46,031 bases of DNA from Algicola sp. (lineage in GTDB: Bacteria; Bacteroidota; Bacteroidia; Flavobacteriales; Flavobacteriaceae), in the NCBI GenBank assembly GCA_018222875.1, contig JAAEZL010000007.1:6037-52067 (forward strand), written 5' to 3'. Under the pieces are notes generated by a model that did not search any database, was not told where the DNA came from, and saw only the letters and a list, made by a program, of their open reading frames with translations. The position numbers and the translations under genes were made by a program. Each line of letters starts with the position of its first letter. Position 1 is the stretch's first letter. This document shows positions 1 to 46,031 of this stretch, piece after piece.

Positions 1-1
1 C

Positions 2-715
2 TTTATTGTTGGACGTAATGCAGAATTAACCTATGTGAAATTAAAAGCGAGTACTGCAAATAATTCATTTGGTACTGACATTTATTTCAATAATAACGCT
101 AGTCTTGGATTTGATCTGGGATATGATGCAACTCTTTGGGGTGGAACAACTCCTGAATTTGCTTTATATTCTCACATAGCTCAAGATAATACAGGTGAGG
201 CTATGGCAATACAAGCTATTAATACAGCTGATCTTTCAGGTGTTGTTATTCCATTAGGAGTTCATGCAAATCAAGGTGAGCAATTAACATTTAGTATTGA
301 TGATATGACATTACCAGCTTCTGTTAATGTATATCTTGAAGATGTTGTTGCTAACACGTTAACGTTATTAAATGATTCTAACTATGTAATTACTCCTGGA
401 ACAGAATTATCTGGAACTGGACGTTTCTACCTTAGAACTTCTGAAGATGCTTTATCAACAATAGACAACGATCTTGACTTGTTAGATATCTTTACTTTAA
501 GAGCTTCGGATGAACTTATAGTTAGTGGACAATTATTAAATAATAATACTAAACTTAATCTATATGATATTCAAGGTAGATTAGTTCTGAGTACAACACT
601 TGATAGCGCATTATTACAAAACCGTATTGATGTATCAAGTATTAACTCTGGTGTTTATATTGTAACTGTACAAAATAATAGCCAAGAGAAAACTAAGAAA
701 GTTATAATAGACTAA
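2..715 (+). CDS. C-terminal part of a secreted protein with T9SS type A sorting domain (5' end outside window)
   Basis: Frame is open from base 2 to TAA at 713-715; C-terminus NLYDIQGRLVLSTTLDSALLQNRIDVSSINSGVYIVTVQNNSQEKTKKVIID is a classic Por secretion/T9SS type A CTD. Confidence 0.85.
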   Translation, partial: FIVGRNAELTYVKLKASTANNSFGTDIYFNNNASLGFDLGYDATLWGGTTPEFALYSHIAQDNTGEAMAIQAINTADLSGVVIPLGVHANQGEQLTFSIDDMTLPASVNVYLEDVVANTLTLLNDSNYVITPGTELSGTGRFYLRTSEDALSTIDNDLDLLDIFTLRASDELIVSGQLLNNNTKLNLYDIQGRLVLSTTLDSALLQNRIDVSSINSGVYIVTVQNNSQEKTKKVIID

Positions 716-791
716 TTTTTAAAAATTAAAGGTCAAAAATTAATAACATTAAAATAATTTTATTATTTTTGGCCTTTATCATAACAACAAT

Positions 792-953
792 ATGAAAAAA
801 ATTAATTCGCAAAATCAAATCACTCGTAAGGAGGCCATAAAAAAAATGAGCAAATATGCTGCTTTAACAGCTATTGGTACGTTCATTATTTTAAATCCTA
901 AGCAAGCACAAGCTTCATCACCACCTGATCCAGGAGGAAACCCTTTCGATTAA
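792..953 (+). CDS. small 53-aa peptide with Tat/Sec-like leader (MKKINSQNQITRKEAIKKMSKYAALTAIGTFIILNPKQAQASSPPDPGGNPFD)
   Basis: ATG at 792, TAA at 951-953, hydrophobic segment followed by AQA-type cleavage site; lies 17 nt upstream of the HPrK-like ORF on the same strand. Absent from the supplied ORF track. Confidence 0.75.
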   Translation: MKKINSQNQITRKEAIKKMSKYAALTAIGTFIILNPKQAQASSPPDPGGNPFD

Positions 954-969
954 ATCTATATTTTTTGAT

Positions 970-2118
970 TTGAAAACAAATCTGGCTCCAAAGTTAATTC
1001 ATGATATTAATGATGATACTGTTTTACTTTGGTTTGATAAATCAAACAAATATGTAGTCACATCAAAAATTAATAGAGAACTTATAGAACTATACATGAA
1101 TCCTGACGAAAGTCGGGATTCATTTGTTGTAAACACCTCAAATAATTATAAAATTGATAATAAAGAGGCTGCTCAACTTTTTGATGATTTAACTGTGTTT
1201 TTGACAGATGTAAATGTCAAGAACAACAATCAGAATATCATCAACAAGACTTCAATTGAAGCCCCTTCTTCTTATATTGAAGAATCTTATAATTTCAGTG
1301 ATAAAATTATATGCATAAGATATGAATCCGATGTTATTAAGAGCTTAATTCATCCGCAAATTGCACATCATTCTGAAAAAAACAAGTCACAACACCATGT
1401 GTTATTTAATGTTTTTAAAATAAAAGATGATTTACATCTTTTTAAAAATGGAGTATCTGTAGGGAGCTTTAAAACACAAGCTTTCCATTTTCTTCAAGGT
1501 AAATTTGCTTTAGAACTTACTAATGCTATACATGATAAACACATTGATGACTGGATAGCCACATTTCATGCATCAACCATTTCAAACGGAAAAGATGCCA
1601 TCATGATTATTGGAGATTCTGGAAATGGTAAAAGCACACTATCTGTATTATTAATGGCTCATGGATTTGATATTCTTTGTGATGACTTCACTCCTCTTTA
1701 TGCGCACAACTTAGAGTTGTTTCGCTATCCGGCTGCAACGTCTATTAAAAAAGGTGCTTTTAAAGCATTAAAGCCTTATTTGAACGAAATCGATGCTTTG
1801 AAAACTTATACCAATGGTCCAAAAAAAGTAAATATTAAATACGTTCCTCCAAGTTTAAGTTATGAAAGTCAAGCTGCAAGTTTCCCTTGCACTAAAATTG
1901 TATATGTAAAATATGATTCTACAAAAAAAGACAATTTAAAACAGGTTTCTCCAGATAAAGTTTTAGAGACCTTAATACCTGATTCATGGGTATCTCCCAA
2001 AGAATCTCATGCATTACAGTTTATCAATTGGTTTAAAAACGTCGATTGTTATCAATTAAATTATAGCAATAACGACTTTGCTATTTCAAAATTTAAAGAT
2101 CTATTTGAAGAATCATAA
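970..2118 (+). CDS. HPr kinase/phosphorylase-like protein with possible PqqD-like N-terminal domain
   Basis: Walker A GDSGNGKSTLSVLL and downstream DILCDDFTPL match HPrK-like P-loop kinases; TTG start assumed, no in-frame ATG near the start. Confidence 0.75.
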   Translation: MKTNLAPKLIHDINDDTVLLWFDKSNKYVVTSKINRELIELYMNPDESRDSFVVNTSNNYKIDNKEAAQLFDDLTVFLTDVNVKNNNQNIINKTSIEAPSSYIEESYNFSDKIICIRYESDVIKSLIHPQIAHHSEKNKSQHHVLFNVFKIKDDLHLFKNGVSVGSFKTQAFHFLQGKFALELTNAIHDKHIDDWIATFHASTISNGKDAIMIIGDSGNGKSTLSVLLMAHGFDILCDDFTPLYAHNLELFRYPAATSIKKGAFKALKPYLNEIDALKTYTNGPKKVNIKYVPPSLSYESQAASFPCTKIVYVKYDSTKKDNLKQVSPDKVLETLIPDSWVSPKESHALQFINWFKNVDCYQLNYSNNDFAISKFKDLFEES

Positions 2119-2154
2119 ATTATTTACTTACATTTAAGTACTTAATTCAAACCA

Positions 2155-3201
2155 TTGTCTTCACAAAAAAATTCATACAAATTTACACTTCAAGTAATTG
2201 CTGATATATTGAGTTTTGAAAACTCTGTAGATGCTTTAAAACAAAAGATGACATCCCACTCTATTGACTGGGAACAATTTGTTTTTATTGCCAGTGATTA
2301 TTTAGTTTTAACGACTTGTTATTGTAGATTAAAGCAAAAGAATTTAGTTGATTTTATTCCTGAAGATTTAGCATTATATTTAGAAGAGATTACGACAATT
2401 AACAGAAATCGAAATCTGACTTTATTAAAGGAAATTGAATGTATAGCAACCCTCTTTAACGACCACAAAATAAATTATGTGTTTTTGAAAGGTGCTGCGT
2501 TTTTGGTAAAAGAACACTTTGAAGATTTTGGTGAACGCATGTTAGGAGATATTGATATCTTAGTTGATGAATCTCAAATTGAAACCAGCTACCAAATTCT
2601 CTTAAACAATAATTATAAAGGTACAGCTCAAGGAATTAGCGCTAAATACTTTGATCACAAACACTTACCGAGGTTGCAATCTGATTCTAAATTAGCAGCA
2701 GTTGAAATTCATAAAAAATTGGTGATAAAATCTTATAACGATGTATTACATGTAAAAGGTATACTGAAGACTAAGGAAGCTGTGCAAGATATTTACGTTC
2801 CATCAAATGAACATTTGTTATTTCATTCTATATTAAACTTTCAAGCGAACGATTCAGGTTATGTATACAGTAGAATTAGTTTCAAATCTATCTATGATTT
2901 GCTTATTTTAAATCAAAAATACAACTACAATTTTGATGACAGATTCAAACCTTCTTATTTCAAAAACTATTTCTCGATAGCTAAAATTTTCTTTTCAGAT
3001 TTTAATACATTTAAATCTAATATCTTTATTAACAGACTCTTTTTATTAAAATTAAAATATACCTGGTTAAGAAAAACTATTGACTATTTTATAGAAAACA
3101 TAATATTTTTAAAGGCTATATTCACAACAAGAATATGGTTTTTTATAAGTAGTAAAAGTTACAGAAAAGACATTATTAAAGCGTATAAGAGGGCAATTTA
3201 G
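2155..3201 (+). CDS. nucleotidyltransferase family protein (NTP_transf_5-like)
   Basis: Motif FLKGAAFL...GERMLGDIDILVDE typical of this nucleotidyltransferase family; TTG start, in-frame TAA just upstream (2143-2145). Confidence 0.75.
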   Translation: MSSQKNSYKFTLQVIADILSFENSVDALKQKMTSHSIDWEQFVFIASDYLVLTTCYCRLKQKNLVDFIPEDLALYLEEITTINRNRNLTLLKEIECIATLFNDHKINYVFLKGAAFLVKEHFEDFGERMLGDIDILVDESQIETSYQILLNNNYKGTAQGISAKYFDHKHLPRLQSDSKLAAVEIHKKLVIKSYNDVLHVKGILKTKEAVQDIYVPSNEHLLFHSILNFQANDSGYVYSRISFKSIYDLLILNQKYNYNFDDRFKPSYFKNYFSIAKIFFSDFNTFKSNIFINRLFLLKLKYTWLRKTIDYFIENIIFLKAIFTTRIWFFISSKSYRKDIIKAYKRAI

Positions 3202-3284
3202 ACTGTTAGCGCACAAAAATTCTTAAACCATTATTTTTAAATGTAATATGTTTACTGTTTCTTTGTAAATTAGTGCTGAAAGCA

Positions 3285-3292
3285 TATATTTG
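3285..3292 (+). promoter_or_regulatory. Bacteroidota-type -7 box TATATTTG with TTG at 3263-3265
   Basis: TTG-N19-TATATTTG matches the Bacteroidota TTG/TAnnTTTG consensus, 20 nt before the ATG at 3313. Confidence 0.55.
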
Positions 3293-3312
3293 AATTAACT
3301 TATTTTGTTACT

Positions 3313-3915
3313 ATGAGAAATTTAGTTCTATTATTAATATTAGTATCGTTATTTACTTTTGATAGTCACTCACAAACGACATCAAACACCGAATATGATA
3401 CTACATCTGAGAGCGACTTTATAAATGCACCATGGAAACTTAGTGTTGGTGTTAATGCCGTTGGAAGCTTAGGAACCAGACAACCTTTTGCTCGTTTGGA
3501 TGAATTTCAGTTTAAAAATCCGTTTGCTTTGGCAATTGAACATAAGTGGTCAAAATATTTTGCAATTGAACAAGATTTATCTATCAACGGTTACGAGGTT
3601 AATAGTGAAATCGATGGAGGTATCTTAAAAGAAGATTATACATATATATCTACTAATACTTACATTAAATATTACTTCTCTGATGTCCTGTTTACTGCTG
3701 ATTGGTTAGACCTTTACGCTGGTGCTGGATTTGGTATTTTTTCTGTTAACGAACTTAATTCTTCAGGTAACTTAGCTTTTGGTGGTACAGTATGGGTTTC
3801 AGATAACATTGGAATACGACTTCAAGGTGTTGCAAAATTTGCTGTTAATGCAAAAGACAGACAATTTGACAACAACCACTTTCAATACATGCTACAAGCC
3901 GTTTTTAAACTTTAA
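3313..3915 (+). CDS. outer-membrane beta-barrel protein
   Basis: Signal peptide MRNLVLLLILVSLFTFDSHSQ, alternating beta-barrel pattern and terminal aromatic-rich strand FQYMLQAVFKL. Confidence 0.6.
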   Translation: MRNLVLLLILVSLFTFDSHSQTTSNTEYDTTSESDFINAPWKLSVGVNAVGSLGTRQPFARLDEFQFKNPFALAIEHKWSKYFAIEQDLSINGYEVNSEIDGGILKEDYTYISTNTYIKYYFSDVLFTADWLDLYAGAGFGIFSVNELNSSGNLAFGGTVWVSDNIGIRLQGVAKFAVNAKDRQFDNNHFQYMLQAVFKL

Positions 3916-3923
3916 GCAACGTC

Positions 3924-4808
3924 TTAATATCCTGAAAAATTGAAATTCAGCATTCCTTTCACTTTCATATAAATCTCAGGAAATTGGGATTTAAATTCTT
4001 GTGGTGTTTCAATAAACGTTTCAATAATAACGGCTAAAAACTCAAATTGATTAGTATAAGCATAATCTCTTAAGTATTTAGAACTTATCAGCTTGTTTTT
4101 TAAGGCAATATTCTGATCTAATGCATCTGTTAACTCAATATAGGAGTCTATAAAAATTGCAGCACTTGTACTTCGTCTTCTGGCACTTAAGTAGTAGAAA
4201 TGAATAGCATGTATAAACTCATGTACTGCTAAATTGATATTATCATTGTGTACCTTATAGCCATGTAAAATATCTTTCCATGAGAATACCAGAGCCTTAT
4301 AGCCTAAGTTAAACTCTCCTTTGTGATAAGCCTTATTTGTTCGTGAATAAAATTCAGTGGGATAAAAGATAATCCGTTCAACGGTTCCTATTCTATAATC
4401 TCTTAATCCGAATGTAAGTTTCGTTTGCGTAGCAACAATAATAATCTTCATCTCATCTGTAACGTCAATATCTTTACCAATAAACTCTTTATCTTTCAAA
4501 AGTTTAGATACTCGATGTTCAAAATGATTTTTTTGTCTATGTGATAACCTATCTTAGAATCTAAAATTCTCCTTTAAGTAGCGATTATATTCAGGCTTTA
4601 ATTTTTTTTTGTAAATATAGATATGATTGTAAAATAACTGTTTCCTGAAATACTCAACATAAGCCATCTCAAAGAAATAAAATAGTCTGTTTAGTATTAA
4701 AAGAACAGTACCTAAGGTAAGAACACTGGCTAAAAATAAAACTACCCAACGAAAAATTGTTGGGTCTTCCGGATACTTTTGAAGAATGAATATTGAGGCA
4801 TTTAGCAT
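3924..4808 (-). pseudogene. MtfA-like zinc-dependent peptidase interrupted by one in-frame TAA
   Basis: ORFs 4554..4808 and 3924..4499 share one frame (885 nt). The intervening codons read ENFRF*DRLSHRQKNHFEHRVSKLLKDKEFIGKDIDV; HEFIH zinc motif in the downstream part. Confidence 0.8.
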
Positions 4809-5067
4809 GTCATAAATATAGTAAAAACTACTACTTGCTTGTCTGCATTACAAATTAAATGACACACAAAATCATTACTATCTGAAGATTTTGATGCTGA
4901 TACAATAATTATAGAATTGATTGAAATACTAAAGTGCTTAATCTATATAAATCCTTAGATTAACTCACTTCTTTAGCTTTTCCCAGAAGTTAAACTTTGA
5001 TAACAGAAAACTTCTGTATATAAAATCAAGCTTAATTAATTTAATACAAAAGTTTTCTTCTAATTTG

Positions 5068-5141
5068 TGACCTCGAGAGGATTCGAACCTCCAACCCTCA
5101 GAGCCGAAATCTGATATTCTATCCAGTTGAACTACGAGGCC
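5068..5141 (-). tRNA. tRNA-Arg(TCG)
   Basis: Cloverleaf on minus strand: acceptor GGCCTCG/CGAGGTC, anticodon stem TCAGA/TCTGA with loop TTTCGGC (anticodon TCG), T-arm GGTTCGAATCC. Confidence 0.93.
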
Positions 5142-5195
5142 ATTTATAATGTTACCTTTCGACTTGCGCTCACGGTAACATCAAACATTATTATA

Positions 5196-5642
5196 CTATA
5201 CTAATTTAGCTTTTACAATGGTCGAAATGGTTTTACCATCAGCTTGTCCAGCTAATTTCTTATTGACAATTCCCATGACTTTACCCATATCTTTCATACC
5301 TTCTGCTCCTACGTTTTCAATGGTATCTACAACTACTTTTTCAATGTCTTCTTCACTGAGTTGGGCTGGTAAAAATTGAGCTATAATTTCAGCTTGAGCT
5401 AATTCAGGTTCAGCTAAATCATTGCGATTCTGTTCAGAAAAAATTGTAGCGCTATCTTTACGTTGCTTCACTAATTTAGACAATATTCTTATTTCCTCAT
5501 CTTTTGAAATGCTTTCTCCTGTACCTGAAGTTTGAGCTAATAAAAGTTCAGATTTAACAGCTCTTAAAGCTGCTAAAGCCATTTGATCTTTCTCTTTCAT
5601 TGCTGCTTTCATAGCAGTCATAATATCTTGTTGTAAGCTCAT
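5196..5642 (-). CDS. GatB/YqeY domain-containing protein
   Basis: MSLQQDIMTAMKAAMKEKDQMALAALRAVKSELL and C-terminal MGKVMGIVNKKLAGQADGKTISTIVKAKL are typical YqeY. Confidence 0.93.
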   Translation of the reverse strand: MSLQQDIMTAMKAAMKEKDQMALAALRAVKSELLLAQTSGTGESISKDEEIRILSKLVKQRKDSATIFSEQNRNDLAEPELAQAEIIAQFLPAQLSEEDIEKVVVDTIENVGAEGMKDMGKVMGIVNKKLAGQADGKTISTIVKAKLV

Positions 5643-5718
5643 ATTACTTAATTTAATTTGAAATGCGAAGATAGTGAAAAACTAAATGTTATTTTATCGA
5701 CTTATTATATTAAAGCAT

Positions 5719-5756
5719 AAAAAAACCCGAAACATTTATTTCAACGTTTCGGGTTT
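5719..5756 (-). terminator. rho-independent terminator after ftsZ
   Basis: AAACCCGAAAC (5723-5733) / GTTTCGGGTTT (5746-5756) stem followed on the minus strand by a T run. Confidence 0.85.
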
Positions 5757-5789
5757 AACAAAGTGTGAAACACTAAACTAAATTTGCTA

Positions 5790-7712
5790 TTAATCTACGT
5801 TGTCGTGTAAAAATGAATTATTGCTTCTTAATTGAATATCGTCGTTATCATCAGTAGTAACCGAAGTTCTTGAAGCCTTGGTATCTGAAGAATGTTGAGA
5901 TTCTTCCAAATTCACACCTTGCCTTTTATATGCAGGTTCTTTTTCAATATCGTCTATTTTTGCTGTATTGAATTTATAATTAAAATCCTTCATCTTACGT
6001 CTTCGCTCATCAGCTCTCTCCTTAAGTAATTCTGAAATCGGACTGTTCATCGGATCAATTTCTTCTTTTACATCCTCTTCAGCAGCTTCAGATTCAATGG
6101 TCTTTTTTTCAAAAACGATATCGCTCTCAACTTCTGGCTGAACTTTCGTTTTAGTCTCTTCATTAAGAGAAGATTCGTAGGTCATAAAATCGTCAAGTGC
6201 ATATCGCTTTTCTCCTTCTTCATTTGCTTCTGTAACAGGAACGATTTCAATGTGATCTTTCACATCTAAATCTTTAACCTCTTCTTCTAATTCAAACACA
6301 GTTTTTTCATCAACTTCAGGAGTTTCATCTTCTTCCTTACCGAAAGATAATGGCAAATCAAACGTTAATGTAATTTGTTCTTCTTCAACTTCTTCAATGT
6401 TTTCTTCTTTCACTTCCTGAACAGGAGTAATAATGAAGTCCTCTTCATTGGTCTTATGATCTAAAACTTCATCATATACCACATTCATATTTCTGATAAT
6501 ATCAGTCGTCGTAATTAAATCTGTTTCAAAATTTTCAACTACAGCTTCCGTATCGTCTTCATCCATAAGCGTATGCACGACGACGTCTTTAGCTTCCTCA
6601 TCGTTTTCAAGAACGATATCTGGTGTAATGATTGCCGGATCACTTTCCTTTACATGCACATCATTTCTGTCATCTTCCAAGGCATGAATAACTTTAGTTT
6701 GTTCTGTATTAGAAATCTCGTGTTGTTGATCTATATCGAAACCAGTAGCGATAATTGTCACAGAAATAGACTCCTCTAAAGAGTCATCTTCACCAACACC
6801 CATAATAATATTTGCACCATGACCGGCTTCGTTTTGAATATGGTCATTTATTTCTCCTATTTCATCAATAGTAATTTCCTGAGAACCAGAAACGATAAGC
6901 AACAATACGTTTTTAGCTCCGGTAATTTTATTGTCATTTAATAATGGTGAGTCTAGTGCTTTCATAATGGCTTCCTGAGCTCTGGTTTTACCCGAAGCTG
7001 TTGAAGATCCCATAATGGCAGTTCCACTATTACTCAATACTGTTTTAGCATCACGTAAATCAATATTTTGAGTATAATGATGCGTAATCACTTCGGCAAT
7101 ACCACGTGACGCAGTTGAAAGTACCTCATCTGCTTTAGAGAACCCAGCTTTAAAGCCTAAGTTACCATAAACTTCACGAAGTTTATTATTGTTTATGACC
7201 ACTAAAGAATCGACATGCCCACGAAGGGTTTCAATACCTTTTTGCGCTTGTTCATTTCTTGTTTTACCTTCAAACTGAAATGGCATGGTTACAATACCAA
7301 CCGTTAGGATATCCATCTCTTTAGAAAGTTTTGCAATGATTGGTGCAGCTCCAGTTCCTGTACCTCCACCCATTCCTGCAGTGATGAAAACCATTTTTGT
7401 ATTTGTACCTAACATACGCCTTAAATCTTCAAGACTTTCAACGGCTGCTTGTTCTCCTACATCAGGATTTGCTCCTGCTCCTAAACCTTCGGTTAGATTA
7501 ACTCCTAATTGGATCTTGTTTGGGACTCCACTATTTTGTAGTGCTTGGGCATCAGTATTACAAATCACGAAGTCAACACCTTTAATCCCTTGTTGAAACA
7601 TGTGATTAATGGCATTACTTCCTCCTCCACCAACTCCAATCACTTTGATGACGTTTGATTGGTTTTTTGGTAAATCGAATGCAATATCGCCTAATTCAAT
7701 GTTGTTGCTCAT
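5790..7712 (-). CDS. ftsZ: cell division protein FtsZ with long acidic C-terminal linker
   Basis: GGGGSNAINHM, GGGTGTGAAP tubulin signature, NNKL, followed by ~320 aa acidic region. Confidence 0.98.
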   Translation of the reverse strand: MSNNIELGDIAFDLPKNQSNVIKVIGVGGGGSNAINHMFQQGIKGVDFVICNTDAQALQNSGVPNKIQLGVNLTEGLGAGANPDVGEQAAVESLEDLRRMLGTNTKMVFITAGMGGGTGTGAAPIIAKLSKEMDILTVGIVTMPFQFEGKTRNEQAQKGIETLRGHVDSLVVINNNKLREVYGNLGFKAGFSKADEVLSTASRGIAEVITHHYTQNIDLRDAKTVLSNSGTAIMGSSTASGKTRAQEAIMKALDSPLLNDNKITGAKNVLLLIVSGSQEITIDEIGEINDHIQNEAGHGANIIMGVGEDDSLEESISVTIIATGFDIDQQHEISNTEQTKVIHALEDDRNDVHVKESDPAIITPDIVLENDEEAKDVVVHTLMDEDDTEAVVENFETDLITTTDIIRNMNVVYDEVLDHKTNEEDFIITPVQEVKEENIEEVEEEQITLTFDLPLSFGKEEDETPEVDEKTVFELEEEVKDLDVKDHIEIVPVTEANEEGEKRYALDDFMTYESSLNEETKTKVQPEVESDIVFEKKTIESEAAEEDVKEEIDPMNSPISELLKERADERRRKMKDFNYKFNTAKIDDIEKEPAYKRQGVNLEESQHSSDTKASRTSVTTDDNDDIQLRSNNSFLHDNVD

Positions 7713-7777
7713 AAATATTCTTTTTACTGGTTGTTGTTTTGTACTTAATATGTTTTATTCAATAGATTTAATTCTCT

Positions 7778-9109
7778 TTACTCAGCGTTATCTAAAAAAT
7801 CTTTGACACGCTCAGTTAATTTATCTAAGAACGATTTACGCTCTTTCTTTGGCTGTGGAATGTGTTCTTCTTGAGTTGTCGATTCTTCAGAATGCTCTTC
7901 ACTAGCGAGCTCCAATTCTTCAACTTCCTTTTCAACACGTTTGCGTTCCTGGCGTTTTAAACCATCCATTACCAATCCAACAGCTGTTGCAAATAACGGA
8001 CTAGCGATATCATCATCACTATTTCCTGCTAAATGCTCATTAGGATAACCTATTCTGGTATCCATTCCTGTTATGTATTCAACCAATTGCTTTAAGTGTT
8101 TTAACTGGCTTCCTCCTCCTGTTAATACAATACCTGCAATTAATTTCTTCTTTTGTTCTTCGTGACCATAATTCTTGATCTCCACATAAACCTGCTCAAC
8201 AATTTCCACAACCCTTGCGTGTATAATTTTGGACAAGTTTTTCAACGTGATTTCTTTAGGCTCACGACCACGTAATCCGGGAATTGACACAATTTCATTG
8301 TCTTTATTTTCTCCTGGCCAGGCTGAACCAAATTTTACCTTTAGTAATTCTGCCTGTTTTTCAATGATTGAACATCCTTCTTTAATATCTTCAGTAACCA
8401 CATTTCCTCCAAAAGGAATCACTGCTGTATGACGAATAATTCCATCTTTAAAGACAGCCAAATCGGTTGTTCCTCCACCTATATCAATTAAAGCAACACC
8501 TGCTTCTTTTTCTTCCTGACTCAATACTGCATTTGCTGATGCTAGAGGCTCTAAGGTGATGCCTTCAAGCTCTAAACCTGAACTTTTAACACAGCGACCA
8601 ATATTTCTGATGGACGACACCTGTCCGACAACCACATGAAAATTTGCTTCTAATCGTCCGCCATACATTCCTATAGGTTCTTTGATTTCTGGCTGACCAT
8701 CAATTTTATATTCTTGTGGTAACACGTGAATGATTTCTTCACCAGGCAACATAACCAGTTTATGTACTTGGTTAATTAACCTGTCAATATCATCTTCATC
8801 AATTACTAATTCAGAATTAGCTCTGGTGATATAGTCACTATGTTGTAAACTTCTGATGTGCTGACCAGCGATGCCAACGGTTACATCTTCTATTTTTAAT
8901 CCAGCCTCAGCTTCTGCTTCTTGTACTGCTTGCTGAATGGATTGTATGGTTTGTGTAATATTATTAACGACACCTCTGTGTACACCTAAGCTTTTGGACT
9001 TACCAATACCCAAAATTTCTGCCTTCCCATATTCGTTCTTACGACCAATCATTGCCACAATTTTTGTGGTTCCGATGTCTAATCCTACTGAAATTTTACT
9101 ATTCTCCAT
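7778..9109 (-). CDS. ftsA: cell division protein FtsA
   Basis: VGLDIGTTKIVAMIG, IDIGGGTTDLAVF, VLTGGGSQLKHL actin-like motifs; next to ftsZ. Confidence 0.97.
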   Translation of the reverse strand: MENSKISVGLDIGTTKIVAMIGRKNEYGKAEILGIGKSKSLGVHRGVVNNITQTIQSIQQAVQEAEAEAGLKIEDVTVGIAGQHIRSLQHSDYITRANSELVIDEDDIDRLINQVHKLVMLPGEEIIHVLPQEYKIDGQPEIKEPIGMYGGRLEANFHVVVGQVSSIRNIGRCVKSSGLELEGITLEPLASANAVLSQEEKEAGVALIDIGGGTTDLAVFKDGIIRHTAVIPFGGNVVTEDIKEGCSIIEKQAELLKVKFGSAWPGENKDNEIVSIPGLRGREPKEITLKNLSKIIHARVVEIVEQVYVEIKNYGHEEQKKKLIAGIVLTGGGSQLKHLKQLVEYITGMDTRIGYPNEHLAGNSDDDIASPLFATAVGLVMDGLKRQERKRVEKEVEELELASEEHSEESTTQEEHIPQPKKERKSFLDKLTERVKDFLDNAE

Positions 9110-9112
9110 TAC

Positions 9113-9832
9113 TTATTTTTTGGTGCAAATAACTTGCTTATCAAACTTTAAATTCACTACGCTATAATTGTCTAACATTTTGTCTTTCATTGCTTTTAAA
9201 TAAAACGCCTTAAGATTATTTATTTTTTTATCTAGCAGATTTAAACTTCCTAAATGGACTTTAAAATCGGCATTACGTAATCTTAAATCGATGGACTGAT
9301 CTTCATTTTGATGAATTTCAACCACATGTTTTTTTAAAAACTCATCCACTTTAACTTTTTGGGCTACGGTGAATACATTTGACAAGTTATTTTTTTCAAT
9401 TGCTCCTGTTACTAAAGGTACACGTGCTGTGTAATTTGTTGATAAAGGCATATAAGATCCTTGATCATCGATGTAATAGGACGCATTTGTACTTACTCTT
9501 GCTATAGGTTTTTTTTGTTCAATACTTGCAGTGATTGAGCCATCAACACTCATAAACACTTGCGCTTTCTTAATCATTGGGTTGGAGTTCAGGGCAGTTT
9601 CCAACGCGTTCAAATCTATAATATCTTTAGGCTTATTCGTAACACTCTCCTGATTTTGTATTAACAATTTACTAACAGTCTCATGAGTTACAAACAGATT
9701 ATCACTTCCCACAAATTGAATCATCGGAGCACTTACGGTTCGGCTTGAATTTCTAATCGATGAAAATGCGAATAAGAACCCAACAAGCAGCACCAATAAA
9801 AAGACCTTTATGTAATTATAATTAACTCGCAA
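9113..9832 (-). CDS. ftsQ: cell division protein FtsQ/DivIB
   Basis: N-terminal TM, POTRA-like region, position between murC and ftsA. Confidence 0.88.
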   Translation of the reverse strand: MRVNYNYIKVFLLVLLVGFLFAFSSIRNSSRTVSAPMIQFVGSDNLFVTHETVSKLLIQNQESVTNKPKDIIDLNALETALNSNPMIKKAQVFMSVDGSITASIEQKKPIARVSTNASYYIDDQGSYMPLSTNYTARVPLVTGAIEKNNLSNVFTVAQKVKVDEFLKKHVVEIHQNEDQSIDLRLRNADFKVHLGSLNLLDKKINNLKAFYLKAMKDKMLDNYSVVNLKFDKQVICTKK

Positions 9833-11174
9833 CGCTTAATGCTTCTTTAATATGTTTAACTTCTTCTCCAATATCTCCAGCTCCTATAGTTAATACGACA
9901 TGTGCTGAAGATGCTTTTATATGTTGAATTAATTCTGATTTCTGAATTAATGACTTGTTTGTATTATCAATCTTATTTAGTAACCATTCTGAAGTGATTC
10001 CTTCAATTGGTAACTCTCTGGCAGGATATATATCCAACAAAACGATCTCATCAAAGCGAGATAAACTTTTGGCAAAATCATCTCCAAAATCTTTAGTTCT
10101 ACTGAATAAATGTGGCTGAAAAATAGCAAGTACTTTTTTACCTGGATACATTTCTCTAACCGCCTGATGTACCGCATTGATCTCTTCAGGATGATGTGCA
10201 TAATCATCAATAAACACTAAATTTTCGCTTTTAATCTGATAGGTAAATCTGCGTTTCACACCTTTGTACGATGCTAACGCTTTGGCGAGCTGTGGTTTAG
10301 GGATTCCGTATTCTACAGTCATCGCCAAGGCAATTAAAGCATTCGACAGATTGTGTCTACCAGGTAGGCTAAATTTAAAATCTTCGAGTAGTGCATTTGG
10401 TGTTTTAACATCAAATACATAGCTACCATTTACTATTTTTATGTTTTGAACGGAATAATCTGAATCGTCTTCGATGCCATAAGTAATCCCTTTTACTGGC
10501 AATCCGTTTTTCACGAATAATTTTCCGTTTGGTTTTATTTTTTTTGAAAAATCCTCAAAGGATTTTACCAATTCTGAAGCATCACCATAAATATCTAAGT
10601 GATCTGCATCCATTGAAGTGATGCAGGCAAAATCTGGTGAAAGTGTTAAAAACGAACGATCAAATTCGTCGGCTTCAACAACGGTTACATCAGTTCCATT
10701 CAGAATAAGATTAGAGTTGTAATTTTCGCTAATTCCGCCTAAAAATGCCGTTACTTTAACATTACAGGCATTGAGCAAATGACCCAAAATACTTGTCGTA
10801 GTTGTTTTACCATGAGTTCCTGCAACAGCCATGCAAAATGTTTGTTTTGTAATTTCACCTAAAACAGTCGAACGCTTTAAAACCTTAAAGTCATTCGACA
10901 TGAAATAATTTAATTCGCTATGATCTTTTGGAATTGCAGGTGTGTAAACGACAAGTGTATGTTCTTTACTTAAAAAAGGAGCTTCGATTAGACTGATATT
11001 ATCTTCAAAATGAATAGAAATTCCTAAATCTTCAAGAACTACTGTGATATCCGTTTTGGTTTTGTCATAACCAGCAACGTTCATATCATTCGCCACAAAA
11101 TAACGTGCTAAGGCACTCATGCCAATGCCTCCAATGCCTATAAAATAAACGTTATTTATCTGGTTCAAATTCAT
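9822..11174 (-). CDS. murC: UDP-N-acetylmuramate--L-alanine ligase
   Basis: YFIGIGGIGMSALARYF, AGTHGKTTTTS, DDYAHHPEEI motifs. Confidence 0.97.
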   Translation of the reverse strand: MNLNQINNVYFIGIGGIGMSALARYFVANDMNVAGYDKTKTDITVVLEDLGISIHFEDNISLIEAPFLSKEHTLVVYTPAIPKDHSELNYFMSNDFKVLKRSTVLGEITKQTFCMAVAGTHGKTTTTSILGHLLNACNVKVTAFLGGISENYNSNLILNGTDVTVVEADEFDRSFLTLSPDFACITSMDADHLDIYGDASELVKSFEDFSKKIKPNGKLFVKNGLPVKGITYGIEDDSDYSVQNIKIVNGSYVFDVKTPNALLEDFKFSLPGRHNLSNALIALAMTVEYGIPKPQLAKALASYKGVKRRFTYQIKSENLVFIDDYAHHPEEINAVHQAVREMYPGKKVLAIFQPHLFSRTKDFGDDFAKSLSRFDEIVLLDIYPARELPIEGITSEWLLNKIDNTNKSLIQKSELIQHIKASSAHVVLTIGAGDIGEEVKHIKEALSVAS

Positions 11175-11221
11175 TTCTTATTTCTGCTAAAGCAAAGCTT
11201 ATTATTTATTTTTCTTTATGG

Positions 11222-11242
11222 ATTCCACATCAAGTGCGGAAT
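11222..11242. repeat. REP-like hairpin ATTCCACA-TCAAG-TGCGGAAT
   Basis: 8-bp arms with one mismatch around a TCAAG loop in the murC-murG gap; same design at 15042 and 38481. Confidence 0.65.
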
Positions 11243-11253
11243 GACACATAGTT

Positions 11254-12357
11254 TTAATTTTTATTCTTATTCAGAAGCTTTTCCACTTCGTCTGCTATAT
11301 CATTTGTGGCATTTACTAATGCCAATCCTTTAATATTTTTACTTAAAACCTCTCTTTTTTCTCTGGAATTCAGCAATTCTGAAAACACATTTTCAAATTG
11401 ACCATCTAAATCACTTTCTTTAATCAAAACAGCTGCATCCTTATCAGCAACAGCCTTTGCATTTTTAGTTTGATGATCTTCAGCTACATTAGGCGACGGA
11501 ATAAAAATAACCGGCTTTCCAACGACACAAAGTTCAGATACAGAACTTGCTCCAGCTCTCGAAATAATAATATCTGCAGCTGCATAAGCCATATCCATAG
11601 TGTTTAAAAAGGCATGCACCTGAATGTGATCTAATTTGTTGTACTGCTTATAATGTTGATAGTATAACTTACCACACTGCCAAATCAACTGCACATTAAG
11701 TGACTTAAAATAGTCCAGCTTACTTTCTATGAGTTCATTGATTCGTCTCGCACCTAAACTTCCGCCTAAAACCAGAAGTGTATGCTTGCTATGAATTAAT
11801 GTAAATGCGTCTTTTCCCTGTATATGCTTGTGTTCAACATCCAACAAATCTTTACGAATCGGGTTTCCTGTTAGTATGATTTTTTCTTTTGGAAAGAATT
11901 TTTCTAAGCCTTCATAAGCCACACAAATGGTATTTACTGTTTTACCCAAAAGTTTATTCGTAATTCCAGGATATGAATTTTGCTCCTGAATTAAACTGGG
12001 AATTCCTTTTGAAGATGCTACTTTCAATAATGGTCCACTTGCAAAACCTCCTGTTCCGATGGCGACATCAGGTTTAAATGTATTGATGATTTTTCTTGAT
12101 TTTAATAAGCTTGCTATTAATTTGAATGGGAACATCAAATTTTTCAAAGTCAGCTTACGCTGAAGTCCGGAAATCCATAAGCCTTCAATTTTATAACCAG
12201 CCTGAGGCACTTTTTCCATTTCCATACGATCGGAAGCTCCAACAAATAAAAACTCTGCATCTGGAAAACGAGATTTCAATTCATTTGCAATAGCAATCGC
12301 AGGATAGATATGACCTCCTGTTCCTCCTCCAGACAATATGATTTTATAGTTACTCAT
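11254..12357 (-). CDS. murG: undecaprenyldiphospho-muramoylpentapeptide beta-N-acetylglucosaminyltransferase
   Basis: [47 protein letters not shown]. Confidence 0.97.
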
Positions 12358-13550
12358 TAAATAGTTTCACTTAATATTTCAAGTGGATTATCTTCATTAA
12401 TTTCTTGTTCTTTTATTTCTTCACGTTTTGCACTTACACTTAATACAATTCCGATAGCCAGGCAAGTCATCCAGATTGATGTTCCTCCACTACTAATTAG
12501 TGGTAATGTTTGTCCGGTAACCGGAAATAACTCAACTGCAACAGCCATGTTTATCAGAGCCTGAAAAACGATTGGCAGTCCGACACCCAAGACTAATAAT
12601 TTCCCAAAAACGGTATCAGATTTTTGAGATACGATGACTATTCTAAACAATAACCAGGAATACATCACGAGTAAAAACAGGCCACCAATTAATCCGTATT
12701 CTTCAATAATAATGGCGAAAATAAAATCTGATGAGGATTGTGGTAAAAAGTTCTTTTGCACACTTTTTCCTGGTCCTACACCTTGAATTCCGCCAGAGGC
12801 AATCGCTATTTTAGCTTTTTCAATTTGATAATCAGCTTCCGTATCTTCTCCGTTTGAAAAATTTTCAATTCGGCTCATCCAGGTATCGACACGATTTGGC
12901 ATGGCATCAGGAAAAGCTTTTGCCACCAATATAAAAAGCGACAGTGCAATGATTCCTGTTCCTATAATCACTGCTAGATATTTAATAGGATAGCCTCCAA
13001 TAAACGCTAACATCATTACCATTAGGAACATAATCGCTGTTGTGGAAAAATTAGCAGGTAAAATAAGTATCAGCACAAAAAACACAGGTGTCCAAAGCGG
13101 TAATAAGGTTTCTTTAAAAGATACATTACGATCTTGAATTTTAGATAAATATCGTGCTACATAAACCATTAACACAACAGCTGCAAGGGTTGACGTTTGG
13201 AATGACATACCCACGAACGGTATTTGAATCCATCGGCTTGCATTGGCTCCGTCAATAGTTGTTCCCTGAAGCATTGTCACAATAAGCAACACCAAGACTA
13301 TTGGAATCATGACCATTGACAATCCTCTGAAATAACGATACGGAATTTTATGAACACCATACATAATTGCAAACCCTAAAAAGAGATGCATGAAATGTTT
13401 GATGAAAAATCCGAAAGTATTCCCTGAACCTCCAACATAAGCTAGATTACTTGCTGCACTATACACAGGAAGGAATGAGAAAATTGCCAGTAACGCAGCA
13501 ATTGCCCAAATTAATCGATCTCCTTTTATGTTTTTAAATAGTGTTTGCAT
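12357..13550 (-). CDS. ftsW: SEDS protein FtsW/RodA family
   Basis: Polytopic protein with [16 protein letters not shown] and [13 protein letters not shown] signatures; dcw position. Confidence 0.94.
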
Positions 13551-13650
13551 CCCATCTGTCGCTCTGCGACATCTTCCCGTAGGGAAGAGTTATTTAATTT
13601 TATTAAGGTTTTCCTCATCAGTTTCTTCCCCTTGGGAAGATTAAGATGGG
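13551..13650. repeat. composite REP-like element in murD-ftsW gap
   Basis: CCCATCT...AGATGGG ends enclosing hairpins GTCGC-TCT-GCGAC, TCTTCCC-GTA-GGGAAGA and TCTTCCC-CTT-GGGAAGA. Confidence 0.75.
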
Positions 13651-13653
13651 ATT

Positions 13654-14991
13654 TTATAAATTTCTAACTGCGTTTTTAAATTGGCGACCTCTATCTTCAT
13701 AGTTTTCGAACAAATCAAAACTTGCACATGCAGGTGACAACAATACGTTTTCACCAGCTTCAGCAATTTTATAAGCGATTTTTACAGCTTCACTCATGTA
13801 TTGAGTTTCAACAATGATATCGACCATATTTCCAAAATTCTTCATAAGCTTTTCATTATCTACTCCTAAGCAAATGATAGCTTTTACTTTTTCATTTACA
13901 AACTGAAATAATTCCTGATAATCATTCCCTTTATCTTGTCCGCCAACAATCCATACGGTTGGAGCATCCATACTCTCCAAAGCATAATATGTGGCATTCA
14001 CATTTGTAGCTTTTGAGTCATTAATGTATTGTACTTTATTAATTTTAAGCACATGCTCCAGGCGATGCTCTACGCCTTGAAAATTTTCTAAACTTTCTCG
14101 AATGGTTTGCTTTCTTATTTTTAATAAGTGCGCTACTGTTGAAGCAGCCATTGCGTTTTTAATGTTGTGTTTTCCTTCTAATGCTAAATTTGCTGTTGGC
14201 ATAATTATCTGGTTGTTATCTATTGTTATTTTTATATTGTTTTGATCTAAATACGCGCCATTTTCAATTTTTTTTGTCATTGAAAATGGCAATAATGTGG
14301 ATTGAACAGGATGTTGCTGTAACCAGGATGCGATGACCTTATCATCAGCATCGTAAATGAAATAATCTTCATTTGTCTGGTTTTCAGCTATCTTGAACTT
14401 TGAAGCGATATAATTTTCAAAAACGTAATCATATCGATCTAAATGGTCTGGTGTGATGTTTAGTAAAACGGCAATTTTTGGTTGAAACGTTTCGATGTCA
14501 TCCAACTGAAAACTGCTGACTTCAAGCACATAGTTTGGATAATTTTTTTCTAATATTTGTTTAGCGAAACTATCACCAATATTACCAGCTAACCCAACAC
14601 TTAATTCTTGTTTTAACAGATGATACGTCAAACTAGCAGTAGTAGTTTTACCATTACTACCTGTAATTGCTACCAAAGTGGCATCTGTAAAATTTGATGC
14701 AAATTCTATTTCAGAAACGACCTTAATTCCTTTTGCTCTAATGTCTTTAATTAGTTGTGCTTTATCAGGAATACCTGGACTTTTCATTACTACATCTGCA
14801 TTTAGAATGTTTGCATCTGTATGCTGACCATCTTCAAATTCAATCGCATTATGTATAAGAACTTCTTTGTACTTTTCTTTTATGATTCCTTTGTCTGAAA
14901 CAAAAACGTCATAGCCTTTATCTTTTCCTAAAAGCGCTGTACCAACACCACTTTCTCCTCCTCCAAGTATGACTAATTTTTCTTTCTTCAT
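13654..14991 (-). CDS. murD: UDP-N-acetylmuramoyl-L-alanine--D-glutamate ligase
   Basis: LGGGESGVGTALLG, ITGSNGKTTTASL, INDSKATNVNAT. Confidence 0.97.
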   Translation of the reverse strand: MKKEKLVILGGGESGVGTALLGKDKGYDVFVSDKGIIKEKYKEVLIHNAIEFEDGQHTDANILNADVVMKSPGIPDKAQLIKDIRAKGIKVVSEIEFASNFTDATLVAITGSNGKTTTASLTYHLLKQELSVGLAGNIGDSFAKQILEKNYPNYVLEVSSFQLDDIETFQPKIAVLLNITPDHLDRYDYVFENYIASKFKIAENQTNEDYFIYDADDKVIASWLQQHPVQSTLLPFSMTKKIENGAYLDQNNIKITIDNNQIIMPTANLALEGKHNIKNAMAASTVAHLLKIRKQTIRESLENFQGVEHRLEHVLKINKVQYINDSKATNVNATYYALESMDAPTVWIVGGQDKGNDYQELFQFVNEKVKAIICLGVDNEKLMKNFGNMVDIIVETQYMSEAVKIAYKIAEAGENVLLSPACASFDLFENYEDRGRQFKNAVRNL

Positions 14992-15001
14992 TTATGGTGT
15001 C

Positions 15002-15062
15002 ATTCTGCGTTATGATACAGAATCTATTAACTTTCTATTGGATTCCGCATCAAGTACGGAAT
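15002..15062. repeat. two REP-like hairpins in murD-mraY gap
   Basis: ATTCTG...CAGAAT (15002-15023) and ATTCCGCA-TCAAG-TACGGAAT (15042-15062). Confidence 0.65.
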
Positions 15063-15070
15063 GACAACAT

Positions 15071-16306
15071 TTATCTTAATTTGAGAGTAACTATGGAGAG
15101 TATTGCCAGAAAAATTCCAACAATCCAAAACCTGGTTACTATTTTACTTTCATGATATCCTGACTTCTGATAATGGTGATGTAGAGGTGACATTTTAAAT
15201 ATGCGACGCCCTTCACCATATTTCTTCCTCGTATATTTGAACCAACTGACCTGCAAAATCACAGATAAGGATTCTGCGAAGAAAATTCCGCAAAGCAGAG
15301 GTATGAGCAATTCCTTTCGAACTGCAATAGCAATTACAGCTATAATTCCTCCAATAGTTAAGCTTCCAGTGTCTCCCATAAATACCTGAGCTGGATATGT
15401 ATTATACCACAAGAACCCAATGAGTGCTCCGACAAATGCTGCAATAAACACCACGAGTTCTCCTAATCTTGGAATAAACATCACATTGAGGTAATCGGAA
15501 AACACAATGTTTCCTGATATAAAAGCGAAAACAGCCAATGCAAATACAATTATTGCAGAACTACCTGCTGCCAGACCATCGATACCATCGGTAAGATTTG
15601 CACCATTTGAAACGGCTGTTACGATAAAAATTACAATAGGAATAAATACCAACCAGGCATAATTTTTATAACCATCTCCCAGCCATGATACCAATGTTGC
15701 ATAATCGAATTCATTGTCTTTTACAAACGGAATGGTTGTTTTTAACGATCTATTTTCTTCAGCAAAAAACTCTCCCGGAGAATTTTGAGTAATTAATTCA
15801 TTGGAGAAATCAGGATTAATTTTTTCTTGCTTAATGGTAACTCCAGGATGGAAATACATAATCGCTCCAACGAAAATTCCTAAACCTACCTGACCTAAAA
15901 CTTTAAATCGTCCTTTTAAACCTTCTTTATCTTTTTTGAATACTTTAATATAATCATCAATAAAGCCTATGAGTCCCATCCAAATGGTGGTTATAATAAG
16001 CATGATCACATATATATTATCTAATCTGGAAAGCAAAAGCACAGGAACCAATGTGGCTATAATGATGATGATTCCTCCCATTGTAGGCGTTCCTGCTTTT
16101 TCAACCTGACCTGCCAAACCTAAATCTCTGACGGTTTCACCAACTTGTTGCTTTTGTAAATATGTAATGATTTTCTTTCCGAAGATGGTAGAGAACAACA
16201 ACGACAAAATAATTGCTAAGGCAGCCCTAAATGTGATAAACTGAAACACACTTGCTCCTGGCAATTGATACTGTTGTTCTAAATATTCGAATAGATAATA
16301 TAACAT
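15071..16306 (-). CDS. mraY: phospho-N-acetylmuramoyl-pentapeptide-transferase
   Basis: [43 protein letters not shown]. Confidence 0.97.
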
Positions 16307-16364
16307 TGGTTAATTCACTTTTTTACATGTGTTACACTTTGCCTTGCTGAGTGACACTATGCGT

Positions 16365-17828
16365 TTATTTTTGTAATTGTTTTAAAAATTCATGAACGAT
16401 TTGATAATCATCAAAATCAAAACGCTCTCCTTTTATTTCCTGATAGGTTTCATGACCTTTTCCTGCTATTAAAATGATATCGTTCGGGCTTGCCATTTGA
16501 CAAGCTGTTTTTATCGCTTGCTTTCTATCGGTTATTGAAACTACTTTCTTAAAATTTTGAGGTTCAACTCCTTTTTCTATATCTTCAATAATTTGTTCTG
16601 GCATTTCGCTTCTGGGATTATCACTGGTAAAAATCACCTTAGTACTCAAAGCCGAAGCGATATGTCCCATTTTTGGACGTTTGGTTGCATCTCTATCTCC
16701 ACCACAGCCGACGACAGTTATCAACTCTTCATTTTTTGTACGAATGCTATTAATTGTTTCAAGCACATTTTTAAGTGCATCTGGTGTGTGTGCATAATCA
16801 ACAATAGCAGTGATTTTTTCTTCAGATATCAAATATTGAAAACGACCACTTACACTTTCTAATTCACTAATCAATCTGAGGATTTCGACTTTTTCCAGAC
16901 CTAACAAATCAGCAGCTCCATAAATAGCTGCAACATTATAAGCGTTAAAGGTTCCTATAAGTCTTGTCCATAATTCACTATCATTAAGCTTCAACAACAA
17001 TCCGCTTAATTCATTTTCAAGAACCTGAGCTTTGTAATCTGCATAGGTTTTTAATGCGTAGGTATATTTTTTAGCTTCAGTATTTTGCAACATTACCAAG
17101 CCATTTTTATCATCAATATTCACCAATGCGAAAACCTGTTTTGGCAAGTGATCGAAAAATGATTTCTTCACATCTCTGTATTCAGCAAACGTTTCATGAT
17201 AATCGAGATGATCGTGAGATAAATTAGTAAATACACCACCTTCAAACTGTAATCCTTCCGAGCGCTTTTGATGAATACCATGTGAGCTTACTTCCATAAA
17301 ACAAAACTCCACACCAGCATCATTCATCAACTTTAAATATTTATTAATGGTTAAAGAATCCGGAGTTGTATGCGTAGCTTTATATTCGGTATTATCAACC
17401 ATGATTTTCACAGTTGATAATAAGCCTACTTTATATCCTGCTTTTTTAAATAATTGATATAATAATGTTGTTACTGTTGTTTTTCCATTAGTACCAGTAA
17501 TACCAACTAATCTTAAATTACCAGAAGGATTGTTATAATAATTAGAAGCCATGAAAGCCAATGCGCTACTCGTATCTTCAACTTCTATATAGGTAATGCC
17601 GTTTTGCATATTATCTGGAAGTGCTTCACAAATAACAGCTGTTGCACCTTTGCTTAATGCCTTTTCGATGTAATCATGACCATCAACTGTAGACCCTTTA
17701 ACAGCTACAAAAACATCTCCATCTGATACTGCCCGAGAATCAAACTGAATGGTTTTCACATCAATGCTTGTGCTTCCAACAACTGCATTGATTTTAACCT
17801 TGTATAATATGTCTTTTAGTTCAGCCAT
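16365..17828 (-). CDS. murE: UDP-N-acetylmuramoyl-L-alanyl-D-glutamate--2,6-diaminopimelate ligase
   Basis: GITGTNGKTTVTTLLYQL, YAHTPDAL, TSDNPRSEMPEQI (DNPR motif for mDAP). Confidence 0.97.
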   Translation of the reverse strand: MAELKDILYKVKINAVVGSTSIDVKTIQFDSRAVSDGDVFVAVKGSTVDGHDYIEKALSKGATAVICEALPDNMQNGITYIEVEDTSSALAFMASNYYNNPSGNLRLVGITGTNGKTTVTTLLYQLFKKAGYKVGLLSTVKIMVDNTEYKATHTTPDSLTINKYLKLMNDAGVEFCFMEVSSHGIHQKRSEGLQFEGGVFTNLSHDHLDYHETFAEYRDVKKSFFDHLPKQVFALVNIDDKNGLVMLQNTEAKKYTYALKTYADYKAQVLENELSGLLLKLNDSELWTRLIGTFNAYNVAAIYGAADLLGLEKVEILRLISELESVSGRFQYLISEEKITAIVDYAHTPDALKNVLETINSIRTKNEELITVVGCGGDRDATKRPKMGHIASALSTKVIFTSDNPRSEMPEQIIEDIEKGVEPQNFKKVVSITDRKQAIKTACQMASPNDIILIAGKGHETYQEIKGERFDFDDYQIVHEFLKQLQK

Positions 17829-19828
17829 TAAATATCCAGTTCAACTATCTGATTTGGTTTTACTTTTACACCTTTAGTGATGGATTGGTTTTTCACGACA
17901 CCAGCACCTTGAAACTTTACTTTTAATCCCATATTTTCTAATAATGCCAAGGCATCCATTGCTGGCAGACCAACAACATTTGGCATAATAGTCTTATAGG
18001 TATTTGCAATATTGTAGTAGTCTTCAAAAGACTCTTCAACTGCAGTGTTTACAACTTCCAGAGACTCTACTTCGTCTATTAAAGGAGTTTCGGTATATAT
18101 TTTTTGTGCTATTCTTTTAAATACAGGACCAGATACATCAGCACCATAATACCCAACTTTAGTACTAGGTTTATGAATCACAACAATGCAGGAATATTTT
18201 GGGTTATCTGCTGGAAAGTAACCTGCAAAAGAGGAGACATACTTTCTATCTTTTCTCCACTCTTCGTAATCATTATAGTCTGTTCTTGCTGTCCCGGTTT
18301 TACCTGCCATTGAGAAATTTTCTGAATACATTCTGGAACCTGTTCCGCGAACCACTATGTTTTTTAAAATATCTCTTATTTCTCCTAAGGTTTTATCAGA
18401 ACATATTTTTTGATTAAGCACCTCTTTCTCAAAAACCTCAACTTCTCTGTCAAACTCTTTAACAGCTTTTATAAATCTTGGCTTTACCATTTCGCCGTTG
18501 TTAGCGATAGCGTTGTAAAACGTCAAAGTTTGCAAAGGTGTCATTCGAAGGTTATAACCATAAGCCATTGACGGCAAAGCATTACGACTCCAGTTGGTTT
18601 TACCAGGTTCAGCAATATCTGGAATACCTTCACCTATGATTGATACACCCAAAGGTTCATGGAGATTCCAACCCTTCAATCTGTTAATGAATTTTTTAGG
18701 TTGTTTAGAGTAAGCGTCGTCAATAATTGTAGCCAAACCAATGTTTGATGATACTTCTAGCGCACGTGCCGCAGAAATTTCACCATGACCTTTTGAATCG
18801 CTAATCGTTCGACCATAAAAGCGTTTAGAGCCTTGGTATGTATTTACTATGGTTGAAGTATCAATAACTTTATCTTCTAAAGCAGCTATAAATGCCATGA
18901 CTTTAAATGTAGATCCAGGTTCATGACTTTCGCCTACGGCATAATTTAGTCGTTCGTAGTAATTTCCGTTTTTACTTCTTCCTAAATTTGAAATCGCTTT
19001 AATTTCACCAGTCTTAACATCCATAACAACAGCGCATCCATGTTCAGCTTCATAAAGTTCCAGCTGTCCTAACAACGAATGATGAGCGATATCCTGAATA
19101 TTTACATCAATTGTAGTGTAAACGTCATAACCATCTTGAGGATCTACCTGATTATAATCCACGATGGGTTTCCATTGACCGTTACCAATTTTTTGTTTCA
19201 GACGGGAACCATTAACACCTCTTAAGTATTTTACACCAAAAGCACCATCTATTCCAGGTCGCGTCACATTGCCGTCGTCGTCAACACGCTCATAACCAAT
19301 TGTACGCTCTGCAATTCCTCCCATTGGATGTTCACGTCGAGTTGTTTGCTCAACTATAAGTCCGCCTTTAATGGCAACAAGTTCTAATAATGGAAAGTTT
19401 CTTAATCTGATATAATCGGAATAGCTAATATTACGAGCTAAAAGGAAGTACCTGTTTTTATTAGTTCTTGCTTTAGTTATGGAATTCTGATGAAAACTTG
19501 AAGGTTTACCAGTGTACTTAGACAGTGAATCAGATAGCGCTTTTATGTATTTGTTGAAGGTTGCCTGTTTAGGTTGAATGGCATCAAGTCTGATATCATA
19601 TTTAGGAATAGAAGTAGCCAGCAAACTGCCATCAGCAGAATACACATTACCTCTGTTGGCTTGAATTTCGTGATTTTTTACGGTTCGTTCTTCAGCCAGC
19701 GCTCTGTAATCATCACCTTGAACAAACTGAATCGTACACAATTTGAATACAACAGCCAAAGCGAAGACAAACATACATCCAGCTATGAAATACAATCTGT
19801 TTAATATGTTAGTTTCGGTTGTTGCCAC
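17828..19828 (-). CDS. ftsI: penicillin-binding protein/transpeptidase FtsI with C-terminal PASTA domain
   Basis: SHEPGSTFKVM (SxxK), SSN, KTGTAR transpeptidase motifs; terminal PNVVGLPAMDALALLENMGL PASTA. Confidence 0.95.
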   Translation of the reverse strand: MATTETNILNRLYFIAGCMFVFALAVVFKLCTIQFVQGDDYRALAEERTVKNHEIQANRGNVYSADGSLLATSIPKYDIRLDAIQPKQATFNKYIKALSDSLSKYTGKPSSFHQNSITKARTNKNRYFLLARNISYSDYIRLRNFPLLELVAIKGGLIVEQTTRREHPMGGIAERTIGYERVDDDGNVTRPGIDGAFGVKYLRGVNGSRLKQKIGNGQWKPIVDYNQVDPQDGYDVYTTIDVNIQDIAHHSLLGQLELYEAEHGCAVVMDVKTGEIKAISNLGRSKNGNYYERLNYAVGESHEPGSTFKVMAFIAALEDKVIDTSTIVNTYQGSKRFYGRTISDSKGHGEISAARALEVSSNIGLATIIDDAYSKQPKKFINRLKGWNLHEPLGVSIIGEGIPDIAEPGKTNWSRNALPSMAYGYNLRMTPLQTLTFYNAIANNGEMVKPRFIKAVKEFDREVEVFEKEVLNQKICSDKTLGEIRDILKNIVVRGTGSRMYSENFSMAGKTGTARTDYNDYEEWRKDRKYVSSFAGYFPADNPKYSCIVVIHKPSTKVGYYGADVSGPVFKRIAQKIYTETPLIDEVESLEVVNTAVEESFEDYYNIANTYKTIMPNVVGLPAMDALALLENMGLKVKFQGAGVVKNQSITKGVKVKPNQIVELDI

Positions 19829-19832
19829 GTTT

Positions 19833-20150
19833 TCAATCTTGTGTTTTTACTTTTATTTTTTTTGGCGGAATCTCTGATATCACGATTCCTTTATCTGCTA
19901 CTTTTTTTATGATTGATGACTCCATTTTAAGTCTCATCAATTTTGATCTGCCATCTACAAACGCAGACCTTAACTCTTTTACTTCATTTTTAAGTCGTGC
20001 TATTTCATACACTTTTTGATCTGCACTATGCGAACTGGCAATCATTACTATGGCTAAAAAAGAAATGAAAATGATAATTCTCCAGTTTTTAAAGGAATCG
20101 TCACTCACTAAAAATTTACCTCTTAAAATGCCGTAAATATTTTTTTTCAT
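19833..20150 (-). CDS. ftsL: FtsL-like cell division protein
   Basis: Small bitopic protein with TM and coiled coil between rsmH and ftsI. Confidence 0.85.
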   Translation of the reverse strand: MKKNIYGILRGKFLVSDDSFKNWRIIIFISFLAIVMIASSHSADQKVYEIARLKNEVKELRSAFVDGRSKLMRLKMESSIIKKVADKGIVISEIPPKKIKVKTQD

Positions 20151-20188
20151 CCCATCGTTCTCTTCGAGACATCTTCCAAAATGGAAGA
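20151..20188. repeat. REP-like element in rsmH-ftsL gap (second partial copy of the 13551 type)
   Basis: CCCATC start followed by TCTTCCA-AAA-TGGAAGA hairpin (20172-20188). Confidence 0.65.
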
Positions 20189-20207
20189 CATTGATTGTTT
20201 AATACAT

Positions 20208-21110
20208 TTATAGCTTTTCAGCTATACGAAGCTTTGCACTTCTGGCTCTGTTGTTTCTGGCTATTTCAACTTTAGCCGGAACAATTAAATTGCCTACTTT
20301 TTTTAATGGCACTTCAAAGTTTCCAAAGACATCTCGTTCAGGCTCTCCTTCAAACATGCCATTTCTTATAAAACGTTTTACAAGTCTATCTTCAAGCGAA
20401 TGGTATGAGATTAAACTCAATCTTCCGCCTTTCACTAAAACTTCTGGTGTTTGCATTAAAAATTCTTTCAAAGCTTCAATCTCCTGATTTACCTCTATTC
20501 GTATCGCCTGATAAATTTGAGCCAGCACCTTATTTTCTTTTTTATGATTTAGAAACCGCTTCAAAGCTGTCTTTAATTGTTCACTTGTTTTTATAATTCC
20601 ATTTTTCCTTTCCTCAACAATTACTTTTGCCATAGCTGGTGCTTGCCTTAATTCGCCATACTGAAACAGGATTTGTCTTAATTGGTCCTCATCATATTCA
20701 TTTACGACGTGATAGGCAGAAATAGCATTATCCTGATTCATTCTCATATCTAAATCGGCTTCAAAACGTGTTGAAAATCCACGTTCAGCGACATCAAACT
20801 GATGAGAAGACACTCCAAAATCTGCAAGAATCCCATCAACCTCTTTAGCACCATAGAACCTCAAAAACCGCTTGACATATCTAAAATTCTCATTGATAAG
20901 CGTAAAACGAGCATCATCAATTGTATTTGCAAGCGCGTCCTTATCCTGGTCGAAAGCAAACAACCTTCCGTTAGGTCCTAATCGTTTTAAAATTTCTTTA
21001 CTATGACCACCACCACCAAAGGTGACATCAACATAAACTCCTTCAGGTTTAATATTTAAACCATCAACGGTTTCTTTAAGTAAAACTGGGTTATGATATT
21101 CCATCGTCAT
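20208..21110 (-). CDS. rsmH: 16S rRNA (cytosine(1402)-N(4))-methyltransferase
   Basis: YHNPVLLKETVDGLNI, VDVTFGGGGHSKEIL, LADFGVSSHQFD, ISYHSLEDRLVK. Confidence 0.97.
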   Translation of the reverse strand: MTMEYHNPVLLKETVDGLNIKPEGVYVDVTFGGGGHSKEILKRLGPNGRLFAFDQDKDALANTIDDARFTLINENFRYVKRFLRFYGAKEVDGILADFGVSSHQFDVAERGFSTRFEADLDMRMNQDNAISAYHVVNEYDEDQLRQILFQYGELRQAPAMAKVIVEERKNGIIKTSEQLKTALKRFLNHKKENKVLAQIYQAIRIEVNQEIEALKEFLMQTPEVLVKGGRLSLISYHSLEDRLVKRFIRNGMFEGEPERDVFGNFEVPLKKVGNLIVPAKVEIARNNRARSAKLRIAEKL

Positions 21111-21558
21111 CGTCTTGTCCCATCACTTCTTCAGCTAAATCAGCAAAATCTCCAGTAGCATCATCAATGGCCTTTTCGTACTTATCTTTATCCCAAATTT
21201 CAATAATGTTAATTGCAGAAGACACCACAACGTCTTTGGTTATCCCTGAAAAAGCAACTAAATCTTTTGGAATTAATAATCGGCCAGCAGCATCTACCTC
21301 AATCATTTTCAAACCTGCCGTAAAGCGACGAATGAAATCATTATTCTTCTTTTTGAAACGATTCAGCTTATTCACCTTTTGCATTAATGTTTCCCATTCA
21401 CTCATCGGGTAGAGTTCAAGGCATGGTTGAAACACAGCACGCTTTAAAACAAATCCATTCTGCAAAGCCGGAAGCAACTGCTTTTTTATTGCAGCAGGAA
21501 GCATGAGCCTACCTTTGGCATCTACTTTGCATTCATAAGTTCCGATTAATGGGTTCAA
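21091..21558 (-). CDS. mraZ: division/cell wall cluster transcriptional repressor MraZ
   Basis: GTYECKVDAKGRLMLPAAIK, VDAAGRLLIPKDL; first gene of dcw cluster. Confidence 0.96.
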   Translation of the reverse strand: MNPLIGTYECKVDAKGRLMLPAAIKKQLLPALQNGFVLKRAVFQPCLELYPMSEWETLMQKVNKLNRFKKKNNDFIRRFTAGLKMIEVDAAGRLLIPKDLVAFSGITKDVVVSSAINIIEIWDKDKYEKAIDDATGDFADLAEEVMGQDDDDGIS

Positions 21559-21592
21559 ACTGATTGATTTACTACAACTAACGATTAAGATT

Positions 21593-21600
21593 CAAATATA
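21593..21600 (-). promoter_or_regulatory. -7 box TATATTTG upstream of mraZ
   Basis: Minus-strand TATATTTG matching TAnnTTTG, about 35 nt before mraZ ATG. Confidence 0.55.
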
Positions 21601-21611
21601 TTGAAAATTAT

Positions 21612-21636
21612 CCCACATTTTACCACATTACTCCAC
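21612..21636 (-). promoter_or_regulatory. putative MraZ-binding region: three GTGG boxes at 10-bp period
   Basis: Minus strand reads GTGGAGTAATGTGGTAAAATGTGGG; boxes at 21632-21636, 21622-21626, 21612-21616. Confidence 0.75.
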
Positions 21637-21853
21637 TTTTGTTGATAAATTTTCGATGAACTGTTGTTTTTCAACAAATACATGAGGCTTGAAAGTGCTT
21701 AAAAAATTATAAATCAGTCAGCTATAAACAAATAATTCAGCTTTACTGCATTGTTAATATCTCATTAGTTTTCATTTGTGTTCGATTGAAATATTATGGG
21801 AATGTTTTAATTGAAATACCTATATTTGTTTTTGATCAAATGACCTATAATTA

Positions 21854-22618
21854 ATGGCGCACCATTTAAAGAAGGAAAAAGAATTTAGATATATTGAAGT
21901 TGGTGAAGGCACTCCAATTATTGTCTTACACGGACTAATGGGAGGACTCAGCAATTTTGATGCTGTTACAACTTTTTTTAGCGAAAAAGGGTATAAAGTT
22001 CTTATTCCAGAACTTCCTATTTACACGATGTCTTTACTGAAAACGAATGTCAAAAGTTTTGCAAAATACCTTCATGATTTTATTGAATTCAAAGGGTTTG
22101 ACGATGTCATCTTATTAGGAAATTCTCTTGGCGGACACATAGGATTGTATCATACAAAATTATATCCTAAAAAAGTAAAAGCGCTTATTATAACAGGAAG
22201 TTCAGGTTTATATGAAAGTGCAATGGGTGGAGGGTATACAAAACGTGGTGATTATGAAGTGATTAAGAAAAAAGCACAGGAAGTGTTTTACGACCCTGAA
22301 GTAGCCACTAAAGAGATTGTAGATGAAGTTTATGAAACCGTCAATGACAGAAATAAGCTAATAAAAACACTTGCAATTGCAAAAAGTGCCATACGTCATA
22401 ACATGGCTAAAGATTTACCTAAAATGAATTTGCCAGTTTGTATTATTTGGGGTAAAAATGACACAGTTACTCCTCCTGAAGTTGCCACAGAATTTAATGA
22501 ACTTTTACCGGATTCTGATTTGTTCTGGATTGACAAATGCGGACATGCAGCTATGATGGAACACCCAAACCAGTTTAATGATCTATTACATTCGTGGCTT
22601 AAATCACGAAATCTCTAA
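21854..22618 (+). CDS. alpha/beta hydrolase
   Basis: VLHGLMGGLSNFD, LLGNSLGGHIGL nucleophile elbow, catalytic WIDKCGHAAMMEHP. Confidence 0.9.
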   Translation: MAHHLKKEKEFRYIEVGEGTPIIVLHGLMGGLSNFDAVTTFFSEKGYKVLIPELPIYTMSLLKTNVKSFAKYLHDFIEFKGFDDVILLGNSLGGHIGLYHTKLYPKKVKALIITGSSGLYESAMGGGYTKRGDYEVIKKKAQEVFYDPEVATKEIVDEVYETVNDRNKLIKTLAIAKSAIRHNMAKDLPKMNLPVCIIWGKNDTVTPPEVATEFNELLPDSDLFWIDKCGHAAMMEHPNQFNDLLHSWLKSRNL

Positions 22619-22648
22619 TAACAATCGCTTTTGCGAAAAACTCATGTT

Positions 22649-23257
22649 ATGCTTATTAAAACTGCTGAATTTATAATAAGTAATTCTGACGTAGATAAAT
22701 GTCCGAAAGACTATTTACCAGAATATGCATTTATTGGAAGAAGTAACGTTGGAAAGTCGTCTTTAATCAATATGTTGACCAACCATAAAAACCTTGCTAA
22801 AACTTCAGGAAGACCAGGAAAAACACAACTTATAAATCATTTTCTAATTAATAAAAACTGGTTTTTAGTTGACTTACCAGGTTATGGTTATGCTAAAGTT
22901 TCTAAAACTGCTAAAAAGAAATTTCAGAAGTTTATCACTAATTATTTCGAAAAAAGAACGCAATTAGTTTCAGCATTTGTTCTGGTAGATATTAGACATG
23001 AACCTCAAAAAATTGATTTAGAATTCATGGAATATCTTGGTATAAGTGAAATACCATTTTCAATTATTTTTACGAAAGCAGATAAGTTAAAACCTAAAGC
23101 AATAGATCGTCATGTAGAAGATTATTGTCAGGAACTTTTAAAGACATGGGAAGAATTACCTCCATATTTTGTAAGCTCATCTTCAAAAGGCTTTGGACGT
23201 GATGCCATTCTTCAATTTATCGAAGATACCAATCATCAGATTAATGCGATGCGCTAA
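22649..23257 (+). CDS. engB: ribosome biogenesis GTP-binding protein EngB/YsxC
   Basis: [52 protein letters not shown] at 22649 preferred over the track's TTG at 22631. Confidence 0.95.
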
Positions 23258-23268
23258 ACTCTTTCAAA

Positions 23269-24075
23269 ATGACTGTAGATTTTTTACTTATTGGAGCAGC
23301 AAAATCGGCAACAACAAGCTTAAGTAATGCTTTAGCACAACATCCTGAAATTTGCTTCAGTAACCCGAAAGAACCTGAGTTTTTTTGCAAAGAAAACTGG
23401 AGAGACTCCATTGACAGTTATCATTCTTTATTTAAAAAAAAAACTGCTAAGTTGTATGGCGAAGGTTCTACCAACTATTCTAAATTTCCGCATTACAACA
23501 AAAATATTCATGAAGATATTTTCAACTACAATCCAAATATGAAAATCATCTACATGATGAGACATCCTACAGATCGTATTATCTCACATTATATACATTC
23601 TTATAACCGAGGTCATGAACCGATTAAGGATATAAATACAGCATTAATGTCTAATCGTCATTATTTGGATACAGCACGATATGCCATGCAAATTGAACCT
23701 TATATAAAGTATTTTGGTCGTAAAAACGTATTACTTCTTTTTTTTGAAGACTTTATTGCTAATCCGGAAGAGGTTTTAAACGTCACTTTTGATTTTTTAA
23801 AAATTAATCGTATTTCGTTGAATTTAAAATCACTAAACAGCAACAAAAGTTTTAACAGAAGAGTTTTACATCACAAATATGATAATCCTAAAACGGTATT
23901 TGATAAGATTAAAAAAGCAGTTTTGGTACTACAAAATTATTTCAATAGTGATTTTATCAGTCAGAAGCCAAAACTCACTACTGAAACCAAAGCTTTCATA
24001 TGGCATAACATTGCAAATGACATAAAAAAAATAGAAGAATTAACGGATAGGAATTTATCACATTGGACGAACTAA
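23269..24075 (+). CDS. sulfotransferase family protein
   Basis: DFLLIGAAKSATTSLSNALAQHPEICFSNPKEPEFF (5'-PSB loop) and MIYMMRHPTDRIISHY-type 3'-PB region. Confidence 0.88.
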   Translation: MTVDFLLIGAAKSATTSLSNALAQHPEICFSNPKEPEFFCKENWRDSIDSYHSLFKKKTAKLYGEGSTNYSKFPHYNKNIHEDIFNYNPNMKIIYMMRHPTDRIISHYIHSYNRGHEPIKDINTALMSNRHYLDTARYAMQIEPYIKYFGRKNVLLLFFEDFIANPEEVLNVTFDFLKINRISLNLKSLNSNKSFNRRVLHHKYDNPKTVFDKIKKAVLVLQNYFNSDFISQKPKLTTETKAFIWHNIANDIKKIEELTDRNLSHWTN

Positions 24076-25166
24076 TTTTTCACATCTAATGCGTCTCTAA
24101 GGGCATTTCCAATTAACATAAAAGCCATAACCAGAATCATGATACACAATCCCGGAATTAATGCTAAATAAGGTTTTCCTAAAATAATATAATTATAATG
24201 GTCTTTAATCATTGCTCCCCAACTTGACATAGGAGGTTGGGCACCTATACCTAAAAAACTAAGTCCGCTTTCAATCAGAATTGCTGCTGCAAAATTAGCT
24301 GCAGAGATTACAATAATTGGCGCCATTATATTTGGCAGGATATGTTTTGTAATAATTCTGTAATCATTGAATCCCAGAGCTCTTGCTGCTGTTACATATT
24401 GCATTTCTTTTGCACTTATAATTTGCCCTCTGACAACTCTTGCTACTTCAACCCACATGGTTAAACCCACAGCAATAAATACTTGCCAAAATCCTTTTCC
24501 TAAAGCTAATGTGATGGCTATCACTAGTAACAAGGTAGGAATAGACCAGGTGACATTAATTATCCACATAATAAAAGCGTCAATTTTTCCACCGTAGAAT
24601 CCAGCAATACTTCCCATCACTATACCTATAACTAAGGAAATAAATACTGCTATAAAACCAATAAAAAATGAAATTCGAGAACCTATTAATACCCGACTTA
24701 AAAGATCTCTTCCATATTTATCAGTTCCAAAAATGAAGGTTTTTTCTTTAATATAATGTTGATAATCCCTATTCGGAAATCGACTTAAGTCTATTGATTT
24801 TTCAACACCAATTAATCCATCTGAAGCATATTCAGTGTAATTTAATGTATGGTCATCAACAGTGTAATTTGAAATAGGTATTTCTGTATCTGTTTTTAAC
24901 TTTCCAAAGAACACCTTAGAAAAAAAACTTTGCTCAATGTTTAATTCTGAAGGTAAATTTAACAATGTAACTTTAAAACCAGGAGGTTTAGAATGAATTG
25001 ATAAATGCATTTGATTTGCATTTTGAGAATCATCTGGCGCAAGCACATATGCAAAAACAGAGATAAAGCCAATGCTTACAATAAGCCAAAAACTTAAAAC
25101 GCCCCAAAAGTTTTTTTTGAACTTTTGAAGCGCCAATTTTGTTAATGAGCCATTGTTATTACTCAT
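24072..25166 (-). CDS. ABC transporter permease (DppC/OppC type)
   Basis: FGTDKYGRDLLSRVLIGSRISFFIG, AARALGFNDYRIITKHILPN EAA loop. Confidence 0.92.
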   Translation of the reverse strand: MSNNNGSLTKLALQKFKKNFWGVLSFWLIVSIGFISVFAYVLAPDDSQNANQMHLSIHSKPPGFKVTLLNLPSELNIEQSFFSKVFFGKLKTDTEIPISNYTVDDHTLNYTEYASDGLIGVEKSIDLSRFPNRDYQHYIKEKTFIFGTDKYGRDLLSRVLIGSRISFFIGFIAVFISLVIGIVMGSIAGFYGGKIDAFIMWIINVTWSIPTLLLVIAITLALGKGFWQVFIAVGLTMWVEVARVVRGQIISAKEMQYVTAARALGFNDYRIITKHILPNIMAPIIVISAANFAAAILIESGLSFLGIGAQPPMSSWGAMIKDHYNYIILGKPYLALIPGLCIMILVMAFMLIGNALRDALDVKN

Positions 25167-25167
25167 A

Positions 25168-27345
25168 TTAATTTTTTACAGATGTCGCTACTTTTGATTT
25201 GATTCCGTAAGTCATTTTTAAATCGTTTAAAACATTGAGTGCTTCTTCAATATACACATCTTTGCTTAAGCTTGTGTGCCAGCGCTCACGTTTTTCTTTT
25301 AACACAGAATCTTGCTCCATTAACTTTAACTCTTGAGTTAAAGACTCAAATGTTAAGTTAGTTTGATATTTTGAAAGTTCTTCAAAACGTTTTGCTTCTG
25401 ATTCACTATCATTAAGAGACGCTTTGTAATCGTTATAATTCAAAGAAAACAAATCCTTGTCTCTGATCTTTTTAACCCATTTTGCATTTTCATCAATAAG
25501 CTTTAACTGTTCGTTATTAGCCATACGCTCTTTACTTTTTGCAATGGTCATATCATAATCAAAATAGCTATCCCAAACCTCATATTGTGCTGGTTCAATC
25601 TGACTCCATGGCAACGGGTTTTCCTCATTCTTTTCACCTATATCAATGTAACTGTATCGATTTGGAATAACGACATCACTTTTAACTCCTTCTAACTGAT
25701 TTGAACCACCATTAATTCTATAGAACTTTTGAATGGTCATTTTTAAAGCGCCAATATCTCCACTAGTATTATTTCTAACCATACGGTTAAGGTCAACAAC
25801 TGTTTGAACAGTTCCTTTACCAAACGTTTGATCGCTACCAATGATAATTGCTCGTTTATAATCTTGCATTGCAGCAGCCAGAATTTCTGAGGCTGATGCA
25901 GAGAATTCATTAACTAAAATAACTAACGGACCGTCCCAAACTATTGATCTGTCTCTGTCCATTAATACCTCTTTTGGTTCTCCCGAAGTTTTAACCTGTA
26001 CAACTGGACCTTCTTTTATAAAAAATCCTGCCATATCAACAACAGTTTGTAGAGATCCTCCTCCATTATTTCTTAAATCGAGGACTAAACCTTCCATTCC
26101 TTCGGCTTTTAATTTTTCAATTTCAAGCTTCACATCAGAGGCAGCATTACGATTGTTAACATCATCAAAGTCTACATAAAATCTTGGCAAATCAATAATA
26201 CCATATTTTTTTCCATCTTTAATTACTGTAGATGATTTGGCATAGGTTTCACCTAATTCGACGATATCTCTTGTAATTGTTATATCCTGTATAGTACCAT
26301 CCACTTTTTTGACTGTAAGCGTAACGTCAGTCCCTTTAGGACCTTTTATAAACTTAACAGCGTCACTGGTTCGCATACCAACAACATTTAGGGCTTCCTC
26401 TTCATCTTCCTGCTTTAGTTTTAATATTTGATCATCTACTTCAAGCTCTTTCTGTCTCCATGCTGGACCACCAGCTATGACTTCCATAATGGTGATAACA
26501 TCCATCTTTTTTTGAAGTCTTGCTCCAATTCCTTCAAAATTACCTGAAATATCGGCATCAAAACGCTCTTTATCTTCAGGCTCATAATATGCGGTATGTG
26601 GATCGTATTCGCGAACAATAGCATTTACATACACAGAAAGTAGGTCTTTTCTTCGTCTGTCTTCCATATATTCATATAATTCATCTAAAGATTTTAAAGT
26701 AATTTCACGGGCTTCAGCTTCAAGTTCAGCTAAAGATTTTTCAGTAAAATCCTCATCTTTTTTGTCTTCGGAATCCTTTTCGTTTGCTCTTTTGAGATCT
26801 CTTTCTTGCTGAGCAATTAAATCATCATAATTAGCAATCGTTGAAAATTTAAGCTGATGTCTCCATCTTTCTTTTAACTCCTTTTTTGAATTAACATAAG
26901 TCAAATCTTCGTATTTAGTAGAAAATTCTTCATTAACAGAAAAATCAAAAGGGTTTTTCAATACCTCTTTGTAAATCTCTTTAGACTCAGCCAATCGTTG
27001 TAAATAGCGTTCGTAAGTAATGTTAAAAAAGCTAACATCATAGGCTTTGATTTGGTCGTCTAAGTCTGTTTTATATTTTTCAAATTCCTTGATGTCGGAC
27101 GCATGAAAATAGCGTTTTAAAGGATCCAGTTGTTCCAAATAATCATCAAATACTTCTTGCGAAAAATCATCGTTAATATCTTGAGGACTAAAATGTCCTT
27201 CATCAAGCAAATACGTTACTAATTGAATAAGTAGTTTATCTTTATTTGGGTCTTCAAATTTTTTGGATGTAAAACTGCATGAAGCAAAAGCCAGCAGTAA
27301 CACCAAAAGCAATAATTTAAAATTTCTTTGCATAATATTTTTCAT
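25168..27345 (-). CDS. carboxy-terminal processing (tail-specific) protease
   Basis: PDZ plus S41 motifs GMEGLVLDLRNNGGGSL, VNEFSASASEILAAAMQDYKRAIIIGSDQTFGKGTVQ. ATG at 27345 (MKNIMQRNFK, lipoprotein-like signal) preferred. Confidence 0.94.
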   Translation of the reverse strand: MKNIMQRNFKLLLLVLLLAFASCSFTSKKFEDPNKDKLLIQLVTYLLDEGHFSPQDINDDFSQEVFDDYLEQLDPLKRYFHASDIKEFEKYKTDLDDQIKAYDVSFFNITYERYLQRLAESKEIYKEVLKNPFDFSVNEEFSTKYEDLTYVNSKKELKERWRHQLKFSTIANYDDLIAQQERDLKRANEKDSEDKKDEDFTEKSLAELEAEAREITLKSLDELYEYMEDRRRKDLLSVYVNAIVREYDPHTAYYEPEDKERFDADISGNFEGIGARLQKKMDVITIMEVIAGGPAWRQKELEVDDQILKLKQEDEEEALNVVGMRTSDAVKFIKGPKGTDVTLTVKKVDGTIQDITITRDIVELGETYAKSSTVIKDGKKYGIIDLPRFYVDFDDVNNRNAASDVKLEIEKLKAEGMEGLVLDLRNNGGGSLQTVVDMAGFFIKEGPVVQVKTSGEPKEVLMDRDRSIVWDGPLVILVNEFSASASEILAAAMQDYKRAIIIGSDQTFGKGTVQTVVDLNRMVRNNTSGDIGALKMTIQKFYRINGGSNQLEGVKSDVVIPNRYSYIDIGEKNEENPLPWSQIEPAQYEVWDSYFDYDMTIAKSKERMANNEQLKLIDENAKWVKKIRDKDLFSLNYNDYKASLNDSESEAKRFEELSKYQTNLTFESLTQELKLMEQDSVLKEKRERWHTSLSKDVYIEEALNVLNDLKMTYGIKSKVATSVKN

Positions 27346-27547
27346 AGTAAATCTTTTATGTAACACAACAAAATTTGGTTTCAAATTAACCTCAATATGT
27401 AATGACATAGAATTTTATAATTTCTACTAAAGTAAAAGAAAAAACCATGCCAATAAAATCAAGTGCTACTAATTTTTTGTTAAACCTTTATTTATAGGAT
27501 TTTCAAGCGTCTTTGTGTACTTTTGTGAATATCAAAAAATTAGATTA

Positions 27548-28324
27548 ATGTCAAAAAAGCCTCTTATTCTTGTTACTAATGACGATGGGATTACTGCTCC
27601 AGGAATCAGAACGTTAATTGAAGTCATGATAACCATTGGCGATGTTGTTGTTATAGCACCTGATAGTCCGCAAAGCGGAATGGGTCACGCTATTACTATA
27701 AACTCTACCTTACATGTAGAAAAAGTCACTATAGATGAAGGTCCGCAAGAAGAATACAGTTGTTCAGGAACTCCAGCAGATTGTGTGAAGTTTGGTGTAA
27801 AACAATTATTAAAGAGACGACCAGATTTATGTGTATCTGGAATTAATCATGGCTCGAACTCATCTATAAATGTCATTTATTCAGGAACAATGAGTGCTGC
27901 GATTGAGGCTGGTGTTGAAGACATTCCTGCTATCGGATTTTCACTTTGTGATTACAACTGGAGTGCCAATTTTGAAGCTTGTAAAACCTATGTGAAAACA
28001 ATTGCTGAAAATGTTCTTAAACATGGTCTGGACAGCGGAACAGTACTAAATGTCAATTTTCCTAAATTGGACAAGAACGACATAAAAGGTATCAAAATAT
28101 GTCGTCAGGCAAGGGCTAATTGGGAAGAAGAGTTTGATAAACGTACAAATCCTCAGGGCAGGGAATATTATTGGTTAACCGGAAAGTTTGTCAATCTGGA
28201 CCATGGTGAAGACACCGATGAATGGGCTTTGTCTAATGGTTATGTTTCTGTTGTTCCAGTACAGTTTGACCTAACAGCACATCAGAGCATTCAACAACTA
28301 AATACATGGAAATTTGAAGAATAA
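27548..28324 (+). CDS. surE: 5'/3'-nucleotidase SurE
   Basis: ILVTNDDGITAPGI, APDSPQSGMGHAIT, SGINHGSNSSINVIYSGTMSAA. ATG at 27548 preferred. Confidence 0.96.
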   Translation: MSKKPLILVTNDDGITAPGIRTLIEVMITIGDVVVIAPDSPQSGMGHAITINSTLHVEKVTIDEGPQEEYSCSGTPADCVKFGVKQLLKRRPDLCVSGINHGSNSSINVIYSGTMSAAIEAGVEDIPAIGFSLCDYNWSANFEACKTYVKTIAENVLKHGLDSGTVLNVNFPKLDKNDIKGIKICRQARANWEEEFDKRTNPQGREYYWLTGKFVNLDHGEDTDEWALSNGYVSVVPVQFDLTAHQSIQQLNTWKFEE

Positions 28325-28598
28325 AGACGTTATTATAGGAATCGTTATTGGATTAATTGCAAGTGTCATCGGACTCACATTGTCGTTGTTATTTTTTGGC
28401 ACAGGAGACTCTATAGGCAACTCTCTTGATATTGCAATAGCTCAAGATGTATTAACAAAACTCGTTAGTATTGGTGCGCTTCTTAATCTAGGCGCTTTCT
28501 TTTTATTTTTAAACACAAATAAAGAATCTCGTGCTAAAGGTGTTCTTATTGCCACTGTTGTCGTCGCACTTATAACCATTATTATCAGATTTACATAA
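28314..28598 (+). CDS. small membrane protein (94 aa) between surE and lpxB
   Basis: TTG start overlapping the surE end; three predicted hydrophobic segments; abuts lpxB. Confidence 0.65.
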   Translation: MKNKDVIIGIVIGLIASVIGLTLSLLFFGTGDSIGNSLDIAIAQDVLTKLVSIGALLNLGAFFLFLNTNKESRAKGVLIATVVVALITIIIRFT

Positions 28599-29708
28599 AT
28601 GAAATATTACATCATAGCTGGCGAAGCCTCCGGAGACCTTCATGGTTCCAATTTGATGAAAGCATTACAAAGACAAGATATAAATGCTGAATTCAGGTTT
28701 TGGGGAGGTGATCTTATGCAAGCTGTTGGTGGTACTTTAGTGACACATTATAAAGATCGCTCTTTTATGGGTTTTGCTGAAGTGATCTTCAATCTTCGGA
28801 AGATTTTAGGTCTGATAAACTATTGCAAAACTGATATTGAAAATTATCAACCTGATGTGATTATTTTTATAGACAATTCTGGTTTTAATTTGCGTATTGC
28901 CAAATGGGCTCAAGAAAAGAATTTCAAAACACATTATTACATATCACCTCAAGTTTGGGCATCTAGAGCTGGCAGAGTAGAAAAAATTAAGCGTGATATT
29001 GATGCTATGTATGTCATCCTTCCGTTTGAAAAAGAGTTTTACGCTAAATATGATTATAATGTAAATTTTGTTGGACATCCTTTAATTGATGCCATTTCTA
29101 ACAGACATCAGGTTGACGAAAACACATTCAGAAATGACTATCAGCTTAGCAACAAACCAATTATTGCGCTTTTACCAGGAAGCAGAAAACAAGAAATCAC
29201 TAAAATGCTTGGTGTTATGCTAAGTCTGGTCAATGATTTTAAAGCGTATCAATTTGTAATTGCTGGTGCACCAAGTCAGGACTATAACTTTTATAAACCT
29301 TTTATAAAACAAGATAATGTGGCTTTTATTTCAAATAAAACCTATGATTTACTGAGTGTATCTCATGCTGCACTTGTCACCTCTGGAACTGCAACTTTAG
29401 AGACTGCTTTATTTAAAGTTCCTCAGGTGGTTTGTTATAAGGCAAATGCCATTTCGTATCAAATTGCAAAACGAATTATTACTTTAAAATTTATATCGCT
29501 TGTGAATTTAATTATGGATCGCGAAGTCGTTACCGAATTAATTCAAGGTGATTTGAATAAGAAGCGTCTCAAAAAAGAACTGACTAAGATTCTTGAAGAT
29601 GATGAGCGCATTAGGTTATTTATTGACTATTACGATTTAGAAAAAAAACTAGGAGGAAAAGGTGCCAGCGACAAAGCTGCTAAATTAATTTTTGAAAGTT
29701 GTAAATAA
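28599..29708 (+). CDS. lpxB: lipid-A-disaccharide synthase
   Basis: YIIAGEASGDLHGSNLMKAL, FVGHPLID, LPGSRKQEI, VTSGTATLETAL. Confidence 0.96.
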   Translation: MKYYIIAGEASGDLHGSNLMKALQRQDINAEFRFWGGDLMQAVGGTLVTHYKDRSFMGFAEVIFNLRKILGLINYCKTDIENYQPDVIIFIDNSGFNLRIAKWAQEKNFKTHYYISPQVWASRAGRVEKIKRDIDAMYVILPFEKEFYAKYDYNVNFVGHPLIDAISNRHQVDENTFRNDYQLSNKPIIALLPGSRKQEITKMLGVMLSLVNDFKAYQFVIAGAPSQDYNFYKPFIKQDNVAFISNKTYDLLSVSHAALVTSGTATLETALFKVPQVVCYKANAISYQIAKRIITLKFISLVNLIMDREVVTELIQGDLNKKRLKKELTKILEDDERIRLFIDYYDLEKKLGGKGASDKAAKLIFESCK

Positions 29709-29783
29709 GATTGTTAAAAATCAAAACTCATTATTCTTTTCTAATTAAATCAATTATTTATTTTTAGATTTTAATTGCAGTTC

Positions 29784-30302
29784 ATGAAAAAAGTTATCCT
29801 ACTTCTAATATTATGCTTAAGTTTTGGCAGTTGTAAGTCTTCAAAAGGCATAAAAACTAAAAAAACCAGAATGACAAAAGTCAGCACTAATAAAACAAAT
29901 ACCAATTCTTCACCCTCAAAAACTATTGCAAGCATTATTGATTACGCACAGACGTTTGAAGGCACACGTTACAAATATGGTGGCACAACAAAGCGAGGTA
30001 TGGACTGCTCTGGCCTTGTTGTTACAGCTTTCCAGAAAGAAAATATCAGTTTACCAAGAACCACTGCAGCTTTAAAAAATACAGGTGACTGGATTGATGT
30101 TAAAGATGTTAAAGAAGGTGATTTGCTGTTTTTCGCCACTAAGAAAAACAGTCGTAAAGTGAATCACGTAGGTATTGTTACAAAAAGCAGACCTGGATTT
30201 GTTGAATTTATTCATTCTACAACAAGTAGAGGTGTGATTACTTCTAATTTATCTGAACGTTACTGGTACTTAGCTTATGTTCAGGCGAGACGCGTAATAT
30301 AG
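29784..30302 (+). CDS. NlpC/P60 family C40 peptidase, lipoprotein
   Basis: Lipobox LSFGSCKS; YKYGGTTKRGMDCSGLVVTAF and HVGIV catalytic motifs. Confidence 0.92.
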   Translation: MKKVILLLILCLSFGSCKSSKGIKTKKTRMTKVSTNKTNTNSSPSKTIASIIDYAQTFEGTRYKYGGTTKRGMDCSGLVVTAFQKENISLPRTTAALKNTGDWIDVKDVKEGDLLFFATKKNSRKVNHVGIVTKSRPGFVEFIHSTTSRGVITSNLSERYWYLAYVQARRVI

Positions 30303-30334
30303 ATTATTTTCTATTTATATAGATTATTTACTAT
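30298..30334. repeat. two 17-bp direct repeats TATAGATTATTTWCTAT at 20-bp period
   Basis: 30298-30314 TATAGATTATTTTCTAT; 30318-30334 TATAGATTATTTACTAT. Confidence 0.7.
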
Positions 30335-30343
30335 ATTAGGAGA

Positions 30344-32377
30344 GTGAAATCTCTTAATTTTATAATCATTAAGCTTACAGCCTGTTTAACAAGTGGAATT
30401 TCGTGTACTCATTTTTTTAAGTTTAGCTTATATCACGTATTCTACTTGTGCATTGGATTGCTAGCTATTTTGTTCTTGGCAAATCACATTGCAAAACGAC
30501 AATTACGTAAAACTATCTGGTTTGGACTGATAGCTTATGCTTCAATGTTCGCTCTTGGAGCTTTAACGTATACAACTCACAATCAAAAAAACGCTCCACA
30601 ACATTATACTAATAAGGAACATCTTTTTCCAACAGGTTCAAACGATATCACATGTGTTATAAAAGAACGCATGAAACCAACAAAATATTATGAAAAATAC
30701 AGCGTACAACTACGAAAAGTGAATGAACAAATAGTACAAGGAAGGGTCTTATTAAACATAAAGAAAACAGATAGTTCTAAAATATATCATGTGGATGATG
30801 TCTTATTTATCCATTCAGAATTTCAAGATGTTAGAAATCCGAGAAATCCGAATCAGTTCAATTACAAAGACTATTTAGAAAAGCAATACATCTATCATCA
30901 ACTTTTTACTGATCCAGATCTCATTTTTGAAATATCATCAAAAAGAAGTACGGTTTATGGCTATGCTGATGCTTTAAGACAACAGATTAATGAAAAACTA
31001 AATGGCTTCAATTTTAAATCTGATGAATTAGCCGTTATCAACGCTTTAATTCTTGGGCAAAGACAAGACATGGACCGAAACATGTATAACGATTATGCTA
31101 ATGCTGGAGCCATTCATATTTTAGCAGTTTCCGGACTTCATGTTGGCATCATACTAATGCTATTGAATTTTATTTTAAAGCCTCTCGAACACCTAAAACG
31201 AGGCCATGTCATCAAGGTAATCAGTATTCTATTCTTACTATGGAGTTTTGCTGTAATCGCTGGATTATCAGCATCAGTTACCAGAGCAGTCATCATGTTT
31301 AGCATCATTGCCATTGCTATGCATTTAAAACGACCGACAAACATTTATAACACCTTATCTATTTCAATATTTATATTGCTTTTGATAAAGCCAATGTTTT
31401 TATTTGATATCGGTTTTCAAATGAGTTATTTAGCTGTATTTGCAATCGTTTCCATTCAACCTTTACTGTACAAACTTTGGCCTCCAAAATGGAAGCTTGT
31501 AGATTATTTTTGGCAGATAACCACAGTAACCTTTGCTGCACAGTTGGGAGTAGCACCAATTAGTTTGTTTTACTTTCATCAATTTCCCGGCTTGTTCTTT
31601 GTGTCAAATTTGGCCATTATCCCCTTTTTAGGTTTGATTTTAGGATTCGGAATTTTAGTAATTGTATTATCACTTATGAATTGTCTTCCAGAATTATTAG
31701 CAACCGTGTTTGGAAGTCTTATTAGTGCGATGAATCAGGTGGTGTTTTGGGTTTCAAAACAAGAAGCATTCTTAATCACAGACATTTCTTTTGGTGCATT
31801 TCATGTCATTGCCACTTACCTAGTGTTATTATCGCTGTTATTTATATTTCAAAAATTTAACCATAGGCGAACTGTATATGCTTTACTTTCAATCGTGATA
31901 TTTCAGAGTGTTTTAATCTACACAAAACGTATAAATAATTTTGAAGCCTTTATCATATTTCATAAAAGCAGACATAGTATTCTAGGAAAAAAGGCCAACG
32001 ATAAGCTTACTATCTGGCATGATTTAGATAGCAATACACTTAAAAAGGATAAGATGATTCACAATTACAAAGTTGAAAATTTTATAAAGTCTGTTAGTTA
32101 TGATTCTTTATCAAATATTTATAAAGTGCATCAAAAAACACTTTTAGTTATTGATAGTATAAGTGTTTACAATGTAAGTTTTAGGGCAGATTATATTCTG
32201 TTACGCCATTCGCCTAGGATCAATCTGAAACGTCTTATAGATTCACTACAACCAGAGCTTATTATTGCAGATGGCAGTAACTACAAATCTTATGTGCAAC
32301 GATGGAAACGAACGTGTTTAATGGAAAAACTCCCTTTTCATCAAACCAGTGAAAAAGGAGCGTTTGTATTAAAATAA
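30344..32377 (+). CDS. ComEC/Rec2 family competence protein
   Basis: DUF4131-like N-terminus, ALILGQRQDMDRNMYNDYANAGAIHILAVSGLHVGI, SASVTRAVIMF; GTG start. Confidence 0.93.
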   Translation: MKSLNFIIIKLTACLTSGISCTHFFKFSLYHVFYLCIGLLAILFLANHIAKRQLRKTIWFGLIAYASMFALGALTYTTHNQKNAPQHYTNKEHLFPTGSNDITCVIKERMKPTKYYEKYSVQLRKVNEQIVQGRVLLNIKKTDSSKIYHVDDVLFIHSEFQDVRNPRNPNQFNYKDYLEKQYIYHQLFTDPDLIFEISSKRSTVYGYADALRQQINEKLNGFNFKSDELAVINALILGQRQDMDRNMYNDYANAGAIHILAVSGLHVGIILMLLNFILKPLEHLKRGHVIKVISILFLLWSFAVIAGLSASVTRAVIMFSIIAIAMHLKRPTNIYNTLSISIFILLLIKPMFLFDIGFQMSYLAVFAIVSIQPLLYKLWPPKWKLVDYFWQITTVTFAAQLGVAPISLFYFHQFPGLFFVSNLAIIPFLGLILGFGILVIVLSLMNCLPELLATVFGSLISAMNQVVFWVSKQEAFLITDISFGAFHVIATYLVLLSLLFIFQKFNHRRTVYALLSIVIFQSVLIYTKRINNFEAFIIFHKSRHSILGKKANDKLTIWHDLDSNTLKKDKMIHNYKVENFIKSVSYDSLSNIYKVHQKTLLVIDSISVYNVSFRADYILLRHSPRINLKRLIDSLQPELIIADGSNYKSYVQRWKRTCLMEKLPFHQTSEKGAFVLK

Positions 32378-32383
32378 TATATT

Positions 32384-32938
32384 TTATTGTTGAAACTCAG
32401 GCTTAAAAGCTGAATAATATGCATTAAAATCTTCCTGAGTAGTCATTGATTTATAATCATCACCCAAAAATAATTTTAAGTATAATTCAAGTTGCTGTGG
32501 CTTTTGATAGCCTCTAATTGGTGAAATCACTTTAGCATCTACATCAAAGAAAACGATGGTTGGATACGCACTAACTTTTAAGTAACGTGTTAAATCATGA
32601 ACTCCATTTCTTCTGCTTTTTAATTCTGGTTTATAGTTAGGATTACTAAAGGTTTTGCCATCATAAGTTACTGTTGAATTACCTTCAGCATCAAACTTAA
32701 CAGCGTAGTAATTTTTATTTACAAACTCCACAACATCTTTATTATGGAATGTATTTTTATCTAACATTTTACATGGTCCACACCAATTGGTGTAAACATC
32801 CATCATTATTTTTTTAGGATTTTTTTTCTGAAGTTCCAAAGCCTCTTCAAAAGTCACCCAGTTAATTTCTTGTACCTGAGAGAAACTATTAACTGATGTT
32901 AATAGTGCTAAAACGAATATATAAGTTAATTTTTTCAT
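32384..32938 (-). CDS. thioredoxin family protein (secreted)
   Basis: Signal peptide plus YTNWCGPCKMLDKNTF active site and SAYPTIVFFD. Confidence 0.93.
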   Translation of the reverse strand: MKKLTYIFVLALLTSVNSFSQVQEINWVTFEEALELQKKNPKKIMMDVYTNWCGPCKMLDKNTFHNKDVVEFVNKNYYAVKFDAEGNSTVTYDGKTFSNPNYKPELKSRRNGVHDLTRYLKVSAYPTIVFFDVDAKVISPIRGYQKPQQLELYLKLFLGDDYKSMTTQEDFNAYYSAFKPEFQQ

Positions 32939-32972
32939 ATCAAATGTGTTGCAATTTCTGTTCCGAACTTAC

Positions 32973-33000
32973 AAAAAATGCTCCAAAAAGGGAGCATTTT
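32973..33000 (-). terminator. rho-independent terminator of POT transporter gene
   Basis: AAAATGCTCC-aaaaag-GGAGCATTTT with minus-strand T run. Confidence 0.8.
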
Positions 33001-33024
33001 AAGTTATTTTAACGATTTAATCGT

Positions 33025-34806
33025 TTATCGTACACCATGCATTAATTTTTTCAGCATAGGATTAAGCACCATGGATATAAATCCAAAAACAATTGGAACA
33101 AGCGTAAAAATTAAAAAGAAAGTACTTAATGAATACTCCTCTGTAATTTTATCAATCATTCCTCCCATAGTTCCGGCAGCTTTTTGCCCTATAGCAATTG
33201 CTAAGTACCAAATACCAAACATAAAACCAATCATACGTCCTGGAACTAATTTACTTAAGTAAGACAGGCCTACAGGAGATATACATAATTCTCCCATAGT
33301 ATGTAATAAATATGCTAGTATTAAGAATACCATACTTACAGAAGCTGTTTTAGCACCTTGAGGTATTCCTAGTGTTCCAAAAACTAAAATGCCAAAACCT
33401 AACCCTAAAAGCATCAAACCAATTCCGTATTTCATAGCTGCACTCGGATTGTATTTACTTTCCCACCATTTTGAAAACATAGGAGCTAAAGTGATAATAA
33501 AAAACGAGTTTAAAATACCAAACCATGTGGCCGGAACTTCAGTTGCATCTTTACTGAACTCATTATTGATTTTATAATATACGATGTACCATAGAAAGGC
33601 AAATGAAATTCCTAAAATAATGTTAGAATACGGAATTTTAGAAAATGTCTTTTTGAACAACAGATACAGTACCCAAGTAATAATAGCCAACGGACCGACC
33701 GTAAGTATTAAATCAATTATTTTAAAAATCATTGCAGAGCTACCTGTTAAAGCACGTTCCGTATAATCTCTCGCAAACAAAGTCATTGACCCTAAAGCTT
33801 GCTCAAAAGCAGCAAAAAATATGACTGTAAAAATTCCGAAGACAGATACGGCAATAATTTTATCTCTTACAACCCGTGTATATCTGGAAATTCTTGTAAT
33901 AATTAAATATAAAAACAAGAAAAGTGCTAATAAAACTGTTGCATTAGAACCATCTAAACCAGCTATTTTAAAATTTAAAAAATTAACGTTTGCAATCTTA
34001 GACATTGGATCGTTAATCAAGTATAAAAAGCCACCTAATGATGATAATACTATTAAAATTTTATCTACTGTTGTAAAGGGATTTGTTTTTACATCACTGG
34101 TCGCATCATGTTCTTTTGGATTCTCTTCATTAATGTTCTGAGGCAACTCTACTTCATGAACTCTGGATGGCTTTTCTCCAATTTGACCAAAAAAATCTTT
34201 AGCTAACCAAAATTGAATTAATCCCAGAAGCATAAAAATACCTGCTAAACCAAAACCATAACTCCAGCCTATGTTTTCGGCTAAATACCCACAAAGCATC
34301 ATACCGAAAAATGCACCTGCATTTACTCCCATATAATAAATGGTATAGGCACCATCTTTTTTTGATTCCTTCCCTTTATACATTTCAGAAATCATAGAGG
34401 TCATATTAGGCTTAAAGAAACCTGTTCCTATAACCAGCAATGCCAAACCTAAATATAAAGACCAAGTAGTTTCAAAAACCATCGCTGCATGACCAAGCAT
34501 CATAATAAAACAGCCAATAATAACTGCCCATTTATAGCCTGTAAATTTATCAGCCAACCATCCACCAACAATAGGCGTTAAATAGAGCAAAGAGCCATAA
34601 GTACCAATTAATGCTAAAGCATGTTCTCTTGGCCATTCCCATCCTGGATTGTCACTTATAATAGGAGCTGTTAAAAATAACACTAAAAGAATACGCATTC
34701 CATAGAACGAGAAACGCTCCCACATTTCAGTAAAAAAAATGATAAATAAGCCAGCTGGATGACCAATGACCTTATCTTTAAACAGGTTTTCAATATCAGT
34801 ATTCAT
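33025..34806 (-). CDS. POT family MFS peptide transporter
   Basis: FIIFFTEMWERFSFYGMRILLVLFL, YYMGVNAGAFFG, TMGELCISPVGLSYLSKL. Confidence 0.94.
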   Translation of the reverse strand: MNTDIENLFKDKVIGHPAGLFIIFFTEMWERFSFYGMRILLVLFLTAPIISDNPGWEWPREHALALIGTYGSLLYLTPIVGGWLADKFTGYKWAVIIGCFIMMLGHAAMVFETTWSLYLGLALLVIGTGFFKPNMTSMISEMYKGKESKKDGAYTIYYMGVNAGAFFGMMLCGYLAENIGWSYGFGLAGIFMLLGLIQFWLAKDFFGQIGEKPSRVHEVELPQNINEENPKEHDATSDVKTNPFTTVDKILIVLSSLGGFLYLINDPMSKIANVNFLNFKIAGLDGSNATVLLALFLFLYLIITRISRYTRVVRDKIIAVSVFGIFTVIFFAAFEQALGSMTLFARDYTERALTGSSAMIFKIIDLILTVGPLAIITWVLYLLFKKTFSKIPYSNIILGISFAFLWYIVYYKINNEFSKDATEVPATWFGILNSFFIITLAPMFSKWWESKYNPSAAMKYGIGLMLLGLGFGILVFGTLGIPQGAKTASVSMVFLILAYLLHTMGELCISPVGLSYLSKLVPGRMIGFMFGIWYLAIAIGQKAAGTMGGMIDKITEEYSLSTFFLIFTLVPIVFGFISMVLNPMLKKLMHGVR

Positions 34807-34830
34807 AAAAGAAAGATTAGTTAGAAAAAG

Positions 34831-34861
34831 AAAAACCTTTGAACATTAAAGCACAAAGGTT
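34831..34861 (-). terminator. putative terminator between the two POT genes
   Basis: AACCTTTG (34834-34841)/CAAAGGTT (34854-34861) stem with minus-strand T run. Confidence 0.55.
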
Positions 34862-34879
34862 CTTAAAAGATTATTTGAA

Positions 34880-36451
34880 TTAGTTATTATGAAGGTCTGG
34901 ATCTGCAAGTTCAAATCCTTCTGCTTCGTCGTTATGCATTTCGCGTTCATTATCTTCAGCACCATGTGTTAATCGCTTTAAAGGTTTCAAAAGCATAATA
35001 AACAGAGACCCGATGATTACAGTAAATATTAAAATTCCTAAAAATATAGTGTATTCTCCAAAATCACTGGCCGCTTCACCAACGATACCAGCAACTTTAC
35101 TACCCAAACCAGTTGCAGCAAAATAAACACCCATCATCAAAGATGCATATTTAACAGGTGTTAGTTTGGTAATGAATGACAATGCCACAGGAGACAGGCA
35201 TAACTCTCCAATAGTATGAAATAAATAGGCTAAAACTAACCAAATCATACTTGAAGTTCCCGATTTTTCAAACTCCATGGCTGCAAATACCATAAACAGG
35301 AATCCGAATCCCATGATGATTATACCAACAGCCATTTTAAATAAGGACGAGCCTTCTTTTCCTTTTAATTTGCGTTTAGCCCAGTAAGAAGCCACAACCG
35401 TTGCAAAAAGTATAATAAAGCCTGCATTTAAACTTTGAAACATTACCGTTGGTATTTCCCATCCGAATAACACTCTATCTACTTTTGATTCAGTATATAA
35501 GTTCATCAAGCCACCTGCTTGCTCAAAAGCACCCCAGAATACGATGACCATGATAAATGATAATAGTAATACCATAAAGCGATCTTTATAAACCTGAGTT
35601 TCTAACTCTTTATAAATCATCATTAGTAAAGAAATGACTGCAGTAAGAAATATAAATAAAAGTCCGTAACCCCATTCTAAAGTATACCAGCCATAAAGAG
35701 AAATCAATAATAAAACAAGCGTAAATACTAATTGCGTTGGCGACTTTAATAATTTACCATAAAGTTTACCGTAAGATATTTCGTTAGGATCATCTTTTTT
35801 AGGTGGTTCAAAGTTTCCAACTTGAGTCAAATATTTCTGACCAGCAACATAATTAATTAATCCTAATAGCATCACTATACCTGCTAATCCAAAACCAGCA
35901 TGCCAGCCCCATTCAGCAACTACCAGTCCAACAATCATTGTTGCCAGTAAGGATCCTAAATTGATTCCTATGTAAAAAATACTAAAACCTTTATCGCGAC
36001 GTATATCGCCTTCTTTATACAAACCTCCAACCATGGTAGATATGTTGGGTTTTAACAATCCTACACCAAGAATTACAAGTCCTAAACCTGTATAAAAAGC
36101 CCAGATATCAGTCAGTACCAGCACACCATGTCCAAGGCACAATACAATGGCTCCAAGTAAGACAGCTTTCTTTTGACCTACTAATTTATCGGCTATCATT
36201 CCGCCAGGAATAGACATCACATAGACCAACATTGTATACCAGCCATAAAGAGCTAAAGCTTCTTGATTAGACCAACCCAGACCAGGACCTCTATCGTCAC
36301 CCATAGTTTCTGTAGTCATATAAAGTACTAAAAGCGCACGCATTCCATAGTAGGAAAAGCGTTCCCACATTTCTGTTAAAAATAAAATATATAAACCTAT
36401 TGGTTGTCCGAAAAGCTCTTTTTGATGAGGCTTCAATGCAGTTGTTGACAT
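34880..36451 (-). CDS. POT family MFS peptide transporter (paralog)
   Basis: YILFLTEMWERFSYYGMRALLVLYM, FYIGINLGSLLA, TIGELCLSPVALSFITKL. Confidence 0.94.
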   Translation of the reverse strand: MSTTALKPHQKELFGQPIGLYILFLTEMWERFSYYGMRALLVLYMTTETMGDDRGPGLGWSNQEALALYGWYTMLVYVMSIPGGMIADKLVGQKKAVLLGAIVLCLGHGVLVLTDIWAFYTGLGLVILGVGLLKPNISTMVGGLYKEGDIRRDKGFSIFYIGINLGSLLATMIVGLVVAEWGWHAGFGLAGIVMLLGLINYVAGQKYLTQVGNFEPPKKDDPNEISYGKLYGKLLKSPTQLVFTLVLLLISLYGWYTLEWGYGLLFIFLTAVISLLMMIYKELETQVYKDRFMVLLLSFIMVIVFWGAFEQAGGLMNLYTESKVDRVLFGWEIPTVMFQSLNAGFIILFATVVASYWAKRKLKGKEGSSLFKMAVGIIIMGFGFLFMVFAAMEFEKSGTSSMIWLVLAYLFHTIGELCLSPVALSFITKLTPVKYASLMMGVYFAATGLGSKVAGIVGEAASDFGEYTIFLGILIFTVIIGSLFIMLLKPLKRLTHGAEDNEREMHNDEAEGFELADPDLHNN

Positions 36452-36648
36452 ATAATTTAGTGTTAGTTAGTTTTTTTACAGTTCTTAATAACGCATCAAG
36501 AATCGTGCTGTTTTTTGATAAAAATATGTCAAGTTTACTAAAAATTAAGCAGAAAACCCTAACTATTTATAGTTAAATATGCAATAATCATAACTGTAAA
36601 GATAATTACATACAAGAATAGTATCTTTGTAACCTTAAATTCAAGTAA

Positions 36649-37953
36649 ATGCACAAAACGATTACTGGCTTTTCTAAATTATCTAAATCTGATAAAATTG
36701 ATTGGATTGTTGATACATATTTTTCAAACAAAGGAACTGCAAAAACTATTTTAAAGCAATATTGGAATGATGACAACAAACTCCAGCAATTACATGACGA
36801 ATTTATAGAAAATACCATTACCAATTATTACTTACCCTTTGGTGTTGCTCCTAATTTTTTAATTAATGGTAAAACCTACACAATCCCGATGGCTATTGAA
36901 GAAAGCTCGGTCGTTGCAGCAGCAAGTAAAGCTGCTAAATTCTGGTTACATCGTGGCGGATTTAAAGCTGAAGTTATTTCAACCACAAAAATCGGACAAG
37001 TTCATTTTACGTATGATGGTAATCCTGAAGATCTAACGTCCTTTTTCAATACACTGAAGCCCAAATTACATGAAGATACAGCTTCAATGACGAAAAGCAT
37101 GGATAAACGTGGAGGTGGTATTTTAGACGTTCAGCTTAAAGACAAAACCAAAGATCTCACAAACTACTATCAGTTGCATGCTTCCTTTGAGACAATGGAT
37201 GCCATGGGAGCAAATTTTATTAATAGTTGCTTAGAACAATTCGCTACAACGTTGAAAACAGAAGCAGAACATTCTTTGTCTGGAAACGTTAATGTAATCA
37301 TGAGTATTCTATCTAATTATGTGCCTGATTGCCTAGTAAGAGCTGAAGTGAGTTGTAAGGTTGAAGATTTAACTGAGAATTCAAAAATATCTCCTGAAGC
37401 GTTCGCTGAAAAATTTATTCAAGCGGTTAACATTGCTGAAATTGAACCTTACAGAGCAGTCACTCATAACAAAGGCATCATGACTGGCATTGATGCTGTT
37501 GTTCTGGCAACCGGAAATGACTTTAGAGCGGTTGAAGCTGGAGTTCATGCGTATGCTTCCAGAACCGGAAGCTATCGCAGTTTAACACATGCTGAAGGAA
37601 AAGATGGTATCTTCAGGTTTTGGATGGAAATTCCTTTAGCTTTAGGAACCGTTGGTGGATTAACAAGTTTACATCCTTTAGTGAAGCTGGCCTTAGAAAT
37701 GCTGGGCAGACCTTCAGCAAAAGAATTGATGCAGATTGTAGCAGTTGCTGGATTAGCACAAAATTTTGCTGCGCTACGTTCATTAACCACAACCGGAATT
37801 CAAGAAGGTCATATGAAAATGCACTTGATGAATATTCTAAACCAGCTTGAAGCAACTCCTGAAGAAAAAAATAAACTTGTATCGCATTTTAAAACACATA
37901 CAGTAACTCATAGTTCTGTTGTAGATGCAATTAACAATCTAAGAAACCACTAG
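36649..37953 (+). CDS. hydroxymethylglutaryl-CoA reductase (class II-like)
   Basis: PMAIEESSVVAAASKAAKFW, DAMGANFINSCLEQ, GTVGGLTSLHPLVKLALEMLG. Confidence 0.94.
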   Translation: MHKTITGFSKLSKSDKIDWIVDTYFSNKGTAKTILKQYWNDDNKLQQLHDEFIENTITNYYLPFGVAPNFLINGKTYTIPMAIEESSVVAAASKAAKFWLHRGGFKAEVISTTKIGQVHFTYDGNPEDLTSFFNTLKPKLHEDTASMTKSMDKRGGGILDVQLKDKTKDLTNYYQLHASFETMDAMGANFINSCLEQFATTLKTEAEHSLSGNVNVIMSILSNYVPDCLVRAEVSCKVEDLTENSKISPEAFAEKFIQAVNIAEIEPYRAVTHNKGIMTGIDAVVLATGNDFRAVEAGVHAYASRTGSYRSLTHAEGKDGIFRFWMEIPLALGTVGGLTSLHPLVKLALEMLGRPSAKELMQIVAVAGLAQNFAALRSLTTTGIQEGHMKMHLMNILNQLEATPEEKNKLVSHFKTHTVTHSSVVDAINNLRNH

Positions 37954-38921
37954 TGAATACTTATTACAGTCACGGGAAATTACTTCTTACAGGAGAATAC
38001 GTCGTTCTTGATGGTGCATTGGCTTTGGCTGTTCCAACTCAATTTGGGCAAACTTTAAAGGTTGAAAAAAATGCTTCAGGTGTATTGCATTGGATTAGTT
38101 ATGATAATAAAGAACAAATCTGGTTTGAAGACAGATTCAAGATTCAACATAATGAAATTCTAAAACATACATCGACTTCGCTCAGTGCAGGAATTCAAAA
38201 TGACGATACTATTTCTAACCGATTACTTCAGGTACTGAATGCTGTAAAGCGTTTAAATCCTAATTTTTTAACTGAAGGCAAAGGTTATAAGATTACGACA
38301 CAATTAGAATTTGAAAAAAACTGGGGTTTAGGAACCTCTTCTACTTTAATTAACAATTTAGCAAATTGGGCTGATGTTAATGCGTATCAATTGCTCGACT
38401 TAACATTTGGTGGAAGTGGTTATGATATTGCTTGTGCTGAAGCTAACAATGCAATTACCTATAAAATTAGCACAAATGAGATTCTGAATCAAGTTCAGAA
38501 TGACAAAAGAAGAACCATCAATACTGTTCATTTCAATCCTTCTTTTAAAAGGGACTTATATTTTGTTCATTTAAATCAAAAACAGAACAGCAGAGAGGGT
38601 ATTGCTCAGTACAGAGCAAATACTTCAGATTTAAGCCATGAGATTGAACGCATCAATCGTATTACAAAACAGATTATTGATTGTGATTCGTTGGAAGCGT
38701 TTCAGCAACTACTGGATGAGCATGAACAAATAATTTCAAAAATTATTAACCAAAAACCTATTAAAGAACAGCTTTTTAAAGACTTTAATGGCAGTATTAA
38801 AAGTCTAGGAGCTTGGGGAGGCGATTTCGTTCTGGTGGCTTCAGACAACAATCCTACCACCTATTTCAAAGACAAAGGGTTCGCTACTATCATTCCCTAC
38901 GATAAGATGATTTTAAAATAA
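37953..38921 (+). CDS. GYDIA family GHMP kinase
   Basis: GKLLLTGEYVVLDGALALAVPT, WGLGTSSTLINNLA, GGSGYDIACA, SLGAWGGDFVL; GTG start. Confidence 0.92.
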   Translation: MNTYYSHGKLLLTGEYVVLDGALALAVPTQFGQTLKVEKNASGVLHWISYDNKEQIWFEDRFKIQHNEILKHTSTSLSAGIQNDDTISNRLLQVLNAVKRLNPNFLTEGKGYKITTQLEFEKNWGLGTSSTLINNLANWADVNAYQLLDLTFGGSGYDIACAEANNAITYKISTNEILNQVQNDKRRTINTVHFNPSFKRDLYFVHLNQKQNSREGIAQYRANTSDLSHEIERINRITKQIIDCDSLEAFQQLLDEHEQIISKIINQKPIKEQLFKDFNGSIKSLGAWGGDFVLVASDNNPTTYFKDKGFATIIPYDKMILK

Positions 38922-38955
38922 AAAAAAAGCTCCACAACATGTGAAGCTTTTTTTA
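38922..38955. terminator. bidirectional terminator between GHMP kinase and PpiC/SurA-like gene
   Basis: AAAAAAAGCTcCACA...TGTGaAGCTTTTTTT between convergent genes. Confidence 0.8.
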
Positions 38956-38973
38956 ATTTATGAATTTTAAAGT

Positions 38974-41127
38974 CTAGAAAAACCTAGCTCTGTTATCTTC
39001 AATATCTGCAGTTTCTTTTAAAGCTTCATACACTTTATTCTGTGCTGCATTAGTTCTTGCTGTACTTAATCGATTAGCTATAGCCTGGTAATTATCTAAT
39101 GGTGTTGCTTCGTTGACTTTAGTAACTTCAACAACATACACACCTTTAACACCAACAATTGGCTCAGATGTTTCACCTTCTTCTAATCCGAAAGCAGTTC
39201 CGACAACTTTAGGTTCAGCTCCAGCTCCAGACAGGGTTGGATTTTTCATATTAACTGCAGAAGCAGTATTTGTAGCCTTACTCTGATTTTTAGCAATCTC
39301 AGCAACCGTAGTTCCTGTAATTTTATCTAAAATCATTTCTGCTTTTTTCTCATTTCTTATTTCAGTAAGTACAGACGCAGAAGCACTTTCAGGATCCATC
39401 AATCCTTTCTTAGTTGCCTTCGTAACTTGTACTACAGCATAACCTCCACTTGGAATAGAAAAACGTTTGTAGTCACCTACCTTAGTCCCATCTTCAAAAG
39501 CCCAACGTACAATTGCTCTTTGACTTCCTAATCCAGGAATATTCTCATCAAGAACTTTAATTCCGTTAACTGGCTTAGCAGTTAGGTTACGTTCTTTTGC
39601 TGCTTCTTGAAACTCTTCTTTTTGCAAAGCCAACTCAAATTTTGAAGCATCAGTAAATGTCGCATCAATTGTTTTTTCAGAAGGCTCAATTTTACGCGCA
39701 ATTGTCGCCACTTTTACTGCTCTGGATTTATTTTTTTGATCTAATATTTCTATAATGTGAAATCCGAAAACCGTTTGAACCACTCCAATATCTCCTATGT
39801 CATTCTGGAATTCGAAATCACTAAACGGCTTAACCATTTGAGTGATTGGGTGAAAATCGTACTCACCTCCATTATCAACGCTTCCTTGATCTGAAGAAAA
39901 TTCAGTTACTAATTCTGGAAATTTTGAAGGATTTGCAGTTACAACTGTTTTAATACTATCTGCTAATGCTCTCGCATCATCAATAGTCATCGTTACATCT
40001 GGCTGAGCACTTTGAGCTCCAAGATGTGGAATTAAAATATGTCTTACTTTAACTGAATCTGGCAATTGAGTTTCTGCAACGACTTTAGATAATTTGAAAT
40101 ATCCAGCATCTTTGTAAGGTCCATAAATCCCACCAACTTTAGTGTTATAAATTGAATCTGCAGCAACCGAAGGCAATTGAGACTTCGTTACAAATGTATC
40201 ATTATAGGTGATATCAGAATTAGAATTAACAAAGCTTTCTACGTCAGTCGTTTTTCTAAAACCAATGATTGTATCTGTGTTTTTTGTAGTTTCATTAAAC
40301 ACTGCCTGATTATCTAATAACTTTATTAAGTTTGATTTTAGATTTTCTTCATCTTCTACACTGGCAACTTCCTTAAATTCTACAAAGCTAATATCTCTAG
40401 AGGCTTCAACTTCGTATTTATCTTTGTGCTCACTGATATATTTTTTAATATCCGACTTAGACACTTCTACTAAGCTGTCTGCAATGGACGTAAAAGGTAT
40501 TTGAACATATTTTAAATCTCTTGTCGCATTTTCCAGCATGTAATCAACTTCAGCTTCACCTAAAGTTGCATTTACTCCAGCTTTTACCATAGCGTTGTAT
40601 GCTCTTTCTTTAGCTGATAAAGCGATATTGTTTTCTGTACTAACCCATTGTTGGTAGTTAATTTGAAATGTACTCAATGGAGCACTTTGTCCGTTGAGTG
40701 CTTTTAGGTTATTTACAAATTCTGTCAGTTTATTTTCGTCAAAAACTCCAGCTTCATTCTGGAACTCAGGATAACTAGAGAAACTTTGCTTAAGTAAATC
40801 TTTCATTTGATCTTGCTCAACACTTAAGCCAAGGTTTTCAAATTGAGATTCCATAATAGCTTTTCTCACTTCTTGATCGTAAACTCTGTTCATGGCTTGA
40901 GTAGATGAAGAATTTGGACCCGTTTGGTTTTGCATTTGCTCAACGCGGTTCATAAATTCAACTCTATTGATGTTGGTACCATTTACGGTAGCCACTACAT
41001 CTTGTGAACCTCCAAAGAGTGCATCACTGTTTCTAAACAAATCGGTAAGTACAAATGAGAACAATGCTAGTGCAATGATTAGAATCAAAAACAAAGAACG
41101 TTGTCTAATTTTATTTAAAACTGCCAT
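38974..41127 (-). CDS. periplasmic peptidylprolyl isomerase (PpiD/SurA-like)
   Basis: N-terminal TM and SurA_N_3-like region; parvulin segment VRHILIPHL...FSSDQGSVDNGGEYDF...GFHIIEI. Confidence 0.92.
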   Translation of the reverse strand: MAVLNKIRQRSLFLILIIALALFSFVLTDLFRNSDALFGGSQDVVATVNGTNINRVEFMNRVEQMQNQTGPNSSSTQAMNRVYDQEVRKAIMESQFENLGLSVEQDQMKDLLKQSFSSYPEFQNEAGVFDENKLTEFVNNLKALNGQSAPLSTFQINYQQWVSTENNIALSAKERAYNAMVKAGVNATLGEAEVDYMLENATRDLKYVQIPFTSIADSLVEVSKSDIKKYISEHKDKYEVEASRDISFVEFKEVASVEDEENLKSNLIKLLDNQAVFNETTKNTDTIIGFRKTTDVESFVNSNSDITYNDTFVTKSQLPSVAADSIYNTKVGGIYGPYKDAGYFKLSKVVAETQLPDSVKVRHILIPHLGAQSAQPDVTMTIDDARALADSIKTVVTANPSKFPELVTEFSSDQGSVDNGGEYDFHPITQMVKPFSDFEFQNDIGDIGVVQTVFGFHIIEILDQKNKSRAVKVATIARKIEPSEKTIDATFTDASKFELALQKEEFQEAAKERNLTAKPVNGIKVLDENIPGLGSQRAIVRWAFEDGTKVGDYKRFSIPSGGYAVVQVTKATKKGLMDPESASASVLTEIRNEKKAEMILDKITGTTVAEIAKNQSKATNTASAVNMKNPTLSGAGAEPKVVGTAFGLEEGETSEPIVGVKGVYVVEVTKVNEATPLDNYQAIANRLSTARTNAAQNKVYEALKETADIEDNRARFF

Positions 41128-41333
41128 TTTATGTATATTTTATCGAATAATAAGTGGGCGAAAATACCATTTTCTATTAAATAATAAAAGTAGAATTATG
41201 TTTTTATTACTTAAATAGTAAGGTATTGAGTAGTCTTTGGGTGAGTGTCAGATTTTATCGGCTAATTACTTAAGCAAGCTGTTAGTTTTCGAGGTTAGAT
41301 TTCGTGTGAAATGACTTACTTATTTTAAAAAAA

Positions 41334-42623
41334 CTAATCTTCTTCAACGATAAAAAGTTCAACAACATCAATTTTAGTTGAAGACACTTCTAAAATTTTA
41401 AATTTAAAGACACCTATGGTGACTATATTTCCTTCCTGAGGAATTTCTTCAGCTTCATCGACAATTAATCCTCCTAAGGTTTCATAATTTTCACCTTCCG
41501 GAAGGTTTAATTTGTAGGTTTCATTGACATAATCTACTTCCAGACGAGCAGAAAACTTGAAGTGATTATCATTTATTTTTTCTTCAGTTAATTCAACACT
41601 ATCATGTTCATCCTCAATTTCACCGAAGAGCTCTTCAACAATATCTTCAACTGTCATAATCCCAGCGGTTCCACCATATTCATCAATAACAACAGCGATA
41701 CTCTTTCGCTTTTTCGTTAAAATATTGAGCACATCCTTTACAAGCATTGTTGCTGGCACGAAGACAACTGGCAAGGTGATAGATTTGATAGATTTTGGCT
41801 TTTTAAACAATTCAAACGAATGAACATAACCCAAAATATCATCGATAGAATCCTGATATACTAATATTTTCGACAACCCACTATCGATAAACATCGTACT
41901 AATATTTTTTACAGATTCTTTAACATCAACAGCGATAATTTCGGTTCTGGGCACCATCACCTCGCGTGCTTTGACTTCGGAAAACTCTAAGGCATTCTGA
42001 AAAATCTGAATTTCACTATCTACCTCATCATGTTCTTCAACAGATTGCATTTGTTCGGTTATATAATTGCCTAATTCGACTTTTGTCATGGCCAATTCTA
42101 CATTATCGCCTTCTGTTTTAAAAAATGCTTTCAAAACCTTATCTGAAATCCAGATGATAAAAGAAGATAAAAACCAAAACAATAAGTAAAATAAATACGC
42201 TGGGAAGGCAAATATTTTCAAAAATGAATTGGCATAAATCTGAAAAAATACTTTAGGTAAAAACTCCGCAGTTATTAATATAATAATGGTAGAAATAATA
42301 GTTTGAATAAGCAGGCTTAAATCGGTAAGGAGGTAGTTAAGAACCTGATAGTCTGTTGGAAGTTTAGACTGAAACCAATCCACCAGAACATCTCCCATTA
42401 AAAATCCATAAACAACCAGCGCAATATTGTTTCCAATAAGCATTGTGGCTATAAATTTTGAAGGTTTTGCTGTAAGACGAGTTAGAATTTTAGCCAGAAA
42501 ATCACCTTGTTTCTTTTCAATTTCAATATGAATTTTGTTTGACGACACATAGGCGATTTCCATCCCTGAAAAAAAGGCAGAAAGTAATAACATTACAATA
42601 ATAATCAGGATGCTTAAGTCCAT
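41334..42623 (-). CDS. hemolysin-family CNNM/CBS/CorC-domain membrane protein
   Basis: SAFFSGMEIAYVSSN, AREVMVPRTEI CBS, VIDEYGGTAGIMTVEDIVEELFGEIEDEHD. Confidence 0.93.
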   Translation of the reverse strand: MDLSILIIIVMLLLSAFFSGMEIAYVSSNKIHIEIEKKQGDFLAKILTRLTAKPSKFIATMLIGNNIALVVYGFLMGDVLVDWFQSKLPTDYQVLNYLLTDLSLLIQTIISTIIILITAEFLPKVFFQIYANSFLKIFAFPAYLFYLLFWFLSSFIIWISDKVLKAFFKTEGDNVELAMTKVELGNYITEQMQSVEEHDEVDSEIQIFQNALEFSEVKAREVMVPRTEIIAVDVKESVKNISTMFIDSGLSKILVYQDSIDDILGYVHSFELFKKPKSIKSITLPVVFVPATMLVKDVLNILTKKRKSIAVVIDEYGGTAGIMTVEDIVEELFGEIEDEHDSVELTEEKINDNHFKFSARLEVDYVNETYKLNLPEGENYETLGGLIVDEAEEIPQEGNIVTIGVFKFKILEVSSTKIDVVELFIVEED

Positions 42624-42625
42624 AT

Positions 42626-42817
42626 TTATTTCTTGTTTCTATCGTCAAATTTTTTCCTGAAACGTTTTCTGAAGAAAAACATAAAAATAGATAAAGCGGC
42701 AAAAACAAAAGAAATGTAAGACCTGTTTGTACCATCATTCCAACTTACAACTCCGTCATAAATAAAAAGCACACCAAAAAAAAGGTATACATACTGAAAA
42801 AACTGAAGTAACTTCAT
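42626..42817 (-). CDS. small membrane protein (63 aa)
   Basis: Two TM segments and basic tail, located between lptC and the CNNM gene, starts ATG. Confidence 0.65.
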   Translation of the reverse strand: MKLLQFFQYVYLFFGVLFIYDGVVSWNDGTNRSYISFVFAALSIFMFFFRKRFRKKFDDRNKK

Positions 42818-42873
42818 TTTGAATAAAATATTTGCTACAAAGATAGAGATGTTTTGCTAAACTACTTCAACTA

Positions 42874-43443
42874 TTAGTCTTTTAAAAGCATATCACCACT
42901 TCCTTCTAAAATGGTATAGTTTTTAAATTTAGTATCAGAATCAAAAATATTTCCTCTACCATTATTAGATGTTGCAGACTTTAGCCTTACCTGTTGATTT
43001 GTAAATAACCACTCCCGTTTCTGGTCATAATACAATTGATCTGCGAAAAGGCTGTCATTTTGAGGTGTAATAAGGATAACATTACCCTGTAAATCGATTA
43101 AATCGGTTTTATTATACACGATAGCATAATCTGCCAGAATAATATTTTTTTCACCATTTTCATCATATAATGACAAGTTTACACCTTCTGGAAATTCGGA
43201 AAAAGAAAAGCCTCTGTTGGAGTAATCGAGCATTTTAGGACTTTTAAGATTTGCGACTACTTTACCTTCAAGATCTTCAGCTTCGGTATATCTTAAATCG
43301 ATATTTTTTGCTTCACCGATAGGCTTATTTTGAAGCACACCTATTTGTTGCACCTCTTTGAGATTGTTCTTACATGAAAAAAACATAGTCACAACCATGG
43401 TTGTGACTATGTATACTTTTATATGTGAAACCTCAAGTTTCAT
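42874..43443 (-). CDS. lptC: LPS export ABC transporter periplasmic protein LptC
   Basis: Lipobox TMFFSCKNN; YDENGEKNIILADYAIVYNKTDLIDLQGNVILITPQNDSLFADQLYYDQKREWLFTNQQV. Confidence 0.88.
   Translation of the reverse strand: MKLEVSHIKVYIVTTMVVTMFFSCKNNLKEVQQIGVLQNKPIGEAKNIDLRYTEAEDLEGKVVANLKSPKMLDYSNRGFSFSEFPEGVNLSLYDENGEKNIILADYAIVYNKTDLIDLQGNVILITPQNDSLFADQLYYDQKREWLFTNQQVRLKSATSNNGRGNIFDSDTKFKNYTILEGSGDMLLKD
43383..43412. repeat. perfect 30-bp palindrome ACATAGTCACAACCATGGTTGTGACTATGT
   Basis: Every base pairs around the centre 43397/43398; inside the lptC signal-peptide coding region. Confidence 0.95.
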
Positions 43444-44826
43444 TTACAGGTTAGGAACTGTTACACTTCCACCAATCCAGCAACCAATGTTGATTGTTGT
43501 ACCTGCATTTCCTTCCTGAAAAATTTCAGATTTTGTTGGTGCATTTGCATTGTAAGAATTAGCAGCCTGCTGAGCTGATGACTTCAAAGTTGGATCTACC
43601 TTTCCAGCTTTTAAAGCTTCTTGAGCAGCATACCAGAACACAGCTCTTTTATTAAAGTTTGTATCACCACAACTATTAGCACTCTTAGCATACATAGATG
43701 CAATTTGCAGATGAGGCTTTCCATCAGATGGATTAAGTTTTAATGCTTCTCTGTAATAATTTCTGGCAGAACCGAAACTTCCTTTCTTTTTGAAATTGTT
43801 CGCAATTCTGTACGCTAATTTTCCCTTTTTAAAGGTATCTGTTTCTAAATCGTAAGCTTGTTTAATATACTTTTCTGCTTCTGAATCATTTCCTTGTTTG
43901 TAGAGTATAGTTGCTACGAAATACTTTGTATCAGAAGAAGGCGCAGTTGCATCATATGCTTTTACTAAATCAATATATAAAGGATCATCTGTACACTCTT
44001 TATTATACATTCTACTTACCGCTCTTTTTAACCAAACCGCATCATTTTTGTAAGTAGGAAAGTCTTTCTTATACAATGGAATTAAATTCTCACAATTTGC
44101 TAACTGTCCGAGATACGTATCTAAGCTTCCTGAGATTTTTTCATTAGCCTCTAAAGATTTCTGATAAAACGTTTTGTATTTATCTTCTTTTTTAGACAAG
44201 GCTGTTCCAGCATCTTCTTTTTCAATAAGTTTATTTAACTTAAGTGTATAACTTTCATTGATGTTTTCTAATTGCTCAGACACATCATCATATTTATTAA
44301 ACACGTCTTGTATTGGTGCCTCGTCTGCTTTGTATAAATCTACTATTTTAGTAAAGTAAACGTATAATCCTTTAGCACTTCTAAAGTTTTCCAAATCCTG
44401 TTTGTAGGCTTTGTCAAAAGCATCATAGACTTGTTTATCTGTAAGACCAAGTTCTTTTTGGTTATCATACATTAACAACCCTTTATCGGAAAGGATTTCA
44501 CCTGTATCATATTTGCTTGGAAAGTATTCCATCCCTTTATCCCAAACAAGCATGAGATCATTGATGTAATCTAATTTTTCCTGACCTGAAGAATTATCAA
44601 TTTTATGATCAAGTATTTTTTCTCCATAAGCGTAAATAGCATAACTAAACTTTGGACACTTAGTTCTCACTTTCATCCAAGGCTCGTAAGCTTCGTCATA
44701 TTTTTTACTCTTAACGTAATCGTTCATTAGCGTTAAGTTAAGCATGCATTCTTCATCTTGTTGAGCAAAACCGGAGTTTGCTGTTAAGAACAAAGCAGCT
44801 AATACTAAAATAATTCTCGTTTTCAT
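43444..44826 (-). CDS. tetratricopeptide-repeat secreted protein
   Basis: Signal peptide ILVLAALFLTANSGFAQ; TPR-like AEKYIKQAYDLETD, ARNYYREALKLNPSDGKPHLQIASMY. Confidence 0.8.
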   Translation of the reverse strand: MKTRIILVLAALFLTANSGFAQQDEECMLNLTLMNDYVKSKKYDEAYEPWMKVRTKCPKFSYAIYAYGEKILDHKIDNSSGQEKLDYINDLMLVWDKGMEYFPSKYDTGEILSDKGLLMYDNQKELGLTDKQVYDAFDKAYKQDLENFRSAKGLYVYFTKIVDLYKADEAPIQDVFNKYDDVSEQLENINESYTLKLNKLIEKEDAGTALSKKEDKYKTFYQKSLEANEKISGSLDTYLGQLANCENLIPLYKKDFPTYKNDAVWLKRAVSRMYNKECTDDPLYIDLVKAYDATAPSSDTKYFVATILYKQGNDSEAEKYIKQAYDLETDTFKKGKLAYRIANNFKKKGSFGSARNYYREALKLNPSDGKPHLQIASMYAKSANSCGDTNFNKRAVFWYAAQEALKAGKVDPTLKSSAQQAANSYNANAPTKSEIFQEGNAGTTINIGCWIGGSVTVPNL

Positions 44827-44841
44827 TGTATTAATTTTACG

Positions 44842-46031
44842 TTAGTTATATTTTCTTTTTTCAAACCACCTATCGTTGAGTGATAGACTTAGCTGGAAGT
44901 TTACAAAATTTTCTTGTATTAAGTTTTGGTTCGTTGTACCTCTTCTACCGACTTCTAATCCAAGATTAGCATTTGAAAACAATTGCCCAACTGGTAATCC
45001 AACTCCAAAAGATATGCCAAACTCATTTATGGTTTCATTATTAATCTCTAAACCTGTGTTTTCGAAATGGATTCCTGCTCTATATGTCGCTCTTTTCCAA
45101 TAACTTGAAAAAGAATCTGGGTCTGGAATAAAGAAACCTCCAATAGATATATTTGAAGCATTTACAAAATTAGCATTATCGATAGCTACTATAGGGTTTG
45201 AAAATTTACTAGTGTTTTGAAACGTATATTCGGCACCTAAAAACCATTTTCTTGGTGCTCCAATTCCTGCACCAAAAGATAATCTTGAAGGCAAGGTTAA
45301 ATCTGTTTCATCTAAACCTGATGATGCTAAATCTGCATCGATTGAATTTACTGTAAGTTCTTGTCCTGACGATTCGTTAATGACGACTGTAGAGAATATT
45401 CGGGAGTTTCTTGATGAAATATTACTTTTAGGCGAATAGGTGAAGCCTGATTGCAATTCGAGTTTATCACTGATCATGGTTTTGTACGTCAAACCGATAT
45501 TTACATTTAAACCACTAAGATCTGATCTGTTTTCTTCCCTTGATTTATATTGAATTTCATTACCTTCATCATCATACAAATACTCAATGGCTGTATTTTG
45601 GATGTTACCAAAATTATAGTTCATATCAATTCCTAAACTCAGTTTATCAGTGATTCTGTAACCAAAACCGAGAAATACTTTATTTAAACCGCCTTCTCCT
45701 CTATATCTGTTTAAGACCTGATTGCTATTGTTTAAATCTTCCAGTTTATAACCAACAGAAGTGTAAGGCATAATACCTAAACCAAATCCGAACTTATCGC
45801 CAAGTGGCATTGACATAGCCATGTAATCAACAGTTGTTGCACTTGTTCTGTCGCTACCTGAATCAGCTTTGAGGTTAATACTGTTATGACTGGCTCCTAT
45901 TGAAAATTTAACCGGACGATTTTCATTGTTAAACACCTTTAAATTCGGACCAACATAAGCCGCAGGATTTCTAAGGTTAACATGAATACTATCTGTATAG
46001 ATACTCAATCCTCCCATACTTCTATTTTCAA
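44842..46031 (-). CDS. outer-membrane beta-barrel protein, FadL/PorV-like (5' end outside window)
   Basis: SMGGLSIYTDSIHVNLRNPAAY N-terminal region, beta-strand pattern; frame open to window edge. Confidence 0.8.
   Translation of the reverse strand, partial: ENRSMGGLSIYTDSIHVNLRNPAAYVGPNLKVFNNENRPVKFSIGASHNSINLKADSGSDRTSATTVDYMAMSMPLGDKFGFGLGIMPYTSVGYKLEDLNNSNQVLNRYRGEGGLNKVFLGFGYRITDKLSLGIDMNYNFGNIQNTAIEYLYDDEGNEIQYKSREENRSDLSGLNVNIGLTYKTMISDKLELQSGFTYSPKSNISSRNSRIFSTVVINESSGQELTVNSIDADLASSGLDETDLTLPSRLSFGAGIGAPRKWFLGAEYTFQNTSKFSNPIVAIDNANFVNASNISIGGFFIPDPDSFSSYWKRATYRAGIHFENTGLEINNETINEFGISFGVGLPVGQLFSNANLGLEVGRRGTTNQNLIQENFVNFQLSLSLNDRWFEKRKYN

Follow-up and report, generated by a model that had tools for sequence, protein, structure and literature searches.

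The window, that is, the whole 46,031-nt stretch of DNA that was analysed, opens with four co-directional genes in the order T9SS surface protein, small peptide (P), kinase (K), and nucleotidyltransferase (N), all on the + strand. An earlier sequence-only reading had proposed a T9SS protein, a 53-aa peptide, an HPrK-like protein, and an NTase here, and all four were confirmed at the places it gave; its 17-nt gap between peptide and kinase was slightly off, since K starts 16 nt after the stop codon of P. The features of the region are as follows.

2..715, + strand: 3' end of the gene for the T9SS surface protein (PF18962 Por_Secre_tail, 45.7 bits; cut-off, 27)
368..586, + strand: variant pre-tail segment of that protein, with GTGRFYLR and no PNP (class-model match at C164:6404-6622)
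727..778, + strand: hairpin between the T9SS gene and the P gene, AT-rich and strong (-17.8 kcal/mol, z -5.4)
792..953, + strand: precursor-like peptide P, 53 aa, conserved in 41/400 family genomes and under purifying selection
792..914, + strand: leader of P, aa 1-41, ITRKEAIKKMSKYAALTAIGTFIILNPKQAQA, a conserved block in alignment A1 with an AxA site at its end
918..920, + strand: codon of Ser43, the proposed phosphorylation site, invariant in 31/31 A1 peptides
970..2118, + strand: kinase K, an RRE-like N-terminal domain fused to an HprK-like kinase (TTG start; TIGR04352, E 4e-16)
970..1215, + strand: predicted RRE/PqqD-like domain of K, aa 1-82, beta3-alpha3 (AlphaFold2 pLDDT 76; Foldseek)
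1561..2103, + strand: HprK-like catalytic domain of K (TIGR04352 match, aa 198-378)
2155..3201, + strand: nucleotidyltransferase N (PF14907 NTP_transf_5, 116.5 bits; cut-off, 31.2; TTG start)
3313..3915, + strand: 200-aa outer-membrane beta-barrel-like protein (weak OMP_b-brl match)

On the full contig, the T9SS protein has 2178 aa with fn3 repeats and a sorting tail (ORF beginning at C164:215), and its gene starts about 5.8 kb upstream of the window, with a short run of undetermined bases interrupting it just before the window. It contains the TIGR04183/PF18962 type A sorting domain (44.7 bits; cut-off, 23), and a large T9SS-type homologue of it is present in 33 of 42 K-locus neighbourhoods. 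Among named organisms, Psychroserpens jangbogonensis and P. mesophilus are the closest relatives. The hairpin at 727..778 may be an attenuator or a terminator, an inference from sequence alone, with its conservation not examined. The beta-barrel-like gene comes next after N in 20/42 neighbourhoods and could be an accessory gene of the cassette. Further downstream, a Peptidase_M90-like gene (3924..4808, - strand) is read as two ORFs (191 and 84 aa), and in most relatives its cluster is a single ORF (about 274-307 aa); the split might be due to a frameshift, a stop, or faulty assembly. Genes resembling sugar-nucleotide epimerases and dehydrogenases (clusters c9 and c10) lie near the cassette at L041, L042, L045, L047, and L050. 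Both K (970..972) and N (2155..2157) have apparent TTG starts, and many K homologues have a TTG at the same place, 12-22 nt past the peptide stop.

The P gene is genuine, and purifying selection on it is strong. Among about 30 kinase loci searched by tblastn, most have the small ORF, at 54-96% identity, just upstream of a homologous kinase, and the peptide at these loci is often better conserved than the kinase or the NTase. Among six related genomes, pN/pS of P is 0.04-0.23, and its last 12 codons show synonymous changes and zero amino-acid changes. Because it recurs near homologous kinases and has a low pN/pS, the small ORF is far more than a chance reading frame. The sequence-only reading would have been refuted by the lack of a conserved small ORF or of purifying selection in 792..953; both were examined, and both came out for the gene.

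The alignment of 31 peptides (A1) contains a near-fixed block, ITRKEAIKKMGKYAALTAxGTFxILNPKKAQA, followed by a tail that varies across genera in length and sequence and frequently takes the form S-x-P..PG..(F/W). Residues R12, A15, T26, A27, L34, P36, and S43 are invariant. The conserved Ser is position 43 of 53, and P does not end in Ser. P satisfies one criterion for a RiPP, namely, that the precursor is short and divides into a conserved leader and a core distinct from it. Neither P nor the peptides of two Sinorhizobium loci match any Pfam or NCBIfam model above cut-off. The aligned Flavobacteriaceae peptides have no twin arginine, with R followed by K, N, or T and never by a second R, and a Tat route for P is thus unsupported. 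One genome with K (G153, locus L063) has a truncated P that breaks off ahead of the Ser.

P and K also occur in the same genomes. In a sample of 400 genomes of the family, K was found in 37, P in 41, and both in 36 (Fisher p of about 1e-44), with weak, unrelated HprK matches in G143 and G248 left out of the statistics. The sole genome with K and without P (G049) has a contig that starts inside K. Five genomes have P without K; P is damaged in three of them, by a Ser-to-Tyr change and the lack of a start codon (G285), by truncation (G297), and by a frameshift (G317), and it is intact in G137 and G277, whose genome completeness is 84% and 82%, respectively. Such decay of P where K is absent strongly suggests that P and K function together. 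In a 396-genome sample of the phylum, P and full-length K are found in the same five genomes, all of one family; other HprK matches in the phylum (E 1e-14 to 1e-5) cover the P-loop stretch only and were not counted as K. The genome to which the window belongs has one K, four P genes, and a single PF14907 gene, which is N.

The match of K to TIGR04352 remains below threshold (58.9 bits; cut-off, 200). Its catalytic half aligns with a Methylobacterium PqqD-HprK fusion at an hhalign probability of 99.2% (E 7.6e-20). The HKDD motif (His-Lys-Asp-Asp), which is known from lasso-peptide kinases (PMC9266682), is conserved, with H200 and K221 in 41/41 and D238 and D239 in 40/40 aligned sequences. For the N-terminal domain (aa 1-82), the leading PDB matches in Foldseek are TbiB1 with bound leader (probability 1.00, TM 0.58-0.68), and further matches are another lasso B1 with leader, PqqD, and two RRE-containing enzymes, namely, TigE and a thioether-forming enzyme of a sactipeptide (5why). 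The Foldseek E-values for this domain are only 0.03-1, the hhalign comparison with PqqD-type domains was not significant, and a profile search against PDB sequences gave chance matches only. For full-length K, AlphaFold2 run on five close sequences yielded only a low-quality model (pLDDT 56), whose Foldseek search was not significant. Because the profile comparison with PqqD was not significant, the RRE assignment rests on structure alone, and we regard the N terminus of K as likely to be an RRE-like domain, a good but not final call that depends on a predicted model and structure comparison.

In the window, as at most loci, the gene directly behind K is a PF14907 gene, and residues K112-G113, G131-D132-x-D134, and E184 of N are conserved in 34-35 of 35 homologues.

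The association of P with T9SS genes extends beyond the K loci. A T9SS type A tail gene lies directly ahead of P in 46 of 55 cases, loci distant from K included; only P genes preceded by 600 nt or more of readable DNA were counted, and 45 pairings were found by regular expression and one (L118) by eye. Tail remnants are present upstream of P at L109 and L121, beyond the 46/55, and no T9SS gene precedes P at L108, L115, and L117. Since the window's own genome has about 73 T9SS tails in 3.7 Mb, the chance of such adjacency is a few per cent. T9SS-P pairs are also duplicated as units, with two pairs at each of the single K loci L065 and L066; the order at L065 is T9SS-P-T9SS-P-K-N. G322 has six P genes and one K, and at least five of the six stand behind a T9SS-tail gene. 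Several P genes in one neighbourhood, mostly as T9SS-peptide pairs, were seen at L040, L065, L066, L107, L111, and L114.

By sequence, the P-linked T9SS proteins form a distinct tail class. The PNP motif of canonical type A tails is absent from all 41 P-linked tails inspected, and most P-linked tails have G-x-GRF-(F/Y)-L ahead of the tail (GTGRFFL-type). In the window's own genome, where tails were sampled by region and one locus was not read, six further tails of the same kind lack PNP, ten of ten canonical tails read have it, and two more lack it but are of other types. A 72-position model of the variant segment gave matches of at least 56 bits in 33/400 genomes, 30 of which have K (Fisher 4e-35) and 30 of which have P (Fisher 1e-32). 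Variant-type tails without P or K are found in G067 (80% complete) and G355, and seven genomes with K and P have no strong match to the tail class. Variant tails outnumber P genes, with ten versus four in the window's own genome and ten versus one in G159, which argues that P serves a tail class and not a single partner. A one-to-one complex of P with a T9SS protein is excluded, because most of the variant-tail proteins come without their own P.

Relatives of the K-N pair were found by tblastn on plasmids of Sinorhizobium, Ensifer, Leisingera, and Vibrio, and a Methylobacterium plasmid match has a PqqD-HprK fusion with an NTase close by. In Sphingomonas, the annotated HPr-rel-A set consists of PqqD, HprK_rel_A, and an NTase. 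The rhizobial, Leisingera, and Methylobacterium kinases are accompanied by a small leader peptide that does have a twin arginine, e.g., DRREFLKNCGRFAVVTPPAVTMLLSTSLTSNAIAKSGG, and the protein with a Tat signal at the Sphingomonas and Vibrio loci is larger. P and the peptides beside alphaproteobacterial kinase/NTase pairs align at an hhalign probability of 92% (E 6.4e-7) with the Ser aligned, and their leaders are homologous by sequence. No T9SS gene was found near the alphaproteobacterial pairs in the neighbourhoods read. The Leisingera plasmid cassette (L221:3203-4564), with an RR-type leader, an HprK-like kinase, and an NTase, adjoins a giant cadherin-like protein and a polysaccharide export gene.

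The cassette is related to the NCBIfam HPr-rel-A system (TIGR04352 kinase A, TIGR04353 PqqD chaperone, and an NTase) but lies outside its models. Both have an HprK-like kinase next to a nucleotidyltransferase, their kinase domains are homologous, and the loci of the relatives hold an exported Tat-type protein or peptide. In contrast to HPr-rel-A, K is far under the TIGR04352 cut-off and has a fused domain predicted to be RRE-like and no separate PqqD, the leader of P has no twin arginine, and the partner proteins here are of the T9SS. No PqqD (PF05402) match was found in the window's own genome, and TIGR04353 was not part of this genome-wide search. The cassette also resembles the paeninodin (PadeK) and pseudomycoidin (PsmK/PsmN) systems in its HprK-like kinase with HKDD, its NTase, and its predicted B1/RRE fold. 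The kinases of these two systems act on a Ser of the precursor, with the nucleotidyltransferase acting afterwards; the C-terminal Ser of pseudomycoidin is phosphorylated by PsmK, and the one or two hexoses on it depend on PsmN (PMC9266682). Unlike the lasso systems, the cassette has no B2 or C protein, its Ser is near the start of the core and not C-terminal, and it is linked to the T9SS. No Pfam match for a B2 protease or a C asparagine synthetase-like cyclase was found among window genes up to 4.5 kb, no recurrent B2 or C neighbour was seen in 42 neighbourhoods, as judged from cluster representatives, and a lasso locus is rejected for this lack of B2 and C. A phage or defence origin is unsupported, with PHROGs, PADLOC, and phage searches all negative. 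Within the T9SS, one parallel is type B cargo, which is served by dedicated PorP/SprF shuttles (PMC12618676), so that in both cases a gene beside the cargo gene serves that cargo class; however, type B systems have type B tails and an outer-membrane shuttle, whereas a type A-like tail and a modified peptide are proposed here.

We interpret P-K-N as a RiPP-like modification cassette serving the PNP-less T9SS subclass, at a probability of about 0.6. The sequence-only reading had suggested a non-lasso modified-peptide system, possibly tied to the adjacent T9SS protein, and everything tested is in keeping with this, namely, the P/K co-occurrence, the predicted RRE, the HKDD residues, and the T9SS link at 46/55 P genes. 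It did not notice that K begins with an RRE-like domain, that one Ser of P is invariant, that T9SS-peptide pairs exist elsewhere, or that the T9SS tail is a variant one, and it had called the modification function an inference, which it still is. The basis of our interpretation, established by sequence and structure prediction, is conservation, selection, co-occurrence, gene order and pairing, the RRE-like fold, the catalytic residues, the homologous leaders, and the tail class. Leader binding by K, phosphorylation of Ser43, the action of N, export, cleavage, and a role at the surface are all inferred, and no product or chemistry has been observed. In the proposed mechanism, the leader (aa 1-41) would dock on the RRE domain of K, and the HprK-like domain would phosphorylate Ser43. 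N may then act on the phosphoserine by adding a nucleotidyl or hexose group, by analogy with the similarly named PsmK/PsmN, although the membership of PsmN in PF14907 is unestablished. Modified P would leave the cytoplasm and would probably be cut at or near the AxA site, which would leave a short Ser/Pro/Gly core whose second residue is the modified Ser. This core is predicted to act with the PNP-less GTGRFFL-type T9SS proteins, most likely in attachment or maturation.

The rival that survives best, and which remains possible, is that P is a free secreted RiPP (a signal or an antimicrobial) modified by K and N, with the T9SS protein as a co-regulated neighbour or a carrier. The leader/core layout, the RRE-kinase, and the NTase do resemble tailored lasso-peptide loci, and the alphaproteobacterial relatives have the peptide without a T9SS gene in the neighbourhoods read. 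However, no recurrent dedicated transporter, protease, or immunity gene was seen in 42 neighbourhoods, as judged from gene clusters, the core barely varies among related species, and P stands behind T9SS genes at scattered K-free loci and co-occurs with the T9SS tail class. There is less to recommend a second rival, in which K and N modify the T9SS protein (e.g., its variant tail) and P is a mere adaptor or activator. The co-occurrence of T9SS-P pairs and the tail class with K would fit it, but the invariant Ser of P lies outside the leader, the first domain of K looks suited to leader binding, and the alphaproteobacterial K-N pairs have a peptide and no T9SS gene nearby. A third, in which P carries a generic signal peptide like any other small exported protein and its neighbourhood is coincidental, can be set aside almost entirely, since the leader of P resembles a Sec/Tat-type signal with an AxA site but is conserved residue by residue throughout, T9SS pairing is found at 46/55 loci with about 73 tails in the whole 3.7-Mb genome, and the near-perfect co-occurrence with K, even when unlinked, already contradicts it statistically.

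A bolder form of the P-K-N cassette reading, which we consider unlikely, is that P acts as a linker of ribosomal origin for T9SS surface proteins. T9SS type A cargo of P. gingivalis and T. forsythia is amide-bonded to 2-N-seryl or 2-N-glycyl sugars (PMC7468200), and cargo of Prevotella intermedia has an alaninamide linker (PMC11969387). In the linker reading, Ser43 would be phosphorylated and glycosylated, and a sortase such as PorU would join the freed N-terminal amine of the core to the cut C terminus of variant-tail cargo. Chemically, a Ser peptide that is phosphoglycosylated and has a free amine would resemble the aminoacyl sugars as an acceptor, a hypothesis without direct evidence. The likeness, a T9SS cargo class together with an amino-acid/sugar conjugate with a free amine, is only proposed; there are also differences, in that P. 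gingivalis and T. forsythia make their linkers through the Wbp/Vim pathway and not from a ribosomal peptide, and in that the cargo here is PNP-less. If true, P would stand as the gene-encoded equivalent of the seryl-, glycyl-, and alanyl-sugar linkers of oral Bacteroidota.

Whichever role P has, the cassette is real, RiPP-like, tied to a T9SS cargo class, and, as far as searched, previously undescribed: no paper on this system, and none on "HPr-rel-A" or "PF14907", was found in the open-access literature searched. The P-K-N cassette connects RiPP-type peptide tailoring with type IX secretion, two fields that are not known to meet, and for the RRE-HprK kinases and PF14907 enzymes of two phyla it predicts a substrate, namely, a leader peptide with a single defined Ser. 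The anchoring linkers in the literature examined are those of oral species, and a T9SS cargo class that is definable by its tail offers an entry point to surface-protein anchoring in marine Flavobacteriaceae.
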